Shown here piece after piece: positions 1 to 64,000 of a stretch of 64,000 nt of DNA (its first letter is position 1; each line of letters begins with the position of its first letter). A program made the position numbers and the translations under genes. The notes below the pieces were generated by a model. The model worked only from the letters and a program-made list of their open reading frames with translations. It was not told the DNA's origin and did no database searches. The DNA lies in NCBI RefSeq assembly GCF_001485535.1, contig NZ_BCMZ01000001.1, forward strand, positions 744,001-808,000, in the 5' to 3' direction. This DNA is from Halobacterium sp. CBA1132. Lineage in GTDB: Archaea; Halobacteriota; Halobacteria; Halobacteriales; Halobacteriaceae.

Positions 1-435
1 GACTTTCCCGAGCATCCCCGCGCCCTCGTGCGGGATACAGAAGTAGTAGTAGTCGCCGGGCACCTCGAAGGTGTGCTCGTAGGTCTCGCTCGGTTGGACG
101 ATGCCGCCGCCGTTGATGCTGTTCGCCCACGCTTCTCGGGCGGCGTTCTCGTCTTCGAATCCGCCGGACGCCCAGTAGTCGGCGCCCTCGGGGACGCCGT
201 CGTCGTAGGCGGTGACGGTGTGGTTCCGCGAGCCGGTGTTCGCCCACACGACGGTGTCGCCGGCGGCGGCTTCGAACGTCGGCACGTCGTTCCCGCCGAC
301 GGCTGGCTCCGGGACGAACGCGTTCGACTGCATGCCGATGTCGTACTCGGAGCTAGACAGCGACGGCCCGATACACCCGGCCAGCGTCGCTGCGACGCCA
401 GCCCCTGCGGCGGCGAGGAACGCCCGGCGTTGCAT
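1..435 (-). CDS. Halocyanin-like type I copper lipoprotein (3' end outside window)
   Basis: The reading frame opens at the ATG ending at 435 and runs off the left edge after 145 codons. The N-terminus is MQRRAFLAAAGAGVA followed by a lipobox (LAGC), so it is probably exported, perhaps by Tat because of the RR, and lipid-anchored. The single plastocyanin/cupredoxin domain has all four expected copper ligands: a His in NHT near residue 85, then Cys, His and Met in FCIPHEGAGM near 132-141. Halocyanins are membrane-attached mobile electron carriers facing the outside. Only the last few residues should be missing. The redox partner cannot be told from this window. Confidence 0.88.
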   Translation of the reverse strand, partial: MQRRAFLAAAGAGVAATLAGCIGPSLSSSEYDIGMQSNAFVPEPAVGGNDVPTFEAAAGDTVVWANTGSRNHTVTAYDDGVPEGADYWASGGFEDENAAREAWANSINGGGIVQPSETYEHTFEVPGDYYYFCIPHEGAGMLGKV

Positions 436-566
436 ACTCGACAGTCGGACCGTCGGGCATTTATACGACGCGGTCCCGCCGACGCGAGCGCCGAAGCGGA
501 GACGACGCGGGGCCGACGGGAGCACGGATGTAAACACGTAAGGACGCCTGCCGAGATGCGTGGAAC

Positions 567-1256
567 ATGCAACCCCGCTTCGTCGGCCGGTTGGGCGTCG
601 CGGACGCCGTGACGGCGGCGAACGCGGCACTCGGGTTCGTGGCGGTGGTGGCGGCCACCGTCGACGTCGCGCTCGCCGCGCGACTGGTGTTGCTCGCCGC
701 CATCGCCGACGGCCTCGACGGCGTGCTCGCACGCAAGTACGGCGGGACGCCGGCCGGCGAACACCTCGACTCGCTGGCGGACGTGGCGTCGTTCTCCGTC
801 GCGCCGGCGTTCCTCGTCGCTATTGTCGCCCGTAACGCGTGGGGCTTCGAGAGCAGGTGGGGCGCCGTCGCGCTCGCCGCGTGCGCGCTGTTCGTCGCCG
901 CGGGCGTCGTCCGCCTCGGCCTCTACACGGCCTACGACACGGGCAACGACCACACCGAGGGCGTGCCGACGACGCTCGCCGCGACGCTGCTGGCGGCGGG
1001 CGTGCTCGCCGGCGTCGGCGGCCCGAAAATCGCTGTCGTCGCCGTCGTCGCGCTCACCGCGCTGATGGTCTCCTCGATTACGTACCCCGACCTCTACTCG
1101 CGGGACGCGCTCGCGATGGGCGCCGTGCAGGCCGCTGCCGTACTCGCGCCGACGCTCGGCCCGCGGCTGTTCCCGCGGGCCCTGCTGGCGTGGGCGTGTG
1201 CGTACCTCGTGCTCGCGCCGCGGTTCTACTGGCGCGGCGAAGGGAAACGCTCATAG
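567..1256 (+). CDS. pssA: CDP-alcohol phosphatidyltransferase, archaetidylserine synthase-like
   Basis: 229-residue integral membrane protein with about six hydrophobic helices. The CDP-alcohol phosphotransferase signature is at residues 49-72 (DGLDGVLARKYGG, then HLDSLAD), with the acidic residues that bind metal and the CDP-lipid. In archaea this family makes archaetidylserine from CDP-archaeol and L-serine, or a related polar lipid. The ATG at 567 is the first in-frame start before the conserved region. It lies 23 nt upstream of a HEAT-repeat gene and could share its transcript. The exact alcohol substrate is inferred from family resemblance. Confidence 0.8.
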   Translation: MQPRFVGRLGVADAVTAANAALGFVAVVAATVDVALAARLVLLAAIADGLDGVLARKYGGTPAGEHLDSLADVASFSVAPAFLVAIVARNAWGFESRWGAVALAACALFVAAGVVRLGLYTAYDTGNDHTEGVPTTLAATLLAAGVLAGVGGPKIAVVAVVALTALMVSSITYPDLYSRDALAMGAVQAAAVLAPTLGPRLFPRALLAWACAYLVLAPRFYWRGEGKRS

Positions 1257-1279
1257 GCGCGCTGGCGGAAGAACGTGGT

Positions 1280-2569
1280 ATGAGCGACGGGGACGAGGAA
1301 CCCGAGGAGTCGGCCGACGCGCCGGCCCCGGACGTGGACGTAGAAACGCTTCAGGGGCGTCTCGACGACGCCGCCGACGCCCTCGAAAACGCCGAGACCG
1401 AGGCCGACCTCGACGACGCCGAAGCCGTCCTCGACGGCGTCGAGTCCGACCTCGAAGCGGCGGACCTCCCGGAACCCGACGACGAAGACGAAGAGGACCC
1501 CGCCGACGAAATCGAGTCCCGGCTGTCCGAACTCCGCGACGACCTCGAAGCCCAGCGCGGGCCGTACGCCGAGGACGTCGTCGCGGCAATCGAGGACGCC
1601 CAGTCCACGCTGGAGTCGACGCGCTGGACCGAACAGGGCGAAGAACAGCTCCAGACCGCCGTCGAGGAGTACCTCGACGACGCCGGCGAGCCCCTCGACG
1701 AGACGTTCGACGGCGCTGACGAGGCCGACCCCGAGGCGCTCGCAGCGGCGCTCGGCGAGGTCGCCGAGGCCGTCGGCGCTGCCGGTCTCGACGCCGACGA
1801 GGACGCCGAAAACATCGAAGCACTGACTGAAGTGACCGAAGCGCTCACCGCGGGCGTCGAGGACGCCCAAGCGTGGGACGACCTCTCGGTCCGACAGAAG
1901 CTCCGCGCGGAAGGCTACTACGACGTGATGGGCCAGAAGCACAAGGACTTCCCGCCGGAGTGGACGGCGCTCAAGCAGTGGGAGCAACGCGAGAACGTCG
2001 ATATGATTCTGCTCTGCCTCGAACACATGGGCGACTCCGAGTTCATGGAGCGCCACTGCTTGGAGGCGCTCAAGCGCGTCGCCAGCGAGGAAGCCCTCGA
2101 CGAGGTCGGCCAGCGCGCCGCGCGCCGCGACACGCTCGCGGTCGAAATCGTCGGCCGCATCGGCAGCGAGGACGGCATCGAGCACGTCATCGACTTCATC
2201 GACGCCGACGGCAACCCGGACCTCCGCACGACCGCGCTGAAGTCCCTCGGCGAAATCGGCAGCGAGGAGACGACCCAAGACGTCGCCGACCAGCTCGTCG
2301 CCGACAACGACAGCGTGCGCAGCCGCGCGGCGCGCACGCTGGGCCTCATCGGTGACACGCGCGCCATCGCGCCGCTGACGGACGTGCTCGCCGACGACGA
2401 CAGCGACACGGTGCGCGCGTCCGCCGCGTGGGCGCTCGTCCAAATCGGCACCGAGCGCGCGCTCGAAGCCGCCGCCGAGTACGCCGACGACCGCGCGTAC
2501 ATCGTCGAACAGGAGGCCCAGAAGGCCGCCGACGCGCTCGACGCCGGCGCCGCCGAAGCCGCCGCGTAA
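1280..2569 (+). CDS. HEAT-repeat protein with long acidic N-terminus
   Basis: 429 residues. Residues 1-200 are extremely acidic (many D/E runs such as DDEDEEDPADE) and predicted helical, probably coiled. From about residue 215 (LSVRQKLRAEGYYDVMG) to the end there are four to five HEAT/PBS-lyase-like repeats (for example DSVRSRAARTLGLIGD and SDTVRASAAWALVQIG). Such repeats form a scaffold for protein binding, and no catalytic motif is visible. The start at 1280 was chosen over an in-frame extension to 839 because the extension is an arginine-rich shadow of pssA. A function is not assigned. Confidence 0.85.
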   Translation: MSDGDEEPEESADAPAPDVDVETLQGRLDDAADALENAETEADLDDAEAVLDGVESDLEAADLPEPDDEDEEDPADEIESRLSELRDDLEAQRGPYAEDVVAAIEDAQSTLESTRWTEQGEEQLQTAVEEYLDDAGEPLDETFDGADEADPEALAAALGEVAEAVGAAGLDADEDAENIEALTEVTEALTAGVEDAQAWDDLSVRQKLRAEGYYDVMGQKHKDFPPEWTALKQWEQRENVDMILLCLEHMGDSEFMERHCLEALKRVASEEALDEVGQRAARRDTLAVEIVGRIGSEDGIEHVIDFIDADGNPDLRTTALKSLGEIGSEETTQDVADQLVADNDSVRSRAARTLGLIGDTRAIAPLTDVLADDDSDTVRASAAWALVQIGTERALEAAAEYADDRAYIVEQEAQKAADALDAGAAEAAA

Positions 2570-2621
2570 CCCTTCTCGCACTCCCCGACCTTTAGGTACG
2601 AAGCCGGGACCAACCCGGGGC

Positions 2622-4205
2622 GTGCTCGCGCGCCTCGCGGTCGCCGTCCTGCTCGCGTCGGCGACCATCACGGCTGTCGCGCCGAACCCAGCCAGCGACG
2701 GCGACGCCGGCGAGTTCGTCGCCGTCACGTTCGACGAACCGACGAACACGACCGGCTGGACGCTCGCCGACAGCAACGACGCCGCGCGACTCCCGAACCG
2801 CACGCTCTCGGGAACGGTCGCGCTCTCGACCCAGCCGGAAGTAGCCCGGAACCGCACGGAGTACCCGGTCGTCGGATTGACCGGCTCGCTCGCGCTCGCG
2901 AACGGCGGCGAGACGGTCGAACTCCGCGCCGGGAACCACACCCTCAGCGAACTCGCGTACGCGGACGCGCCGACCGCCGAGCGGTGGAACGGGAACGAGT
3001 GGACGCCGCTGGGCGCGTCGTCGTTCGCACCGCTCGCCGCCGCGAACGTCTCCGTGTCCGCGTTCGCGCTCCCGGACGCCGCCGGTCCGCCACTCGACGT
3101 GCTGGAGTCCGCACAGAACCGCCTCTTCCTCGCAGGCTACACGTTCACGTCCGCTCGCGCCACCCGCGCGCTCGTCGCGGCCGCCGAGCGCGGCGTGGAC
3201 GTGCGCGTACTCGTGGAGGGCGGCGTCGCCGGCGGCGCACCCAGCCCCGAGGACCAACGACTCGACGCGCTCCGGGATGCTGGTGTCGACGTGCGCGTCC
3301 TCGACGGCGAGCGCGCACGCTACAGCTTCCACCACGCGAAGTACGCCGTCGCCGACGACCGCGCGGTCGTGCTCTCGGAGAACTGGAAGCCCTCCGGCAG
3401 CGGCGGCCACGGCAACCGCGGGTGGGGCGTCACCGTCGTGGACCCTGCCGTCGCTGATTACCTCGCGGGCGTGTTCCGTGCGGACATTGGCTGGCCGGAC
3501 GCCAAACCGTGGCGGGGCGTCCGCGAGAACTTCACCGTCGTCGACGGTGAACCGGCGACTGCGTCGTACCCGACGCGGTTCCCGCCGGTCGACGCGCGAG
3601 CCGACAGCGTCCGCGTGCTGGTCGCACCCGACAACGCGCGCGCCGGCGTCCGGAACCTCGTCCGGTCAGCCGAGGAGTCGCTGGTCGTCGAACAGGCGAG
3701 CCTCGACCGAAACAGCGCGTTCACGAACTGGACGCTCGACGCCGCGCGCCGCGGCGTCCGCGTGCGCGTGTTGCTCTCTGGGAAGTGGTACGCCCGCGAC
3801 GCCAACCGCAACACCACCGAGCGCTTGAACCGCGTCGCCGCCGCGGAAGGGCTGAATCTCGACGCGCGACTCGTCGAGCCGCGGTCGCGCTTCGAGAAAG
3901 TCCACGTCAAGGGCGCCGTCGTGGACGGCGAGCGCGCGCTCGTCGGGAGCCTGAACTGGAACGAGCACGCCGCCACCGAGAACCGCGAAGTCGTGGTCGT
4001 CGTCGACGACGACTCGGTCGCGCGCTACTTCCAGCGCGCGTTCCGCGCGGACTGGCGCGGCGGCGCGTGGCGGCTTCCCGTCTCGCTCGCGGTGGTCGTC
4101 GCCATTGTCGTAGCCGCCGCTGCGGGCTGTGTTCGACGCGTCGAGTTCGGCGGCGACAGCGACGTCGGCCGCGACGGCTTCTGGCAGGAGAACAGGGAGC
4201 GCTGA
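2622..4205 (+). CDS. Membrane-anchored PLD-superfamily protein with lamin-tail-like domain
   Basis: 527 residues, starting at a GTG 30 nt after a TATA-like CTTTAGG, which suits a leaderless start. Order: signal/anchor 1-20; lamin-tail-like beta domain about 28-115 (EFVAVTFDEPTNTTGWTLAD); PLD domain I with H238-x-K240 and D245; PLD domain II with H428-x-K430, D435 and GSLNWNEH; transmembrane helix about 486-503; short basic/acidic tail. Two HKD motifs make one phosphodiesterase active site, so a secreted, tethered nuclease or phospholipase is likely. It ends immediately before the convergent RecJ-like gene with no gap. Substrate unknown. Confidence 0.82.
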   Translation: MLARLAVAVLLASATITAVAPNPASDGDAGEFVAVTFDEPTNTTGWTLADSNDAARLPNRTLSGTVALSTQPEVARNRTEYPVVGLTGSLALANGGETVELRAGNHTLSELAYADAPTAERWNGNEWTPLGASSFAPLAAANVSVSAFALPDAAGPPLDVLESAQNRLFLAGYTFTSARATRALVAAAERGVDVRVLVEGGVAGGAPSPEDQRLDALRDAGVDVRVLDGERARYSFHHAKYAVADDRAVVLSENWKPSGSGGHGNRGWGVTVVDPAVADYLAGVFRADIGWPDAKPWRGVRENFTVVDGEPATASYPTRFPPVDARADSVRVLVAPDNARAGVRNLVRSAEESLVVEQASLDRNSAFTNWTLDAARRGVRVRVLLSGKWYARDANRNTTERLNRVAAAEGLNLDARLVEPRSRFEKVHVKGAVVDGERALVGSLNWNEHAATENREVVVVVDDDSVARYFQRAFRADWRGGAWRLPVSLAVVVAIVVAAAAGCVRRVEFGGDSDVGRDGFWQENRER

Positions 4206-6098
4206 CTACCGCTTGGGCGCCGTGTGGAGTTCCTCGTCGAGTTCGGCTTCCGCCATCTTCTCGATGAGGGCGTCCAGCACTTCCTCGCGCATCCCGGGAA
4301 CGAAGCGGATGGAGCCGACGACGAGGTGGCCGCCGCCGGAGACGCCCGCGCCCGGCAGTTCCTCGTTGAGTTCCTCGACCATCGTCGGGATGTCGAGGCG
4401 CACGCCGTCGCTGCGGAGGACCGCGAAGTCCGGGCCGTAGCCGATTGTGATGACGGGTTCGCCCGTCTCCTCGACTTTCCGGTCGTGGATTTCGCCCGTG
4501 GTCTTCCCCGGCGCGGGGTACGTGAACCGGTGGGCGTGGTTCTCCACGTCGATGCGGTAGAGGTTCGCGCCGTTCGCGACGCGCTCGTGTTCGACGTGCG
4601 GGGACGCCGCGTCGAGCTGCTCGGCGACGTCCTCGGCGGCGCGGTTCGCGAGGAACGGCACGAGTTCGCGGTGGCGCTCCTCGTCGCCGTCGACGTTCAG
4701 CACGTCGTTGATGAGCTGCGTGCCGGGGTCGTAGCGCAGCATGTACGCCTCGTAGTCCAGCGCCTCGCTGATGTTCTGGAGGAACTCCTCGTCGTAGCCC
4801 GCGTCGCGCGCGAGTTCGAGGTAGTCGCCCATCTCGTCGGCCTTCGAGCGGTCCGAGAGGCCGGCGACCGCGGGGACGTGTTCGAGTTCCTCGGTGAGAC
4901 CGGGGTAAATCATGCGCGCGAGTTCGACGCACAGCATCCCCGTGGTGATGCGGTAGTCCTCGCCGTGGAGGTAGGGGTTGACGTGCTCCTCGACGAGCGG
5001 GTCGACGGCCTCGGGGTCGGGGTGGTGGTGGTCGACGACGACGATGGGGATGTCGTAGTTGTCAAGCGCCTTGTACGCGGGCGTGTCCTCCTCTGTGCTG
5101 CCGTTGTCCAGCATGAGCAGCAGCGGGAGCTTCTGCCCGTGGCGCGCGCGGTCTTCGAGCGCGAAGTTGAGGTCGCGGGTGGCGTCCTCCATCTCGTAGT
5201 ACGGCGCCTTGCTCGGGAGGCGCTTGAGGAGGTGGCGGGCGGCGTCGGCGTCCTGGTGGGCGTCCTCGATGAACTGCGTGAGCGCGTACTGGACGGGGAC
5301 GCTCGCGGCCATCCCGTCACCGTCGGCGTGGTGGCGCATCCGAATCGGGCGGCCTTCCAGTACCGCGCGGCGGAGCGTGCGCGCGACCGAGCGCAGTTCC
5401 GGCAACATCCCTTCGAGGGCGGGCCAGTCGACCAGCGGGTCGACGTCGATGGGTTCGGCGCGCTCGGCGAGCGCGGCGTCGAGGCGGCCCGCGACCTCGG
5501 CGGCCTCGTCGCCTTCCAGCACGTCGATTTCGGTGACTTCCACCTGGTAGGTCCCCTCGCGCTCCTCGACGTCGCCTTTCACGTGGACGAGGTCCCCGAC
5601 TTCGACGACCGGGTGCGCGCGGACGCCGGCGGCCTCGAAGGCCGTACACGGCACGGCGCTGGTCTCGTCGCGGACGCGGAAGATGGTCGGGCCCGCAGTC
5701 TGCTTGATTTGGACGACTTCGCCCTCGACGTGGACGGTCTCGCCGACCCGGTCACCGACCGTCTCGGCGTCCACGCGGTCGTAGCTGTGCGCGCGCTCGA
5801 CGGTTTCGTAGTCGTCGAGGGTTGCGAGTTCGAAGCTCAGGTCGCCGTTGTCGCGGACTTCCGTGAGCTTCACGACGACGTCGTCGTCGACGTCGAGGTC
5901 CTGCTCGCCGTCGAACGTGGACTCGTGGACGAGCCCGGAGACGTGCTCGGAGAGGTCGACGAAGACGCCGTAGTCGACGACGCCGTTGACGGTCGCGTGG
6001 TAGTACTCGCCGGATTCGACCTCCTGTGTGGTACACGAGGCGTGGAGGTCGACGACGACCGGGCGGTCGGCCCCGTCGTCGGAGGAAGCGTCAGTCAT
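4206..6098 (-). CDS. RecJ-like DHH phosphoesterase with S1 and OB domains
   Basis: 630 residues from the ATG ending at 6098; an extension to 6191 lacks conserved character and crosses the promoter. Domains: S1 RNA/ssDNA-binding domain about 33-95, OB-fold about 121-195, DHH domain from about 255 with motif [12 protein letters not shown], a metal Asp in [12 protein letters not shown] and the DHH triad D356-H357-H358, then a DHHA1 domain ending in the VSGGGHL motif. Archaeal RecJ relatives are Mn-dependent 5'-3' exonucleases or oligonucleotide hydrolases tied to replication and repair. The S1-OB-DHH order is an archaeal version; whether DNA or RNA is the substrate is open. Confidence 0.88.
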
Positions 6099-6123
6099 CT
6101 TGAGCCTAAATTCGGCGTCTGCG

Positions 6124-6131
6124 TTTTTAAC
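6124..6131 (-). promoter_or_regulatory. TATA-like promoter of the RecJ-like gene
   Basis: On the minus strand the run TTAAAAAC is centred about 29 nt before the ATG at 6098, the spacing of a haloarchaeal TATA box for a leaderless transcript. This spacing supports the 6098 start. Confidence 0.5.
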
Positions 6132-6216
6132 CCTTTTCAAGCCTGTTTGCGGCCGAACGCGAAACTCCCAGAGCGCTTCCGGAAGCCTCAACAGTCACCG
6201 CCGCGGAGTACCGACT

Positions 6217-6699
6217 ATGCTGTTCGGAGGGCGTCCCGACGTCGTCGGCATCGCACGGGAAGCCCTAGAGTTCGCGATGGAGGCCGCCGAGGACAGCCAT
6301 CCCAACGAGTACCTCGGCCTGCTGCGCGCGACGCCCGCCAAGGAGTTCGACGAGGGCCCCGACGACGGCTACGTCGTCACGGACGTGTTGATGGTGCCGG
6401 GCACCGAGACCAACCCCGTGAGCGCGACGTTCAACTCCAGTCAAGTCCCCAACGACATGCGCACCGTGGGGAGTGTTCACTCCCACCCCAACGGCGTGCT
6501 CGCGCCCTCGGACGCGGACCGCGCGACGTTCGGCAAGGGGAGCGTTCACGTCATCCTCGGCGCGCCCTACGACCCGAACTCGTGGCGCGCGTTCGACAAC
6601 GAGGGCGAACCTCGGAACCTCGACGTCTACGACGTCCCGCTCCCCGAACCCGAATCGTTTTTCGACTTCACGCAGGAAGACATCGACGAGGAACTGTGA
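6217..6699 (+). CDS. JAMM/Mov34 family metalloprotease
   Basis: 160 residues, a single MPN+ domain. The zinc motif is complete: H88-S-H90-P followed after seven residues by S98 and D101 ([14 protein letters not shown]), with candidate upstream glutamate E31. Archaeal JAMM enzymes include desampylases that cleave SAMP ubiquitin-like isopeptides, but JAMM proteins of this type also act on other substrates. The stop overlaps the next gene's GTG by four bases (GTGA), so translation is coupled to the FAD synthase. Confidence 0.82.
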
Positions 6700-7124
6700 G
6701 ACGAGTCGTCGCGCAGGGGACCTTCGACCTGATTCACCCCGGCCACATTCACTACCTGGAGGACGCTGCCGCGATGGGTGACGAACTGCACGTCATCGTC
6801 GCGCGCCGCGAGAACGTCACCCACAAGGAACCGCCGGTGCTCCCGAACCGCCAGCGCCGCGACGTCGTCGCCGCCCTCGACGCCGTCGACCACGCCCGCG
6901 TCGGCCACGACTCGGATATCTTCGCCCCCATCGAGGACATCGACCCGGACGTCATCGCGCTCGGCTTCGACCAGCACCACGACGACGACGCCATCGAAGC
7001 CGAACTCGCGGACCGCGGCGTCGACTGTGAAGTCGAGCGTGCGTCCGCTCGCGAGAAGCGCTACGACGACGAAGTACTGTCTACGGGCGACATCGTCGAC
7101 CGGATTCTCGACCAGCGCGGCTAG
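6696..7124 (+). CDS. ribL: Archaeal FAD synthase RibL
   Basis: 142 residues beginning at GTG 6696 inside the stop of the JAMM gene. It is a cytidylyltransferase-like nucleotidyltransferase with the N-terminal [15 protein letters not shown] motif (HxGH) and a C-terminal STGDIVDRI segment in the place of the ISSTRIR motif. RibL-type enzymes transfer AMP from ATP to FMN to give FAD and are the archaeal alternative to RibF. The reading frame is complete and the length is normal for the family. Confidence 0.87.
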
Positions 7125-7126
7125 GG

Positions 7127-7135
7127 TTGTTTTTG
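7127..7135 (+). terminator. T-tract after ribL
   Basis: A short G-rich stretch followed by five T residues (7130-7134) directly after the ribL stop. Oligo-T runs are the usual archaeal terminator signal. No strong hairpin precedes it. Confidence 0.4.
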
Positions 7136-7208
7136 GCAGTTTGTTCGCTCGACTCTATCGGCGACATCTCCTCGAAAGCCCCCGCTCGCTCGCGGTCGCT
7201 CCCCAGCA

Positions 7209-7233
7209 TATCGCCTCCCTACGGTCGGCGATA
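7209..7233 (+). repeat. Constant-loop hairpin, copy 1
   Basis: A perfect 7-bp stem (TATCGCC at 7209-7215, GGCGATA at 7227-7233) encloses the 11-nt loop TCCCTACGGTC. The same loop, with different stems, recurs at 8802-9021, and an opposite-orientation copy lies at 11524-11544. Confidence 0.75.
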
Positions 7234-7270
7234 GCGGCTGGCGAGACGACCACGTGAACGCGAGCGAGCG

Positions 7271-7355
7271 GCCCCTTTCAGTCCCACCCATCGTTGATTG
7301 CCCAACTGGCCCTTCGCCTGTTGAGTTTCCGATAGGCTGGGACTTCGAAAAGGGC
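7271..7355. repeat. Imperfect inverted repeat, possible MITE-like element
   Basis: The left arm GCCCCTTTCAGTCCCACCC (7271-7289) pairs imperfectly with the right arm at 7335-7355, whose complement begins GCCCTTTTCGAAGTCCCAGCC. The similarity continues outward through GCGAGCG/CGCTCGC. The interior of about 45 nt has no ORF. This could be a miniature element or a stable RNA/DNA fold; no target-site duplication is evident. Confidence 0.4.
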
Positions 7356-7504
7356 TGCGCGCTCGCGCTTGCCTGGTCGGTTCGCGACGCGAGCACCGCA
7401 GCGTAGCGAGGAGCGCGGCGAGCGACCGCGAGCGCGCAGGGGCTTCCGGGGGAGAACGTCTCGCTAGCGGTCAGTTCTACGAGAGAACGGGCAGAGAAAC
7501 CGTG

Positions 7505-8647
7505 CTACAGCCCGAGTTCGCGGCCGATGACGAGGTGTTGTATCTCACTCGTTCCCTCGCCAATCTCCATGAGTTTGGCGTCGCGGAAGAATCGCTGGGG
7601 AGCGAAGTCCGTGGTGTAGCCGTAGCCGCCGAGCGTCTGGACGGCGTCCTCGGCGACTTCACGGGCGGCCTCGCTGGCATCGAGTTTCGCGAGCGCCGAC
7701 TCCTGGGTGACGGATTCGCCGTTGTCGTAGCGCGTCGCGGCCTTGTGCGTGAGGAGGCGGGCGCGCTCGGTCTTCCGGTGCATGGAGACGAGCTTGTTCC
7801 GGATGGCGTCGAACTCCGAGATGGGCTGGCCGAACTGCTCGCGCTCGACGGCGTACTCCTTGGCGGCCTCGTAGGCGCCCTGTGCGAGGCCCGTAGAGAG
7901 CGCGGCGATGGAGATGCGGCCGCCGTCGAGAGTCTTCTTCGTCTGCTCCCAGCCCTCGCCCTCCTCTCCGAGCAGGCGCTCGGCGGGAATCTGGCAGTCG
8001 TCGAACTGAATCTCGCAGGTCGGGGAGGCGTTCAACCCCATCTTGTCCCACTCGGTCGTGACCTCGAAGCCGTCGTCTTCCTCGGGGTCGACGATGAACG
8101 TGGAGATGCCGCCGTAGCCCGCGTCGGGGTCCGTGACGGCCTTCACGAGCACGCTGCCCGCGACGGAGGCGTTCGTGATGAACTGCTTCGTGCCGTTGAG
8201 CACGTACTCGTCGCCCTCGCGCTCCGCGGTCGTGTCCATGTCGCTGGCGTCGCTACCGCTGTCGGGTTCGGTGAGCGCCCACGACCCGAGGTACTCGCCC
8301 TCCGCGAGCGGGCGCAGCCAGCGTTCCTTCTGCTCGGCCGTGCCGAACAGCTCTATCGGCTTCGACGCCAGCGAGACGTGCGCGGCGTACGACAGCCCGA
8401 TGGAGCCCGAGACGCGCCCGAGCTCCTCCGCGACGAGCGCGTACATCAGTTGGTCGCCGCCGAGCCCGCCGTACTCCTCGCTGACGGGCACGCCCATCAT
8501 GTCGAGGTCCGCGAGCTCCTCGAACACCTCCGCCGGGAAGCGGTGTTCCTCCTCGATGTCCCACGCGATAGGCTCGATTTCGGCCTCCGCGAACTCCCTG
8601 ACAGTGTCCCGAATCATCCGGTGTTCGTCGGGAAGGTCGAAGTCCAT
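7505..8647 (-). CDS. Acyl-CoA dehydrogenase
   Basis: 380 residues from the ATG ending at 8647. All three ACAD regions are present: N-terminal helical domain (LPDEHRMIRDTVREFAEAEI), middle beta domain with ALTEPDSGSDA and FITNA, and C-terminal helical domain with LGGYGYTTDFAPQRFFRDAK. The catalytic base is E364 in GEGTSEIQ. The enzyme takes two electrons from acyl-CoA into FAD and passes them to ETF; short- or branched-chain substrates are typical for this subgroup. It stands alone between two long gaps, so the pathway cannot be read from neighbours. Confidence 0.9.
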   Translation of the reverse strand: MDFDLPDEHRMIRDTVREFAEAEIEPIAWDIEEEHRFPAEVFEELADLDMMGVPVSEEYGGLGGDQLMYALVAEELGRVSGSIGLSYAAHVSLASKPIELFGTAEQKERWLRPLAEGEYLGSWALTEPDSGSDASDMDTTAEREGDEYVLNGTKQFITNASVAGSVLVKAVTDPDAGYGGISTFIVDPEEDDGFEVTTEWDKMGLNASPTCEIQFDDCQIPAERLLGEEGEGWEQTKKTLDGGRISIAALSTGLAQGAYEAAKEYAVEREQFGQPISEFDAIRNKLVSMHRKTERARLLTHKAATRYDNGESVTQESALAKLDASEAAREVAEDAVQTLGGYGYTTDFAPQRFFRDAKLMEIGEGTSEIQHLVIGRELGL

Positions 8648-8801
8648 ACTGCAAACTTTGCCACCGACAGCATAAACACACCGGAACGACCGTGAACGAT
8701 TCCGCCGTTCGGTCGGTTCGCGGCCGCTCTCCGTGGGTCGCGCAGTGTTTCCACTCTCGGCAGCGTGGCCTCGAACACGTGGCTCTCGGGTCGCTTCACT
8801 C

Positions 8802-9021
8802 ACGGCTCCCTACGGTCGCCGTTCGTCGGTTCGTGTCCTCGCTTCGCTCGGACAGCGCTCCCCGCTCGCTCTAACGTGCTCTCCCTACGGTCGAGCACGC
8901 TGCTCGCGGCTCACTCCGCTCACGGTTCACTGCGTTCACCGTTCGTCGTTTCGTGCTCTCCCATTCGGTCGAGCACGCGTTCGCCGCTCACGATAACGTG
9001 GCCTCCCTGCGGTCGGCCACG
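8802..9021 (+). repeat. Array of constant-loop hairpins
   Basis: Perfect stems around loops of pattern TCNCTNCGNTC: 8802-8822 (ACGGC/GCCGT, loop TCCCTACGGTC); 8834-8854 (TGTCC/GGACA, loop TCGCTTCGCTC); 8875-8899 (CGTGCTC/GAGCACG, loop TCCCTACGGTC); 8922-8942 (ACGGT/ACCGT, loop TCACTGCGTTC); 8952-8977 (CGTGCTC/GAGCACG, loop TCCCATTCGGTC); 8997-9021 (CGTGGCC/GGCCACG, loop TCCCTGCGGTC). Stems differ yet stay complementary, and loop positions 3 and 9 also covary (C-G, G-C, A-T). Confidence 0.85.
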
Positions 9022-9033
9022 CACCCACCGGAA

Positions 9034-9040
9034 TTTTATT
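9034..9040 (+). promoter_or_regulatory. TATA box of the RIO-like kinase gene
   Basis: TTTTATT lies about 25 nt before the GTG at 9062, in an otherwise GC-rich context. This is the expected position for a leaderless haloarchaeal start and supports GTG 9062 over any upstream start. Confidence 0.6.
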
Positions 9041-9061
9041 CGCGCGGCCCCTCTCGTCGGT

Positions 9062-9913
9062 GTGAGCATCCGCCAGTTCGTCCGCGGGACCGTCCCGTGG
9101 GAGTCGTTGGAAGCCGTCGCCCGCGAGGTCGCGGACCGCTACGACCAGTCGTCGGTCCGGGTGACGTTCCTGGAGACGGACAACTGGCTGTCGACGCCCT
9201 GCGTCGTCAACGACCGCTGGTTCGTGAAGGTGATTTCGGGCCAGAACGCGCTCGTCCACGCGCTGTTCACGGGTGCGCGGAACCTCGGCGCGTTCTCCAG
9301 CGGGCGCGAGGGCTTTTTCGAGCCCTTCGACGGTCCCGTCGAGATGGCCGAACACGAACTCGAAGCCACGCGGCGACTCCGCGACCTCGGCGTGAACGCG
9401 CCCGAACCCGTGGAGGCGTTCGAGGTGGACGGCCTCGGCGTGCTCGTCCTCGAATATCTCCCCGACTTCCGCCCGCTGGACGACCTCCCCGAGGCGGACG
9501 TCGAGCGGTACGCGCCGGAGTTGTTCGGTGCGCTCGCGACGATGCACGAGAACGGCGTCGCGCACGGCGACCTGCGCGGCGAGAACGTCCTCGTCTACGA
9601 GGGCGAACTCTACTTCATCGACGCGACGAACGTCGCCGAGGACGGCCTCGACGGTGCCCGGGCCTACGACCTCGCCTGCGCGCTGGCCGCGCTCGAACCG
9701 CTCGTCGGCGCGCAGACCGCCGTCGACGTGGCGCTGGACGCCTACGACACCGGCGACGGCGCGCGGACGCGAGCGGACAACGCCGCGGCGCTGCTGGACG
9801 CACAGGACTTCCTGAGTTTCGTCCAGATTCGCCCCGACCACGCCTTCGACGCGGCGTCGCTGACGGGCGAAATCGAGAAGGCGGCTACCGGCCCCGGCGA
9901 CGCAGCGCGCTGA
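9062..9913 (+). CDS. RIO/ABC1-like serine/threonine protein kinase
   Basis: 283 residues starting with GTG. The fold is a small atypical kinase: ATP-binding Lys K56 in WFVKVIS, hinge LVLEYL near 128-133, catalytic loop HGDLRGENVL with D170 and N175, and metal-binding D187 in FIDATN in place of DFG. The rest of the C-lobe is short, as in RIO and lipopolysaccharide kinases. Such proteins act as ATPases or kinases in ribosome biogenesis or signalling; the target here is not known. It is followed after 57 nt by an aldehyde dehydrogenase with no clear functional link. Confidence 0.8.
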   Translation: MSIRQFVRGTVPWESLEAVAREVADRYDQSSVRVTFLETDNWLSTPCVVNDRWFVKVISGQNALVHALFTGARNLGAFSSGREGFFEPFDGPVEMAEHELEATRRLRDLGVNAPEPVEAFEVDGLGVLVLEYLPDFRPLDDLPEADVERYAPELFGALATMHENGVAHGDLRGENVLVYEGELYFIDATNVAEDGLDGARAYDLACALAALEPLVGAQTAVDVALDAYDTGDGARTRADNAAALLDAQDFLSFVQIRPDHAFDAASLTGEIEKAATGPGDAAR

Positions 9914-9970
9914 CTGACGTCGAACCCACAAGGTGTACCTTTTTCACCACGCCCGTCGCAGTTTTTGCCG

Positions 9971-11485
9971 ATGACGTACCAGCATTACATCGACGGCGAG
10001 TGGGTCGACGGCCACGGGACCGAGACCTTCGAGAGCGAGAACCCCGCGACCGGCGAGTCGCTCGGTGAGTTCCACCGCGGCACCGAAGCCGATGTCCGCG
10101 AAGCCGCCGCGGCCGCCGACGAGGCGTTCGAGGAGTGGCGCGAACTCTCCCACATCGACCGCGCGGAGTACCTCTGGGGCATCTACCACGAGCTCAAGGA
10201 GCGCCACGAGGAACTCGGCGAAGTCGTCACCAAGGAGTGCGGCAAGGAAATCAGCGAGGGGAAAGCCGACGTCACCGAGGCGTGGCACATGGTCGAGTGG
10301 GCGGCCGGCGACGCCCGCCACCCGAAAGGCGACGTGGTGCCCTCCGAGATTCCGAGCAAGGACGCCTACATGCGCCGCAAGCCCCGCGGCGTCGTGGGCT
10401 GTATCACGCCGTGGAACTTCCCCGTCGCCATTCCGTTCTGGCACATGGCCGTCTCGCTCGTCGAGGGCAACACCGTCGTCTGGAAGCCCGCCGAGCAGAC
10501 GCCGTGGTGCGGTCAGATTATCGCGGAGATGTTCGAGGCGTCCGGGATTCCGGACGGCGTGTTCAACATGGTGCAGGGTTACGGCGACGCGGGCGCCGCC
10601 GTCGTCGACGACGACCGCGTGGACACGGTGCTGTTCACCGGGTCCGCGGAGGTCGGCCACGAAATCGCACAAGAAGTCGCCAGCGACTCCGGGAAACTCG
10701 CGGCCTGCGAGATGGGCGGAAAGAACGGCATCGTCATCACGGAAGAAGCGGACCTCGACATCGCCGTCCACTCGGCAGTGATGAGCTCGTTCAAGACGAC
10801 CGGCCAGCGCTGCGTCTCTAGCGAGCGCCTCATCGTCCACGAGGGCGTCTACGACGAGTTCAAGGAGCGCTTCGTCGAGGTCGCGGAGTCGGTCGCGGTC
10901 GGCGACCCGCTCGACGAGGACACGTTCATGGGCCCCGCTATCGAGCCCGAGCACGTCGAGAAGATTCGGGAGTACAACGACCTCGCTCGCGAGGAGGCGA
11001 CGAACGTGCTCGTCGACCGCGCGAACCTCGACGACGAGGAAATCCCCGAGGGGCACGAGAACGGCCACTGGGTCGGTCCGTTCGTCTACGAGGTCGACTA
11101 CGACCCGAGCCTCCGCTGCCTCAAGGAGGAGGTGTTCGGCCCGCACGTCGCGCTCGTGGAGTACTCCGGGGACATCGAGCGCGCCGTCGAGATTCACAAC
11201 GACACCCCATACGGGCTCGCCGGCGCCGTCATCAGCGAGGACTACCGCCAAATCAACTACTACCGCGACCACGCCGAGGTCGGCCTCGCGTACGGCAACC
11301 TCCCCTGCATCGGCGCGGAAGTCCAGTTGCCGTTCGGCGGCGTCAAGAAGTCCGGCAACGGCTACCCGAGCGCTCGCGAGGTCATCGAAGCCGTCACCGA
11401 GCGCACCGCGTGGACGCTCAACAACAGCAAAGAAATCGAGATGGCACAGGGCCTCTCCGCGGACATCAAGACCGGCGACGACTGA
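9971..11485 (+). CDS. NAD(P)-dependent aldehyde dehydrogenase
   Basis: 504 residues from ATG 9971; an in-frame TTG six bases earlier is less likely. Typical ALDH superfamily layout: cofactor-binding motif ITPWNFPVAIP, general base E247 in CEMGGKN (usually ELGGKN), catalytic nucleophile C281 in TTGQRCVSSERL, and the EEVFGP and PFGGVKKSGNG motifs near the C-terminus. It oxidises an aldehyde to the acid; the sequence does not settle the substrate. The last 12 codons have a degenerate copy downstream at 11561-11599. Confidence 0.9.
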   Translation: MTYQHYIDGEWVDGHGTETFESENPATGESLGEFHRGTEADVREAAAAADEAFEEWRELSHIDRAEYLWGIYHELKERHEELGEVVTKECGKEISEGKADVTEAWHMVEWAAGDARHPKGDVVPSEIPSKDAYMRRKPRGVVGCITPWNFPVAIPFWHMAVSLVEGNTVVWKPAEQTPWCGQIIAEMFEASGIPDGVFNMVQGYGDAGAAVVDDDRVDTVLFTGSAEVGHEIAQEVASDSGKLAACEMGGKNGIVITEEADLDIAVHSAVMSSFKTTGQRCVSSERLIVHEGVYDEFKERFVEVAESVAVGDPLDEDTFMGPAIEPEHVEKIREYNDLAREEATNVLVDRANLDDEEIPEGHENGHWVGPFVYEVDYDPSLRCLKEEVFGPHVALVEYSGDIERAVEIHNDTPYGLAGAVISEDYRQINYYRDHAEVGLAYGNLPCIGAEVQLPFGGVKKSGNGYPSAREVIEAVTERTAWTLNNSKEIEMAQGLSADIKTGDD

Positions 11486-11523
11486 GCGGCCGGTAGCGGT
11501 CCTGGTGGAATCTCCAAGGGCGA

Positions 11524-11544
11524 ACGCCGAACGAAGTGAGGCGT
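11524..11544 (-). repeat. Constant-loop hairpin, opposite orientation
   Basis: Stem ACGCC/GGCGT encloses GAACGAAGTGA, which is the reverse complement of TCACTTCGTTC and therefore fits the TCNCTNCGNTC loop pattern of the arrays at 7209 and 8802-9021, including the A-T pair at loop positions 3 and 9. Confidence 0.7.
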
Positions 11545-11560
11545 GAGGGCTTGGTGGCTG

Positions 11561-11599
11561 CAGGGGCTGAGCGCGGACATCAAGACCGAGGACGACTGA
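11561..11599 (+). pseudogene. Remnant of an aldehyde dehydrogenase 3' end
   Basis: These 39 nt would encode QGLSADIKTEDD and a stop, against QGLSADIKTGDD and a stop at the end of the intact gene (11447-11485). Four of the six base differences are synonymous (codons for G, L and S). That suggests the copy diverged while part of a functional gene. No matching sequence extends upstream of it, so the rest of that paralogue is gone. Confidence 0.65.
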
Positions 11600-11763
11600 C
11601 GTAGCTTAGCTTCTGTTTTCTTCGAGCGACGCCGACAGCCGCGGCTCGCGGGTGCGTGAGAGAGGAAGGCGGAAGGGGTGGCGGTTGACTTCCCGCGGAC
11701 TGCGGCCGTGGGCCGGGACACGGCCGCGTCGGCGGACGCGGAGCGGACGTGGGCGCGAGGTTC

Positions 11764-11800
11764 TTGCCGGTTCGACGAGAAAAGCGTCGACTACCGGCAA
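11764..11800. repeat. Stem-loop between aldehyde dehydrogenase and nitrilase genes
   Basis: The arm TTGCCGGTTCGACG (11764-11777) pairs with CGTCGACTACCGGCAA (11785-11800), about 14 bp with a two-base bulge, around a purine-rich 7-nt loop. It could be a terminator-like or RNA structure. It does not fold as a tRNA. Confidence 0.5.
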
Positions 11801-11853
11801 CTGAACGTAGCGCGCCACGCCACTTAAATTCACGTATCGCGGGTATCCGTGAG

Positions 11854-12651
11854 TCAGTTCCGTCGGTCATCGAGCGCGGGGAACCCCTCGCGGACTGTCG
11901 CGACGCGCTCGGGGTCGAGGTCGGCGTAGACGATGTCGGGGTGGTCGCCCGTGCTCGCAATCGCGTTCCCCCACGGGTCGTAGACGGTCGAGCGCCCGAG
12001 CAGTTCCGCGTCGTCGAACTCGCCGCTGCCGTTGACCGCGGCGACGTACGCGAGGTTCTCGACGGCGCGCGCCTGCGGCAGGAGCGTCCAGTGCTCGACG
12101 CGCGGGTACGGCCACGCCGACGGCACGAGCAGGAGGTCGACGCCGTCAGCGACCAGTTCGCGGTACAGTTCCGGGAACCGGAGGTCGTAACACGTCGTCA
12201 CCGCGGCCGTGAACCCGCCGAGTTCGGTGGTCGGGACGCGCTCGCCGGGCGTCAACAGTTGGGCTTCCGCGGACTCGTAGCCGAACAGGTGGTGTTTCCG
12301 GTACGCGAGCAGGCGCTCGCCGTCGGCGTCGAAGAGCACGCTGGTGTTCGCCAGTCCCTCGTCGTCGGGGCCGCCGGCCGTCGCGGCCAAGTCCTCGACG
12401 ATGCTGCCCGCGAGCACGGCGACGTTTTCCTCTGTGGCCGCCTCGCGGACCGCGGTCAGCGACGGGCCGTCCAGCGGTTCCGCCGCGCGCTGGTAGCTGT
12501 CGAACGCGAAGAACCCGACGTTGAAGAGTTCGGGCAGGCAGACGAGGTCCGCGCCCTCGGCGGCGGCCTCGCGGACGGCGGCGACGGCGCGCTCGACGTT
12601 CGCGTCCACGGCGGCGCCCTCGACGGCAATCTGGGCGAGCGCGACGCGCAT
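11854..12651 (-). CDS. Carbon-nitrogen hydrolase, nitrilase superfamily
   Basis: 265 residues. The catalytic Glu-Lys-Cys triad is complete: E41 in LPELF, K119 in YRKHHLFGYE and C154 in TTCYDLRFPE. Proteins of this branch (Nit/omega-amidase-like) hydrolyse amides such as deaminated glutathione or alpha-ketoglutaramate; the exact substrate is not shown. Its ATG lies two bases from the stop of the upstream SRPBCC gene, so the two form an operon. Confidence 0.85.
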   Translation of the reverse strand: MRVALAQIAVEGAAVDANVERAVAAVREAAAEGADLVCLPELFNVGFFAFDSYQRAAEPLDGPSLTAVREAATEENVAVLAGSIVEDLAATAGGPDDEGLANTSVLFDADGERLLAYRKHHLFGYESAEAQLLTPGERVPTTELGGFTAAVTTCYDLRFPELYRELVADGVDLLLVPSAWPYPRVEHWTLLPQARAVENLAYVAAVNGSGEFDDAELLGRSTVYDPWGNAIASTGDHPDIVYADLDPERVATVREGFPALDDRRN

Positions 12652-12652
12652 C

Positions 12653-13066
12653 TCAGGCGTCCGCCTCCAGCGCCGCTTGGAGGCCGTCGAGTTCGTCGTC
12701 CAGGTTGCGCTCGAAGAACGTCTCCACGCCCGGCACTTTGCCGTCGACGACGAAGCGATTGGTCACGCGGGAACCGCCGTCCGCGGCCTCGACCTCGTGC
12801 TCGCCCGTAACGTCGAAGATGCGGGACTGCCCCACGAACTTCACGTACCGCGGCGGTTCGACGTCGACATCCCGAGTTTCGACCGGAATCGTGCTCCGAA
12901 CCACGGGAATCGGGAGGCGGACGTGCCACGTCGTCGTCTCGCCCTCGTGGTCGTAGCTGTCGACGACGCTGATGGCACCGGCGCGCTTCTCGGGGTCGGA
13001 GATGAACGCCCACACGTCCTCCGGAGAGACCGACACCTCGAACGTTCGCTCGACCCGAACTGTCAT
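12653..13066 (-). CDS. SRPBCC (CoxG/START-like) domain protein
   Basis: 137 residues from the ATG ending at 13066. The START-like fold is suggested by the N-terminal VERTFEVSVSPEDVWAFISDPEKRAG segment, the central beta strands (HVRLPIPVVRSTIPVETRDVDVE) and the long C-terminal helix (FFERNLDDELDGLQAALE). Members bind small hydrophobic ligands or act in carbon monoxide dehydrogenase maturation (CoxG), but no cox genes are nearby. It is the first gene of a pair with the nitrilase. Ligand unknown. Confidence 0.78.
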   Translation of the reverse strand: MTVRVERTFEVSVSPEDVWAFISDPEKRAGAISVVDSYDHEGETTTWHVRLPIPVVRSTIPVETRDVDVEPPRYVKFVGQSRIFDVTGEHEVEAADGGSRVTNRFVVDGKVPGVETFFERNLDDELDGLQAALEADA

Positions 13067-13103
13067 ACGCGGAGTTGTCCGCCCGCCAGCAAAAAGCCGC
13101 CGG

Positions 13104-13331
13104 TTACGCTGGTTCGACGCGCCACGTCGTCGACTTCGAGCGACTCCACTTCTCGATGTCGACGTCCTCGGTCTTCTCCGCGAGTTCGGGGAGCCGAACA
13201 CCGACCTGCTTCGAGGAGAGGCCGAGGTGGTTCGCGATGTTCTTCGAACGGAAGTACCGCTCGCCCTTCTCGACGCTCTCGTGGAGGAACTCCAGAATCC
13301 GGCGTTCCTCGTCGGTGTATTCGTCGGTCAT
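13104..13331 (-). CDS. Small winged-helix protein
   Basis: 75 residues starting at the ATG ending at 13331, with a TATA-like TTTAT about 29 nt upstream on the minus strand. Residues 10-60 read as a winged helix: RRILEFLHESVEKG, then the recognition region SKNIANHLGLSSKQVGVRLPELAEK. It is probably a small DNA-binding regulator. No ligand or dimer domain is present. An alternative start six codons upstream would spoil the promoter spacing. Confidence 0.7.
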   Translation of the reverse strand: MTDEYTDEERRILEFLHESVEKGERYFRSKNIANHLGLSSKQVGVRLPELAEKTEDVDIEKWSRSKSTTWRVEPA

Positions 13332-13370
13332 TACGACGAAACTACGCACTATATCCGTTTATCCCTTGTG

Positions 13371-13556
13371 TTACCCCCACACGTGGAGGGCGGCGACACA
13401 CAGCGCCGACAGCGTGACGGCGCCGGCGAAGCCGAGTGCGGTTTGGAACTGTCCGGGCGCGACGAACGTGTACGCGGCCGCGGCGACGGCGAGCAGGCCG
13501 AACGCGAGGCCGACGCCGACGCCCATGTCCGTTTCCTGCGTGGACCCAGTCGTCAT
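13371..13556 (-). CDS. Small two-helix membrane protein
   Basis: 61 residues with hydrophobic segments at about 14-34 and 39-60 (GVGLAFGLLAVAAAAYTFVA and GFAGAVTLSALCVAALHVWG). Short two-TM proteins of this sort are common and conserved in haloarchaea but uncharacterised. No motif allows a function. Confidence 0.6.
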   Translation of the reverse strand: MTTGSTQETDMGVGVGLAFGLLAVAAAAYTFVAPGQFQTALGFAGAVTLSALCVAALHVWG

Positions 13557-13650
13557 GGGAGGGCGTTACGCGGGGTGTCCCTTAACTGGTTCTACTCGGG
13601 GCGGCCACGGGGCCGACAGCCTTTCACTGCACAAGCACTCGAAGTCCAGC

Positions 13651-14838
13651 ATGAACGTCCGCGCGCTCCTGTTCGGGAGCACGATACGGGTCGCCGTCAC
13701 GGTCGTCGCCGGCCTCGGGTTGGTCGTCGGCGGCGCGTTCGTCGGCGGGTTCGTCGGCGTGCCGAGCGTCGAACAGATAGACAACGAGTTCGGCGCGGTC
13801 AACGAGACGCAGACCGAAATCCGGACCGACCTCGTCATTCACAACCCGAACCCGGTGGGCGTGCGACTTGGCGGGACGAGCGTGAACTACACTGTCGCGA
13901 TGAACGACATCCGGATGGCCAGCGGGGACAAGCGCGGCGTCGGCGTCGGCACCGGGAACTCGACGGTGAACTTGACGACGTACCTCCACAACGAGCGCAT
14001 CCCCGCGTGGTGGGTGAGCCACATCCGCGGCGGTGAACAGACGAACCTCACCGTGTCCGCAACAGTCAACCCCGGCTTCGTCGGCCAGTCGGCGTCGTTC
14101 AAGCCGGCCGCCGAGACCATCGAGACCGACCTCCTCGGGCAGTTCAACTCCACCGAGGATCGCCCGGTGAACGCTGGGTCACCGCTCGTCGAGGATCCCG
14201 TGCTAATCGTCCAGCGGACGAACGCCTCCTGGGGAACGGTCACCGACGCGGAGACTCCTATCAATCTGGAGTTCGAGGTCTACAATCCGAAACTGTCGCC
14301 AGTCGTCGTCTCCAACATCGGCTACGACATCTCGATGAACGACGTGGCAGTTGGATCGGGCGAAACCGAGAACGCCGAGTCCATTCCCGGGCGGAGCGCT
14401 CGCGTGGTGGAGACGCCGACGGTCATCGACAACCAGAACCTCGACGAGTGGTGGGTGACCCACATCGACAACAACCAGACGACGGACCTGCGCATCGAGT
14501 TCTACGCCGAACTGGACGTGCCGGGCTCCGAGGAGCCGATTCGAGTGCCCTTGGACGAACTGACCTACACGCAGACCATCGAGACCGACATGTTCGGGTC
14601 GAAGAGCGCGCCGAACGGCACGGACGGCGACAGCGACGGGAACCAGACAACCACTGACGGGACGACGACTGACAGCACGACGACAACCGGGACCACGACT
14701 TCCGGCGACGGCACGACGACCAGCGACACCACGACCACTGACGGCAGTTCGACGACCACCTCCGGCGACAGTACGACTGCCGACGACAGCACGACCACCG
14801 ACGGCGGCTTGCTCGCGCGCGGTTCGCAGCCAGCCTGA
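13651..14838 (+). CDS. Surface protein with two LEA14/WHy domains and Thr-rich tail
   Basis: 395 residues. An N-terminal anchor helix (about 12-35) is followed by two copies of a LEA14/WHy beta domain, near 50-165 and 185-310; each contains a VxNPNP/VYNPKLSP-like strand turn and the sequence WWVSHI or WWVTHI. Residues 325-388 are almost only T, S, D and G (repeated DGTTT/DSTTTT units), a stalk suited to O-glycosylation, ending at GGLLARGSQPA. WHy domains are linked to desiccation and osmotic stress. The extracellular side is likely. The upstream in-frame extension is a shadow. Confidence 0.78.
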   Translation: MNVRALLFGSTIRVAVTVVAGLGLVVGGAFVGGFVGVPSVEQIDNEFGAVNETQTEIRTDLVIHNPNPVGVRLGGTSVNYTVAMNDIRMASGDKRGVGVGTGNSTVNLTTYLHNERIPAWWVSHIRGGEQTNLTVSATVNPGFVGQSASFKPAAETIETDLLGQFNSTEDRPVNAGSPLVEDPVLIVQRTNASWGTVTDAETPINLEFEVYNPKLSPVVVSNIGYDISMNDVAVGSGETENAESIPGRSARVVETPTVIDNQNLDEWWVTHIDNNQTTDLRIEFYAELDVPGSEEPIRVPLDELTYTQTIETDMFGSKSAPNGTDGDSDGNQTTTDGTTTDSTTTTGTTTSGDGTTTSDTTTTDGSSTTTSGDSTTADDSTTTDGGLLARGSQPA

Positions 14839-14886
14839 ATCACGCTACCGCTCGTGGGTGCAGGAGCCACCCGCGGATGGGATAGA

Positions 14887-14892
14887 TTTTTA
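14887..14892 (+). promoter_or_regulatory. TATA box pointing to the ATG at 14917
   Basis: TTTTTA is centred about 27 nt before the ATG at 14917, ideal for a leaderless start. That ATG opens only a 14-codon frame, whereas the gene body at 15008 is in the +1 frame (see the next gene and findings). Confidence 0.5.
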
Positions 14893-15007
14893 CGCGCCGC
14901 GTCGCTTTCGACGCACATGAACCGGAGTACTCAGTCTCCTGGTCGCGTTCTCCGAGCGTGAACAGCCCATCGCCGCCGAGCCAGACGGCGGCGACATCCG
15001 CGTCAGC

Positions 15008-15370
15008 GTGGACGGCGAGACCATCGAACTCTCCCGCGAGCACGCCGCCGAACTCCGGGACGCCGTCGGCGACGCGCTGACGAGCCGCGAGGAGTTCTTC
15101 CGCACTGCCGCCGTACACCGTGAGGACGGCAGCTACGTCGTCGAACGCCGCGGCGCCGACTCGACGGGTAACTCCGCGGTCTTCGACAGTTTTGCCGACG
15201 TCCACCGGCTGTTCGAGCGCCTCCCCGAGACGTTCGGTGCGGAGAACTTCTCGGCGGCCGGCTTCACCGGGTCGCGCCGGCACATGCTCGTGCGGCACTT
15301 CGCCGAACACCCAGCGTTCCCGTGTACGCTGGCGTCACGAAACCCCCTGCGGGGTGAGAAAACCGAGTAA
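15008..15370 (+). CDS. Conserved haloarchaeal-type protein, start uncertain or frameshifted
   Basis: 120 residues from GTG 15008, the only in-frame start after a stop at 14918. The protein is amphipathic and acidic (ELSREHAAELRDAVGDAL, then EDGSYVVERRGADSTGNSAVFDSF) with no recognisable catalytic motif. Coding-like sequence continues upstream in the same frame to 14921 (reading LSLLVAFSEREQPIAAEPDGGDIRVSV) but with no start codon. The best promoter aims at an ATG at 14917 in a different frame. Either the true start is internal or there is a one-base frameshift. Confidence 0.55.
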   Translation: MDGETIELSREHAAELRDAVGDALTSREEFFRTAAVHREDGSYVVERRGADSTGNSAVFDSFADVHRLFERLPETFGAENFSAAGFTGSRRHMLVRHFAEHPAFPCTLASRNPLRGEKTE

Positions 15371-15388
15371 CTGCGGCGACCGCAGTTA
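15368..15388. terminator. Perfect 9-bp hairpin shared by two convergent stops
   Basis: TAACTGCGG, loop CGA, CCGCAGTTA. The left arm starts with the TAA of the plus-strand gene and the right arm ends with the stop of the minus-strand phoU-like gene, so one palindrome carries both stop codons. It is a candidate bidirectional terminator or mRNA 3'-end stabiliser. Confidence 0.6.
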
Positions 15389-16414
15389 GCTGATGGTGGT
15401 GTGACTGGACTGCTCGTTGAGCGCGAGGTTCGCCGCGATTTCGGCGTTACGCATCGCGTACTCGGCGGTGTGCTGGAGGCTCACCAGCACCTCGCGGACT
15501 TCGAGGATGTCCTCGTTGTCCATCTCCGGGAGGTCGTCGAGGATGTCGCCCTCGCGGTCGCCCAGTTCCGAGAACAGCTCGCGGACTTCGACCGTCGCGT
15601 CGTAGTCGCGCGTGACGACGGCGTCGACGGCGGCCGCCGTGATCTCGTCGACTTGGTCGGTGAACTCGCGGATGCGCCGCATCGTGGACTGCTCGACGTC
15701 GAGGGTGTGGCCCTCGGTTTCGAGGACGATTTCCGCGATGTCCTCGGCGTTGTCCGCGGTGAGTTCGAGGTTCTTCGCGACCGACCGGTAGCCGATGAGC
15801 GGGAAGCCGTCGTCGAGGCCGACGGCGCGCGCGAGGTTCGGGTTCTGGTAGGCGGTGAAGATGAGCCGGAGTAACAACACGAAGATCTTGTTCGCCTGCC
15901 GTTCGCGGTTGAGCGCGCGCTGAGCCATGTCGGGGCTGCCGTGCGCGAGCGCCTTCACGGCCTCCTCGCGCATCGTCGAGCCCGTGCTCTCCAGGCGTTC
16001 GAGGAGGTTGTCGAGGTCGAAGTCCTCGGGGTCGACCGAGCACCGGATGGTGATTCGCTCGGGGGTCTCCTCGACGACGCCGAGGCCCATGAGCTGGGTC
16101 TCGGCCTTGTAGACGGCGTTGATGTGCTCGGAGTCGAGGGCGTCCTCGCTCTCGACGTGGATGATGCGGCGGCCGAGCACGTACTGGCCGACGATGGCGC
16201 GCTCGACGGCGTCCGCGTCGAAGTTCTCGGCGTGAATCGTCGCCTCGGTCTCCTCGCCGTGCGCGGACTCGGGCGTGACCGTCAGCGAGCCCTTCCCGCT
16301 CTCGCGGACGGTGACCTCGTCGCCCTTCTCGACGTCCTGATTGCGCGCCCACTCCGCCGGGAGCGTCATCGCCAGCGTAGACGGGCCCAGCCGTTGGACT
16401 TTCCGGGTTTCCAT
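15386..16414 (-). CDS. phoU: AbrB-PhoU phosphate-response regulator
   Basis: 342 residues. An N-terminal SpoVT/AbrB swapped-hairpin domain (METRKVQRLGPSTLAMTLPAEWA, residues 1-45) is followed by two PhoU three-helix bundles (about 120-335). Archaeal AbrB-PhoU fusions are thought to combine DNA binding with sensing of phosphate uptake, unlike bacterial PhoU, which works through a histidine kinase. No pst genes are in the window. The ATG ending at 16414 has a TATA-like GATTAAG about 28 nt upstream, whereas the in-frame start five codons earlier does not fit. Confidence 0.83.
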   Translation of the reverse strand: METRKVQRLGPSTLAMTLPAEWARNQDVEKGDEVTVRESGKGSLTVTPESAHGEETEATIHAENFDADAVERAIVGQYVLGRRIIHVESEDALDSEHINAVYKAETQLMGLGVVEETPERITIRCSVDPEDFDLDNLLERLESTGSTMREEAVKALAHGSPDMAQRALNRERQANKIFVLLLRLIFTAYQNPNLARAVGLDDGFPLIGYRSVAKNLELTADNAEDIAEIVLETEGHTLDVEQSTMRRIREFTDQVDEITAAAVDAVVTRDYDATVEVRELFSELGDREGDILDDLPEMDNEDILEVREVLVSLQHTAEYAMRNAEIAANLALNEQSSHTTIS

Positions 16415-16547
16415 ACGCCCAGAACGCACTGGAACGGCCTTAATCTTATCCCTCGAACCTTATACTTGCCTTAGGGTGTCTCCGACACTCACGAAACCAC
16501 CCCTCAATTCCGAGAGCCTTTTGCCCGTCCCGCTCGTGGGAGTACAC
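16415..16547. promoter_or_regulatory. Divergent promoter region, phoU-like gene and small acidic protein
   Basis: Minus strand: GATTAAG near 16438-16446, about 28 nt before the phoU start. Plus strand: CCTTTTGC near 16517-16524, about 28 nt before ATG 16548. Both fit leaderless transcripts. No clear operator dyad is seen between them. Confidence 0.45.
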
Positions 16548-16718
16548 ATGGGTTTTGGTAGCTACGACGAGTCCGAGCAGGAGAACCAGAATACAGACAT
16601 CGACGAAGACGGCGCAGTCAACGTTCACGAGAACGACCACGACGGCAGCGTCAACTTCGACACCGACGCCGACAGCGACGAACTCATCGACCAGCTCCAG
16701 TCGATGAAAGACGACTAA
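16548..16718 (+). CDS. Small acidic protein, DUF5786-like
   Basis: 56 residues, beginning MGFGSYDESEQENQ and continuing with very acidic sequence (DIDEDGAVNVHENDHDGSVNFD) and a short C-terminal helix (DELIDQLQSMKDD). This resembles a haloarchaea-restricted small protein family (DUF5786 by memory, not checked). No metal-binding motif is present. Function unknown. Confidence 0.68.
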   Translation: MGFGSYDESEQENQNTDIDEDGAVNVHENDHDGSVNFDTDADSDELIDQLQSMKDD

Positions 16719-16745
16719 CGGCTCTCTCTCTCCTGCTCTCGCGGA

Positions 16746-17813
16746 CTACACCACTTTCATCATCCGTCGTTCGAAGCGCCCAGTTCTGACTTTCCGCCAG
16801 CCGCGCAGCGACTCGTCGACGGCCTCGTCGCCGGTGTCCACGCGCAGCACGCCCGTCTCGTCGAGCTTTCGCGGCGACGCCAGCACGCGCACCTCGCTCT
16901 GTTCGACGACCGCGGGCGAAATTTGGTGGTTGCCCCGGCCGAAGACGAATCCCTGGCCGCCGATGGGTGAGACGAGAATCACGTTCTCGTCGCCGAGCGC
17001 GTCCAGAATCTCGGCTTCGCTGCCGTCCCTGACGACGAGTTCGCCGTCCCGGTAGACGTCGACGCCCAGCGGCGACCCGTCGACGCCCAGCGCGTCCGCG
17101 ACGTCCCCGAGCGTGCCGCCTGGCCCCAGCACGTACGTCACGCCGGCTTCGACTTCCTCGGCGACGGCTTCCGCGAGCGCGTCCGTGCTCCCCGCGTGGA
17201 CCTGCTTGGCGGACTGAACGTCCTCCGCGACGGGCACCTCGACGACGCCCCGGAGGCGCGTGCGCACCTCGCCGTCCCGGTACGCCTCCTCGTCGATGTC
17301 GTTGACTTCCCGGCTCTCGGTGTCCTCGAACGTCGCCGCGACGCGGCCCGCCGCGGCCGGCCGCACCGCGAACACCGACGAGTACACCTTCACGCCCGCC
17401 GGCACGCCGAGTACGGGCGTATCGGCGTTCGCCTCGTCGAGCGCGGTCACGACGTCGGTGGCGGTGCCGTCGCCGCCGACGAACAGAATCAGGTCGACGC
17501 CACGGTCGACGAACGCGCGCACTGCGTCTCTCGTGTCCGCAGCGGTCGTCTCCTCGCTGTCGGGTTCGCCGACGACCACTGGGTCGAACCCCGCCGCGCG
17601 CGCCGCTGCGGCTCCCATCTCGCCGCCGTACGCCAGCAGTTCGGTGTCGGGCGCGCGCTCGTACAGCGCTGCGAGCGCGTCGCGAGCCCGGTCGGGCGCG
17701 CGCTGCTCGGCGCCCCGCTCGCGGGCCGCCTCGACGTTCCCGTCCGTCCCCTTCAGGCCGACGCGACCGCCCATCCCGGCGATTGGGTTCACGACGACGC
17801 CGACAGTTCGCAT
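16746..17813 (-). CDS. ATP-NAD kinase family protein (AcoX-like)
   Basis: 355 residues. The N-terminus has the family opening VVVNPIAGMGG, then GGDGT at 113-117 (FVGGDGTATDVV), the nucleotide-binding signature of NAD kinases and diacylglycerol kinases. Residues 200-300 carry a second family segment (TYVLGPGGTLGDVADALG), and VSPIGGQGFVFGRGNHQISP is typical of the AcoX-like subgroup. It probably phosphorylates NAD or a related small molecule, but this subgroup's physiological substrate is not established. Confidence 0.8.
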   Translation of the reverse strand: MRTVGVVVNPIAGMGGRVGLKGTDGNVEAARERGAEQRAPDRARDALAALYERAPDTELLAYGGEMGAAAARAAGFDPVVVGEPDSEETTAADTRDAVRAFVDRGVDLILFVGGDGTATDVVTALDEANADTPVLGVPAGVKVYSSVFAVRPAAAGRVAATFEDTESREVNDIDEEAYRDGEVRTRLRGVVEVPVAEDVQSAKQVHAGSTDALAEAVAEEVEAGVTYVLGPGGTLGDVADALGVDGSPLGVDVYRDGELVVRDGSEAEILDALGDENVILVSPIGGQGFVFGRGNHQISPAVVEQSEVRVLASPRKLDETGVLRVDTGDEAVDESLRGWRKVRTGRFERRMMKVV

Positions 17814-17897
17814 ACCCTGACTAGGGTGTTCGCGCCGAAAAGCCGACCGGTCGGTCGTTCGAAAGTATCACAGTCGTGGCGTGACGTGCGTACGACG

Positions 17898-18269
17898 ATG
17901 CCGACTCCCGACGCCGACATCGCCGAAGCCCTCCGCGACACCGTTGGCGACGCGCTCCGCGTCGTCGGCTTCCACGAGGGGTCCGACTGGCACATCGAGT
18001 ACATGCGCGAAGACGTCCGCGAAGGGTACGCCGACGCGTCCATCGACGACATCGCCGACGACCTCGTCTTGGACGTGCTCGCTTCGCCCCGCCAGGAGTC
18101 GCTGTACGAACTCGGTGACCTCCACGCGACCGTCCGCCTCTTCGAGGACGGCGTGGTCGTACACGTTCCGACCGACGACCGCTCGGGCTACCTCGTCTCC
18201 CTCGACGCCGGCGGCGACTACACCGGGCGAGACATCGTCGGCGTCGTGCGCGACGCGGCCGACGCGTGA
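17898..18269 (+). CDS. Conserved acidic protein, paralogue of the 24216-24644 product
   Basis: 123 residues, no catalytic motif. It shares an order of features with the 142-residue product at 24216-24644: an N-terminal helix ending near a D/E-rich YMRED or YQRDD stretch, a middle segment LxxLGDLHATVRLF or FGHLDATVRWF, the strand VVVHVPTDD or VVVQVPLDE, and a final VSLD plus a helix. It is probably an OB- or PAS-like small fold. Function unknown. Confidence 0.62.
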   Translation: MPTPDADIAEALRDTVGDALRVVGFHEGSDWHIEYMREDVREGYADASIDDIADDLVLDVLASPRQESLYELGDLHATVRLFEDGVVVHVPTDDRSGYLVSLDAGGDYTGRDIVGVVRDAADA

Positions 18270-18306
18270 ACCAAGAATTAAGACCGGCCGGCCGGAACTA
18301 CCGTCC

Positions 18307-18426
18307 ATGAGCTACCTGCTGGCCGCGACCGAGGGCGCCGTACTACCGATCAACGCTGTCGGCTGGACCGTCACGATTCTGGGCGTCGTCCTCGCCGTCG
18401 CGTGGACGGCCTACCTCTACCGCTAG
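18307..18426 (+). CDS. Single-TM microprotein
   Basis: 39 residues with one hydrophobic helix (GWTVTILGVVLAVAWTAYLYR) at the C-terminus. It lies 37 nt after the preceding gene, and its last four bases overlap the convergent CinA-like gene. Similar short membrane proteins are conserved in haloarchaea. No function is assigned. Confidence 0.5.
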   Translation: MSYLLAATEGAVLPINAVGWTVTILGVVLAVAWTAYLYR

Positions 18427-19100
18427 ACGCGTTCGCGCAGCCACGCCGCGGCCTCGCGGACCGTCTGCTCGTCCTCGTGTTGGATTTTCACGCGCACGCC
18501 GTCACCGGGATAGCTCCCGACGGTGACGCCGAACTCCGCCTGTAGTTCCTCCAGCGGCGCCACCAGCGCGCTCTCCGGGGCGTCCACGTAGACGAACTCG
18601 ACGTGGTTGGTCGTCCCCGTGAACTCCCCGGCAACGGACTCGAACATCGACTTCATCTCCGCGGGGACGCCCGGGAACACGTACGCGTTCTCCACGACCG
18701 CGCCCGGCGCGACGCCGACGTCGTTCTCTACGAGGCGCGCGCCCGCCGGGAGCGCCGCGGTGCCGTCCGTGAGGTCCTCGAACTGGTAGCGGTCGTGGCG
18801 CTCGAAGTACGAGACTGCCTCGGGGTGTTCGGCCATCTCGCGGTCGAAGGCGGCCGCGACGCCGTCCATCGTCACGTCGTCGTGAGTCGGGCCGACGCCG
18901 CCCGTGACGACGACCGCGTCGTAGCGGTCCGAAAGCGCCCCCACCTCGCTCGCGATGGCGTCCCGCCGGTCGGGCACCACGAGGACGCGCTCGACGGTCG
19001 CTCCGCGCTCGGTGAGGCGAGCGCCCAACCACGACGCGTTCGTGTTCTCAGTGTCCCCGGCGAGGAGTTCGTCACCGACTGTGACCACCGCAACCTGCAT
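18423..19100 (-). CDS. CinA-like molybdopterin-binding-fold protein
   Basis: 225 residues: a MoCF/MogA-fold domain (about 1-165) with the opening VAVVTVGDELLAGDTENTNASWLG and the motif GGVGPTHDDVT at 67-77. Both are conserved in the CinA N-terminal domain, where the family hydrolyses ADP-ribose-type nucleotides. The C-terminal NMN deamidase domain of bacterial CinA is missing, as usual in archaea. A role in molybdenum cofactor binding is possible by fold only. Confidence 0.8.
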   Translation of the reverse strand: MQVAVVTVGDELLAGDTENTNASWLGARLTERGATVERVLVVPDRRDAIASEVGALSDRYDAVVVTGGVGPTHDDVTMDGVAAAFDREMAEHPEAVSYFERHDRYQFEDLTDGTAALPAGARLVENDVGVAPGAVVENAYVFPGVPAEMKSMFESVAGEFTGTTNHVEFVYVDAPESALVAPLEELQAEFGVTVGSYPGDGVRVKIQHEDEQTVREAAAWLRERV

Positions 19101-19145
19101 GCTCGCTCGTAGGCGTTCGACGGGGAAAAATCACGTCCCCGCGGC

Positions 19146-19868
19146 TCACTGCTCGTAGTCGAGGCCGGCTTCCTCGCGCTCGCGCTCCAGTCGACGGATG
19201 CGGAGCCGGTAGTAGATGACGCCGCCGACTGCGGCCAGCGACAGCACGCCGATGAGACCGGCGAAGATGTAGAGGTCTCGGACCAGGTAGTACTCGGCGC
19301 TGACGGTCGCGTTGGACAGCGACGACCAGCGCACGTGAACGCGGTTGTCCTCGACGGACGTCTCGTAGCCGCCCGGCGAGATGTCCCCGAAGATGGGGAA
19401 CGACGCGCGCATCCCCGCCGGCAACACGACTTCGTGTGACCCCTCGAAGTCGAGGGGCGCGTTCACCGAGCGCGCGCCCGCCGTCCCGGTGTACGCGAAC
19501 GTCCCGTTCGCCGCGGGCAAGTCGACCACCGTGCGCTGGTTGCGCGTCGAGACGTCGATGGCGTCAGCGGCCACGACGGTGCCGTTCTCGTAGCGGAACT
19601 GCACCGCCGAAATCTGGACGGGGTTGCGGCCGGCGAACCCGCTCGTGGACGCGAGACGCACGCGCTCGGTACCATTCACCGTCGCGACGGTCTTGTACTG
19701 TTGGCCGGTGACGTTGAGCGTGACGTCGGCGTCGCTGTTCCAGTTGTACGTCGCGTTCTGCGCGAGTTGCTCGTCGCTGGGCGCGGGCGCGCCGCCGAGT
19801 CCGGTGCCGGCGCAGCCGGCGAGCGCGACGAGCGCGAGCACGCCCAGCGCCACCTTGCGCCTGCTCAT
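19146..19868 (-). CDS. Lipoprotein with C-terminal membrane helix (DUF5803-like)
   Basis: 240 residues. Signal peptide with lipobox LVALAGC (Cys19), a beta-rich, Asn/Thr-rich external domain (residues 30-190) and a transmembrane helix near 197-220 (LYIFAGLIGVLSLAAVGGVIYY) followed by a charged cytoplasmic tail. It therefore is both lipidated and TM-anchored. Its start overlaps the end of the DUF2110 gene by four bases, and together with tfe they form a three-gene unit. Function unknown. Confidence 0.7.
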   Translation of the reverse strand: MSRRKVALGVLALVALAGCAGTGLGGAPAPSDEQLAQNATYNWNSDADVTLNVTGQQYKTVATVNGTERVRLASTSGFAGRNPVQISAVQFRYENGTVVAADAIDVSTRNQRTVVDLPAANGTFAYTGTAGARSVNAPLDFEGSHEVVLPAGMRASFPIFGDISPGGYETSVEDNRVHVRWSSLSNATVSAEYYLVRDLYIFAGLIGVLSLAAVGGVIYYRLRIRRLEREREEAGLDYEQ

Positions 19869-20530
19869 GGAACGACTGCGAGCAGCTCCGAGGGGAGGTA
19901 CTCCCCGATGGCCGCGAGCAGCCCCGGCGGGTCAGTGTCCTCGCGGCAGACGATGCTCTGTTCGAGCAGTCCGAGGCGTTCGACGGTGACGATGTCGCGG
20001 GCGTGGCCGGCGCGGTTGACCGTCGCGCGGACCTCGCCGCGGGTCGCGCTGTTGACGTTCAGCCGGCCGGTGCCGCGCGTCCAGTCGTACAGCCGGTCCT
20101 GCTCGACGTCCGCGAGCTCCGGCGTGTCGCCGTACGTGAACCGCAGCGGGACGTGCTGGACGAGTCCGAACCGCTCGCGAATCTGAGCCGGCGACCCAGG
20201 GCCGAGACCGAGTTCGTCGGCGGGCACGACCACGTCCTCGCCCGCGTCGAGCACGAACCCGTCGTCGTCCCAGGATTCGAGCGTGCCGACGTACGTCTCG
20301 CCGGCCTCGAAGCCGTCCGTGATTTCGCCCCACGTCTCCGCGAGGACGTTCCGCGCGGCCACCTCGTCGGGACCGTCAAGCGTCACCGTCGGGAAGTCGT
20401 CGTGGCGGACGCCGATTTCGTACTCGACGTCGAGTTCGCCGACGTCGTTGTCGACCTGCGACCGGAGGCTGTCCAGCGACCGCTCGCGGGCGTCACCCTC
20501 CACGTACAGTTTGGTTGCGAGGACGACCAT
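19865..20530 (-). CDS. DUF2110 family protein
   Basis: 221 residues, starting at the ATG ending at 20530 (the upstream in-frame extension overlaps tfe in another frame). An S1/OB-like central region (ETYVGTLESWDDDGFVLDAGEDVVVPADELGLGPG) is flanked by mixed alpha/beta sequence, and the end holds a conserved Cys (SIVCREDTDPPGLLA). DUF2110 genes often sit immediately next to tfe in archaea, as here with the stop and start overlapping (TGATG). That context hints at transcription or RNA work. No direct evidence of function. Confidence 0.75.
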   Translation of the reverse strand: MVVLATKLYVEGDARERSLDSLRSQVDNDVGELDVEYEIGVRHDDFPTVTLDGPDEVAARNVLAETWGEITDGFEAGETYVGTLESWDDDGFVLDAGEDVVVPADELGLGPGSPAQIRERFGLVQHVPLRFTYGDTPELADVEQDRLYDWTRGTGRLNVNSATRGEVRATVNRAGHARDIVTVERLGLLEQSIVCREDTDPPGLLAAIGEYLPSELLAVVP

Positions 20531-21048
20531 CAGGCCCTCACGCCGAGTTCCGAGCGGAGGTTCTCGATGCGTTCGTCCATCGCTTCCACGAGGTCCGTGT
20601 TCTCCATCGCTTCCACGGGCGACCCGCACTCGGGACACTCGAAGCCGAGGTCCATCGCCTCCCCGAACTCGAAGCGAATCGAGCACACCTCACAGAGGTA
20701 GAACTCGTTCTCGAGCTCGTACTCGCGTCGGTCGGCGAGCGCCTCCAGCAGGCGGTCCATCTCCTCGCGGAGGTTCTCCGGGATGTTGTCGTACTCGAAC
20801 GTCCAGAGGTACGTCAGCCACCCCGAGTCCTCGTCGCGGACGCGGCGGTACGTCGCGAGGTCGTTCTCGTAGAGAATGAACAGCGCTCGGCGCACGTCGT
20901 TCAGTTCGAGTCCGAGCCGTTCGGCGAGCTCCTCGTCGGTCACTTCCCCGTCCGGCGGAGACACCGCCACCGGCATCCCCTTCGGACCGACCAACTCGTG
21001 GAGGTACTTCTGAACCACGGGGTCGTCGAGTAGCTCCTCAAAAGCCAT
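20530..21048 (-). CDS. tfe: Transcription initiation factor TFE (TFIIE alpha homologue)
   Basis: 172 residues. The N-terminal winged helix (about 5-95, with VTDEELAERLGLELNDVRRALFILYENDLATY) and the zinc ribbon C119-x2-C122...C138-x2-C141 are complete. TFE helps TBP/TFB open promoter DNA. A TATA-like ACTTAATG lies about 30 nt upstream on the minus strand. First gene of the tfe-DUF2110-lipoprotein unit. Confidence 0.93.
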   Translation of the reverse strand: MAFEELLDDPVVQKYLHELVGPKGMPVAVSPPDGEVTDEELAERLGLELNDVRRALFILYENDLATYRRVRDEDSGWLTYLWTFEYDNIPENLREEMDRLLEALADRREYELENEFYLCEVCSIRFEFGEAMDLGFECPECGSPVEAMENTDLVEAMDERIENLRSELGVRA

Positions 21049-21190
21049 TACGTCAAAAAGGGGTCCGCGCCGGCATTAAGTCTTGTCACTCCCCCGTCTG
21101 ACGGCCGCCGCCGGTCAGTCTGCGCTCGGGGTCGCGCTGTCTGCGCACTGGTCGTCTCGCCGCGTGACGTGGCCCGCGAGCGCGCCGCGC

Positions 21191-21739
21191 TCACTCCCCG
21201 TCGATGTCTTCGACGTGCTTGCCGAGCGCCTGCGGTATCACGCGCTGTTCGGCGTTCTCGTACTCCTGTTCGAGTTCGGTGCCGTCGAAGAGGTGGTCGA
21301 GGAACACCGCCAGCCCCGCCACCTCCGAGTGGGGTTGGTTCGTGACGCCGACGTTGAAGTCGGCTTCCTCGTACACCTCGAAGGAGACCTTCTCGCCGCC
21401 GACGACCACCAACACCGGCTGTCGCTGGTCGCCGTGGACGCGCCGAATGTCGTCCTCGACGTCCTGGAGCCGTTCGCCGTACATCGTGAGGTGGACGACA
21501 CAGCCCTCCCAGTCGCGGATGAACGCGTCCAGTTCGTCCGTCAGTTCGACGTCGAAGGGGCCGCCGAACCGCTCGGTGATGTCCGCGACCGTCTGCTCGG
21601 ACTGGCCGGCGTTCCCGGGGAGGACGACGCGGTCCGCGCCGAGCGCGCGCGCCGTCAGGCCGACGTGCGTGGTCATGCGGTCGTCCCGGCCCGGCCGGTG
21701 GCCGTACCGGAGCACCGCGACCTCGGGGTGTCCCTGCAT
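21191..21739 (-). CDS. trm56: tRNA (cytidine-56-2'-O)-methyltransferase Trm56
   Basis: 182 residues from the ATG ending at 21739. It belongs to the archaeal SPOUT family: N-terminal AVLRYGHRPGRDDRMTTHVGLTARALGA, then GVTNQPHSEVAGLAVFLDHLF near 138-158, forming the knotted SAM site. Trm56 methylates the ribose of C56 in the T loop of archaeal tRNAs. Complete and of normal length. Upstream in-frame sequence is a shadow of the ferredoxin gene. Confidence 0.88.
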   Translation of the reverse strand: MQGHPEVAVLRYGHRPGRDDRMTTHVGLTARALGADRVVLPGNAGQSEQTVADITERFGGPFDVELTDELDAFIRDWEGCVVHLTMYGERLQDVEDDIRRVHGDQRQPVLVVVGGEKVSFEVYEEADFNVGVTNQPHSEVAGLAVFLDHLFDGTELEQEYENAEQRVIPQALGKHVEDIDGE

Positions 21740-21792
21740 ACGTCCGCGAACTCGCCGCGCCGGGGTACGCGTTTCGAATCGCGCGGTCTGCG

Positions 21793-22479
21793 TCAGTCGT
21801 CGGCGTGCGCGAGTTCGAAGGGGTACGGCGGCAGTCGGAGGTCCTCCAGTTCCGCGAGGTGCTTGACGTTGTAGACGACGCGCAGTTCCTCGGTGGTGGG
21901 GACGCCGTTGCAGGAGAGCCGGATGTCCCGGTCGACCAGTTCCGGGGAGAGGATGTGGTCGGTCGGCTGGGAGAGGTCGCCGTCGACGACCACGACCGCG
22001 CAGTTCGCGCACGCGCCGCCGCGGCAGGCGTACGGCCACGCGAACCCGCGGTCCTCGGCGGCCTCCAACAGCGACTCGCCGGGCGCGACGTCGAATTCGC
22101 CGTGGTTCACGGGGTCGAGGCCGGCGTCGTCGGCGCGCTCGAAGAGGTCGGCGTCGCCCAGCGCCCACCCGTAGTCGTCCAGCACGGCGTAGTTCAGGTA
22201 CTCGACGTGGGACTCCTCCCACGGCCGGAAGTCCTGGTCGGGGTCGACGCCGTAGTCGGTCGGCGACTCCTCGGTGAAGCCGGCTTCCGTCGCGAGGTCG
22301 GTGCCGTCGTCGGCGTCCTCGCTCGTGGCTTTCTCGTAGGCCGCACGCACCAACTGGAACTGCGCCGCGGACCCGCCCTGGTCGGGGTGGGCTTCCTTGA
22401 CGCGTTCGCGGTACGCGCGTTCGATCTCCCCGTCGCTGGCGTCCTCGTCGACTCCCAGCACGTCGAAGGGAGAATCCAT
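21793..22479 (-). CDS. J-domain / plant-type [2Fe-2S] ferredoxin fusion
   Basis: 228 residues. Residues 1-55 are a J-domain: SPFDVLGVDEDASDGEIERAYR with the HPD triad at 31-33 (AHPDQGG). Residues 90-225 are a halophilic ferredoxin with an acidic insert (FERADDAGLDPVNHGEF) and cluster ligands C152, C157, C160 and C190 (CRGGACANC). Haloarchaeal ferredoxins are electron acceptors of 2-oxoacid oxidoreductases. The J-domain would let it engage DnaK, perhaps for cluster insertion. The link between the domains (56-88) is acidic. Confidence 0.85.
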   Translation of the reverse strand: MDSPFDVLGVDEDASDGEIERAYRERVKEAHPDQGGSAAQFQLVRAAYEKATSEDADDGTDLATEAGFTEESPTDYGVDPDQDFRPWEESHVEYLNYAVLDDYGWALGDADLFERADDAGLDPVNHGEFDVAPGESLLEAAEDRGFAWPYACRGGACANCAVVVVDGDLSQPTDHILSPELVDRDIRLSCNGVPTTEELRVVYNVKHLAELEDLRLPPYPFELAHADD

Positions 22480-22587
22480 ACTGGACTCGAAGGGCCACAC
22501 GTTCAAAAGTCTCTCCGCGGGCGCGCCGCTTGCCGGAGCCTCCCGGGCATCGGAAAACCCTTGCCGGACCGACGGGTGTCGCCTACT

Positions 22588-23529
22588 ATGGACCTCACAG
22601 GCAAGCGCGTCGTCGTGACGGGCGCCGCGGGGCTCGTCGGCTCGCACCTCGCGGCCGCGCTCGCGGAGGACAACGACGTGCTCGCGGTGGACAACCTTTC
22701 GAAGGGGACTCGGGACCGTGTGCCCGACGGCGTAGAGTTCGCAAAAGCGGACGTGCGCGACCCCGACGACGTGGCCGACGTCATCACCGAAGACGTGGAC
22801 ATCGTCTTCCACTTCGCGGCGTACACCGACACCAACTACGGCGAACCCCGACAGCTGTTCGAGGAGAACACGGAGATGACGTACAACGTCCTCGAACGCA
22901 TGCGGGAAGTCGGCGTCGACAAGCTCGCGTTCACGTCCTCGTCGACGGTGTACGGCGAAGCGCCGATGCCGACGCCCGAGGACTACGCGCCGCTCGAACC
23001 TATCTCGGTGTACGGCGCGAGCAAGCTCGCCGACGAGGGTTTGGTTTCGACGTACGCTAACTCCTACGGCATCCAGTCGTGGGTGTACCGGTTCGCGAAC
23101 ATCGTCGGGCCGCGCCAGCGCGGCAACGTCGTCCCGGACTTCATCGAGAAACTGCTTGACGACCCCGAGAACCTCACGATTCTCGGGGACGGCCGCCAAG
23201 AGAAGTCCTACCTCCACGTCGAGGAGTGCGTCGACGCCATGACGCACGTCGTCGAGCACGCCGAGGATGACTACAACGTCTACAACCTCGGTACGCGCAC
23301 CACCACCTCCGTCAACCGCATCGCGGACATCGTCGCCGACGAGTTGGGCGTCGACCCCGACTACGAGTACACCGGCGGCGACCGCGGCTGGACCGGCGAC
23401 GTCCCGAAGATGCGCCTCTCCATCGAGAAGCTCTCCGCGCTCGGCTGGGAGCCCAGCCAGTCCAGCGACGAAGCCGTCCGCGAGGCCGCGCGCGGCCTCG
23501 TCGCGGAACTTCGCGCGGAACGCGAGTGA
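22588..23529 (+). CDS. NAD-dependent nucleotide-sugar epimerase/dehydratase
   Basis: 313 residues, extended SDR family. NAD motif TGAAGLVGSH (GxxGxxG at 12-18), the FHFAAYTDTNYGEP segment, SSSTVYGE with catalytic Ser/Thr, and YGASK with Y142 and K146. The substrate end reads RFANIVGPRQRGNVV, typical of UDP-glucose/UDP-glucuronate 4-epimerases. The product would feed S-layer or cell-surface glycan synthesis. No glycosyltransferases adjoin it, so the sugar is uncertain. Confidence 0.85.
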   Translation: MDLTGKRVVVTGAAGLVGSHLAAALAEDNDVLAVDNLSKGTRDRVPDGVEFAKADVRDPDDVADVITEDVDIVFHFAAYTDTNYGEPRQLFEENTEMTYNVLERMREVGVDKLAFTSSSTVYGEAPMPTPEDYAPLEPISVYGASKLADEGLVSTYANSYGIQSWVYRFANIVGPRQRGNVVPDFIEKLLDDPENLTILGDGRQEKSYLHVEECVDAMTHVVEHAEDDYNVYNLGTRTTTSVNRIADIVADELGVDPDYEYTGGDRGWTGDVPKMRLSIEKLSALGWEPSQSSDEAVREAARGLVAELRAERE

Positions 23530-23580
23530 GCGCTCGATCGGGAACAAGCCCTATGGCGGAGCGGCAACCACTACGAGGTA

Positions 23581-24219
23581 ATGGGCTACGACGTCGCTGA
23601 GTTCCTCCCTATCGAGGAAGTCCCCGAGGGTTCGAATATCCTCGTCGGCGGCCCGCCGCTGACGGGGAAACGCGAGCTCGCGCTATCCATTGTCGACGAC
23701 GGCTGCGAACACGGCGAAGGCGGTATCGTCGTCGGCACGCACGACAGCACGAAGGCCGTCCGGAAGCGCGCGCCACACGTCTGGGAGCAAGTGAAGGAGG
23801 GCCGCGCCGGTATCGTCGACTGCGTGACCCGCCAGCGCGGCGAGTCGGTTCGCGACCAAGAACTCGTGAAGTACGTCTCCTCGCCCGGCGACGTCACGGA
23901 CATGGGCATCCGACTGGGCGGCATCTTCCAGCGCCTCGAACGCAACTGCGATAGCCTCCGCTTCGACATCTCCACCATCTCCACGATGCTGATGTACGCG
24001 GACGTGCGCCGCGTCTACCGGTTCCTCCACGTCTTCGCCGGCCACATCGAGCGGCTGGACTGGCTCGGATTGGGTGTCCTCGACACCAGCAACCGCGAGA
24101 GCTTCGACACGCTCGCGCCGCTGTACGACGGCATGATTCAGACGCGCAGCGAGGAAGACGGCCGCGAGTTACGCGTCGTCGGTCTCGGTACATCACCCAC
24201 CGAGTGGGTGTCCTACTAG
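23581..24219 (+). CDS. RAD55/KaiC-like RecA-fold ATPase
   Basis: 212 residues. Walker A is GPPLTGK at 24-30; a hydrophobic strand before LDTSNRESFD near 170 and the sensor-like STISTMLMY follow the KaiC/RAD55 layout. The N-terminus GYDVAEFLPIEEVPEGSNILV resembles the usual GIPGLDELLGGIPEGS entry but lacks the GGxP loop. Haloarchaea have many such truncated RAD55-like proteins, often tied to signalling. Convergent with the next gene, overlapping by four bases. Confidence 0.75.
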   Translation: MGYDVAEFLPIEEVPEGSNILVGGPPLTGKRELALSIVDDGCEHGEGGIVVGTHDSTKAVRKRAPHVWEQVKEGRAGIVDCVTRQRGESVRDQELVKYVSSPGDVTDMGIRLGGIFQRLERNCDSLRFDISTISTMLMYADVRRVYRFLHVFAGHIERLDWLGLGVLDTSNRESFDTLAPLYDGMIQTRSEEDGRELRVVGLGTSPTEWVSY

Positions 24220-24644
24220 TCGAACTCCTCGGCGAGTTCGTCGGGGTCGTCGACGGTGTCGCCGTGGTCGGCGAAGTTCTCGTCGACGAACTGCAAGAGG
24301 GCGTCGATTAGCGTTCCCGTGTCCTCGATGGTGTCGCGGTCCAACGAGACGATGACGCCGGTCCACTCGTCGAGTGGCACCTGCACGACGACGACCTCGT
24401 GGAACCACCGGACGGTCGCGTCGAGGTGGCCGAAGCGCGCGAACTCCGGCTGTTCGAGCGGGTCGTCGAACCCCTTCAGGACGAAGTGTTTCGCGATTTC
24501 CTCGAACTCCGCCTCGGTGTACTCCTCCGAGAGGTCGTCTCGCTGGTAGACGGTCTCGTAGTCGTCGCCCTCGTAGTGGACGGCCGACCGAACGTCACCG
24601 GCGTCGAGCTCGCGCAGATACCTGGCGAGCGATTCGGCGGGCAT
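24216..24644 (-). CDS. Conserved acidic protein, paralogue of the 17898-18269 product
   Basis: 142 residues from the ATG ending at 24644. It shows the same plan as the 123-residue protein upstream: a helical N-terminus with YQRDDLSEEY, then RFGHLDATVRWFHEVVVVQVPLDEWTGVIVSLD, but has an extra acidic C-terminal helix (FADHGDTVDDPDELAEEFD). No catalytic or metal motif. The two copies 6 kb apart look like an old duplication. Function unknown. Confidence 0.62.
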   Translation of the reverse strand: MPAESLARYLRELDAGDVRSAVHYEGDDYETVYQRDDLSEEYTEAEFEEIAKHFVLKGFDDPLEQPEFARFGHLDATVRWFHEVVVVQVPLDEWTGVIVSLDRDTIEDTGTLIDALLQFVDENFADHGDTVDDPDELAEEFD

Positions 24645-24749
24645 ACCCCACCGTTCGACGGCACGCTTGGTTAATCTTCCGTCGACCGAGAGACGGAAAA
24701 ACGCCCGCACAGCCGAAGGTTCAAGCGGCCGTCGCACCTTCCCGGAGGT

Positions 24750-25151
24750 ATGCGAATCGAACTGCGGGTGTGCAAACACTGCCACGAGGGCGAACACGGC
24801 AATCCCGAGAAGACAGCGGTGACCAAGGACATGGTGGAGATTGCCCGGCGCGTCCGCGAGTACAAAGACCTCATCGGACTGGACGCGCTGTACGTGACGA
24901 TGGTCGAGGAGGGCGACCCCGGCGGCGCCGAGGAACTCCCCGCCATCGTCGCGAACCTCGACCACGACCAAGTGAACCTCGCGGACACCCAACTCGTGAT
25001 GGAGGACGACGACGGGAACATGCTCGTCTACCCCGAACCCGAGGACATTCTCGACGTGCTCACGCGGAACATCGACCAGATTAGCCAGCAGACCCGGCAG
25101 GACGTCACCGTCGAACTCTCCGAGGAGTCCGCGGAGCTACTGACGGCGTAG
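24750..25151 (+). CDS. Conserved protein with N-terminal CxxC
   Basis: 133 residues. The N-terminus RIELRVCKHCHEGEHGNP has a CxxCH motif that could bind zinc or iron, but there is no second pair. The rest is mixed alpha/beta with an acidic centre (LVMEDDDGNMLVYPEPEDILDVL) and a C-terminal helix. I do not recognise the family. It has its own short upstream region after the divergent gene at 24644. Confidence 0.65.
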   Translation: MRIELRVCKHCHEGEHGNPEKTAVTKDMVEIARRVREYKDLIGLDALYVTMVEEGDPGGAEELPAIVANLDHDQVNLADTQLVMEDDDGNMLVYPEPEDILDVLTRNIDQISQQTRQDVTVELSEESAELLTA

Positions 25152-25182
25152 AACGACGAGAAGAACTCGTTTTCCGCGCGAT

Positions 25183-25365
25183 TCAGCCGACGAACGGCAG
25201 TGCCAGCAACACGAGGAACACCGACACTGCGAGCGCGCGCAGCAGGTCCGACGTCGGGTCGACGCCGTCGTCGATGTCACGACCGATCCACCAGACGGTG
25301 AATACGCCGCCGACGGCGACGAGCAGTGCGAGCACGACGTACACGAGGTCGAGTGCGCCAGCCAT
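25183..25365 (-). CDS. Small two-helix membrane protein
   Basis: 60 residues from the ATG ending at 25365, with hydrophobic segments LVYVVLALLVAVGGVFTVWW and LLRALAVSVFLVLLALPFV separated by an acidic loop (GRDIDDGVDPTSD). It lies between the CxxC protein and the formate dehydrogenase operon, on the same strand as the latter. Function unknown. Confidence 0.5.
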   Translation of the reverse strand: MAGALDLVYVVLALLVAVGGVFTVWWIGRDIDDGVDPTSDLLRALAVSVFLVLLALPFVG

Positions 25366-25434
25366 GACAGCAGCTAACACGACCAGCGACTTAAGCGAAC
25401 CGGCTGACGGCGAAAAAACGGCGGCGGCGTGGCG

Positions 25435-26445
25435 TCAGTCCTCGGCGGGCGGCTGACCACCGTCGGTGGCGGCCTCCGCTCCGGAGTCGTCTTCACCGGC
25501 GACCTGCTGCTCGTAGCGAGCGCGCAGGACGTTGCCGTACGTCGACAACACGACGCCCAGCAGCAACACGAACATCCCGAGGTTGATGCCGATGGTGAGC
25601 AGCACGCTCGTCGGGCCACCACCGGGGGTCAACTGCGCGGGTATCGGATACCCGGAGTCGAAGATACTCCCGACGAGCACGCTCACGATGCCGATGACGA
25701 CGGCGGCGCCCGCGAGGTTCACCGCCCACTTCCACGTGGGGCGCAGCGAGAGCAGCTCGATGCCGGTGCCCTCGTGGTCCTCGGGTTCGTCGTGGGGCAT
25801 CATCGACTTCGGCACGAACGCCTTCATCTCCACGGGGTAGAACGCGGGGTGGAACCCGTGTTCGAAGATGTGGAACATGATCCCCATCACCATCACGACC
25901 CCGAGGAGGCCGTGGAAGGTGACGAACGCGGTCGCGGCGGCCTTCGTCTGGAAGAACTGCGCGAGCCCGACCTTGCTCCAGATGAGCAGCCCCGAGATCA
26001 TCAGGAGGACGAGCTCGACGGTGAAAATCCAGACGACGCCCTTCCCGACGTACGACAGCAGCGGGACCTCGTCGGAGGAGTAGCCCGCGAACTGGCGCGC
26101 GTTCGGGTGGCGTTCGTCGGCACGCCCGAGCACGAACTGCACGTCCTGCACGAACGCTTTCGCGTCCGTCGGCGTCGGCAGCACCGCCTTGAAGTTCTTC
26201 CGTCGGCCCGGCCCGATGAGCATCAGCGTCACCCAGAAGACGGTGAGCACGATGAGGCCGAAGCCGGCGATGCGGTGGAGCGCGAGCACGCCCGCGTTGC
26301 CGCCCATGAACTCGACCATCCACCAGAGTTCGTCGTTGAACATCACGGAGTAGCCCGTGAAGAACAACAGGAAGACGTCGAGCGCGAGCAGCGAGTGGAA
26401 GTACGTCGTGACGCGCGTGAACTTCCCGTGGTCCATGTTCGTCAC
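25435..26445 (-). CDS. Formate dehydrogenase cytochrome b (gamma) subunit
   Basis: 336 residues, about six membrane helices. Candidate haem-b ligands are His in TYFHSLLALD, LALHRIAGFG, VTFHGLLG and MFHIFEHGFHP, the layout of FdnI/FdoI-type cytochromes. The GTG ending at 26445 overlaps the stop of the small membrane gene (GTGA); an ATG nine bases downstream is an alternative. It anchors the dehydrogenase and passes electrons to menaquinone. The C-terminal 30 residues are an acidic cytoplasmic tail. Last gene of the four-gene operon. Confidence 0.85.
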   Translation of the reverse strand: MTNMDHGKFTRVTTYFHSLLALDVFLLFFTGYSVMFNDELWWMVEFMGGNAGVLALHRIAGFGLIVLTVFWVTLMLIGPGRRKNFKAVLPTPTDAKAFVQDVQFVLGRADERHPNARQFAGYSSDEVPLLSYVGKGVVWIFTVELVLLMISGLLIWSKVGLAQFFQTKAAATAFVTFHGLLGVVMVMGIMFHIFEHGFHPAFYPVEMKAFVPKSMMPHDEPEDHEGTGIELLSLRPTWKWAVNLAGAAVVIGIVSVLVGSIFDSGYPIPAQLTPGGGPTSVLLTIGINLGMFVLLLGVVLSTYGNVLRARYEQQVAGEDDSGAEAATDGGQPPAED

Positions 26446-26834
26446 GCGCTCTCACCTCCGCTGTCGGCGTCGCGGCCGCCGTCCGTGGCGACCTCCGCGG
26501 GTTCGTCTGCGTCGCGCATCCGCGCGCCGAGGCGCCGGAACGCGCCCCAGTGCACGAACACCAGCACGAGGATGAACACGCCCATCAGGACGTCGACAGC
26601 GTGGATGACGACGATGAGCGAGTCGAGCAGCGGGTCGGTGTTGCCGGCGACGAAGTCCGTGCCGACGCCACCGCCTTCGACGGTCGGGTTGACGCGGTAC
26701 AGCGTCTCGAAGCTCGCGTCGAAGGAGCCGTTGACGTACCAGACGGAGGCGACTGCGACGACGATACCGACGAGGGCGCTGACCGCGATGGACAGCGCCT
26801 CCGACATGCCGCGTGCGTCGTCGCTGCGAGCCAT
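26442..26834 (-). CDS. Small membrane protein within the formate dehydrogenase operon
   Basis: 130 residues from the ATG ending at 26834. Two membrane helices (about 15-37, SIAVSALVGIVVAVASVWYV, and about 72-98, SLIVVIHAVDVLMGVFILVLVFVH) are separated by a 35-residue Gly/Thr-rich loop, with a charged tail (ARMRDADEPAEVATDGGRD). It overlaps both neighbours by one to four bases, so is made with the complex. It has a His in the second helix. It is not a standard FDH subunit; an anchor or assembly part is a guess. Confidence 0.68.
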   Translation of the reverse strand: MARSDDARGMSEALSIAVSALVGIVVAVASVWYVNGSFDASFETLYRVNPTVEGGGVGTDFVAGNTDPLLDSLIVVIHAVDVLMGVFILVLVFVHWGAFRRLGARMRDADEPAEVATDGGRDADSGGESA

Positions 26835-27508
26835 CAGTTGAACACCTCCGCGTCCTCGCCGAAGATGACCTCCATCGCTTCGTCGTTGAAGAACGGGTCG
26901 CGGTCGCGCTTCTCGAACTCGTCGGCGATCTGATTGGGCTGACCGACGAGGATGGCGTCGGTAGCGCACTCTTCGGCGCACGCCGGGCCCTTCCCGATGT
27001 CCTGGCGCTCCTCGCACATCGTACACTTGTCCATGATGCCGCCGGTGCCGACGACCGCGTTCCCGCCGTCGTTCTCGTCGGGGAACTGCGGGGCGCCGAA
27101 CGGACACGCTGACAGGCAGTACTGACAGCCGACGCAGAGGTCCTCGCTGACCTGCACGAAGTCGTCGTCGTTCTTCTGGAGCGCGTCGGTCGGACACACC
27201 GACACGCAGGGCGCGTTCTCGCAGTGGTAACACTGCATCGGGATGGCGGTCTCGCCGGGGAACGCGCCGTCGTCGAGGGCCTGCGAGCTGTTGGCGTTGT
27301 AGCCGTCGTCGGCCTGCTCGCCCTCGAACATCGTGGAGATGCTGATACGCTGTTCCTCCGGGCCGATGTCCCACGTGCGCTTGCACGCGACGACACAGCC
27401 GCCGCAGTCGATACAGGCCTCGACGTCGGGGAAGATGCGAGCACCTTCGCCGGTGCTCATGACCCCCTGGCTCAAGACCTCACGTTGTGATTGTTGATTC
27501 GATGACAT
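26834..27508 (-). CDS. Formate dehydrogenase iron-sulfur (beta) subunit
   Basis: 224 residues with four [4Fe-4S] motifs in FdnH/HybA order: CIDCGGCVVAC (32-42), CYHCENAPCVSVCP, CVGCQYCLSACP, and CTMCEERQ...ACAEECA, the last with a long spacer. The clusters form a wire from the catalytic subunit to the cytochrome. There is no own signal peptide, so it would be co-exported with the Tat-bearing alpha subunit. The gap to the alpha gene is only three bases. Confidence 0.9.
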   Translation of the reverse strand: MSSNQQSQREVLSQGVMSTGEGARIFPDVEACIDCGGCVVACKRTWDIGPEEQRISISTMFEGEQADDGYNANSSQALDDGAFPGETAIPMQCYHCENAPCVSVCPTDALQKNDDDFVQVSEDLCVGCQYCLSACPFGAPQFPDENDGGNAVVGTGGIMDKCTMCEERQDIGKGPACAEECATDAILVGQPNQIADEFEKRDRDPFFNDEAMEVIFGEDAEVFN

Positions 27509-27511
27509 TGG

Positions 27512-30500
27512 TTACTGAACGGGCTTGTTCTCCCGGACGTCGAAGTCCTTCTGTCGACCGATGTTGGCCTCGTCCTGAGGGAACGAGAACGTCGACAGGT
27601 CGACGTCCATGTTGAGTTCGTCGACGACGCTCTGGGTCGCCTTCCGAACGCGAGCCATCGCGGCCTTCGTCTCCTGCATCTGGGTCTCGACGTCGTACCC
27701 CGGTGACGTGATGGAGTTCACGCTGTCGCCGATTGCGAACGGCGCCATGCCGTCCGGGTACTCGTCGAGGAGGCTCTCCCCTTGGAAGATGCCGCCCCAG
27801 TGGTACGGGAGGAACGTCTCCTCCGCGTTCGGTCGCCGAGTGACGCGCGCCTTCACCAACACCGACCCGCGGTTGGTCGTCTCCACGACCACCAGGTCGC
27901 CGCCGTCCACGCCGAGGTCCTCGGCCATGTCCGGGTGAATCTCGGCGTACATGTGCGGCTGGAGGTCGGCGGTGAAGATGTTCGACCGCGTCTCCGAGCC
28001 ACCACCCTGATGCTCGACCTGTCGACCGGTCGTCATGATGGTGTCGATGGCGCCGTCCGAATCCGCGATGCGGTCCATCGCGCGATTCTGGACCTCCGAG
28101 TTGTTCTGGTCCAGCCGGTAGATGTTGTGCTGCTGGCCGTTCGCTGGCCACTGCTCGGTCAGCTCGGCCTCCGGACTCTCGATGGGTTCGCGGTGAACCG
28201 GCGTCGTGTCGAGGAAGTTCCAGGCGACCGCACGTGCCCGACCGCGCCCCGTCGGCGGGTCCGGCTGCGGGTTGTCGAACTGCCGCCAGAACTCCATGTC
28301 GAAGTCGTACTCGTCGCGCTTGTTCAGTTCGCGCGCCGTGTCGAACGCCGAGTGGTCCTCGCTGAGCGCGTACTCGTACGGCAGCGACAGCGTGGACGGA
28401 TTGTCGAGGTCATCCGGGAACACCGTCGCGAACCCGGGGTACTCCGGAACGCCCTCGAGTTCGCCCGCGTACCAGTCCGGCGAGAACGACGCCCGAAGCA
28501 TGTTCAGGCCTTCCTCGCCCTCTTGGTCGTAGGTCTCCTGCAGCGGGTACTCCTTGCTGGTGTCCATCGACGCCCACTCGTCGGGCGTCGGCGCCTTCGT
28601 CCCCCAGCGGGAACGGAAGTCCTGTCCGCCCTCGCGGGGGTCGACTTCGTCGGTCCAGAGAATCGGCGTGCCCGGGTGTCCGTCACCCCAGCACGGCCAC
28701 GGAAGACTCCAGTACTCGCCGCTGACCGGGAGTTCGGAGTCGTGGCACTTCGTGTCCTCCTCGGAGAACGCGTAGTCGTACTCTCGGTGTTGCTGGAGCC
28801 GCTCGGGGCTCTGCTGGTACCCGATGGTGCGGACGCCGAGGTTGATTTCGCGCAGCGCTTCCTCGTACGTCGACTTCCCGTTGAACAGCTCGGGGCCCGA
28901 ACCCCAGTCGAAGTGCTCGCCGAAGCCGAGGCGGTCGGCCAGCTCCTGCATGATCTGCAGGTCCGGCTTCGCCTCGTGGCTCGGCGGCCGCACGGGCTCG
29001 CTCCACTGCACCGCGCGGTGGGAGTTCGTGACCGAGCGGTAGTGCTCGTACTGGCTGGCGGCCGGCAGCAGGATGACGCCGTCGTCGCGGTCCGGCAGCA
29101 CGGACGCCAGCGACGGGAACAGGTCCACGACGACGAGGAGGTCGAGCGCCTCCATCGCCTGCCGCATCCGCGGCATCTCCGAGATGGAGTTCGAGGAGTG
29201 CCCCCAGAAGAACGCCGCTTTCACGGGGTTCTCTTGGTACAGCGACGATTCGAGCAGCCGGTCTTCCTGGTCGAGTGCGCCCTCGAACCAGCGGGCGACC
29301 GTCAGCCCGTTCTGGAACATCAGCGACCGGTCCTCCGCGGAGGCGTCCGGGTCGCCGCCCTGCTTGCCGAACTCCTCGGGCGGCATCGTCTCGAACTTCT
29401 CGTAGAGGTCCTGGTAGCTGACGTCCCCCGAGGTCACCGGCGTCTGGTCCCAGACGTCGGCCCAGTACTCCCAGGAACCACGGCTGGAGACGCCGTAGTA
29501 ACCGGGGAGGATGTGGCTGGCGACACCGAGGTCGGTCGCACCCTGCACGTTCGCGTGGCCACGCATCACCTGCAGGCCGCCGCCCGAGTGGGCGGCGCTC
29601 CCGGAGGCGAGGCTCGTCAGCGCGTACGAGCGAATATTCTGCGTGCCGTTGTTGTGCTGGGTGCCACCCATCGCCCACTCGATTTGGACGTTGGGCTTGT
29701 TCTCGATGATGAGGTCGCCGAGTTCGCGGACGCGGTCCGCGCTAATCCACGTGATTTCCTCGACGGTCTCGGGGTCGTAGTCGTCGAGTTCGCCGTCGAC
29801 GTCCGGCCACCCCTGCACGCGGTCCTCCAGCATGTCGTCGTCGAGCTCGCCCTGCTCGCGGAGGTACCGCATGAGCCCCATCATCAGTGCGACGTCCGTC
29901 CCGGGACGCAGCCGGTAGAAGTCGTCCGCGTGAGCGGACGTCTTCGTGTACCGGGGGTCCACGGAGACGACCGTGCCGCCGCGGGCCTGCCCCTCGAGGA
30001 TGTGCTGCATCGCGATGGGGTGGGCTTCCGCGGGGTTCTGCCCGATGATGAGGTTGAGGTCGAAGTTCCGGTAGTCGTTGACCGTGTTCGTCATCGCCCC
30101 GTAGCCCCACGTGTTTGCGAGGCCGGAGACGGTCGTGGAGTGGCAAATACGGGCCTGATGGTCGATGTTGTTCGTGCCCATGAACGAGGCGAGCTTCCGC
30201 GACGCGTACGCCTCCTCGTTGCAGTGGTGGGCACTCCCGAGGAACATCAGGCTGTCCCGCCCGTACTCGTCCCAGATTCGCTCCAGTTCCTCGGTGATGT
30301 GGGAGTACGCTTCGTCCCACGAAATCTTCTTCCACTCGCCGTCTTCCTTCCGCATCGGATGTTTCAGACGTCGCTCGGAGTGTTCGCTGCCGTAGATGGC
30401 AGCCCCCTTAGAGCAGAGCGACCCGTTGTTAATCGGGTTCTCCTCCCAGGGCTCCTGCCCGACGAAAGCGTCACCTTCGCGTTCTCCGCGGAAACCACAC

Positions 30501-30694
30501 CCGACCGCGCAGAAGTTACAGATGGTTTTGGTGAGCGTCGAATCGTCGCCGGAGACGTCGGCGCCACCGCTTTCGCCGTCCTGAGCGAGCGTCTGGCCGG
30601 TTATCCCGCCACCGAGGGCGATGCCGCCCGCGAGGGCGCTCGCCTTCATGAACGAGCGGCGGTCTAGGTCCAGAGAGACCGGTTGTGTACTCAT
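27512..30694 (-). CDS. Formate dehydrogenase catalytic (alpha) subunit, Tat-exported, Cys-type
   Basis: 1060 residues, molybdo/tungsto-bis-MGD oxidoreductase. Tat signal DRRSFMKASALAGGIALGGG at 11-30. [4Fe-4S] ligands C59, C62, C66 and C94. The metal-ligand segment is RICHST with C184 followed by H185, the Cys-His pair of formate dehydrogenases (Sec in some bacteria). The C-terminal dinucleotide domain (from about 900) is present. It should oxidise formate to CO2 on the outer face of the membrane. The 171-bp upstream region is shared with a divergent operon and holds several dyads. Confidence 0.9.
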   Translation of the reverse strand: MSTQPVSLDLDRRSFMKASALAGGIALGGGITGQTLAQDGESGGADVSGDDSTLTKTICNFCAVGCGFRGEREGDAFVGQEPWEENPINNGSLCSKGAAIYGSEHSERRLKHPMRKEDGEWKKISWDEAYSHITEELERIWDEYGRDSLMFLGSAHHCNEEAYASRKLASFMGTNNIDHQARICHSTTVSGLANTWGYGAMTNTVNDYRNFDLNLIIGQNPAEAHPIAMQHILEGQARGGTVVSVDPRYTKTSAHADDFYRLRPGTDVALMMGLMRYLREQGELDDDMLEDRVQGWPDVDGELDDYDPETVEEITWISADRVRELGDLIIENKPNVQIEWAMGGTQHNNGTQNIRSYALTSLASGSAAHSGGGLQVMRGHANVQGATDLGVASHILPGYYGVSSRGSWEYWADVWDQTPVTSGDVSYQDLYEKFETMPPEEFGKQGGDPDASAEDRSLMFQNGLTVARWFEGALDQEDRLLESSLYQENPVKAAFFWGHSSNSISEMPRMRQAMEALDLLVVVDLFPSLASVLPDRDDGVILLPAASQYEHYRSVTNSHRAVQWSEPVRPPSHEAKPDLQIMQELADRLGFGEHFDWGSGPELFNGKSTYEEALREINLGVRTIGYQQSPERLQQHREYDYAFSEEDTKCHDSELPVSGEYWSLPWPCWGDGHPGTPILWTDEVDPREGGQDFRSRWGTKAPTPDEWASMDTSKEYPLQETYDQEGEEGLNMLRASFSPDWYAGELEGVPEYPGFATVFPDDLDNPSTLSLPYEYALSEDHSAFDTARELNKRDEYDFDMEFWRQFDNPQPDPPTGRGRARAVAWNFLDTTPVHREPIESPEAELTEQWPANGQQHNIYRLDQNNSEVQNRAMDRIADSDGAIDTIMTTGRQVEHQGGGSETRSNIFTADLQPHMYAEIHPDMAEDLGVDGGDLVVVETTNRGSVLVKARVTRRPNAEETFLPYHWGGIFQGESLLDEYPDGMAPFAIGDSVNSITSPGYDVETQMQETKAAMARVRKATQSVVDELNMDVDLSTFSFPQDEANIGRQKDFDVRENKPVQ

Positions 30695-30865
30695 GGTTTA
30701 GAGCCTGTCACCGTGTAACACGATTAATGCGGTGGGAGCCACTTTAGTGTTCCTGCCTAGCGGCAGTATTCTGTCCTCAGAATCCCAGGAAGGAAGCGGG
30801 GAATGCCGGTTCTCGGCTGTTGACAGCCGCAACCTCTTTCGGTGGGCGCACGTAACGGAGAGTGA
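30695..30865. promoter_or_regulatory. Divergent control region with several dyads
   Basis: Between the formate dehydrogenase start and the HdrA-like start. Dyads: GTGTAACAC at 30713-30721; CTGCC-N4-GGCAG at 30753-30766; ATTCTG-N4-CAGAAT at 30768-30783, the last with perfect six-base arms. A TA-rich ATTAAT at 30723-30728 may be the minus-strand TATA element, about 31 nt before the alpha subunit ATG. The plus gene has a GGAG ribosome site at 30857-30860. These are candidate binding sites for a shared regulator. Confidence 0.5.
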
Positions 30866-32959
30866 ATGAACGTCGGGGCGTTCGTCTGTGGCTGCGGTGG
30901 TACGGTCGACCTCGACCTCGAAGGCGTCCGCGAGGGCGTCCGCGACGTCGACGTCGTGGCCAGCGGGTCGCGTCTCTGTACGGAGGGACTCCCGAAGGTC
31001 CGGCACGTCGTCGAGGAGTACGACCTCGACCACCTGATAGTCACGGCCGAAAGCGACAGTTGCAAGCAGCGGTACCGGACGGTGCTCGACGACGCGGGCC
31101 TCCATCCGGAGGCGATCTCGTTCGTCAACCACCGCGAGCGCGGCGCGTGGGTCCACGACGAGACCGACGCGACCGACCTCGTCGCACGGAAGATAAACGG
31201 CGCGTACGCCGGCCTCCGAGAGGAGGCGCAGCCGCGGTCGGTCTCCCGTGAGGCCGGCGACGACGTCGTGGTCGTCGGCGACCCCGAGGCCGCCGAGGCG
31301 CTCTCCGACTCCGCGGACGTCACGCTGCTGGCGGACGGACGGGACTTCGCGGACGCCGACTACGACCTCCGCGACGTCACCCTCGCTCGCGGCCGCGTCA
31401 CGGACGTCGACGGCGTCTACGGCGAGTTCGAGATTCAGGTGCAGGCCGGCGTCACTGAGGACTGCATCGACTGCATGGAGTGCGTCGAGCAGGGGCCCGA
31501 CGAGTACGTCACGAGCAAGCCCGTGGACGTGCTGCCGGGCGCGCCGAACGGCGACTGGGTGGACTGCTGTCCGACCGACGCCATCCACCCCGAGGAGCGC
31601 ACCATCGAAGCGGACCAAGTCGTCTACCCGGACGCGTCGCGGTCGACTCGCGGCGGCCGCATGGGGTTCTACACGGGCCCCGTCGACGCCGCCACCGTCG
31701 CGGCCGTCCAAGACCTCATCGGCGGCATCGAGAAGCCCCAGTTCCTCGACGTGGAGATGGACGTCTGCGCTGCGGGTGGGTCCAGCCAGCAGGGCTGTAC
31801 GGCGTGTTCGGACGCCTGCCCGCACGGCGCCGTCTCCCGCCCCACCATCGACAGCGTGGAGTTCGACGAGGTGGCGTGCGAGGGCTGTGGCGCGTGTACG
31901 AGCGCGTGCCCGACCGGCGCGGTGCGCGCCCGCGAACCGTCCAACGAGCGCATCTCCCGGGAGGTCGAGTCGATGCTCGCCGAGACCGACGACTCCGGCC
32001 TGCTCTCCGGCTCGGACGGCATCGACACCGGCGTCGTCGCGTTCGTCTGCGACGAGCGCGCCGCCCGCACGCTCGACGACTTCGGGCGTCGCGCCCGCCA
32101 GCAGGACGGCATCGAGTACCCGCCGCTGCTCCCCGTGGAAGTGCCGTGCGCGGACACCGTCGGCGAAGCGCACGTCCTGCACGCGCTCGCCGCGGGCGCG
32201 GACGGCGTCGCTATCGTCGGTTGCGGCGGCGACTGCCTGCACTCCGGCCCGGACCCGAAAGCCGAACTCGTCGAGCGCATGAACCGGGCGACCGAGGACC
32301 TCGGCCTCGGCAAGCGCACCGCGTTCTTCGCGCCCGAACCCGGCGAACCCGAGGCGTTCGTCGAGGACATCAGCCGCTTCGTCGAACTCGGTCTCGACCC
32401 GTCGCCGGTCCCCACGGGCCACGAGGCCGAGGGCGTCGCGGACCCGACCAGCGAGAACCCCGAGTTCAACACCCACGACTGGGGCTTGGAGAGCGTGCGC
32501 GCCATCGTCCCGCACGTCGAGCCCCGGGACGTGATTCGCGGGCTGGAGTCGTTCGGCCGCGTGGAAGTCAACGAGGACTGCACGTTCACGCCGACGTGCT
32601 CGAACCTCTGCCCGACGGACGCGCTCCGCCGGGAGGAAGCCGGCCTGGAGTTCGACCACGAGCGCTGCGTGAACTGCGGGCTCTGCGAGGAGGGCTGCAT
32701 GGAGGACGCCATCCGCGTGGACGGCGGCCTCGAACTCGGCCTGCTCCCGGAGAACAACGACGGCGACGCGTGGACGGCCGTCGCCGACGGCGAGATGCGG
32801 GAGTGTCGCCGCTGCGGCAAGCCGTTCACCAGTGAGGCGTCCGCCCAGAAGATCAGCGACGAAGTCGGGGACGTCGTCTCGGGCATCGCGCCCGACGCCG
32901 ACGGCGACGTCTTCGAGTACTGCAGTGACTGCCGCGCGAAACTCGTCTACGACAGATAA
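30866..32959 (+). CDS. Flavin-less HdrA-like / polyferredoxin / MvhD fusion protein
   Basis: 697 residues, cytosolic. Order: HdrA N-terminal-like domain 1-120 (VGAFVCGCGGTVDL, VNHRERGAWVHDETDATD); a 60-residue stub (132-190) where HdrA has its FAD domain, with no GxGxxG; ferredoxin-like Cys blocks at 200-235, 311-319 and 338-348; MvhD-like domain 386-505 with VAFVCDERAA, VPCADT and VGCGGDCLHS; another two-cluster block 572-612; and a C-terminal zinc ribbon C647-x2-C650...C686-x2-C689. This is an electron-transfer hub. Partner and direction are unknown; context is formate dehydrogenase and TorD. Confidence 0.8.
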   Translation: MNVGAFVCGCGGTVDLDLEGVREGVRDVDVVASGSRLCTEGLPKVRHVVEEYDLDHLIVTAESDSCKQRYRTVLDDAGLHPEAISFVNHRERGAWVHDETDATDLVARKINGAYAGLREEAQPRSVSREAGDDVVVVGDPEAAEALSDSADVTLLADGRDFADADYDLRDVTLARGRVTDVDGVYGEFEIQVQAGVTEDCIDCMECVEQGPDEYVTSKPVDVLPGAPNGDWVDCCPTDAIHPEERTIEADQVVYPDASRSTRGGRMGFYTGPVDAATVAAVQDLIGGIEKPQFLDVEMDVCAAGGSSQQGCTACSDACPHGAVSRPTIDSVEFDEVACEGCGACTSACPTGAVRAREPSNERISREVESMLAETDDSGLLSGSDGIDTGVVAFVCDERAARTLDDFGRRARQQDGIEYPPLLPVEVPCADTVGEAHVLHALAAGADGVAIVGCGGDCLHSGPDPKAELVERMNRATEDLGLGKRTAFFAPEPGEPEAFVEDISRFVELGLDPSPVPTGHEAEGVADPTSENPEFNTHDWGLESVRAIVPHVEPRDVIRGLESFGRVEVNEDCTFTPTCSNLCPTDALRREEAGLEFDHERCVNCGLCEEGCMEDAIRVDGGLELGLLPENNDGDAWTAVADGEMRECRRCGKPFTSEASAQKISDEVGDVVSGIAPDADGDVFEYCSDCRAKLVYDR

Positions 32960-32961
32960 CC

Positions 32962-33585
32962 ATGAGCTTGGACCAGCAGGCACTCTACGACGCGCGACTC
33001 GAACTCGTCGACTATCTCGTCGACGCATTCTACGACACCCCCGACGAGGCGTTCGTCGAACGCCTCCTCGACGGCGGCCTCGACACGCCCGCCGACTCCA
33101 TTAACGACGACCTCGACCAGGGGTTCGAGTACCTCCACGAGTTCGTCGCCGAGAACGAGGACCGCGACGTCGAGGCGGTCACCGACGAACTCGCCAAGGA
33201 GTTCACGCGGGTGTTCGTCGGCCCGCGGCCGCCGGTCCAGCCCCACGAGACGTACTACCGCGAGGACACGGACTTCCTCTCGTCGGGGCTGGCGGAGGTC
33301 GACGCCAGTTACAGCGCCGCGGGCTGGAACGTTCCCGAGTCGATCAGCGAAGAAGCAGACTACGTGGGCGTGGAACTACTGTTCCTCCGGAACCTGTTGC
33401 GCCGCCAGCAGGCCGGCGAGGAGGAGGCGGTCGGCTTCGAGCGCGTGTTCCTCGACGAGCACTTCTCGACGTGGCTGGACGCGCTCCTCGACGACGTCAT
33501 TGACGCGACGGACGAACCGTTCTACCTCGCGGCAGTCTACGTACTCCGCGGGTTCGTGTCGTTCGAACGAAATCTCGTCGAGTAA
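32962..33585 (+). CDS. TorD/DmsD-family molybdoenzyme chaperone
   Basis: 207 residues, all-helical, two bases after the HdrA-like gene. The family signature PHETYYRED (about residues 92-100) and the segment EADYVGVELLFLRNLL are present, with a C-terminal FYLAAVYVLRGFVSFE. TorD proteins bind the Tat signal or apo-form of molybdoenzymes until the cofactor is in place. The likely client is the divergently encoded formate dehydrogenase alpha subunit. Confidence 0.83.
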   Translation: MSLDQQALYDARLELVDYLVDAFYDTPDEAFVERLLDGGLDTPADSINDDLDQGFEYLHEFVAENEDRDVEAVTDELAKEFTRVFVGPRPPVQPHETYYREDTDFLSSGLAEVDASYSAAGWNVPESISEEADYVGVELLFLRNLLRRQQAGEEEAVGFERVFLDEHFSTWLDALLDDVIDATDEPFYLAAVYVLRGFVSFERNLVE

Positions 33586-33588
33586 CAG

Positions 33589-33723
33589 TTACTCGTCGCT
33601 GTCGCCGGATTCTTTCTCGCCGTCGTTGATTTCGCCGGGCGCGATGGCGTGGTCTGTCACGTCCTCGCCTTTGTACTGCATCGCGCGGCCCTGCGGTTTC
33701 CAGCCGGACTCTTTGTGTGCCAT
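33589..33723 (-). CDS. 44-residue hydrophilic microprotein
   Basis: Encodes MAHKESGWKPQGRAMQYKG followed by EDVTDHAIAPGEINDGEKESGDSDE, 44 residues, ending three bases after the TorD stop on the opposite strand. It is rich in charged residues with no Cys. The codon use and clean boundaries look real, and small proteins with this MxHKExGWKPQG opening seem conserved in haloarchaea (from memory). Function unknown. Confidence 0.55.
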   Translation of the reverse strand: MAHKESGWKPQGRAMQYKGEDVTDHAIAPGEINDGEKESGDSDE

Positions 33724-33765
33724 GCTATGTCGTAGCGGCGGGAGCGTAGAAAACGTTGTGGTCGC

Positions 33766-34107
33766 TTACTCCGTCGGCGGCGCGTTCGGCGGGCGCTCCT
33801 CGTTGTCGTAGTTGTCGAGGAACACCGTCGCGAACAGGTCGGTGTGCATCGACAGCACGGCCGCGGGCTCGGTGCCCGCCTCCTCGGCTTGCTGTTCGAG
33901 GAACGCCGCGAGTTCGTCGGTCGGCTCGTACGTAATCGTCTTCCCGTCGACGTCGAAGTCGACGTCCTGCTCGCCGGAGACGAGATGTTCGACCTCCAGC
34001 AGCGCCTGCTCGACTTTCGTCTCCAAGGCGTCTTCGCGGTCGGACATCCGCTTGTCCGCCCACTCGTCGGCGGCCGCAATCAGGCGCTCGCTCGCTTCGA
34101 ACTGCAT
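33766..34107 (-). CDS. Conserved acidic helical protein
   Basis: 113 residues from the ATG ending at 34107, whose first base pair overlaps the stop of the zinc-ribbon gene (TGATG). The N-terminal half is helical (FEASERLIAAADEWADKRMSD), followed by a short beta segment (DVDFDVDGKTITYEPTDEL) and a second helical region with a Pro-rich end (ERPPNAPPTE). No known motif. Probably translated with the two genes upstream. Confidence 0.6.
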   Translation of the reverse strand: MQFEASERLIAAADEWADKRMSDREDALETKVEQALLEVEHLVSGEQDVDFDVDGKTITYEPTDELAAFLEQQAEEAGTEPAAVLSMHTDLFATVFLDNYDNEERPPNAPPTE

Positions 34108-34247
34108 CAGAAGCTCAACCCCTCGCCCTCGAAGGCGACCTGCCACGTCGTCACTTCCTCACAGACGGGACACTCGCGGGCCGTCGCGTTCGTCTCGCAG
34201 CCCGGCATCCGCGTCATGTTCTCGCACTGCGAGCATTCGTACATCAT
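34107..34247 (-). CDS. 46-residue zinc-ribbon microprotein
   Basis: Encodes MMYECSQCENMTRMPGCETN, then ATARECPVCEEVTTWQVAFEGEGLSF. Two CxxC knuckles (CSQC and CPVC) bracket a further Cys, giving a compact rubredoxin-like or zinc-ribbon fold. Its start overlaps the stop of the membrane protein gene (ATGATG/TGA), and its stop overlaps the next start. Such isolated zinc microproteins are common in haloarchaea and may bind nucleic acid or protein. No function shown. Confidence 0.6.
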   Translation of the reverse strand: MMYECSQCENMTRMPGCETNATARECPVCEEVTTWQVAFEGEGLSF

Positions 34248-34507
34248 TGCGGCGGGAACGACTCGGGAGCGGGCTCGCTCTCGCCGGCTTCGTCGTAGAC
34301 GTAGACGACCGCTGCGGCGAATCCGAGCAGGACGAGCAGCCCGAGCGCCCCGCCGACGAACGTCTGCCCGACGTACGGACCGGTGACGCCGGAGTACGCC
34401 TCCGCGAGGTTCACGACTTCGATGCCGGTGACGATGGTCCACAGCAGCACCAGCAGCGCCGCGACGGGCAGCCACCCGGTCTGGTCGATTGCGTCTCTGA
34501 GGCTCAT
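34244..34507 (-). CDS. Small two-helix membrane protein
   Basis: 87 residues with helices at about 12-35 (GWLPVAALLVLLWTIVTGIEVV) and 47-70 (VGQTFVGGALGLLVLLGFAAAVVYVY), then a Glu/Pro-rich tail. First of three overlapping small genes (membrane protein, zinc ribbon, acidic protein). Function unknown. Confidence 0.6.
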   Translation of the reverse strand: MSLRDAIDQTGWLPVAALLVLLWTIVTGIEVVNLAEAYSGVTGPYVGQTFVGGALGLLVLLGFAAAVVYVYDEAGESEPAPESFPPQ

Positions 34508-34568
34508 GCTCGTTGGGACGGGCTCTCGCGTAAAAAATCATTCCCCCGCGGAAGTCGCTCTGTCGCCT

Positions 34569-35267
34569 TCACTCGAGGAGTTCCCAGCCGGCGCTCTCGG
34601 CGGCGTCGGCGAGGTCGACGAACTCCCAGCCGGCCTCCTCGGCAATCCACTGCTCGCCGTCGGTGCCGACAACGACCATCCGCTCGGAGTAGAACATCGA
34701 GTGCTCGTCGATGGCCGCGAGCCGCTCGGCGGGGCCGTCCCCGGAGCCGTTGAAGAAGTCGATGTCGAGTTGGTGCTCGCGCAGGAACGAGTTGATGGCG
34801 TGAGCGGGCACGTCCCCGACGAGGCCGACCCAGTCGGACCACTCGTTGGTCTCCGCGAGCGCGACGCGCGGGTCGTCGAGGCGCTGGACGGCCTCGTACG
34901 TGTACGCGGTCGCCATCTTGTCGACACCGCCGCCGTGGGGGCCGTTCGCCTCGGGCGCTTCGACGCGCTCCTCGGCAGGACCGGCGCCGCCCCCGGCGCC
35001 CCCGTGGTCTTTGGGGATGCCCGCGGGGCTGTCCGACGACTCGTAGGGGACGTGCGGGATGCGGTCGCCCTGCGAATCTCCCGCCTGCTCGGTGGCGTCG
35101 TCGGTGCCGGAGTCCGGAGTCGTCCCAGTGCTGTCGGCGCCCGCCGCCTCACCGACGTCGCCGTCGATGTCGGCGGACCCGTCGTTGCGCCACAGCCAGT
35201 CCCCGTCGTTGCCGTCCGCTTCGTCGGTCTCCACCTCGACGTCGTCTAAGTCGATTCGTTCAGTCAC
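34569..35267 (-). CDS. Acidic protein with C-terminal DUF7124-like domain
   Basis: 232 residues beginning at GTG 35267 inside the stop of the AOR-like gene (GTGA overlap). The first 115 residues are acidic and disordered (VEVETDEADGNDGD, then a G/A/E-rich stretch). The last 110 form an alpha/beta domain (MATAYTYEAVQRLDDPRVALAE through GWEFVDLADAAESAGWELLE). Tight coupling to the oxidoreductase suggests a joint role, but no motif identifies it. The DUF number is from memory. Confidence 0.65.
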   Translation of the reverse strand: MTERIDLDDVEVETDEADGNDGDWLWRNDGSADIDGDVGEAAGADSTGTTPDSGTDDATEQAGDSQGDRIPHVPYESSDSPAGIPKDHGGAGGGAGPAEERVEAPEANGPHGGGVDKMATAYTYEAVQRLDDPRVALAETNEWSDWVGLVGDVPAHAINSFLREHQLDIDFFNGSGDGPAERLAAIDEHSMFYSERMVVVGTDGEQWIAEEAGWEFVDLADAAESAGWELLE

Positions 35268-36994
35268 TGTGTAACCTCCGTCAGTTCGAGTCGTTCGAGC
35301 GTTTTCTCGGTCGGGACGCCCTCGCTGTCCCAACCGCGGGCGTCGTAGTATGCCGCCAGCATCGCGTCGAAGCGCTCCCGGTCGACGGCCGCACCCTCTT
35401 GTGGGCCGTCCGGCAGCGGCACGGTCATCGCCTCCGGGAGCGCGTCGTCGTCGCTGTCGTGGCCCTCGCGGACGTTGAACAGGCGGGTGAGATTCCACGC
35501 GCGCTCGCCGAGGTCCGCCAGCGACTCCGCGCTCGCGTCCACGCCGACAGCGCGCAGCCAGCGTGCGCCCTGCTCGGGCGCCGCTTCGCCCGCGAAGTCG
35601 TCGGCCACCAGACACCAGCGCGCGCTGCGGGCGTTCTGCTCGTCGACGACCGCTCGCACGCGGTCTGCGTCACTCCACGACTCCGCGGCGACCGCCGCGT
35701 CCTCGATTGGGCGGGCGCGTCGGTGGCACGCCCCGCGGTCGCTGGTCGCGTACGCCAGCGCCATCGCGGGCGCCGCCCGCGGGTCGTACGTCGGGAGTTC
35801 CATCGCCTTCACCGCGGGAATCAGCTGGTCGAAGCCGAGTCGGTCGGCCGCCGCGACGACGCCGTCCGCGAGCGCGTCCCCGAGGTCGGTCTCCCGGGTG
35901 GCGACCTCCCGGATGAGGCGGCGCGCGCCCTCCGGGTCGCCGAAGTCGACGGTCCTGTCGAGGGCGCCGCGCTCGCTGGCGCGCGCGGCGAACGCGACCG
36001 CGCTCCCGGCGCTGATGACGTCCACGCCGAGGCGGTCGCAGAGCCCGCTGAGTTCCGCGACGGCGTCGAAGTCGCTGATTCCGAGGCCGGCGCCCAGCGT
36101 GATGGAGGCCGCGCCCCGGGGCACGGTCTCGCTGTCGCCGTCGGGCACGCGAAAACCACCTGGTACGGCGTCGTCGGGCCGCTCCCGGCCGACGCTCGCT
36201 TCGCGGACGGCTTCGATGCCGACGTCGTCGGCGCCGTCGAACGTCCCGGACTGCCAGCCGCGGGTCGGCAGCGCGCCGACCTCGTCCGCGAAGTCGACGG
36301 ATTCGAGGGTTTCGCTGGCGGCCTGCCAGCGGCCGACCTCGGCGTCCGCGAACTCGTCGCTGGCGGCTTTCAGTTCCGGTGGCGTCTCCGGCGGGTCGTC
36401 GCGCGCGACGACGGCTTTCAGGCCTTTCGCGCCCATCACGGTGCCCGCGCCGCCGCGCCCGGCGTGGTGGTCGCCGCCGTCGGTCGCGACCGTCGCGAAC
36501 CGCACGCCGTGCTCGCCAGCGGGGCCGACGCACGCGACCGCCGAATCGGGGTACTCCGCTGCGGTCTCTGGGGCGTCGAGGCCCGCGAGTTCGGGCGCGT
36601 CCTCGATGTGGGCGGTGCCGTCTTCGACGACGAGCACGCCCGGTTCGTCGCGCTCGCCCTCGATTAGCACGAGCAGGCAATCGTCGAGGCTGCCCGCGAG
36701 CCGCGCGGCGAAGTCGCCGCCGGCGTACGAGTCGAGGAAGGCGTCTGTGAGCGGGGACTTCGTCACGACCGCGAATCGCGGTTCGCCGGGCGCGCGCCCG
36801 GTCAGCGGTCCGACCGCGAACGCCAACAAGTTCTCGGGGCCGAGCGGGTCGACGCCCGCCTCGGTGTCCGCGAGCAGGTAGCGCGCGGCCAGCCCCTTCC
36901 CGCCGACGTAGCGCTGTCGCCACTCCGGCGGAATCTCCTCGCGCGACACGGTCCCCGCGCCGAGTCGCACGCGCAACACGTGGTCCCCAACCAT
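35264..36994 (-). CDS. Aldehyde:ferredoxin oxidoreductase-like protein lacking cluster cysteines
   Basis: 576 residues from the ATG ending at 36994. AOR N-domain features: EEIPPEWRQRYVGGKGLAARYLL, LTGRAPGEPRFAVVTKSPL, and GGDHHAGRGGAGTVMGAKGLKAV. The region after LPTRGWQSGTF should contain CxxCxxxC for the [4Fe-4S] cluster, but reads RPDDAVPGGFRVPDG with no Cys; the fourth cluster position may survive as Cys in ARWCLVADD. The tungstopterin-facing GLGISDFDAVAELSGLCDRLGVDVISAG is retained. It could be a cluster-less enzyme or a non-catalytic relative. Confidence 0.78.
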   Translation of the reverse strand: MVGDHVLRVRLGAGTVSREEIPPEWRQRYVGGKGLAARYLLADTEAGVDPLGPENLLAFAVGPLTGRAPGEPRFAVVTKSPLTDAFLDSYAGGDFAARLAGSLDDCLLVLIEGERDEPGVLVVEDGTAHIEDAPELAGLDAPETAAEYPDSAVACVGPAGEHGVRFATVATDGGDHHAGRGGAGTVMGAKGLKAVVARDDPPETPPELKAASDEFADAEVGRWQAASETLESVDFADEVGALPTRGWQSGTFDGADDVGIEAVREASVGRERPDDAVPGGFRVPDGDSETVPRGAASITLGAGLGISDFDAVAELSGLCDRLGVDVISAGSAVAFAARASERGALDRTVDFGDPEGARRLIREVATRETDLGDALADGVVAAADRLGFDQLIPAVKAMELPTYDPRAAPAMALAYATSDRGACHRRARPIEDAAVAAESWSDADRVRAVVDEQNARSARWCLVADDFAGEAAPEQGARWLRAVGVDASAESLADLGERAWNLTRLFNVREGHDSDDDALPEAMTVPLPDGPQEGAAVDRERFDAMLAAYYDARGWDSEGVPTEKTLERLELTEVTQ

Positions 36995-37001
36995 GCCCGA
37001 A

Positions 37002-37025
37002 CGCAACGGTTGCGCGGGGTTAAGC
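37002..37025 (-). promoter_or_regulatory. Operator-like palindrome and TATA box before the AOR-like gene
   Basis: CGCAAC, one base, GTTGCG (37002-37014) is a perfect palindrome eight bases before the ATG at 36994. The minus-strand TATA-like GCTTAACC is at 37019-37025, about 28 nt before the start. A dyad between TATA box and start is the classic position for a repressor. Confidence 0.5.
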
Positions 37026-37072
37026 GTTGTCGCTCCGGAGCCTTCAAGCGACTGTGGCGCCGACGCCCGGTC

Positions 37073-37690
37073 GTGCGCTCAGCAGTCGTGCTCGCGGGCG
37101 GCCGCTCGACCCGCTACGGCGACGGCGACAAGGCGCTGGCGGACCTCGCCGGCGTCCCGATGCTGCGCCGGGTCGCCGACCGCCTCGCCGACGTCACCGA
37201 CGAACTAGTCGTGAACTGCCGGGACGACCAGCGCGGCCCGCACCGCGACGCCCTCGACGGCTATCCGAACCCCGTGAAGGTCGCGGAAGACCCCGAACCC
37301 GACGAGGGACCGATGGCGGGCATCGCCGCGGGCCTCCGGGAAGCCAGCGGCGAGTACGCGCTCGTCGTCGCCTGCGACATGCCGTTCGTCGACCCGGCCG
37401 TCGTCGACCTCCTCTTCGACCGCGCGGACGGCCACGACGCCGCCGTGCCCGAGATGGACGACGGCTGGTACCAGACGACGCAAGCAGTCTACCGCGCCGA
37501 CGCGATGGCCGCGGCCTGCGCGGCCGCCCTCGACCGCGGCGACCGCAAGATTCTCGCGCCGCTGGACTCGCTGGACTGGGTCGCCGTGCCCGAGAGCGAC
37601 GTGGCTGGGGCTGGCGACCTCGAATCCTTCCAGAACCTCAACACGCGCGAGGCGGTCGAGGACGCGGCCGAGCGGTTCGCGCCGCAGTAG
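37073..37690 (+). CDS. mobA: Molybdenum cofactor guanylyltransferase MobA
   Basis: 205 residues from GTG 37073; upstream in-frame sequence is Arg-rich and unlikely. Nucleotidyltransferase motifs: VLAGGRSTRYGDGDKAL (8-22, with the Lys that contacts GTP), DEGPMAGIAAGL, and ACDMPFVDP. MobA adds GMP to molybdopterin to give MGD, the cofactor form used by the formate dehydrogenase. It is divergent from the AOR-like gene. The placement beside molybdo/tungsto-enzyme genes fits. Confidence 0.87.
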   Translation: MRSAVVLAGGRSTRYGDGDKALADLAGVPMLRRVADRLADVTDELVVNCRDDQRGPHRDALDGYPNPVKVAEDPEPDEGPMAGIAAGLREASGEYALVVACDMPFVDPAVVDLLFDRADGHDAAVPEMDDGWYQTTQAVYRADAMAAACAAALDRGDRKILAPLDSLDWVAVPESDVAGAGDLESFQNLNTREAVEDAAERFAPQ

Positions 37691-37754
37691 TTCAGACGTC
37701 CGCGCTCGCCGCGCCTCGCGGAGCCGCCTCGGTCCTGCGATTCGCTCTCGTGCC

Positions 37755-38015
37755 TCAGAGAATGCTCCCGGCGGCGACGAACCCGAGGACGGAGCAGACC
37801 GCGACGCCGACGGCTCCGAGGAAGGCGACGAGGTCGCGGTTCGTCTCGGGCGCGAGCGCGAGCGCGCCGCCGAGCAACACGACGCCACCGACCGCGGGAA
37901 TCGCCGCGAGCTGAACGCCGGCGGCGCCGTGTAACGCGGCGAGCGCGAGCAGCCCGATTGCGAGGACGACACTCAGCGCGCTGCCGGTGTACCGTGCGAC
38001 GGTTGCGACTGCCAT
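37755..38015 (-). CDS. Small three-helix membrane protein
   Basis: 86 residues from the ATG ending at 38015, with three hydrophobic segments (about 10-30, 33-52, 62-84). Contains a single PETNRDL turn between helices two and three. It sits between mobA and yqeC but has no cofactor-related motif. Function unknown. Confidence 0.55.
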   Translation of the reverse strand: MAVATVARYTGSALSVVLAIGLLALAALHGAAGVQLAAIPAVGGVVLLGGALALAPETNRDLVAFLGAVGVAVCSVLGFVAAGSIL

Positions 38016-38093
38016 ACCGGATTTTGGCAGGCGGTTGTCAAAACCGTTCCGACGAGCGCGACGAGACTGGCTGCCCCACTCGCCGGCCACCCG

Positions 38094-38813
38094 TCAGACG
38101 ACGGTCTTCACCGGCTCGTCGGCTTTCAGCGACGTGACGACGACGCGGGGCACGTCCGCGCGGTCGTGGACGCCCTCCGCGATTTCCGTGGCGGTCTGGA
38201 CGAGCGCAGCGTCGTCGGCCATGTTCACGAGCGGAACGACGGTCGCGCCCTCGGGAACGTCTTTCATTCCGCCGTCGGGGTGCGCGAGCACGCTCGCGAC
38301 ATCCTCGGGGCGAATCTCGTCGCCGACCGCGAGGTCCGTGATGGCGGCGACGCGCTCGGGGCGGTGGGCGACGGCCTCCGAGAGCGGTTCGCCGACCGAC
38401 CGCACGCTCGCAATCGGCACCACGACGTCCGCGCAGTCCGGAATCTGCGGTTCGTGTTCGCCGGGCGCTTTCAGCCGGCGGGTGCGCGCGCCGTCGGCTT
38501 TCACGAGGACGGCGTTCGCGCCGGCGTCGGCGACGCTCGCGATTTGGTCCGTGTCGTAGCCGCGGTAGCGGTCCTCGTACTCGCGCTCGGGCACTACGCC
38601 GAGCGGCCAGTCGGCTGTCTCCCGGACGGCGGCGGCCGGGTCGTCCGTGACGACGACGCGGGAGACGTGTTCGTCGAAAATCGGGATGCGGACGGTCGCG
38701 GTGACGACCGCTCGCTGTACTCGGTCCGCGAGCGCGTACAACAGCGACTTCTTCCCGCCCGCACCGACCGCACAGACGACTCCCTCGGCGTCGACGGCGT
38801 CAACGAGGTCCAT
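38094..38813 (-). CDS. yqeC: YqeC-family protein (molybdenum hydroxylase maturation)
   Basis: 239 residues. P-loop-like VCAVGAGGKKSLLYALAD (13-30), then TATVRIPIFDEHV and a VLVKADGARTRRLKAPGEHEPQIP segment characteristic of YqeC. In bacteria yqeC genes travel with selenium-dependent molybdenum hydroxylases and xdhC; the biochemical step is not known. Here the neighbours are an AOR-like protein, mobA and a PadR regulator, which supports a metal-pterin maturation role. Confidence 0.78.
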   Translation of the reverse strand: MDLVDAVDAEGVVCAVGAGGKKSLLYALADRVQRAVVTATVRIPIFDEHVSRVVVTDDPAAAVRETADWPLGVVPEREYEDRYRGYDTDQIASVADAGANAVLVKADGARTRRLKAPGEHEPQIPDCADVVVPIASVRSVGEPLSEAVAHRPERVAAITDLAVGDEIRPEDVASVLAHPDGGMKDVPEGATVVPLVNMADDAALVQTATEIAEGVHDRADVPRVVVTSLKADEPVKTVV

Positions 38814-39131
38814 TCAGTTCGCGAGCAGCAGGTGGTCGTCGTCGAGTTCCGTCACGACGTCCTGCACGTAGCGGTTCTCCCACTTGCGGCGAGCGCGAAG
38901 CTCGCGGTCGCCGCGCTGCGTGACGTCGTACTCGTTGGTGCGCTCGTCGCGCTGCCCCTTCTCGATGAGCCCCTTCTCGACGAGCGTGTCGAGGTTCGGG
39001 TAGAGGCGGCCGTGGTTGATGTCGGACTCGTAGTACTGTTCGAGCTCCGCTTTGATGTCGAGGCCGTTGGGGTCGTCGAGACCCGCGGTGACGGCGAGGA
39101 GGTCGCGCTGGAAGCCGGTGAGGTCGTCCAT
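38814..39131 (-). CDS. PadR-family winged-helix regulator (RosR-like)
   Basis: 105 residues from the ATG ending at 39131. The winged helix contains GFQRDLLAVTAGLDDPNGLDIKAELEQYY, the recognition part INHGRLYPNLDTLVEKGLI and a wing with RDERTNEYDVTQRG. Haloarchaeal PadR proteins of this type include RosR, a regulator of oxidative stress genes; assignment to RosR itself is not possible. Its stop abuts the yqeC ATG, so it is the first gene of a pair with yqeC and may regulate it. Confidence 0.82.
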   Translation of the reverse strand: MDDLTGFQRDLLAVTAGLDDPNGLDIKAELEQYYESDINHGRLYPNLDTLVEKGLIEKGQRDERTNEYDVTQRGDRELRARRKWENRYVQDVVTELDDDHLLLAN

Positions 39132-39212
39132 GGTTCTGGTCGCATCGTGGGCCGGTGTCGTATTAAGCTCGGTGGCCACGGACGAGCGGCGAAACCGCCG
39201 TGAGACGCCGAC

Positions 39213-39929
39213 TCAGGCTTCGACGCGCGGCGGCGTGAGGAGGTCCGAGTCCGCGAGCGCGGCGCACGCGCCGGTGATGGTGAGCAGGCGCTCGGCGGTG
39301 AAGAAGTTCGGTTCGTGGGCTTCGGCGTCGATGATGCCGACCACGTCGCCGTCCGCGAGGATGGGACAGCAGAACTCGCTCTGGACGCTGTCGTCGCACT
39401 CGTAGTACGGGCCGTCGTAGTCGTCGACGTCCTCGACGAGCACGGCTTCGCCCGTGCGGCCGACCGTCGAGTTGTTCGAGCGCTCGGCGAACGCCTCAGT
39501 GAGCGGGAACTCCGCGCGGGAGTGCTCGCCGACGTAGGCTTCCTTGACGAGGACTTCCTCGCCGTCGGGGTCGGTGGCGCGGCGGTAGACGCCGAGCCAG
39601 TCGGGGTTGGTCTCCTCGGCGAGTCGGCGGACCGTCTCGTCGAGCGCGACGAGTCGCGCCGTGTTGGGGTGGTCGCGCAGTCGCTCGGGGTCGTACTCCA
39701 GCCCGCAGATGGGCGCGAGGTTGTACGGCTCGTCGGCGAGGCCCACACCGCAGGAGCCGTCCGGCCCGAGTTCGGGGACGGGGTAGACGTAGCGGTCTTC
39801 GACGGTGTCGGCGTCGACGGTGGCGTGCGGCGGGCGCGCGACGAGCGCCGTGCCGCGCTGGGCGGCGTTGGTCGCGCGGTCGGCGTACTCCGGGAGGCCC
39901 ACGGCCCGGAGGTAGGACTCGTGGTTCAT
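39213..39929 (-). CDS. GAF-domain protein
   Basis: 238 residues from the ATG ending at 39929. The C-terminal half (about 90-225) is a GAF domain: TVRRLAEETNPDWLGVYRR, then YYECDDSVQSEFCCPILADGDVVGIIDAEAHEPNFF. This ending resembles YebR/free-methionine-sulfoxide reductases, which use Cys; the C-C pair in EFCCPIL could act likewise. The N-terminal 85 residues contain CGVGL and PICGLEYD but no known domain. Redox sensor or fRMsr-like enzyme. Confidence 0.7.
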   Translation of the reverse strand: MNHESYLRAVGLPEYADRATNAAQRGTALVARPPHATVDADTVEDRYVYPVPELGPDGSCGVGLADEPYNLAPICGLEYDPERLRDHPNTARLVALDETVRRLAEETNPDWLGVYRRATDPDGEEVLVKEAYVGEHSRAEFPLTEAFAERSNNSTVGRTGEAVLVEDVDDYDGPYYECDDSVQSEFCCPILADGDVVGIIDAEAHEPNFFTAERLLTITGACAALADSDLLTPPRVEA

Positions 39930-39964
39930 ACTGTGTCGTTCGTCGCGCGGACGTATATGGCCGT

Positions 39965-40219
39965 TCACTCCGGCAGGGCGCCGGCGTCGAGCGCGCGCTC
40001 TCCGCGCTCGGTGAGGCGGTAGACGACCTCTCCGGAGACGGCTTCGACGAGTTCGCGCTCGGCGAGCGCCTCGAAGCGTGCTTCGACGTACGGCGTGTGC
40101 ATCCCGATGCGGTTCGCGACGATTGCGGGGTACTCGGCGCTGTGTCCCGAGAGGAACGTCAGGATGGCGACGTCTGCTGGGCGACTCCACGCTGGTCGGC
40201 CCGGCGCTGCCTCGTGCAT
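39965..40219 (-). CDS. Small winged-helix regulator
   Basis: 84 residues. Winged-helix sequence PADVAILTFLSGHSAEYPAIVANRIGMHTPYVEARFEALAERELVEAVSGEVVYRLTERG covers nearly the whole protein, with the recognition helix near TPYVEARFEAL. It belongs to a MarR/PhiH1-like archaeal regulator type. A dyad overlaps its own promoter (40227-40248), suggesting autorepression. The neighbouring GAF protein and universal stress protein are possible targets. Confidence 0.75.
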   Translation of the reverse strand: MHEAAPGRPAWSRPADVAILTFLSGHSAEYPAIVANRIGMHTPYVEARFEALAERELVEAVSGEVVYRLTERGERALDAGALPE

Positions 40220-40226
40220 ACCTCTC

Positions 40227-40248
40227 TATGGGGTGTGCTACCACATAA
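40227..40248 (-). promoter_or_regulatory. Dyad overlapping the promoter of the winged-helix gene
   Basis: TATGGGGT (40227-40234) and ACCACATA (40240-40247) form an inverted repeat with one mismatch and a five-base spacer. The minus-strand TATA-like TTATGT (40243-40248) is centred about 27 nt before the ATG ending at 40219. Binding here would block initiation. Confidence 0.5.
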
Positions 40249-40266
40249 CAGTATCGTCGGTTTCGC

Positions 40267-40713
40267 TCACGTCGTGACGACGGTGACCGCGCCGTCGAAC
40301 TCCAGGATGATACGCTGGGTGACGTCCCCGAAGATGGCTTTCCCCGCGGGGGAGCGTTTGCGTCCCGCGAGGAAGATGTGGTCGGCGTCTCGCTCGTCGG
40401 CCAGCGCCAGCACCTCGTCGCCCTTCTCGCCGAGGCGGCCGACCGGCTCGTAGTCGACGGCTACGTCGTCGAGTACGTCCCGGCCGACGTCGTTCGCGAA
40501 CTTCTCGGCGCCGTCGAGCGCGTCGTCGACGGTGTAGTTGACATCGAGGCTCGGGACGCTCATCATCGACTCGCGTCGCTCGGCGTACTCGGCGTCGGTG
40601 GTCACGTGCGTCAACAGCAGTTCCGCGCCGACGCCCGCGGCGAGTTCCCCGGCTTCTTCGACGAGGGCTTTCGCGGAGTCGGAGGCTTCGACGACGGCGA
40701 TTGCTCGGTCCAT
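40267..40713 (-). CDS. Universal stress protein (UspA family)
   Basis: 148 residues from the ATG ending at 40713. Typical Usp sequence: AIAVVEASDSAKALVEEAGELAAGVGAELLLTHV, a hydrophilic middle, and HIFLAGRKRSPAGKAIFGDVTQRIILEFDGAVTVV, where G-x2-G-x9-G is only partly kept (GRKRSPAGKAIFGD). ATP binding is therefore likely but not certain. Cytosolic stress-response dimer; precise role unknown. Confidence 0.85.
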   Translation of the reverse strand: MDRAIAVVEASDSAKALVEEAGELAAGVGAELLLTHVTTDAEYAERRESMMSVPSLDVNYTVDDALDGAEKFANDVGRDVLDDVAVDYEPVGRLGEKGDEVLALADERDADHIFLAGRKRSPAGKAIFGDVTQRIILEFDGAVTVVTT

Positions 40714-40814
40714 ACTCCACCGCCGTCGGCGCCCCACCTTAAATGCCGTGGGCCACACCGGGGTTGGCACGTGGCAGCCGAACGCATTTATACGAGGGAT
40801 GGAACGGTCCGAGT

Positions 40815-41522
40815 ATGAGCCTCCGCGAGGTGGTCGCGACGGTCCGGGGGCGCGAGAAGACGCTCACGGTGTACACCGAACCGGGGACGAGCGTCGTCCC
40901 CGAACTCCGTGAGTACTTCGCGTCCCAGAACGTCGTCATCGAGGACGCCGACGCCGGGAGCGACCCCGAACACGCCGTGCTGTCCGACGACGGCGAGTTC
41001 CTCACGGCGGTCGGCATCGACGCGCTCCGCGCGCTGACCGACGGGAGCCCGCGGTCAGTCGGCGAGGACGCCGCCTACGGCCGCCTGCTCTCCCACCTCG
41101 ACCGCACCACGTTCACGTCGTACAGCCACCGGCAGATGCTGCAGGCCTCCCGCGAAATCGAGGACCGCGCGTGGCGGACCGGCGAGGGACGGCTGTACGC
41201 GGGCTTCCAGCGGCTGTCGAACTTCGCCGGCGAACGCTCCGTCTACGAACGCCTCGCCGGCACCGACCTCGACGTCCACATCTACGGGCTGCCCGACGAC
41301 ACCACCGACATCCCCGACGGGGTGACCTTCCACGGCAGCGCGATTCCCGACGTCGCGTCGCTGTGGTTCGTCGTCTTCGACGGCGGCGACGACCCGCGGC
41401 AGGCGTGCGCGCTCCTCGCGGAGGAGCGCGCGGACGACGAGTTCTACGGCTTCTGGACGTACGACAGCAGCCTCGTCGACGACGCGCTGGACGCGCTCGG
41501 GAGCGCCCGCCCGTCTCCCTGA
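40815..41522 (+). CDS. DICT-domain sensory protein
   Basis: 235 residues. The region about 15-210 follows the DICT sensory domain known from haloarchaeal and cyanobacterial signalling proteins: TFTSYSHRQMLQASREIEDRAWRTGEGRLYAGFQRLSNFAGERSVYERLA is the most characteristic stretch, and LWFVVFDGGDDPRQACALLAEE ends the domain. No output domain is attached. It probably senses light, redox or a ligand and signals through partners. Confidence 0.75.
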   Translation: MSLREVVATVRGREKTLTVYTEPGTSVVPELREYFASQNVVIEDADAGSDPEHAVLSDDGEFLTAVGIDALRALTDGSPRSVGEDAAYGRLLSHLDRTTFTSYSHRQMLQASREIEDRAWRTGEGRLYAGFQRLSNFAGERSVYERLAGTDLDVHIYGLPDDTTDIPDGVTFHGSAIPDVASLWFVVFDGGDDPRQACALLAEERADDEFYGFWTYDSSLVDDALDALGSARPSP

Positions 41523-41564
41523 CCGGCGGGTAACGCTTTCCCGCTGGCGCGCGAACGCCCGGCT

Positions 41565-42785
41565 ATGCGAGTGTTCGACGCTGCACGACTCGTCGACGGG
41601 CGCAGCGACGACGCCGTCGACGACGCCCGACTCGTCGTCGATGACGACGGCACGATTGCCGCAGTCGGCCCCCGCGAGTCCGTGGACGCGCCGCCAGACA
41701 CCGAGCACGTCGAGTTCCCGGACCGGACTATCGTCCCCGGGTTCGTCGACGCCCACGTCCACCTCCAGGGCGCGCGCTCGATGGACGTCGCCGACTGGAC
41801 GACCACACCTGACTCGCTGGCGGCCGCCCGAGCCACCGCGGACCTGCGGAAGCTCGCGGGCGCGGGGTTCACGAGCGTCCGCGACCTCGGCAGCACGGTC
41901 GGTCTCGGCCTCCGCGAAGCCGTCACTGACGGCGAAATCGCGGGGCCACGCGTGTTCACCAGCGGGCGCGCCATCTCCCAGACCGGCGGCCACGGCGACA
42001 TCCACGACCTCCCCCACGAGTGGGTCGCCGACGGTACGCCGCTGTCCACGCTCGCGGACGGCGCCGACGAGTGCCGGCGGGAAGCCCGCAAGCGCGTTCG
42101 GGACGGCGTCGACTGCCTGAAAATCATGACCACGGGCGGCGTGTTGAGCGAGCGCGACGCCCCGGACCGCCGGCAGTTCACGGACGACGAGATTGCGGCG
42201 ATGACCCGAGAGGCCGACCGCGCGGGCGTCGATGTCGCCGCCCACGCGCAGGGCGCTGCGGGCATCGAGGCCGCGCTCCGGAACGGCGCGACGACTGTCG
42301 AGCACGGCTTCTATCTGGACGACGACGGCGTGAGCCTCCTGAAAGAGTGCGGCGGCACGTTCGTCCCGACGCTCTCGATCATGCACCGTATCACCGAGCG
42401 CGGCGCCGACCACGGCGTCCCCGAGTGGGCGCTGGAGAAGGCACGCGACGCCCGCGACGCACACGTCAAAGCCGTCCAGCGGGCGTACGACGCCAACGCC
42501 GCCATCGCCGCTGGCACGGACTTCATGGGTCCCGAGTTGGTCCCGCACGGCGAGAACGCGCTGGAGATGGAACTGCTCGTGGACGAAATCGGGTTCTCGG
42601 AGATGGACGCCATCCGAGCGGGGACGCGGGTCGCGGCGCGCACGCTCCCGCGGGACGACCTCGGGACGCTGACACAGGGCGCTCGCGCTGACTTCGCGGT
42701 CCTCCGAGACGACCCGCTGGCGGACATCTCGGCGGTGCGGCGCGTCGAGGAGACGTACGTGGACGGCCGGCGCGTGAACGTTTGA
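41565..42785 (+). CDS. Metal-dependent amidohydrolase (Xaa-Pro dipeptidase-like)
   Basis: 406 residues, amidohydrolase superfamily TIM barrel. Metal ligands: HVH in GFVDAHVHLQ (64-66), K in CLKIMTTGG, H in DVAAHAQG, H in VEHGFY and D in AAGTDFMGP. The family hydrolyses amides or dipeptides such as Xaa-Pro or imidazolonepropionate; this subgroup is often annotated as prolidase-like. Start ATG 41565. It overlaps nothing and lacks obvious partners. Confidence 0.83.
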   Translation: MRVFDAARLVDGRSDDAVDDARLVVDDDGTIAAVGPRESVDAPPDTEHVEFPDRTIVPGFVDAHVHLQGARSMDVADWTTTPDSLAAARATADLRKLAGAGFTSVRDLGSTVGLGLREAVTDGEIAGPRVFTSGRAISQTGGHGDIHDLPHEWVADGTPLSTLADGADECRREARKRVRDGVDCLKIMTTGGVLSERDAPDRRQFTDDEIAAMTREADRAGVDVAAHAQGAAGIEAALRNGATTVEHGFYLDDDGVSLLKECGGTFVPTLSIMHRITERGADHGVPEWALEKARDARDAHVKAVQRAYDANAAIAAGTDFMGPELVPHGENALEMELLVDEIGFSEMDAIRAGTRVAARTLPRDDLGTLTQGARADFAVLRDDPLADISAVRRVEETYVDGRRVNV

Positions 42786-42786
42786 C

Positions 42787-43089
42787 CTACTCGTACTGGC
42801 GGGAGCGCACCGCGGTCACGAGTGCGACGAGCAGGACGACGAGCGCGTAGCTCACGACGACGACGCCGGTCGTGCGGTCGAACGTCTCCGCGACCCCGAA
42901 CGCGAGCGTGAGCAGGCCGAACACGGCCAGCGCCAGTCCGAGCAGTCGAGCGAGCGCGACGGGGTCGTCGGCGGCCTCGGGGTCGTAGAGCGGAATGTCG
43001 TCCATCGACTCACGGCGGCGCAGCGCCAGCCCCGCGGCGACGAGCGCCACTCCGAGCGCGCCGTACAGCACGCCGGCGACCAGTCCCAT
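42787..43089 (-). CDS. Three-helix membrane protein
   Basis: 100 residues with helices about 3-23 (LVAGVLYGALGVALVAAGLAL), 46-66 (LLGLALAVFGLLTLAFGV) and 75-93 (VVVVSYALVVLLVALVTAV), and an acidic loop (ESMDDIPLYDPEAADDP). It begins one base after the amidohydrolase stop, convergent. Resembles DUF3784-type proteins. Function unknown. Confidence 0.65.
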   Translation of the reverse strand: MGLVAGVLYGALGVALVAAGLALRRRESMDDIPLYDPEAADDPVALARLLGLALAVFGLLTLAFGVAETFDRTTGVVVVSYALVVLLVALVTAVRSRQYE

Positions 43090-43180
43090 ACGTGGTAGTT
43101 CCGGAGTGCGGGCTTAATGCTTACTGCTGTTACACGACCGCACCACGAACGTTTACTCGGTGGCGGCGGTAGCCCGCCCC

Positions 43181-43807
43181 ATGTGGGACCTCACGCACGA
43201 ACTCGGCTCCGGGCTGCCGTACCCCGGCGACCCGCCCGCGTCAGTCACGTCGCACGCCACCGTCGACGCGGACGGCTACCGGGTCGCCGACATCGCGTGC
43301 TCGACGCACTCCGGGACGCACGTCGACGCGCCCGCGCACCTGCTCGCCGACGGCCGGACGCTCGGCGCGTACGACGTCGAGACGTTCGCCTTCGACGCCC
43401 GCGTCGCCGATTGCTCGGCGTTCGGCCCGCGAGAGCCGATTCCCGCCGACTGCGTTCCCGACACGGACGCCGACCTCGTCGTCTTCCGCACGGACCACAG
43501 CCAGCACTGGGGCAACCAGCGGTACTTCGACCACCCCTACCTGACGGCGGGCGCCGCGTCGCGCTGCGCGGACCTCGGCTGTCACGTCGCTGTGGACGCG
43601 CCGAGCGTCGACCCGTCGCCGTCCGAACGCGCGACCAGCGAGGAGCCGAGCGGCTATCCGGCCCACCACGCGCTGCTGGGCGACGACCGACTGATTCTGG
43701 AGAACGTGACGAACCTCGACGCGCTCCCGCGACGGTGCACGATTCGCGCGTACCCGCTCCCCGTGGACGCCGACGGCGCGCCCGTGCGAGCGGTCGCGGA
43801 CGACTAA
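43181..43807 (+). CDS. Cyclase-family hydrolase (kynurenine formamidase-like)
   Basis: 208 residues from ATG 43181 (an in-frame GTG at 43160 is less likely). Opening WDLTHELGSGLPYPGDPPASV and the zinc motif HSGTHVDAPAHLL (HxGTHxDxPxH) define the cyclase/KynB fold. It hydrolyses an amide or ester; kynurenine formamidase is one member, but no tryptophan catabolism genes are nearby. A Cys-rich middle (ADLGCHVAVDAPSV) is normal for the family. Its end overlaps the convergent gene by four bases. Confidence 0.83.
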   Translation: MWDLTHELGSGLPYPGDPPASVTSHATVDADGYRVADIACSTHSGTHVDAPAHLLADGRTLGAYDVETFAFDARVADCSAFGPREPIPADCVPDTDADLVVFRTDHSQHWGNQRYFDHPYLTAGAASRCADLGCHVAVDAPSVDPSPSERATSEEPSGYPAHHALLGDDRLILENVTNLDALPRRCTIRAYPLPVDADGAPVRAVADD

Positions 43808-44043
43808 GCCTGCTCGGCGGTGCCGCGGTCCCGGACGAACCCGGACTTGAACGCGATCCACCCGAGCACGCTGATGAACAGAATCGGCGGGAGGATGACG
43901 AACCCCCACAGCGGATTCAACCCCCACACGAGCAACAGGAGCACGTCTGCGATGCCGAGCAGGAGGAACGGGGTGATGGCGAGGAGCGCGTCCCGTCGGC
44001 TCCCGCCGGCGTCGTCGGCCTCAGTCGGTATCGGCGCGTCCAT
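43804..44043 (-). CDS. Small two-helix membrane protein
   Basis: 79 residues from the ATG ending at 44043. Two hydrophobic segments (about 20-40 and 43-63: LLAITPFLLLGIADVLLLLVW and LWGFVILPPILFISVLGWIAF). N-terminal acidic stretch. The in-frame upstream extension is basic and not conserved in style. The 275 bp between 44044 and 44318 hold no ORF and a few G/C-rich palindromic fragments. Function unknown. Confidence 0.6.
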   Translation of the reverse strand: MDAPIPTEADDAGGSRRDALLAITPFLLLGIADVLLLLVWGLNPLWGFVILPPILFISVLGWIAFKSGFVRDRGTAEQA

Positions 44044-44318
44044 AGCTGGGGGTTCGCGAGCAGTGACCAAAAGCCCACGCTTTGCGCGCTCGCGGCTCGC
44101 GACGCACGAGGCTCGTTCGCGACCTATCACGTTCCGTAACTCGGTTCGCTCCCGCGGTCGCTGTGAGCGCCGACAATCCGCCGCGTTCGCCCGGCCCAGC
44201 GCGGTAGTTCGCTGACTAGTTCGTTTCGTCCGCCGTTCGGCTGTAGTTTGTAACGGGTTCGGCGCGTACAACTCGTCCCAATCCTCTTCGGTGAGACGCT
44301 CTTGGCGCCGGACACACG

Positions 44319-44615
44319 ATGTCTCAGTTCGACTCTGACCACCGCGGAGCCCGCGGCACGCCGGTCGGTGCAGAGGCGGCGGGGACGGAGGGGTTCGTCG
44401 GCCGGAACAGTCTCCCGATAAAAGTGGCGGCGTTCTACGCCCTCGTACTGGCAACCGCCATCCTCGCTCGGCGGGTCGTCAGCGGCCCGAACGTCGAGAT
44501 ACTGCTCTCGATTGCCATCTGGTTCACCGTCATCTTCGCCGCCTGTAGCGCGCTGCTCGGCGGCGTCGTCAAACTGGTCGGCGCCGTCCAGCAGCGCCGC
44601 CACGACTACGAGTGA
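44319..44615 (+). CDS. Small two-helix membrane protein
   Basis: 98 residues. A polar N-terminal third (RGARGTPVGAEAAGTEGFVG) is followed by helices at about 34-53 (IKVAAFYALVLATAILARRV) and 59-84 (EILLSIAIWFTVIFAACSALLGGVV). Conserved haloarchaeal style; no motif. The next gene begins 38 nt downstream. Confidence 0.6.
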   Translation: MSQFDSDHRGARGTPVGAEAAGTEGFVGRNSLPIKVAAFYALVLATAILARRVVSGPNVEILLSIAIWFTVIFAACSALLGGVVKLVGAVQQRRHDYE

Positions 44616-44653
44616 CCGGCCGGCTTTTAGGCGCGAGCGCCGTCAGTTCGCGT

Positions 44654-45085
44654 ATGCCCGACTACGTCTCCGAGGAGACCGTCGAGACGGTGACCGGGAC
44701 GGTCGCCCGCGCCGGGGGGACGCGCCGACACGAACTCCGCCTGCCCGCGGACGCGGCGCCCGACTTCCCCGCGGGCGAGGTCGTCCGCGTCGTCCTCGAC
44801 GGCGACGAGTACCACGTCCAACTCCGCCACAGCGCCGACGGCGCGCCCGTGATTCGCGGCGCGTACGACACGCCGTCGCTCGCCCGCGACCCCGGCAGCG
44901 CCACCAACCACCTCGCCGCGTGGCTGGACGACGGCCCGCTCGAAGACGGTCGGTCCGTCCACGTCGACGTCGTCGAATCCGGATTCAAGTACGGCGTTCG
45001 CGTCCCTGGTGAGTCTGCGCGGTACGCAGCGACCGAACCGCCGGATTCGAGCCTCTCGGCCATCGCCGAGTCCCTCGACGAGTAG
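44654..45085 (+). CDS. Conserved beta-rich protein (DUF7112-like)
   Basis: 143 residues from ATG 44654. Sequence suggests a small beta domain followed by a short helix: GTVARAGGTRRHELRLPADAAPDFPAGEVVRVVLDGDEYHVQLRH, then LAAWLDDGPLEDGRSVHVDVVESGFKYGVRVPGE. No catalytic residues stand out. The stop is directly adjacent to the convergent response regulator. DUF number from memory; function unknown. Confidence 0.65.
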   Translation: MPDYVSEETVETVTGTVARAGGTRRHELRLPADAAPDFPAGEVVRVVLDGDEYHVQLRHSADGAPVIRGAYDTPSLARDPGSATNHLAAWLDDGPLEDGRSVHVDVVESGFKYGVRVPGESARYAATEPPDSSLSAIAESLDE

Positions 45086-45610
45086 TCACTCCAAGTCGCG
45101 GAACACCACGCGGTAGTCCCGCGGGTCGAAGCCGTCCGCGATGTCGTCGGCCCGGTCGCGGAGTTCGCGGACGCGCTCGGCGTCTGCGTCGCCCGTCGCA
45201 TGCCGCTCGCTGGCCTCGTGGAGCGCTTCGACGGCCGCGACGTACGCCGACAGCGAGAGCAAGCGCTCGACGACAGCGACGAGGTCGTCCCCCGACACCG
45301 GCTTCCTGACGTACGCGTCGTAGCCGCGCCCGACGACGTTCTCGTCGGGTTCGTTCGCCGTCACCATCGCCACCCGGCAGTCGTAGCCGGCGTCCCGAAT
45401 CGCCGCCAGCACGTCATCGCCGGACATGTCCGGCATCTCCCTGTCGAGGAGTACGACGTCGACGTCGGCCGAGAGCGCGTCCAGCGCCGCTTCGCCGCCG
45501 TGGGCGGTCCGGACGTCGTATCTGTCGCCGAGTCGGTCCTCGTAGAGGCCGAGGTACTCCTGTAAGTCGTCGACGGCGAGCACGGTCGCTTCGTCACGCC
45601 CCCTACTCAT
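45086..45610 (-). CDS. HalX-type response regulator
   Basis: 174 residues from the ATG ending at 45610. Receiver domain 8-125 with acidic pocket D14-D15, phospho-acceptor D56 (LLDREMPDMSG), T84 and K103. A HalX helical domain follows (ALHEASERHATGDADAERVRELRDRADDIADGF). There is no DNA-binding domain, so it works through other proteins. It is paralogous to the regulator at 47727-48311, on the other side of the histidine kinase. Confidence 0.87.
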   Translation of the reverse strand: MSRGRDEATVLAVDDLQEYLGLYEDRLGDRYDVRTAHGGEAALDALSADVDVVLLDREMPDMSGDDVLAAIRDAGYDCRVAMVTANEPDENVVGRGYDAYVRKPVSGDDLVAVVERLLSLSAYVAAVEALHEASERHATGDADAERVRELRDRADDIADGFDPRDYRVVFRDLE

Positions 45611-45655
45611 GACTAGTCGTACTGACACCGGGCCCGGGGTGGTGTAAGTGTTGTC

Positions 45656-47722
45656 CTACTCACTATCGCAATCGGTGACCTCGAACCGGGCGCCGCGCTC
45701 GGCGTCGTCACCCGGCGGGACGGCGTCGATAGTCCATCCGTGGGCGTCCGCGATGCTCTCGACGATTGCGAGGCCGAATCCCGTCCCGTCGTCGGTGGAC
45801 GTGAACCCGCGCTCGAACACGTCGTCGTGGCTGCCGTCCGGAAGTCCGGGGCCGTCGTCCACGACCGCGAAGCCGTCCTCGCACGACGTCACCGTGACTT
45901 CGACGGCATTCTCTGTGCTATTCGCTTCGTCTGTCGAGCCATGCTCGACGGCATCCCGATGAGCGTGTGAATCGGGGCCTGTGGAGCCATGCTCCACAGC
46001 GTTCCGGAACAGGTTCTCGAAGAGCTCTTGGAGCCGCGACGGGTCCGCCGCCACGACGAGGTCGGTGTCGACGGTCATCGTCGCGTCCGCCGTGTCGACG
46101 CACCCCCAGGCGTCGGTCGCGACGTCCGCCAACTCGACGGGCTCGGTTTCGTCGACGAGTCGGCCGTGCCGGGCGAGTTCCAGCACGTCCTCGACGAGCG
46201 CTTCCATGCGGTCGAGGGCGTCGGCGGCGCGGTCGAGGTGGGCGTCGTCGCCGGTGTCGGTCGCGAGGTCCAGACTCCCGCGCGCGACGTTTATCGGGCT
46301 GCGGAGGTCGTGGCTGACGACGCTCGCGAACTCATCTAAGCGCTCGTTCTGCCGTTCGAGGTCGCGCTCGCGGGCCTTCCGCTCGGTGATGTCCCGGATG
46401 GACGCAAGCACCGCGACGTCGTCCTCGTAGTCGATGCTCGTCGCGCTGAACTCGCAGAAGCGCACGTCGCCGTCGGGCTGCTGGATGCGGCTCTCGAAGG
46501 TCTGGTGGCGGCCCGGCGACGCCGTCAGTTCGGCGACGACGCGTTCGAGTTTCACACGGTCCTCGGGGTGGAACAGTTCGTCGGCGTCGACCGCGAGCAA
46601 CTCTTCGTGGGAGCGTCCGAACAGCGCCGACGCGCGCTCGTTGGCGAACGACAGTTCGCCGTCCGCGTACGTGACGACGGCGTCGTGACTCTGCTCGACG
46701 AGCGTCCGGTACTTCCGCTCGCTCTCCCGGAGCGCGTCCGCCGAGCGGAGGCGCCGCAGCGTCGCGGAGACGTGCGCCATCAGGAGTTCGACGAGTTCGG
46801 CGTCCGCCCGCGAGAACGCGCCGCGCTCCCGGGAGCCCGCTTGGAACACGCCGACGTCGTCGATGGGGACGCTCAGCACGGAGACGTACTCTGGGTTCGC
46901 GGGTTCGGCGTCCTCGTGGGCGGTGACATCGTCGACGACCATCGTGGAGTTCTCCTGGTAGGTCCGCCCGGCGATGCCGGCGTCGGCGGGGAGGCGCTGG
47001 GAGTCCCCGGACTCCAGCCCCGTCGAGGTGGCTTTCGGCACGAGGTAGCCGTCTTCGACGACGTCGATGCCGCAGATGTCGAACTCGAGGATGTTCTCGG
47101 CGGCGTCGATGGCGAGGTGGTAGATGCTGGTGGCGTCGTCGCAGCCCACCATCGCCGCGGCGATGCTGTGGAGTTTCTCGAACTGCCGTCGTTCGGTCCG
47201 CAGGGAGTCGCGCAGTTGGTCGCGCTGGCGGACGGCGTCGAGGCGTGTGATTGCTTGGGCGACGACGCTTCCGACGACGGCGAGCTGTTCGCGCTCGGCG
47301 TCGGTGTCGGCGCGCTCGTCGGGTCCGAACGATAGCGTCCCGTAGTGGTCGTCGTCGTCCGCGACGGGGACTGCGGCGGCGTGGGCGTCGTCGTAGGGGA
47401 CCCACGTCACCGCGCGCTCGTCGACGGCCGGTGCTGCTACGTCGTCGTCGAGTCGCTGGGGCGCGCCGTGGGCGTTGTCGGACCCTGTGGGCGTCGGGCC
47501 GCTTGCAGCGCTCCGGAACGTCGGCGTGACTGCCTCCGGTTCCGGCGGTTCGACGGACGGCTGGCTCGCCGTCACGCTCTCGCCGTCGGTGGTACAGACG
47601 CAGGCGAAGTCGTAGCCGGCGTCGACGACGGCGTCGCAGACGTCGGCTCGGAGCGCGGGCACGGTGTCGGCTCGCTGGACCGCTCGCGTCACCGCGCCGA
47701 CGAGTGGCCGGTCTGCGCTCAT
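45656..47722 (-). CDS. Histidine kinase with GAF, GAF and PAS input domains
   Basis: 688 residues from the ATG ending at 47722. No membrane helix, so soluble. Domains: degenerate GAF about 10-165, GAF about 180-335 (FDICGIDVVEDGYLVPK), PAS about 345-455, HisKA with H471 in VVSHDLRSPIN, HATPase with N-box NLFRNAVEHG, G1 box DDGPGLPD and G2 GTGFGLAI. The N-box to G1 segment is expanded by two copies of DAVEHGS-type sequence lying on palindromes. The upstream gene, a HalX regulator, is four bases away, so they are co-transcribed. Confidence 0.88.
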   Translation of the reverse strand: MSADRPLVGAVTRAVQRADTVPALRADVCDAVVDAGYDFACVCTTDGESVTASQPSVEPPEPEAVTPTFRSAASGPTPTGSDNAHGAPQRLDDDVAAPAVDERAVTWVPYDDAHAAAVPVADDDDHYGTLSFGPDERADTDAEREQLAVVGSVVAQAITRLDAVRQRDQLRDSLRTERRQFEKLHSIAAAMVGCDDATSIYHLAIDAAENILEFDICGIDVVEDGYLVPKATSTGLESGDSQRLPADAGIAGRTYQENSTMVVDDVTAHEDAEPANPEYVSVLSVPIDDVGVFQAGSRERGAFSRADAELVELLMAHVSATLRRLRSADALRESERKYRTLVEQSHDAVVTYADGELSFANERASALFGRSHEELLAVDADELFHPEDRVKLERVVAELTASPGRHQTFESRIQQPDGDVRFCEFSATSIDYEDDVAVLASIRDITERKARERDLERQNERLDEFASVVSHDLRSPINVARGSLDLATDTGDDAHLDRAADALDRMEALVEDVLELARHGRLVDETEPVELADVATDAWGCVDTADATMTVDTDLVVAADPSRLQELFENLFRNAVEHGSTGPDSHAHRDAVEHGSTDEANSTENAVEVTVTSCEDGFAVVDDGPGLPDGSHDDVFERGFTSTDDGTGFGLAIVESIADAHGWTIDAVPPGDDAERGARFEVTDCDSE
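45933..45997 (-). repeat. Two covarying palindromes inside the kinase gene
   Basis: On the plus strand: GTCGAGC, CAT, GCTCGAC (45933-45949) and GTGGAGC, CAT, GCTCCAC (45981-45997). Arms differ by compensating bases while the centre is constant; both encode the VEHGST repeat of the N-box region. The direct repeat spacing is 48 nt, a whole number of codons. Confidence 0.75.
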
Positions 47723-47726
47723 CTGG

Positions 47727-48311
47727 TCAGTCGCTGCCCGCGTTCCGGTCGGGGACATCGCGGAACGCGACGCGGAAGTCGTCGAAGCCGAAACTCTCGA
47801 CGGTGTCGTCGATTCGGTTGCGGAGTTCTCGGATTTGGGCGACGACCTCCTGGTAGGAGTCGTCGAGTTCGAGGTCGCCGTCCTCCGCTTCGGATTCGAG
47901 CAGTGCGCGCTTCGACGCCAAGGCGTACAGTTCCTGCAGGCGGTCGTCGTAGGTCGAACGGTCGAGGAGAGTGTCGACCACGTCGTTGAGGTCGTCCTGG
48001 TCGACGGGCTTGAGGAGGTACTTGTCGAAGCCGAGTTCGACGACGTCCGTGTCCGGCCGGACGCCCGTGACCATCGCGACGCGGCAGTCGTACTCCGCGC
48101 GGCGGATGCGGTCGAGGACATCCTCGCCGGACAGCCCCGGCATCCGTCGGTCCAGTAGTACGACGTCGACGCCGCTGCTGAGTTCGTCGAGGGCGGCTTC
48201 GCCGGTGGTCGCAGTCTCGACGGCGTATCGCTCGGAGAGCCACTCGGAGTACACGTCAGTGAGCGCTTCGTCGTCGTCGACTACGAGTACGCGAGCCCCT
48301 TGTTCCGTCAT
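47727..48311 (-). CDS. HalX-type response regulator
   Basis: 194 residues. Receiver domain with D12-D13-D14, phospho-acceptor D54 (LLDRRMPGLSG), T82 and K101, then a HalX coiled helical region (YDDRLQELYALASKRALLESEAEDGDLELDDSYQEVVAQIRELRNRIDD). Sequence similarity to the 45086 regulator is clear through CRVAMVT and the FDDFRVAFRD ending. First gene of the unit regulator-kinase-regulator. Likely phosphorylated by the kinase. Confidence 0.87.
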   Translation of the reverse strand: MTEQGARVLVVDDDEALTDVYSEWLSERYAVETATTGEAALDELSSGVDVVLLDRRMPGLSGEDVLDRIRRAEYDCRVAMVTGVRPDTDVVELGFDKYLLKPVDQDDLNDVVDTLLDRSTYDDRLQELYALASKRALLESEAEDGDLELDDSYQEVVAQIRELRNRIDDTVESFGFDDFRVAFRDVPDRNAGSD

Positions 48312-48404
48312 GCCTGAGCGAGTCTGTCCTGTATCGAGAGTGACCTGTGTTAAAGGTTTCTCACGCGATGTGTTGCCCGTCGAAACAGCCCGACGACGCC
48401 GGTC

Positions 48405-48421
48405 GTGGTACTGACTACCAC
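48405..48421. promoter_or_regulatory. Perfect 6-bp dyad in the tfb/response-regulator gap
   Basis: GTGGTA, spacer CTGAC, TACCAC. It lies about 95 nt before the response regulator start and 140 nt before the tfb TATA box. A possible regulator site; no other support. Confidence 0.35.
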
Positions 48422-48562
48422 CGTAACAGTTTTCAGTATCTACCTTACCCTCCGGTTACCGCGATAGAATCCTTAGGACAGCCCAAAAGTCGGCTATTCT
48501 CGCTTCTTCTCGCCTATACGGGCGCTTACGTGTGTGTCAAGGATGCGCAAAACCGCGAAAGA

Positions 48563-48570
48563 TTTAAGTA
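48563..48570 (+). promoter_or_regulatory. TATA box of tfb
   Basis: TTTAAGTA, preceded by a purine-rich CGAAAGA that resembles a BRE. Expected transcription start is near 48590, giving a leader of about 50 nt, unusual here because most genes look leaderless. Confidence 0.6.
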
Positions 48571-48642
48571 CTTATCGCTCCTACTAATGAGTACGACAAG
48601 TCGGGAGGCGACCCGCGCCCTCCACCCGACGTTTCCACCATC

Positions 48643-49623
48643 ATGAGTGACACCACAATCCGAACGTACTCCAGTGACCGACAGCAGAACGAGACCGAAT
48701 CCGAGTCCGAGGTAGAGTCCGCAGACGAGACGCTGAGCTGCCCCGAGTGTGGCGGCCGCGTTGTCAACGACGAGGAACACGGCGAAACCGTCTGTGTCGA
48801 GTGTGGCCTCGTCGTCGAGGACGAGAGTATCGACCGCGGCCCCGAGTGGCGCGCGTTCAACTCCACCGAGAAAGACCAGAAGAGCCGCGTCGGCGCGCCG
48901 ACGACGAACATGATGCACGACAAGGGGCTGTCGACGAACATCGGCTGGCAGGACAAAGACGCCTACGGCAACTCCCTGTCCAGCAATCAGCGTCAGAAGA
49001 TGCAGCGCCTCCGCAAGTGGAACGAGCGCTTCCGCACGCGCAACAGCAAGGAGCGAAACCTGAAGCAGGCGCTCGGTGAAATCGAGCGGATGGCCTCCGC
49101 GCTCGGCCTCCCGAAGGAGGTCCGCGAGACGGCCTCCGTCATCTACCGCCGCGCCCTCAGCGAGGATTTGCTCCCGGGCCGCTCCATTGAGGGCGTCGCC
49201 ACGAGCTCCCTGTACGCCGCCGCCCGCCAGATGCAGACGCCGCGGTCCATCGACGAGGTGGCGAACGTCAGCCGCATCGACGCGATGGAGTTCAAGCGCA
49301 CGTACCGCTACATCGTCCGCGAACTCGGCCTCGAAGTCGCGCCCGCCGACCCCGCGAGCTACGTCCCCCGGTTCGCGTCCGAACTCGACCTCCCGGACGA
49401 GGTCGAGCGCCGCGCTCGCGAACTCCTCGACAACGCCAAGGAGGACGGCGTCACGAGCGGGAAGTCCCCCGTCGGCCTCGCCGCTGCGGCCATCTACGCG
49501 TCCAGCCTGCTCACCAACCACAAGGTGACCCAGAGCGAGGTCAGCGACGTCACGGACGTCAGCGAAGTCACCATCCGGAACCGCTACCAGGAGCTGCTCG
49601 AAGCCACGGAAGTCGCCGCGTAA
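48643..49623 (+). CDS. tfb: Transcription initiation factor TFB
   Basis: 326 residues. Zinc ribbon C33-x2-C36...C51-x2-C54, B-reader region (RGPEWRAFN), two cyclin folds (about 125-215 and 225-318) with the recognition helix SEVTIRNRYQELLE. Haloarchaea carry several tfb genes that specialise in different gene sets; which paralogue this is cannot be told. The ATG is preceded by a 19-codon upstream frame whose stop overlaps it (ATGA). Two T-tracts follow the stop. Confidence 0.93.
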   Translation: MSDTTIRTYSSDRQQNETESESEVESADETLSCPECGGRVVNDEEHGETVCVECGLVVEDESIDRGPEWRAFNSTEKDQKSRVGAPTTNMMHDKGLSTNIGWQDKDAYGNSLSSNQRQKMQRLRKWNERFRTRNSKERNLKQALGEIERMASALGLPKEVRETASVIYRRALSEDLLPGRSIEGVATSSLYAAARQMQTPRSIDEVANVSRIDAMEFKRTYRYIVRELGLEVAPADPASYVPRFASELDLPDEVERRARELLDNAKEDGVTSGKSPVGLAAAAIYASSLLTNHKVTQSEVSDVTDVSEVTIRNRYQELLEATEVAA

Positions 49624-49661
49624 CGCGGCCGACTGCGGTCACTGGTGGTGGTCCGACGACG

Positions 49662-49676
49662 CTTTTTCACGTTTTC
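49662..49676 (+). terminator. Double T-tract after tfb
   Basis: Five T (49663-49667) and four T (49672-49675) with CACG after each, 40-50 nt past the tfb stop and 18 nt before the convergent DUF1684 stop. Typical archaeal oligo-T terminator, usable from the plus strand. Confidence 0.5.
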
Positions 49677-49693
49677 ACGGCGCGCAGCGGTAG

Positions 49694-50251
49694 CTACTCC
49701 TCGACTCGTTCGCCCGCTCGAACCGCGGTGTCGAGGCGGTTCTCGGCCGGCGGGAGCGCGCACGCGAACTGGTCGGCGTACGCGCAGAAGGGACTGTACG
49801 CGAGATTGAAGTCCACGACCACGTCGTCGCCCTGTTCGGCGTCGGCGGCGTCGACGTCGAGGTAGCGGCCGCGGTTGTAGGTCTCGTCGCCGTTCGTCTC
49901 GTCGGCGAACGGCACGAACAGCGAGTCCTCGCCCTCCACGCGGAACGCTTCGAGGGTGCGGTGGTCGCCGTCGAGCGTGAATCCGAGGACGCCGACACGC
50001 TCGTACTCAGCGGGCGGCCCCTGCGTCGTCTCCAAGGGGACCTGCTCGGGAGTCTGTGCGCGGCCGAACCGGGCGACGACGCGGTAGTCGGGGTCGGGCT
50101 CGAAGTACGCCAGCCCGTCGAAGTCCTCGCGTTCGCCCACCGGAATCGGGGACTGGGGGTGTTCCGCGAAGAACTCGTCTTTCTCGGCGCGGTGCTCGCG
50201 GACGCGCTCGCGCCACGCCGCCTCGTCGAAATCCGGCTCGTCGGCACTCAT
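49694..50251 (-). CDS. DUF1684 family protein
   Basis: 185 residues from the ATG ending at 50251. The family signature is visible: [25 protein letters not shown] near the N-terminus and [47 protein letters not shown] in the second half. DUF1684 proteins are widespread, cytosolic and uncharacterised. It has a single beta-rich domain and no neighbour-based clue. The in-frame upstream extension is a shadow of rtcA. Confidence 0.83.
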
Positions 50252-50339
50252 AGCTGGCCGTGGTCGCGGGAGCGCCGTAACCCTGGCGGCTCGTCTGGGT
50301 GACGAATCCCTTTTGTCTCCCGGCCGCCTCATGTCGCGT

Positions 50340-51359
50340 ATGAACATTCTCGACGGGGGCGAGGGCGGCGGCCAGTTGGTCCGCACGGCTCTCGCGCTGT
50401 CCGCGGTCACAGGCGAACCGTTCCGGATGCGACACGTCCGGCGCGCTCGCGCGAACCCGGGATTGCAGGCCCAGCACTGCGCGGCAATCGAGGCAGTCGC
50501 GGCGGTCTGCAACGCCGAGACGGGGGGCGTCGAAGTTGGCTCGGAGTCGTTCACGTTCGAGCCGGGCGAGGACCTCGACGAGGACCTCGACGAGGCCGAG
50601 CAGGACGTCCGCGGCGGCAGCGTCTCCGTGGAAGTCGGCACCGCGGGCAGCGTCCCGCTGGTGTTCGACGCGCTGCTCCCGGTCGCCGTCGCGCTGGACG
50701 AATCGTTCACCGCGCGACTTGAGGGCGGTACGGACGCGAAGTGGGCGCCGCCGTTCGACTACTTCCGCCACGTCAAGCTCCCCGTTCTGCAGGCGCACGG
50801 CCTCGAAGCCGACGTCGACCTCGAACGACGCGGGTTCTACCCGCGCGGCGGCGGGAAGGCGACACTCACTATCGAGCCGTCGACGCTCGACGCGCTCGAC
50901 GTTACGGAACGCGGCGAGCGCGAGTCCTTGACGGCGTACTCCGTCGCCGAGGAGTCCGAGAGCGACGACGACGTGGCCGAGCGGCAGGCCGAGCCAGCGC
51001 CCGACGCGGCGGACGTCGAGACCGAGTACGTCGAAGCTGACTGCTCGGGGTCGGCGTTCGTGCTCGCGGCCGAGTACGAGAACTCCAGCGCGGGCTTCGC
51101 CGAACTCGGCGAGATGGGCAAGGAGCCGGAAGCTGTCGGCGAGGACGCCGTCGAGCGCTTCGAGGAGTTCGAGGACGGCGACGCCGCCGTCGACGAGTAC
51201 TTCGCCGACCAACTGCTCCCGTTCGTGGCGCTGGCGGGCGGCGAGGTTCGCGCGCCCGAACTCACCTCGCACGTCGAGACCTGCATCGACCTCCTCGGGG
51301 AGTTCGGCTACGACGTCGACGTCGAGGACGACGGCGACACGGTCCTGCTGTCGGCGTAA
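50340..51359 (+). CDS. rtcA: RNA 3'-terminal phosphate cyclase
   Basis: 339 residues from ATG 50340 ([21 protein letters not shown]); an ATG three codons earlier is possible, but a TATA-like CCTTTTG about 27 nt upstream favours 50340. Cyclase motifs: [41 protein letters not shown] and the nucleophile H311 in [11 protein letters not shown], which takes AMP from ATP. It makes 2',3'-cyclic phosphate RNA ends. A 25-residue acidic insert near 205-230 ([15 protein letters not shown]) is a halophilic addition. No rtcB nearby. Confidence 0.87.
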
Positions 51360-51365
51360 CTACTT

Positions 51366-51836
51366 CTACAGGACGAGCGTGGCGAAGCCGGCGGTCGCCG
51401 CGCTAATCGCGAGCCAGCCGGCGAAGTTCCACCACGGCACCTCGCGAAAGCGTGGTCCCGGCAGGTCGTCGGTGTACGTCCAGCGGCCGTCGGCGACGCC
51501 GCGGTGGTCGACGAGCGCGTCGTAGCTGGTGGCGAGCGCGGCCGCGAGCGCGACCGCCGACCAGCCGTCGGCGACGAGTAGCGCCGCGCGGAACGCAACG
51601 TAGACGGCGCCCGTCCACCCGAACAGCACGTAGACGGGGACGCCAACGACCTTCGGGTCGACGTGGTGTTCGAGCCACCCGATATTGACGACCACTCCTT
51701 CCGCGACGAACGCGACAGCGGCGCCGCCGCCGAAGAACGCGAGGACGGCCACCGGAGGCCACGTTAGGGCAGCGTGCGCGAGTGCGAGGACACCGACGGC
51801 GGCGACGCTCGCGGCGAACGCGCGATTACTCGGCAT
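51366..51836 (-). CDS. Short CruF-like (DUF422) membrane protein
   Basis: 156 residues from the ATG ending at 51836. Several membrane helices and CruF/carotenoid hydratase-like motifs: FVAEGVVVNIGWLEHHVDPKVVGVPVYVLFGW and VPWWNFAGWLAIS, with DALVDHRGVADGRWTY in between. Known haloarchaeal CruF enzymes (bacterioruberin synthesis) are nearly twice as long, so this may be a half-size relative or a different activity. No other carotenoid genes are near. Confidence 0.6.
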   Translation of the reverse strand: MPSNRAFAASVAAVGVLALAHAALTWPPVAVLAFFGGGAAVAFVAEGVVVNIGWLEHHVDPKVVGVPVYVLFGWTGAVYVAFRAALLVADGWSAVALAAALATSYDALVDHRGVADGRWTYTDDLPGPRFREVPWWNFAGWLAISAATAGFATLVL

Positions 51837-51866
51837 ACGGGAAGCGGGAACGGCGACCACGAAAAG

Positions 51867-52634
51867 CTAGTCGGTGAGGCCGTAGCCGCGGCGGAACAGC
51901 CAGACGTCGACGGCGAGCACGACGACCGTCAGCGCGGACAGCACGACGAGCGCGGTGTCGGGCTCGATGTCGGAGACGCCGATGATGCCGTAGCGGACGC
52001 CGTTGACCATGTACACCATCGGGTTCAGATAGCTCGCGGTGCGCGCGAGCCCGGAGAGCGCGTCGAGGCTGTAGAAGACGCCGCCGAAGAACACGAGCGG
52101 CCGGAGGATGAACTGGTTCAGGACCGTGAGGTGGTCGAAGTCCTCCGCGACCAGTCCGCCGATGACGCCGAACGCCGCGAACAGCGTGGTGATGACCCCG
52201 AGGAACGCCACCGCGTAGAACGGGTGGGCGAGCGTTCGCACGGGCGTGAACAGCGCGCCGATGACGCCGATGAGCGCGCCGATGAGGACGCCGCGGAGCG
52301 CCGAGGAGACGACGTACGCGACGACCATCTCCCAGTACGCCATCGGGCTGGTGAGCGTCTCGTGGATGTACTCGTTCCAGCGCCCGTGGAAGATGGAGAA
52401 GGAGGCGTTCTCGAAGGCGTTCGAGACGGCGCCCAGCACCGCCAGTCCTGGGAGGATGAACTGGATGTAGGGGACGCCGCCGATGTCGCTGATGCGTGCG
52501 CCGAGGATGACGCCGAACACGCTGAAGTAGAGGACGTTCGTGATGAGCGGCGGCAGGAACGTGTTGTACGGCCGGCGGACGAACCGCAGAATCTCGCGGC
52601 GCGTCAGCGCCTTCAGTCCGGTCGAGACGCTCAC
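51867..52634 (-). CDS. ABC-2 type transporter permease
   Basis: 255 residues, six helices. ABC-2 features: N-terminal amphipathic region ALTRREILRFVRRPYNTFLPPLITNVLYF, then SISPHGRW-like FSIFHGRWNEYIHETLTSPM and FILRPLVFFGGVFYSLDALSG. Together with the ATPase gene (four-base overlap) it forms a two-gene exporter. Drug, lipid or polysaccharide export is typical; the substrate is unknown. Confidence 0.87.
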   Translation of the reverse strand: MSVSTGLKALTRREILRFVRRPYNTFLPPLITNVLYFSVFGVILGARISDIGGVPYIQFILPGLAVLGAVSNAFENASFSIFHGRWNEYIHETLTSPMAYWEMVVAYVVSSALRGVLIGALIGVIGALFTPVRTLAHPFYAVAFLGVITTLFAAFGVIGGLVAEDFDHLTVLNQFILRPLVFFGGVFYSLDALSGLARTASYLNPMVYMVNGVRYGIIGVSDIEPDTALVVLSALTVVVLAVDVWLFRRGYGLTD

Positions 52635-53608
52635 GGCGCCACCTCCTGTTTCTCCTCGTCGTGACTGCCGCTGCTGCCGTCGGTGGCGTCGCCGCCCGTG
52701 CGCGTGATGTCCACGAAGACGTCTTCGAGGCTGGTGCGCGCGACGTCGACATCGAGGACGCGGTGGCCCGCGGCCTCCAGTTGACGGACGGCGACCGGGA
52801 CGACTTCACTGCCGCTGCTCGCGCGCAGCGACACGGTGGAGCCGTCGACGGTGACGTTGTCGACGCGGTCGTCGTCGATAGTCGGCGTCGAAGTGGGCGC
52901 GGCGTCGAGCGTGAGCGTCACCTCGTCGGTGCCGCGCTCGGTGAGGTCGTCCGGGGTCGCCACAGTCACTTTCCGCCCGGAGTCGATGATGGCGACTTGG
53001 TCGCAGAGGCGTTCGGCCTCCTCGATGTAGTGCGTCGTGAGGAGGATGGTGGTGCCGTCGTCGTTGAGCCCGCGGATGACCTCCCAGAGGTCGTGGCGGA
53101 GTTCCACGTCGACGCCCGCCGTGGGTTCGTCGAGGATGAGGAGGTCGGGGTCGGTGACCATCGCTCGCGCGAGCATGAACCGGCGCTTCATCCCGCCGGA
53201 GAGCCAGTCGAAGCGCGTCTCGGCCTTCCCGCCGAGGCCGACGGTTTCGAGGGCGTCGGCCGCGCGCTCGGCGGCCTCCTCGTCGGAGACGCCGTGGTAG
53301 CCGGCCTTGTGCATCAGCACCTCGCGAATCGGGAAGAAGCGGTCGACGTTGTACTCCTGGGGCGCGAGGCCGATGGCGTCGCGGGCCTCTTGGTAGTCGT
53401 CTTCGACGTCGTACCCGAACACTTCGGCGGTGCCACTGGTCTTGCGGACGAGCCCGACGAGCGTGTTGATGAACGTCGTCTTCCCCGCGCCGTTCGGCCC
53501 GAGCAGCCCGAAGAAGGAGCCCTCGGGGACGGACAGCGAGAGGCCGTCGAGCGCGCGGACGTCCCCGTACTCCTTGACGAGGTCGTCGGTGCGTATCGCT
53601 GGCGGCAT
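52631..53608 (-). CDS. ABC transporter ATP-binding protein (DrrA-like)
   Basis: 325 residues. Walker A GPNGAGKTT (about 38-46), Q-loop APQEYN, signature LSGGMKRR, Walker B LLILDEPTAGVD, and switch His in TTHYIEEAE. The C-terminal 100 residues match the extra domain of DrrA/NatA-type ATPases and end in an acidic tail. It energises the ABC-2 permease encoded downstream. Complete. Confidence 0.9.
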   Translation of the reverse strand: MPPAIRTDDLVKEYGDVRALDGLSLSVPEGSFFGLLGPNGAGKTTFINTLVGLVRKTSGTAEVFGYDVEDDYQEARDAIGLAPQEYNVDRFFPIREVLMHKAGYHGVSDEEAAERAADALETVGLGGKAETRFDWLSGGMKRRFMLARAMVTDPDLLILDEPTAGVDVELRHDLWEVIRGLNDDGTTILLTTHYIEEAERLCDQVAIIDSGRKVTVATPDDLTERGTDEVTLTLDAAPTSTPTIDDDRVDNVTVDGSTVSLRASSGSEVVPVAVRQLEAAGHRVLDVDVARTSLEDVFVDITRTGGDATDGSSGSHDEEKQEVAP

Positions 53609-53668
53609 TGAAAGTACGGAAGTCGCGTGACGCGGTTAAGGCCACGGAAGTCGGCGGCCGGTTCTGGG

Positions 53669-56350
53669 TCAGCCCGTGTTCTGCATGCCCGCGGCGACGC
53701 CCATCACGGAGAGGCGGAGCGCGCGCTCGGCGCTCTCGCTGCGGTTCTCGCGGTCCAGCAGTTCGACCTGCAGGAAGTTCAGCGGGTCGACGTAGGGGTT
53801 GCGGCGGTCGAGGCTCTCGCGGAGCCACGCGCGGTCGACGAGGTCGTCGCGCCCCGTCACCGACAGCACCTCGTCGCGGGCCTGCTCGTACTCGCCGTCG
53901 ATGCGCGGCTGGAAGCTCTCGCGGAGGTCGTCGGGCGCGAGCGCGGCGTACTCGTGAGTGATTTCGGGCTCGCTGCGCGCGAGCGCGAGCGCCGCGTTGT
54001 CCAGCGTCGTCCGGAAGAACGGCCACTCCTCGTACATCTCTTCGAGGAGGGCGTCGTCCTCGCAGGCCGCCAGCCCCGCGCCGAGGCCGTACCAGCCGGG
54101 GATGACACACCGCGTCTGCGTCCACGAGAACACCCACGGAATCGCGCGCAGGTCCTCGACGGCGCGCTCGCCCGTCCGGGAGGCCGGCCGCGACCCGAGG
54201 TTGAGGTCTTCGACGACGTCGATGGGCGTTACCGCCTCGAAGTACGAGACGAACCCCTCCGAGTCGAGGAGGTCGCGGTACGCTTCGCGGGCGGTCTCGG
54301 CCATCTCTTCCATCGCGTCGACCCACTCGTCGGGGACGTCCGGGTCGTCCTCGCTGATGGCTGCGTGGCGCGCCCGCACCTGCGCGTTCAGCATCTGTTC
54401 GAGTTCGCGCTCCGCGATGCGGGGGTTGCCGTACGTCTCCGCGATGGACTCGCCCTGCTGGGTGAACTTCACGTCGCCCGTCACCGTCTCCTTCGGGAGC
54501 GCGAGCAGCGCCTCGTTCATCGGGCCGCCGCCCCGCGAGATGGAGCCGCCGCGGCCGTGGAAGAAGCGCACGTCGACATCGTGGTCGTCGCAGATGGCGG
54601 CGAGGCGGCGTTGCGCGCGGTCGAGTTGCCAGTTCGCCGCGAGGAACCCGTTCTCCTTGTTGGAGTCGGAGTACCCCAGCATAATCTCCTGCGTGCTGTC
54701 GCGGGCGTCGACGAGCGCGCCGTACGCGTCGTTCTCGAACAGCGTGCCGAGAATCTCGCGGGCGTTCGACAGCGCGGAGCGCGTCTCCAGCAGCGGGACG
54801 ACGTCGAGGCCGCCGTGGTCGGGCAGCGAGAGTACGTCGGCCTGGTCGGCGAGGAAGACCACTTCCAGCACGTGACTCGGCTGTTCGGTCATGCTGATGC
54901 AGTACGCGTCGATGGCGTCGGCGCCGTACTCGCGGTGCCAGTCCGCGAGCGCGTCGAAGCGCCCGAGCACGCGCGCCGTCTCGTCGTCGACGCCGTCGGT
55001 GTCTTCGAGGTCCAGCACGGGGTCGTCTTGGAGAACCGCCTCCGTGAGGAACTCCACGCGCTCGTCCTCGGTCATCTCGGCGTAGTCGACGCCCTCGCGG
55101 GCGAGCGCTTCGCCGACCGCGTGCGTGTGCTTCTCGCGGTGGTCGCGGAGGTCCAGCGCCGCGAGGTAGAAGCCGAACGTCTCCACGCGGCGCACGAACG
55201 GCGCGACGTGCTCGTCCGCGACCTTCCCGAGCCCCGCCTCCCGCAGACCGGATTCGAGCGCGCGAGCGTCGTCGAGCAGGCTCTCGGCGTCCGCGTAGCC
55301 GCCCGGCTGGACGTCGGTCACGCGGTCGACGCGCTCCCGCACGACGGCGACGACCTGCCGGAACAGTTCGTCGGGGTAGCGCTCGGCGACCTGTTCGACG
55401 ACCCGCGGGACGACTTCCTCGGCGTCGTCGAGGAGAGTGGCGGCGTCCCCGCTGTCCACGCGCGTGCCGTCCATCGAGAGCGCGCCGAGCAGGTCGTCGA
55501 GGTCGTCGAGGTAGCGCTCGGTGACGAGTCGTCGCTGCCGGTCGAGCACGCGCTCGGTGGTCTCGGTGGTGACGTACGGGTTGCCGTCGCGGTCCGACCC
55601 CGCCCACGACCGGAACGCCAGCACCTCGGGGACTTCCGGCGGGTCGTCGTAGCGCGCGGCGAGCGCGTCGTCGAGGTCCGCGTACACCTCGGGGACGACG
55701 TCGTAGACCGCGTTCGCGAGGTAGAACTGGACGTCGCGCGCCTCGTCGAACGGCGTCGGCTGGCGCTCGCGCACGCGCCGGGTCGTCCACAGCGACTCGA
55801 TGTTCGCTTCGACGCGGCGCCACGTGCGCTCGCGCTCGCGGGGCGTGAGCCGCCGCTCGTCGAGGCCTTCGAGCAGTTCGCGGATGCGCTTGAGGTGGGC
55901 TTTGACGGTCTTCCGCCGGGCTTCCGTCGGGTGCGCGGTGAACGTCGGGACGACGTGGACGTCGTCCAGAATTCCGGCGACTTCGTCGGCGCTGGCACCG
56001 GCGTCCGCGAGCACGTCGATGGCGCCGCGTACGCTGTCGGCGAGCGTGCCCTCGGCCTCGCTGCGGCGGAGTTCGCGCACGCGCTCGCGCTCCTCTGCGA
56101 GGTTCACGAGTTCGAAGTAACCCGCGAACGCCCGCGAGAGGTCCTCGTAGTCGTCGACGTCGGCGTCGGCGACGACTTCGCGGAGGGCGTCGCGGTCGTC
56201 GCGGTCGCCGCGTCGGTAGTCGATGGCCGCAGTTCGCGCGGCTTCGACCGCGTCGTAGGCCGCCGGCGACTCGTGGGCGCGCATCGCGTCGCCGAGCGAG
56301 GCGCCGAGTTCACGCACGTCCTCGCGGACGCTCCTGCTGTGCAAATCCAT
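53669..56350 (-). CDS. ppc: Phosphoenolpyruvate carboxylase
   Basis: 893 residues from the ATG ending at 56350. Bacterial-type PEPC: catalytic H140 in TAHPTEARRKT, GYSDSNKENG (Y560), the mobile loop FHGRGGSISRGGGP with H598-R600, and the C-terminal QNTG end typical of the family (MQNTG). It fixes bicarbonate onto PEP to give oxaloacetate, replenishing the TCA cycle. Bacterial-type ppc is usual in haloarchaea. The ATG ending at 56350 is preferred over one ten codons upstream. Confidence 0.93.
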   Translation of the reverse strand: MDLHSRSVREDVRELGASLGDAMRAHESPAAYDAVEAARTAAIDYRRGDRDDRDALREVVADADVDDYEDLSRAFAGYFELVNLAEERERVRELRRSEAEGTLADSVRGAIDVLADAGASADEVAGILDDVHVVPTFTAHPTEARRKTVKAHLKRIRELLEGLDERRLTPRERERTWRRVEANIESLWTTRRVRERQPTPFDEARDVQFYLANAVYDVVPEVYADLDDALAARYDDPPEVPEVLAFRSWAGSDRDGNPYVTTETTERVLDRQRRLVTERYLDDLDDLLGALSMDGTRVDSGDAATLLDDAEEVVPRVVEQVAERYPDELFRQVVAVVRERVDRVTDVQPGGYADAESLLDDARALESGLREAGLGKVADEHVAPFVRRVETFGFYLAALDLRDHREKHTHAVGEALAREGVDYAEMTEDERVEFLTEAVLQDDPVLDLEDTDGVDDETARVLGRFDALADWHREYGADAIDAYCISMTEQPSHVLEVVFLADQADVLSLPDHGGLDVVPLLETRSALSNAREILGTLFENDAYGALVDARDSTQEIMLGYSDSNKENGFLAANWQLDRAQRRLAAICDDHDVDVRFFHGRGGSISRGGGPMNEALLALPKETVTGDVKFTQQGESIAETYGNPRIAERELEQMLNAQVRARHAAISEDDPDVPDEWVDAMEEMAETAREAYRDLLDSEGFVSYFEAVTPIDVVEDLNLGSRPASRTGERAVEDLRAIPWVFSWTQTRCVIPGWYGLGAGLAACEDDALLEEMYEEWPFFRTTLDNAALALARSEPEITHEYAALAPDDLRESFQPRIDGEYEQARDEVLSVTGRDDLVDRAWLRESLDRRNPYVDPLNFLQVELLDRENRSESAERALRLSVMGVAAGMQNTG

Positions 56351-56431
56351 ACCACAGGAGTCGTCGTCCGGGGTTTTCAAAATCGGGGTACCCAGAAGAT
56401 ATTGCCACTCGATTGTGAGTAAAGAATTAGA

Positions 56432-57364
56432 CTACGCCGCTGAACTCTCCCACGGCGCCGCCGACGGCGAGTCCTCGGGCGCGACGGAGACGTTCGTCTC
56501 GTAGGTCACGCGGTCGTCACGCACGGTGACGTTCACGGTCGCGCTGTAGAGCGCGGGCGCCACCGCCGGCAACCCGCTGTCACGGCTCGCGTACGTATCG
56601 CTGGGCACGCTGTCCTCGGCGTTCGGCACGTCCACGACGAACCCGTACCGCCCCTCCGCGTTCTCGCCGTTCGCGACGCGCACGTCGTAGGGCGCGCTCA
56701 CGTTCTCCGCGAACGTCCAGTTCGCCACCCGCGTCCCGTTCACCGTACCGTCGGTGATGTCGACGGCGACGGTCTCGGCGGGTTCGGTGTGCGTCGCGAC
56801 CAGCGTCCCGTTCAGGAACGCGGTGACGTTCGTGTCCGTGCCCTCGTCGGCGACTTCGACCCGCCACGACGCCGCGCCGTCGGAGACGTTCACGGTCAGC
56901 GGGTCGCCGCCCGTCGGCGTCACGACCGCCTCGAAGCGCCGCGTCTCGCCGACGCCCCTCGCCGCGACCCAGTCGCCCGCGCCGGTCGCGTTCGAGAAGT
57001 TCCGCTCGTTGGACTGTGCGACTCGCGTCCCGTTCTCGACGTCCGCGACGGCGGCCGCCGTGACGGTGCCGCCGCTGGCGGTCAACAGCGACGCGTTCGC
57101 GTCCCACGTCGCGACGCCGTCGTCGAGGGCCGCGCGCAGGGTGCTCGCGTTCGTGTCGTTGTACGTGTTCGCCTGCACGAGCAGGCCGCCGACGGCGCCC
57201 TCGACGGCGCGCTCGTGGCCGACCACGTCGTCGGTCTCGCCGTGGTTCCGGGTCGCGAGGTTCTCCGTGAACACGACGGCGTTCAACACCAGCGCCAGCA
57301 CCACGAACGCGAGCGCGAGGCCGAGCCCCGCGACGAGCAACAACTGGCCCCGGTCCCGGTCCAT
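56432..57364 (-). CDS. Secreted pilin-like / DUF7261-type protein
   Basis: 310 residues. The N-terminus MDRDRGQLLLVAGLGLALAFVVLALVLNAVVF resembles type IV pilin and pseudopilin N-termini (positive residues, then a 24-residue helix), as seen in haloarchaeal adhesion-pilus accessory proteins. The rest is beta-rich, Asn/Thr-rich and external, with many NxT/S sequons (about 16) for N-glycosylation. It starts convergently to nothing and is separated from ppc by 81 bp. Role in surface structures inferred. Confidence 0.68.
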   Translation of the reverse strand: MDRDRGQLLLVAGLGLALAFVVLALVLNAVVFTENLATRNHGETDDVVGHERAVEGAVGGLLVQANTYNDTNASTLRAALDDGVATWDANASLLTASGGTVTAAAVADVENGTRVAQSNERNFSNATGAGDWVAARGVGETRRFEAVVTPTGGDPLTVNVSDGAASWRVEVADEGTDTNVTAFLNGTLVATHTEPAETVAVDITDGTVNGTRVANWTFAENVSAPYDVRVANGENAEGRYGFVVDVPNAEDSVPSDTYASRDSGLPAVAPALYSATVNVTVRDDRVTYETNVSVAPEDSPSAAPWESSAA

Positions 57365-57477
57365 GTCTCCCGGAAAAGCGGGCGGCGCACAAAAGGATTG
57401 CCGCAGTCATTCGGCGCCACGGCCGCCACAAACGCGAACCACGGGAGGCTTTACCGTCGCTCGCTGTACCACCGGCC

Positions 57478-58386
57478 ATGCGCGTGGTCGTCGTCGGCGC
57501 GGGGTCGCTCGGGTCGCTGCTCGCGGGAGCGCTCGCCACGGCGGACGCGGACGTGATACTGCTCGGCCGCGACAGCGAGCACGTCCGCCGCGTCCACGAG
57601 GACGGTCTCCGGTTCACGCACCCGGACGGCAGCGACGAACGAATTTCTCTCGACGTGGCGTCCGAACGAGCGGCTGCCGCGGACGCTGACCTGCTCGTCG
57701 TCTGCGTGAAGAGCTACGACACCAACGAGGCCATCACCGGCGTCGCGGAACACCTCGGTGACGCGGACGTACTCACGCTCCAAAACGGCCTCGGGAACGC
57801 CGAGACGATTGCCGAGCACGTCCCCCGAGAGCGCGTGCTCGCGGGGACGACGACGCACGGCGCGGTCATCGAAGCGCCCGGCCACGTCCGGCACGCGGGC
57901 CGCGGCGACACGACGCTCGGCCGGTACTTCGCGGCGAACGACGCGCGCGTCGACGCCGTCGCGGACTGCCTGACCGCGGCCGGCGTCGAGACCACCGTCA
58001 CCGACGACCCCGAGGCCGCGGTGTGGACGAAAGTCCTCGTGAACGCGGGCATCAACGCGGCGACGGCGCTGGCGCGCGTGCCGAACGGCGCGCTCGTCGA
58101 GTCCGAACACGGCGAGCGCGTGCTCCGGCGCGCCGTCGAAGAAGGGGTCGCCGTCGCGCGCTCCGAGGGAATCGCTGTCCCGGACGACGTCGTCGAGCGC
58201 ACGCGAACGGTCGCCGAGCGCACCGCGTCGAACCGCTCGTCGATGCGACAGGACGTCGAGCGCGGCGGCCGCACGGAAATCGAGGCGCTGAACGGTGCGC
58301 TCGTCCGGCGCGGCGCGAGTCACGGCGTCGAGACGCCGGTCAACGAGACGCTCGCCGACCTCGTGCGACTCACCGAAGAAAAGTAA
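57478..58386 (+). CDS. panE: 2-dehydropantoate 2-reductase (PanE/ApbA family)
   Basis: 302 residues. NADP motif VVVGAGSLGSLLAGAL (GxGxxG at 7-12), VVCVKSYDT, LQNGLGNAE and GTTTHGAV, then catalytic Lys in TKVLVNAGINA and the substrate helix SSMRQDVERGGRTEIEALNGALV. It reduces ketopantoate to pantoate for CoA synthesis. Archaea sometimes use a PanE variant that prefers NADH. Complete. Confidence 0.87.
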   Translation: MRVVVVGAGSLGSLLAGALATADADVILLGRDSEHVRRVHEDGLRFTHPDGSDERISLDVASERAAAADADLLVVCVKSYDTNEAITGVAEHLGDADVLTLQNGLGNAETIAEHVPRERVLAGTTTHGAVIEAPGHVRHAGRGDTTLGRYFAANDARVDAVADCLTAAGVETTVTDDPEAAVWTKVLVNAGINAATALARVPNGALVESEHGERVLRRAVEEGVAVARSEGIAVPDDVVERTRTVAERTASNRSSMRQDVERGGRTEIEALNGALVRRGASHGVETPVNETLADLVRLTEEK

Positions 58387-58402
58387 GACCGCAGGGCGCG
58401 CG

Positions 58403-59665
58403 TTACGCCTCGCTGCGGGTGATTTCGTAGGAGAACTGCATCGCGTTCTCCGGCATGATTTTCACCGACCACGCCCCCGAACTGGGGTCGTCGAGCCGGT
58501 AGCGGAACTGCTGGCTCTCGGGGCCGCTGGTGTACGTTCCGTCGGTCGCCGCGCGCTGGCGCGAACTACCGAGGTCGACGCTCCCGCGGTTGGTCACGCT
58601 GACGCGCTCGGCGTCGACTTCGGTGCCGTTCGGCGCGACGAACGTCACGTCGAACGACGCCGGCTCGCTGTCCGCGCTCCGGTACCGGCTCGCGGACAGG
58701 TCGAGGGTGACGTTCTCGGTGTCGTCGCTCACTTCGAACGACGTCTGGTAGGGCTGGTCGGGCTGGGTCCACACTTGGAATCGGAGGCTGACGCGCTGCC
58801 AGTACGAGGACTGGTCGGGGCGCGCCGGGTCCTTCAGTCCGAGGTCGAGTTCGGCGCGGTAGTCACCGCGGTCCGCGTCGCCGGGCGGCGTGACCGTGAC
58901 CGAGATGGTCGCGGTCTCGCCGGGCGCAATCTCGTTGGGCGCGTCGATTTCGACCCACGAGCGTTCGAGCGTGTCGCGGCCGTTGTACGGCCGGTAGCGG
59001 TCCTCGGTGACGAGTTCGGGGCCGACCGGCACCGCCTGCTCGCCGGTGTTCTCCACGACGAACTCGCGGGTGAACGAGTCACCGGCCTGCACCTGCGAGT
59101 GCACGTACGTGTCCGAGACGATGCGCACGTTCGGTTCCTGCCACACTTCCACACTCAGAGAGACGCCGTTGACCGGCTGTGCCGGCCGACCGGGGTACGA
59201 AATCGTCTCGTTCGTGAGCGCGATTTCGCCGGCGTAGCGGTTGAGTTCGGCGTCCTCGGGCACGGAGACGGTGACGTCGAAGGAGCGCTCCTCGCCGGCC
59301 TCGATTTCGAGGTCGGAGGTCCCGATGGAGACCCACTCCGAGTTCATGGGTCGTTCGCCGCGCGGCGGCACGAACAGGTGCGGGGAGAGCGTCACGGCCT
59401 CGTCCTCGCCGTTTTCGACGGTTATCGTGACGGTGTCGCTCTCGCCGGGCTTGAGGCGGAGGCTCCGGTACTGTTCGTCGACGTAGAGTCGCGTGTAGTT
59501 CCGCTCACTGTCCGACTGCTGGGCCGCGTCCGCGTTCACGTTCGCGTCGGCGGACGGGGCCGAGTCGGCGGCGGGGCTGTTCGGCTGTGCGAGTGCCGTC
59601 GCGCCCGCTGCCGAGACGACGAGCACGGCAGCGACGGCGACGGCGGTAATCGTTCGGGCGTTCAT
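58403..59665 (-). CDS. Secreted protein with repeated beta-sandwich (CARDB-like) domains
   Basis: 420 residues. Cleavable signal peptide (about 1-26, TAVAVAAVLVVSAAGATALA) and a short Ala/Asp-rich linker. Then three repeated beta-sandwich domains (about 60-170, 175-280, 285-415), each with a LKPGESDTVTITVENG or IAPGETATISVTVTPP-like opening, typical of CARDB/NEW3 domains. No membrane anchor at the C-terminus. Probably a cell-surface or secreted structural/adhesive protein. Confidence 0.72.
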   Translation of the reverse strand: MNARTITAVAVAAVLVVSAAGATALAQPNSPAADSAPSADANVNADAAQQSDSERNYTRLYVDEQYRSLRLKPGESDTVTITVENGEDEAVTLSPHLFVPPRGERPMNSEWVSIGTSDLEIEAGEERSFDVTVSVPEDAELNRYAGEIALTNETISYPGRPAQPVNGVSLSVEVWQEPNVRIVSDTYVHSQVQAGDSFTREFVVENTGEQAVPVGPELVTEDRYRPYNGRDTLERSWVEIDAPNEIAPGETATISVTVTPPGDADRGDYRAELDLGLKDPARPDQSSYWQRVSLRFQVWTQPDQPYQTSFEVSDDTENVTLDLSASRYRSADSEPASFDVTFVAPNGTEVDAERVSVTNRGSVDLGSSRQRAATDGTYTSGPESQQFRYRLDDPSSGAWSVKIMPENAMQFSYEITRSEA

Positions 59666-59830
59666 GTGTACCTGCCAGTCCCGGCAGCGCTATCGCTACG
59701 TCGCAGTACCAATCAGGGCTCGCGGGGACCAGCGTCAGTACTGTCAACTGGTCGGCTATTAGTAACTCGGTTAAGTCAAACGCGGATAGAACGCCCGACA
59801 GATTCTTGTGGGTGCGACGGACGTCCGACG

Positions 59831-60439
59831 TCAGGCTTCGCTGGGACGCGGGCAGTCGTAGGTGTCCCGAACGGTGTCTGCCAGCACCGAGTCCTTGTGG
59901 GCAACGAGATAGACGATGACGAAGTCGTGTTCGAGCGGCCGGAAGACGAACACCTCGTGCTCGTCGTCCGCGTCCTCGTCGAGGCGGTCGACGAGCGGTT
60001 CCAGCGGGAGCGCTCCCGTCCGAATCTCCTCGAAGACGTCGCGCTCTCCGGGCTGTTGGGCGAACGCGTACACCGCGCCGTTCGGTTCGCCGTCCGCGCT
60101 GAACGTCGGGCGGCCCTGCACGCCGTCGCCCTCCTGTCGGGCTTGCTCCATCGTTTCGAGCGCGGCCTCGAACAGGCCCGTGACGGCGTCGGCGTACGTG
60201 AACAGCGTGCGCTTGCGGACGTCGAGGGCGGCGAAGCGCGCGTCACCGTCGCTCCACGTCAGCGTCGCGTCGACGAGGTAGCCCGGCCGGAGCGCGTCGA
60301 CTGCGTCGGCGAGGTCGTCGTAGCCGTCGGCGGCCACGCGGACTGGCTCGTAGTCGGCCCGGTCGAGCAACAGGAGGTCGTCGGCGTGCTCGGGGGCGGC
60401 GCCGAGCACGCGGAACGTGCTCTCCGTCGTACTCTCCAT
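59831..60439 (-). CDS. Conserved haloarchaeal-type protein (DUF6663-like)
   Basis: 202 residues from the ATG ending at 60439. Alpha/beta sequence beginning TTESTFRVLGAAPEHADDLLLLDRADYEPVRV, with a central helix (TGLFEAALETMEQARQEGDGVQ) and an end motif TVRDTYDCPRPSEA. One conserved Cys. It follows the HTH regulator on the same strand (72 nt gap), possibly one operon. Function unknown; DUF number from memory. Confidence 0.65.
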   Translation of the reverse strand: MESTTESTFRVLGAAPEHADDLLLLDRADYEPVRVAADGYDDLADAVDALRPGYLVDATLTWSDGDARFAALDVRKRTLFTYADAVTGLFEAALETMEQARQEGDGVQGRPTFSADGEPNGAVYAFAQQPGERDVFEEIRTGALPLEPLVDRLDEDADDEHEVFVFRPLEHDFVIVYLVAHKDSVLADTVRDTYDCPRPSEA

Positions 60440-60510
60440 GCGCCGAGATTGCGCGCGAGAAGGATAAGGCCGTCCGTCTGTGCGTCCGACAGTTCCCGTC
60501 GAGTCCTCGG

Positions 60511-61452
60511 TCAGTCCGCGGAGACGCGGCCGGCGTCGTCGCTGCTGTCCGCGCAGCGGCGCTCGATGTCGACGACGCGGAGGTCGCCGTCGAGCGTGAC
60601 GTCCATCGCTTCGTCGTCCAGTGCAATCGTCACCGAGACTCGCGTCGGGTCCGCCTCGTACGTCGTCGACGCGTCGGTCACGCACCACGGGAGCGTCCAG
60701 TGCTTGCGGGTGTCCAGTTCGACGCCGTGGTCGGCGTGGAACGCCACGACGCTGGAGTTGTCCAGCAGCGACAGCCCGACCGGCGAGGAGATGGTGTGCT
60801 GGCACTGCCCGCACGTGTGGTCGACGCTCACGTCCAGTCCGAGCACGCCCTCCTCGTCGGGGACGATGTCGGTGTCCACGCGGCCGCCGCACTCCGGGCA
60901 GACGCCGTCCGCGGCCAGACAGTGCAGGTGGCGCACGCGCTGGTCGAACGCCGCCTCGATCTCGGTCGTCGAGCGGTCGCGCAGCCCGCCCGGCGGGAAC
61001 GCGTACCGACCGTAGACGCTCTCGCAGTCCGCACACCGGACGGTGAGGCGCTCGTCGGCGTACGCGGCTTCGAGGCTGCCGCCGCAGTCGAAGCACTCGC
61101 CGGTCACGGGGAACTCCAGTTCGACTCGCTCGGTGAACGTCCCCGCGAGGATGGCGCGGACGACTTTCTCGCCGGCGTACTGGAACTCGTAGCCACCTTC
61201 GACCTGCCGCACGAAGTGGTCGGTGAGTTTCGAGAGGTGGTAGTTGAACTGCGCGCTGTCACTCATCCCGACGCGCTTGCGGAGGTCCGAGAACGCGACC
61301 GGCTGGTCGGGCGCCAGCCACAGCTCTTGGAGGATAGTGATTCGGGTCTCGTTGCCCAACAACGCGAACGCCTCGGCGGGCGGCAGACTGTCGTCGAGGC
61401 TGCCGTCCGGGTCGAGGGGCGCGCCGTCGAGGGGGGTGTCGGAGCCGCTCAT
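60511..61452 (-). CDS. ArsR-like HTH protein with zinc-ribbon effector region
   Basis: 313 residues from the ATG ending at 61452. Winged helix about 25-105: AEAFALLGNETRITILQELWLAP, then MSDSAQFNYHLSKLTDHFVRQVEGGYEFQYAGEKVV. It is followed by three CxxC-type knuckle pairs (CFDCGGS...CADC; CPECGGR; CGQCQHT) and a C-terminal beta domain. This is a known haloarchaeal regulator layout: ArsR-type DNA binding plus a metal-ribbon ligand domain. Target genes unknown. Confidence 0.8.
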   Translation of the reverse strand: MSGSDTPLDGAPLDPDGSLDDSLPPAEAFALLGNETRITILQELWLAPDQPVAFSDLRKRVGMSDSAQFNYHLSKLTDHFVRQVEGGYEFQYAGEKVVRAILAGTFTERVELEFPVTGECFDCGGSLEAAYADERLTVRCADCESVYGRYAFPPGGLRDRSTTEIEAAFDQRVRHLHCLAADGVCPECGGRVDTDIVPDEEGVLGLDVSVDHTCGQCQHTISSPVGLSLLDNSSVVAFHADHGVELDTRKHWTLPWCVTDASTTYEADPTRVSVTIALDDEAMDVTLDGDLRVVDIERRCADSSDDAGRVSAD

Positions 61453-61508
61453 ACGCCCGCGTACGGCGACACGAGTGATAAGCCCTCGCAAAAACCCAGT
61501 TACGTGAC

Positions 61509-62018
61509 TCAGGCGAGGGGCGTCGCCAGCACCACGGCGGCCGCCGTCGCGAACACGCCGAGGGCGAACAGGCCGACGTTCCAGACGGTGCTGTCGGCGG
61601 GCGTCAACCCCAGCGAGTAGCGCTTGCCCGACACCGGCCACAGCGCCGCGACGCCCATCGGCGTGAGCGCGTCCGCCAGCAGGTGCGCGAGAATCGCGAG
61701 CGCCGCCGCGGCGCCCGCACCCACGGTGAGTTCGACTGCTCGCTCGGACGCAATCCCCAGTCCCGTGGGGCCGGTGAGCACCCACGCCGCGCCGCCGACG
61801 ACGACACCGACGACGCCCGCGAACAGCAGCGTGTGCGTGACGCCGCGGTGCGAAATCAGTGGAACGTCGTGGTCGGCGTCGGGCAGCGGCGTCAACGCGA
61901 GCACGAGCGCCAGCCCCGCTGCGGCCGCGACGACGCGACCGAGCGAACCCAAGACGTACAGCACTGGCGCGTACGCGAGTAGCGCGACGCCGTAGTGGCC
62001 ACTCCGGTACACACCCAC
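61509..62018 (-). CDS. YdjM-like membrane-bound metal-dependent hydrolase (DUF457)
   Basis: 169 residues, four to five helices. Family residues: H in RSGHYGVALLAY (near 8), PLPDADHDVPLISHRGVTHTLLF (residues 44-66) with D/H metal ligands, and HLLADALTPMGV. Members of the YdjM/DUF457 family are inner-membrane putative hydrolases induced by DNA damage in bacteria. The conserved Asp/His suggest an active metal site. Substrate unknown. Confidence 0.8.
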   Translation of the reverse strand: MGVYRSGHYGVALLAYAPVLYVLGSLGRVVAAAAGLALVLALTPLPDADHDVPLISHRGVTHTLLFAGVVGVVVGGAAWVLTGPTGLGIASERAVELTVGAGAAAALAILAHLLADALTPMGVAALWPVSGKRYSLGLTPADSTVWNVGLFALGVFATAAAVVLATPLA

Positions 62019-62052
62019 CCCTCGGTCCCGAGCAAGTAGAACGTTCCGGGAG

Positions 62053-62304
62053 TCAGGGCCGCCGCACGAGCAACACCGCGCCGACGACGAACGCCAACAC
62101 GTACGCGGGGTGGCCCTGCGCGTACGCCACTGCTTCCGGCAGCGCCGCGCTCACGTCTCCCGTCGCGACGGCGGTGTCGAGCGACTGGTCGGGCGCCTGC
62201 GCCCACAGCGCGAAGTGCGCTATCGCCGCCACGCCGAACGCCACGCCGATCAACTGGTAGGCCCGGTCCGCCAGCGCGTCCCCGAACGTATCCGTGAGTC
62301 CCAT
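62053..62304 (-). CDS. Small two-helix membrane protein
   Basis: 83 residues; helices at about 17-38 (LIGVAFGVAAIAHFALWAQ) and 62-81 (GHPAYVLAFVVGAVLLVRRP) with an acidic external loop between (PDQSLDTAVATGDVSA). Same strand as the YdjM-like gene, 34 nt upstream. Function unknown. Confidence 0.6.
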   Translation of the reverse strand: MGLTDTFGDALADRAYQLIGVAFGVAAIAHFALWAQAPDQSLDTAVATGDVSAALPEAVAYAQGHPAYVLAFVVGAVLLVRRP

Positions 62305-62462
62305 ACGCGAGTGGTGGCGCCGACAGTAGAAAAACCGTCCGCAGTCGTGCGACTCGCTGCTCGAAGTTTGGGTGCGTTTGGACGCACAGCCGTCGCTACG
62401 TAGTGTGGCGTCTCAAAGAAGTGGAAACGTCAGCCGTCACTGAAAGCGACGGCGGATAGGAC

Positions 62463-62669
62463 TTAGTTGCGGACGAGGTTCGTCGCGCGCGGGCCCTTGG
62501 GGGACGATTCGATGTCGAACTCGACTTCCTGACCCTCTTCGAGGTCCGGACCGCCGACGTCCTCCATGTGGAAGAACACGTCCTCGTCGTCGTCCACGTC
62601 GTCGCTGTCAGTCGAAATGAAACCGTAGCCGCCAGTGTCGTTGAAGAAGTCAACCTTGCCTTCTGCCAT
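62463..62669 (-). CDS. cspA: Cold-shock protein, CspA family
   Basis: 68 residues from the ATG ending at 62669. The cold-shock beta barrel has RNP1-like GGYGFIS (13-19) and RNP2-like DVFFHM (30-35). An acidic insert (DSDDVDDDED) replaces the usual loop. CspA-type proteins bind single-stranded nucleic acid and unfold RNA. Haloarchaea carry a few copies, and this length is normal. Single-gene unit. Confidence 0.92.
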   Translation of the reverse strand: MAEGKVDFFNDTGGYGFISTDSDDVDDDEDVFFHMEDVGGPDLEEGQEVEFDIESSPKGPRATNLVRN

Positions 62670-62790
62670 TACAATACATCGTAGGGCCGCTTCGGGGATA
62701 ACGCTTCCGAGAGTCGAGTTACCACGGACCTCGTGGGTTGTGCGGCCCCACTCGACTACTGTTAAGGGCATCCAGCAGCGAGCTACCGGC

Positions 62791-63897
62791 ATGTCAGCGT
62801 TCGAAGCGCGCACCCGGCGTTGCCAGCAGCGACTCCGGGAGCGCGACGCCAGCGGCGCCGTCCTGTTCCCGAGTCCGAACTGCTACTACCTCGCCGGCTT
62901 CCGCGAGGAGCCGGGCGAGCGCCACCTCTTCCTGTTTGTGCCCGCGGACGGCGACCCGGCGTTCGTCGCGCCCGAGCTGTACGACGAACAGCTCCGCGAG
63001 GCGACGTGGGTCGCTGATGTTCGGACGTGGGCGGACGGCGAGGATCCGACCGAGTTGGTCGCCGAGACCGCCAGCGACCTCGGGATGACCGACGGCGAAC
63101 TGCTCGTGGACCCGACGATGTGGGCGCGGTTCACGCAGGACCTCCGCGCGGCGCTCCCGGACGCGACGTGGGGGCTCGCGGACGACGTGCTCGCGCCGCT
63201 GCGCGTGCGGAAAGACGACGCCGAGTTGGACGCGCTCGGTCGCGCAGCCGACGCCGCGGACGCCGCGATTCAGGACGTCCGCAACCTCGGCGCGGATGCG
63301 GTCGGGATGACCGAGCGCGACCTCGCGGCGTTCGTGGAGGACCGTCTCGCCGCGCACGGCGGCGACGGCACGTCGTTCGAGACAATCGTCGGGAGCGGCC
63401 CGAACGGCGCGAAACCTCACCACCACCGCTCCGAGCGCGAGATTCGCCGCGGCGACCCCGTGGTGTTGGACTTCGGGACGCGCGTCGACGGCTACCCGAG
63501 CGACCAGACGCGCACGGTCGTGTTCGCGGGTGACCCCCCGGAGGAGTTCGAGCGCGTCCACGACGTCGTCCGCGAAGCACAGCAGGCCGCGGTCGACGCG
63601 GTCGAACCGGGCGTCCCCGCCGAGGACGTGGACGCCGCCGCGCGCGAGGTCATCGAGAACGCCGGCTACGGCGACCAGTTCGTCCACCGCACGGGCCACG
63701 GCGTCGGCCTCGACGTCCACGAGGAGCCGTACATCGTCGACGGCAACGACCGCCCGCTGGAGGCGGGCATGGTGTTCTCTGTCGAGCCGGGTGTCTACCT
63801 CGACGGCGAGTTCGGCGTGCGCATCGAGGACCTCGTCGCGGTCACCGACGACGGCTGCCGGCGCCTCAACGACACGCCGCGGGGCTGGCGGCCGTAG
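62791..63897 (+). CDS. M24 family metallopeptidase (Xaa-Pro aminopeptidase-like)
   Basis: 368 residues from ATG 62791, with TATA-like GTTAAGG about 28 nt upstream. N-terminal creatinase-like domain about 1-130, then the pita-bread domain with metal ligands D (VVLDFGTRVDG), D (PSDQTRTV), H (GHGVGLDVHEEP), E (VFSVEPGVY) and E (GVRIEDLV). It removes N-terminal residues before proline or acts on dipeptides. Complete; the last recognised gene in the window. Confidence 0.9.
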   Translation: MSAFEARTRRCQQRLRERDASGAVLFPSPNCYYLAGFREEPGERHLFLFVPADGDPAFVAPELYDEQLREATWVADVRTWADGEDPTELVAETASDLGMTDGELLVDPTMWARFTQDLRAALPDATWGLADDVLAPLRVRKDDAELDALGRAADAADAAIQDVRNLGADAVGMTERDLAAFVEDRLAAHGGDGTSFETIVGSGPNGAKPHHHRSEREIRRGDPVVLDFGTRVDGYPSDQTRTVVFAGDPPEEFERVHDVVREAQQAAVDAVEPGVPAEDVDAAAREVIENAGYGDQFVHRTGHGVGLDVHEEPYIVDGNDRPLEAGMVFSVEPGVYLDGEFGVRIEDLVAVTDDGCRRLNDTPRGWRP

Positions 63898-64000
63898 CCC
63901 GGCGGCGAATCCTCAGTCTGCGGGAGCCGGCCCGACTCCGGCGGTGTTTCGTTCCGAAATGGTTGCGCTTTTGTCCGCGCCACTCCGACCACGACGTAGT
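63898..64000. other. Right-hand end, no gene recognised
   Basis: 103 nt after the M24 stop. Short G/C-rich palindromic bits and one T-rich patch (TTTTGTCC near 63970); no coding frame supported. The next gene lies outside. Confidence 0.6.

Follow-up and report, generated by a model that had tools for sequence, protein, structure and literature searches.

The maturation of exported formate dehydrogenases (FDHs) has been described around FdhD, FdhE and the chaperone TorD. The FdhD sulfurtransferase is held to be essential in E. coli (PMC10609526), and in C. jejuni the TorD homologue FdhM is indispensable for FDH and serves it specifically (PMC4148689). Iron-sulfur proteins with accessory roles are known for other molybdoenzymes. 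NapF is a cytosolic four-cluster protein required for the Fe-S assembly of NapA in R. sphaeroides; it has been found complexed with NapA in E. coli and is dispensable in some bacteria (PMC10609526). HydN and YsaA of E. coli are auxiliary Fe-S proteins that affect the activity of FDH-H (PMC6004506). A survey of TorD/DmsD operons, FDH operons included, lists a gene named fer4 and the DUF3305/DUF3306 genes among the operon members (Bay et al. 2015, PMC4464133).

The locus analyzed here lies in a 64-kb stretch of a haloarchaeal genome (G000; 3.01 Mb, 99.6% complete), hereafter the window. A set of FDH genes faces the gene of a large fusion protein, FUS, and its chaperone gene, with the following features in window coordinates:

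25435-26445, minus strand: cytochrome b561-type membrane anchor (PF01292, E 4.9e-21)
26442-26831, minus strand: two-TM subunit of the FDH
26834-27508, minus strand: FdhB iron-sulfur subunit (FDH3 beta family, E 1.8e-39, below its cut-off)
27512-30694, minus strand: FdhA catalytic subunit, Tat-exported, the presumed client of FUS (TIGR01591, E 1e-134, below its cut-off)
30866-32959, plus strand: FUS, a flavin-less HdrA/FlpD-derived polyferredoxin with a zinc ribbon, 697 residues
32962-33585, plus strand: TorD/NarJ-family chaperone (PF02613, E 1.4e-22), 2 nt after FUS
36980-37690, plus strand: MobA-like guanylyltransferase, a frequent neighbor

The four structural genes on the minus strand diverge from FUS and TorD on the plus strand, and FdhA and FUS share an intergenic region of 171 bp. 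FdhA displays the Tat motif RRSFMKAS, Fe4S4 and molybdopterin domains, and the FDH-like Cys-His active-site motif ARICHST; no signal peptide of its own was seen in FdhB. FUS is 91-95% identical to the proteins of Halobacterium sp. CBA1126 and KA-4. The genes and domains found in the window agree in order and content with the initial annotation. The two-TM subunit matched no family in Pfam or NCBIfam; its histidines at reading positions 77 and 94 are invariant in 52 sequences and are possible haem ligands. AOR, MobA-like and YqeC genes (window 35264-38813) recur beside the FDH/FUS/TorD locus across haloarchaea. On the other side of the locus, at about 21800-22500 on the minus strand, a J-domain-like start and a plant-type [2Fe-2S] ferredoxin occur in one frame, as judged by eye from the translation.

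FUS is built of seven parts, listed with their residue numbers:

30869-31204, plus strand: HdrA-like N-terminal domain, residues 2-113, matching 9sfi_A and 5odc_A (phmmer against PDB sequences)
31238-31450, plus strand: Rossmann remnant, residues 125-195, a beta-alpha-beta unit with GDxxxA replacing GxGxxG
31451-31630, plus strand: reduced ferredoxin, residues 196-255 (C200, C203, C206, C235), corresponding to the ferredoxin insertion of the FAD domain in HdrA
31745-31945, plus strand: ferredoxin module 1, residues 294-360 (C301, C311, C314, C318, C338, C341, C344, C348)
32033-32386, plus strand: FlpD/MvhD domain, residues 390-507 (Pfam E 5.4e-19; Foldseek match to 5odc_D)
32561-32725, plus strand: ferredoxin module 2, residues 566-620, its first motif CxxTPxC in haloarchaea
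32798-32941, plus strand: zinc-ribbon-like end (C647, C650, C686, C689), HycF/HyfH-like

An AlphaFold2 model of FUS (mean pLDDT 83.7, pTM 0.81) retrieved HdrA chains as the top Foldseek hits (E 9.5e-18) and MvhD at an rmsd of 2.2 Å. The ferredoxin pairs are found at about residues 301-360 and 572-620; the phmmer match of HdrA to the first pair spans residues 295-370, and residues 569-691 match the HycF/HyfH family models. In the N-terminal domain, C8, C10 and C38 are invariant and a fourth cysteine falls within positions 57-70 in 50 of 50 relatives (C61 or C66 in FUS), a set that probably forms a [4Fe-4S] site. The cysteines of module 1 are invariant from haloarchaea through proteobacteria in the rows aligned. 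Invariance across 50 relatives also holds for C395, C428, C453 and C457 of the FlpD domain, which by analogy with MvhD would hold one [2Fe-2S] cluster. The C-terminal CX2C...CX2C is a probable zinc ribbon. Counted by invariant cysteines, with cluster types assigned from sequence, FUS has one [4Fe-4S] cluster in the N-terminal domain, one cluster in the mid ferredoxin, two in module 1, one in the FlpD domain and two in module 2, in addition to the ribbon. A substitution sets module 2 apart: at residues 572-582 (about 32579-32611), CxxCxxC has become CxxTPxC in 50 of 50 rows of the main haloarchaeal clade, whereas the cysteine persists in bacteria and in the FDH2 clade. One cluster is thus left with three of the usual cysteines only and may be [3Fe-4S] or otherwise ligated.

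The domain order points to HdrA. Profile-profile alignment of FUS with three HdrA sequences is colinear over residues 2-458 (E 8e-20), with ~250 residues of the FAD domain body missing. A flavin family match was found in none of 50 FUS relatives, nor was a GxGxxG/A motif, while the positive control, a Bipolaricaulota HdrA-FlpD fusion (L126:2187-4580), matched Pyr_redox_2, NAD_binding_8 and DAO. The initial annotation had described FUS as flavin-less, and this stands, with no complete FAD site predicted. Its 60-residue stub without GxGxxG is correct in that the motif is gone and a Rossmann remnant alone persists, but the region is better described as a stub followed by a reduced HdrA-type inserted ferredoxin. 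The Bipolaricaulota fusion has an intact FAD motif in a FUS-like domain order and likely pictures the ancestral architecture; judged by these alignments, FUS apparently derived from a bifurcating HdrA-FlpD protein after loss of the flavin part. Pfam revealed no catalytic domain in FUS, and no HdrB- or HdrC-like gene was recognized among its scanned window neighbors.

A survey of 292 genomes of the class (haloarchaea) revealed FUS in 79 and FdhA in 77. Both occur together in 76 (Fisher p 2e-65, uncorrected for shared ancestry), that is, in 76/79 FUS genomes and 76/77 FDH genomes, a phylogenetic profile that ties the protein to formate dehydrogenase as had been proposed. The FUS genomes devoid of FdhA are G212 and G285, which carry FUS in another operon, and G159 (a contig of Natrialba swarupiae, L113), which retains TorD-FUS-ApbC. 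Conversely, G128 has an NrfD-anchored FDH and a distant TorD but lacks FUS. AOR is present in 160 of the 292 genomes, against 79 with FUS, so FUS tracks FDH rather than AOR. AOR is also absent from the ArrA-type operons described below and from four bacterial loci inspected; on these grounds we reject it as the partner of FUS, and a link to the neighboring AOR finds no support. A search of viral contigs for FUS homologues gave no match.

Homologues of FUS exist in bacteria. A tblastn search against plasmids found genes of 650-690 residues labeled '4Fe-4S binding protein' in Sulfitobacter, Microvirga, Variovorax, Bradyrhizobium and others. The proteobacterial homologues align end to end with FUS (24-26% identity, about 90% coverage, E about 1e-25). 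Inspection of four loci showed FDH (FDH3) clusters with TorD and DUF3306, three of them with an annotated DUF3305 as well; the FUS homologue of Sulfitobacter has ApbC next to it, and the Microvirga and Variovorax clusters contain FdhD. Neither DUF3305 nor DUF3306 was recognized among the scanned window neighbors of FUS. The archaeal-bacterial alignment has 19 invariant cysteines, which all fall within the two ferredoxin modules and the zinc ribbon. The cysteines of the N-terminal domain, mid ferredoxin and FlpD domain vary between archaeal and bacterial forms, and the FlpD cysteines and N-domain cluster are gone in the FDH2 clade and in bacteria. A similar gene neighborhood suggests that the fer4 of Bay et al. 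is a FUS-type protein. Calling the fusion undescribed was therefore too broad, given that the proteobacterial homologues already have annotations and the survey of TorD/DmsD-fdh operons shows a fer4 gene (PMC4464133). The family itself was known already, but its derivation from HdrA, the form it takes in haloarchaea, its change of partner and its function seem not to have been described. Our literature search found no experimental study of any family member and no functional study of a FUS-type protein, the literature on fdhX, DUF3305/3306 and FdhM included.

The enzyme encoded with FUS is not always an FDH. In loci L036-L038, L106, L111 and L115, the operon consists of an ArrA/PhsA-like enzyme, an Fe-S subunit, NrfD, TorD, FUS and an ApbC/NUBPL carrier, mostly followed by MobA. 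L036 and L115 represent the same organism, and L106 is a Natronorubrum bangense plasmid in which the operon adjoins arsDA. The label ArrA/PhsA-like reflects matches to the ArrA, PhsA and TtrA families that all fall below curated cut-offs. The FUS proteins of these operons form one supported group in the tree, and G029 has two copies, the first of this type and the second close to its FDH. The same protein in both settings rules out a formate-only function, and the idea of a formate-specific hub fails on the subclade that pairs with the ArrA/PhsA-like enzyme instead. This enzyme has a peculiarity of its own (L037:13552-16356, L106, L111, L115): an N-terminal CWIGKQDC...CPKG with Gly for one usual cysteine of the Fe4S4 motif, a domain that Pfam did not find in it.

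TorD adjoins FUS in most loci, with FDH as well as ArrA-like partners. In most named loci, its start falls in a range from 17 nt before the FUS stop codon to a few nt beyond it (extrapolated, approximate positions). The order is reversed in Natronorubrum, where TorD precedes FUS and the frames overlap by 8 nt; in Variovorax, FUS precedes TorD with an overlap of 4 nt. Touching or overlapping frames in haloarchaea and Variovorax make the chaperone the closest genetic partner of FUS in both domains of life, archaea and bacteria alike. Open frames of 946, 859 and 847 residues (G143, G215, G041), considered as FUS-TorD fusions, are upstream frame extensions. The coupling is broken in a Natrialbaceae-rich subclade, labeled 'sep', in which FUS lies 3-20 kb from its FDH and TorD is not adjacent, and neither FDH nor TorD is in view near FUS in L095, L101 and L107.

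Most likely, FUS helps to build FDH before export rather than relaying formate electrons. Flavin-free clusters, no catalytic domain, and a gene that is encoded with the chaperone and moves with it between clients argue for an assembly factor. Of the two roles suggested initially, reductant for enzyme assembly or for a second oxidoreductase, the former fits best. The explanation that we favor, with some confidence, is that FUS is a cytosolic maturation factor that acts with TorD on the unexported apo-enzyme of a Tat-dependent molybdo/tungsto-enzyme, and that it serves more than one such exported enzyme, usually FDH and, in one subclade, the ArrA/PhsA-like enzyme. By analogy, NapF, to whose four clusters the invariant ferredoxin pairs and zinc ribbon of FUS are comparable, would be its functional precedent, and the adjoining ApbC/NUBPL carriers point the same way. 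TorD would keep hold of the apo-enzyme together with the Tat signal. FUS would dock on the apo-enzyme, probably via the FlpD/HdrA-derived shell, give low-potential electrons or clusters for the [4Fe-4S]/metal-bisMGD centers before export, and remain in the cytosol once the enzyme has left. The FlpD and HdrA shells may act as docking surfaces because these domains can persist after losing their cysteines. We lean toward a contribution of electrons rather than clusters. The anatomy, FAD-domain loss, co-occurrence, partner switch and TorD gene coupling are direct observations; we infer that FUS physically contacts its client, which step it serves and which way electrons or clusters flow. Should FUS indeed feed electrons or clusters into assembly, it would provide a missing redox step; this may explain failed heterologous expression of such FDHs without FUS, and an electron-bifurcation protein would have turned into an assembly factor.

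Several points weigh against the maturation reading. Gene association would also fit a redox partnership and does not tell the two apart. The 'sep' subclade is uncoupled from TorD, L095, L101 and L107 show neither partner, and the FDH of G128 does without FUS. Six or seven clusters also seem to exceed the need of a simple assembly factor. The MvhD domain is an electron entry point in methanogens. Its presence with a chain of ferredoxin blocks, and the AOR gene that often adjoins FDH-type haloarchaeal loci, would suit an internal electron hub, in which FUS serves metabolism by carrying cytosolic electrons to or from the quinone or FDH system, with ferredoxin, AOR or another oxidoreductase at the other end. 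We consider such a hub unlikely: the distribution of AOR in genomes and operons does not follow that of FUS, the client is exported and could contact FUS only before export, and loss of the FlpD cysteines and N-domain cluster in the FDH2 clade and bacteria breaks the wire.

A further role is suggested by the absence of other maturation factors. FdhD (PF02634) and FdhE (PF04216) were detected in none of the 292 haloarchaeal genomes, the 77 with FDH included, although a highly divergent FdhD is possible. The search controls score, those for FdhD including three archaea, and a second FdhD model yielded nothing significant in 12 haloarchaeal genomes. FUS, with TorD, might also cover the missing FdhD step in haloarchaea by helping to equip the Mo/W cofactor with its sulfido ligand. 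This is quite improbable, as FUS matches neither the FdhD nor the FdhE Pfam family, no sulfurtransferase domain was found in it, and FdhD accompanies it in Microvirga and Variovorax; bacteria that have both weaken the case for a general FdhD substitute, and FUS is no simple FdhD replacement. The presence of FDH in haloarchaea that have no recognizable FdhD or FdhE is unexpected, and its maturation route there is testable. The maturation reading can be extended, speculatively, to a bifurcating HdrA-MvhD enzyme that lost its flavin and became a redox module in the TorD-type maturation of more than one exported molybdoenzyme; in haloarchaea, it would belong to a route to active FDH that does without FdhD. 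That FUS is instead a working electron-accepting subunit of a cytosol-facing FDH, akin to methanogen FdhAB-MvhD-HdrABC, is very hard to credit: it has HdrA and MvhD parts, and the Methanospirillum complex 7bkb unites FDH and HdrA/MvhD, but the FdhA sequences read have Tat signals, the enzyme has dedicated membrane anchors, FUS lacks FAD and an HdrB/HdrC recognized in its operon, and it swaps to an ArrA-like enzyme.

Compared with HdrA, HdrA-FlpD fusions and MvhD (5odc, 7bkb; L126), FUS has the same succession of N-terminal domain, Rossmann region, ferredoxin, ferredoxin pair and FlpD domain, and it keeps the N-domain cluster cysteines and the ferredoxin pair in HdrA order. It differs in lacking the FAD domain body, in carrying an extra C-terminal ferredoxin pair and zinc ribbon, and in being tied to exported molybdoenzymes, with no HdrB/C partner recognized in the operon. 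With NapF it shares a cytosolic location, which for FUS is predicted, and several [4Fe-4S] clusters, NapF acting on its molybdoenzyme before Tat export beside a signal-binding chaperone (PMC10609526). However, FUS has 697 residues against the 149 positions of the NCBIfam NapF model, is not part of a nap operon and has no end-to-end homology to NapF, the similarity being at the level of ferredoxins (E 3e-8 over residues 309-360). HydN/YsaA of E. coli are likewise auxiliary Fe-S proteins, and the C-terminal part of FUS matches the ferredoxin-like HycF/HyfH, but all of these belong to the cytosolic FDH-H/FHL context and have neither HdrA or FlpD parts nor TorD. The proteobacterial fer4 or '4Fe-4S binding protein' is alike in full-length colinearity, TorD and FDH neighbors and invariant ferredoxin and zinc-ribbon cysteines. 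These forms are devoid of the FlpD cysteines, mostly lack the mid ferredoxin and are accompanied by DUF3305/3306, whereas haloarchaeal FUS keeps the N-domain and FlpD clusters. FUS is a haloarchaeal, cluster-rich variant of an uncharacterized family of molybdoenzyme-accessory proteins.
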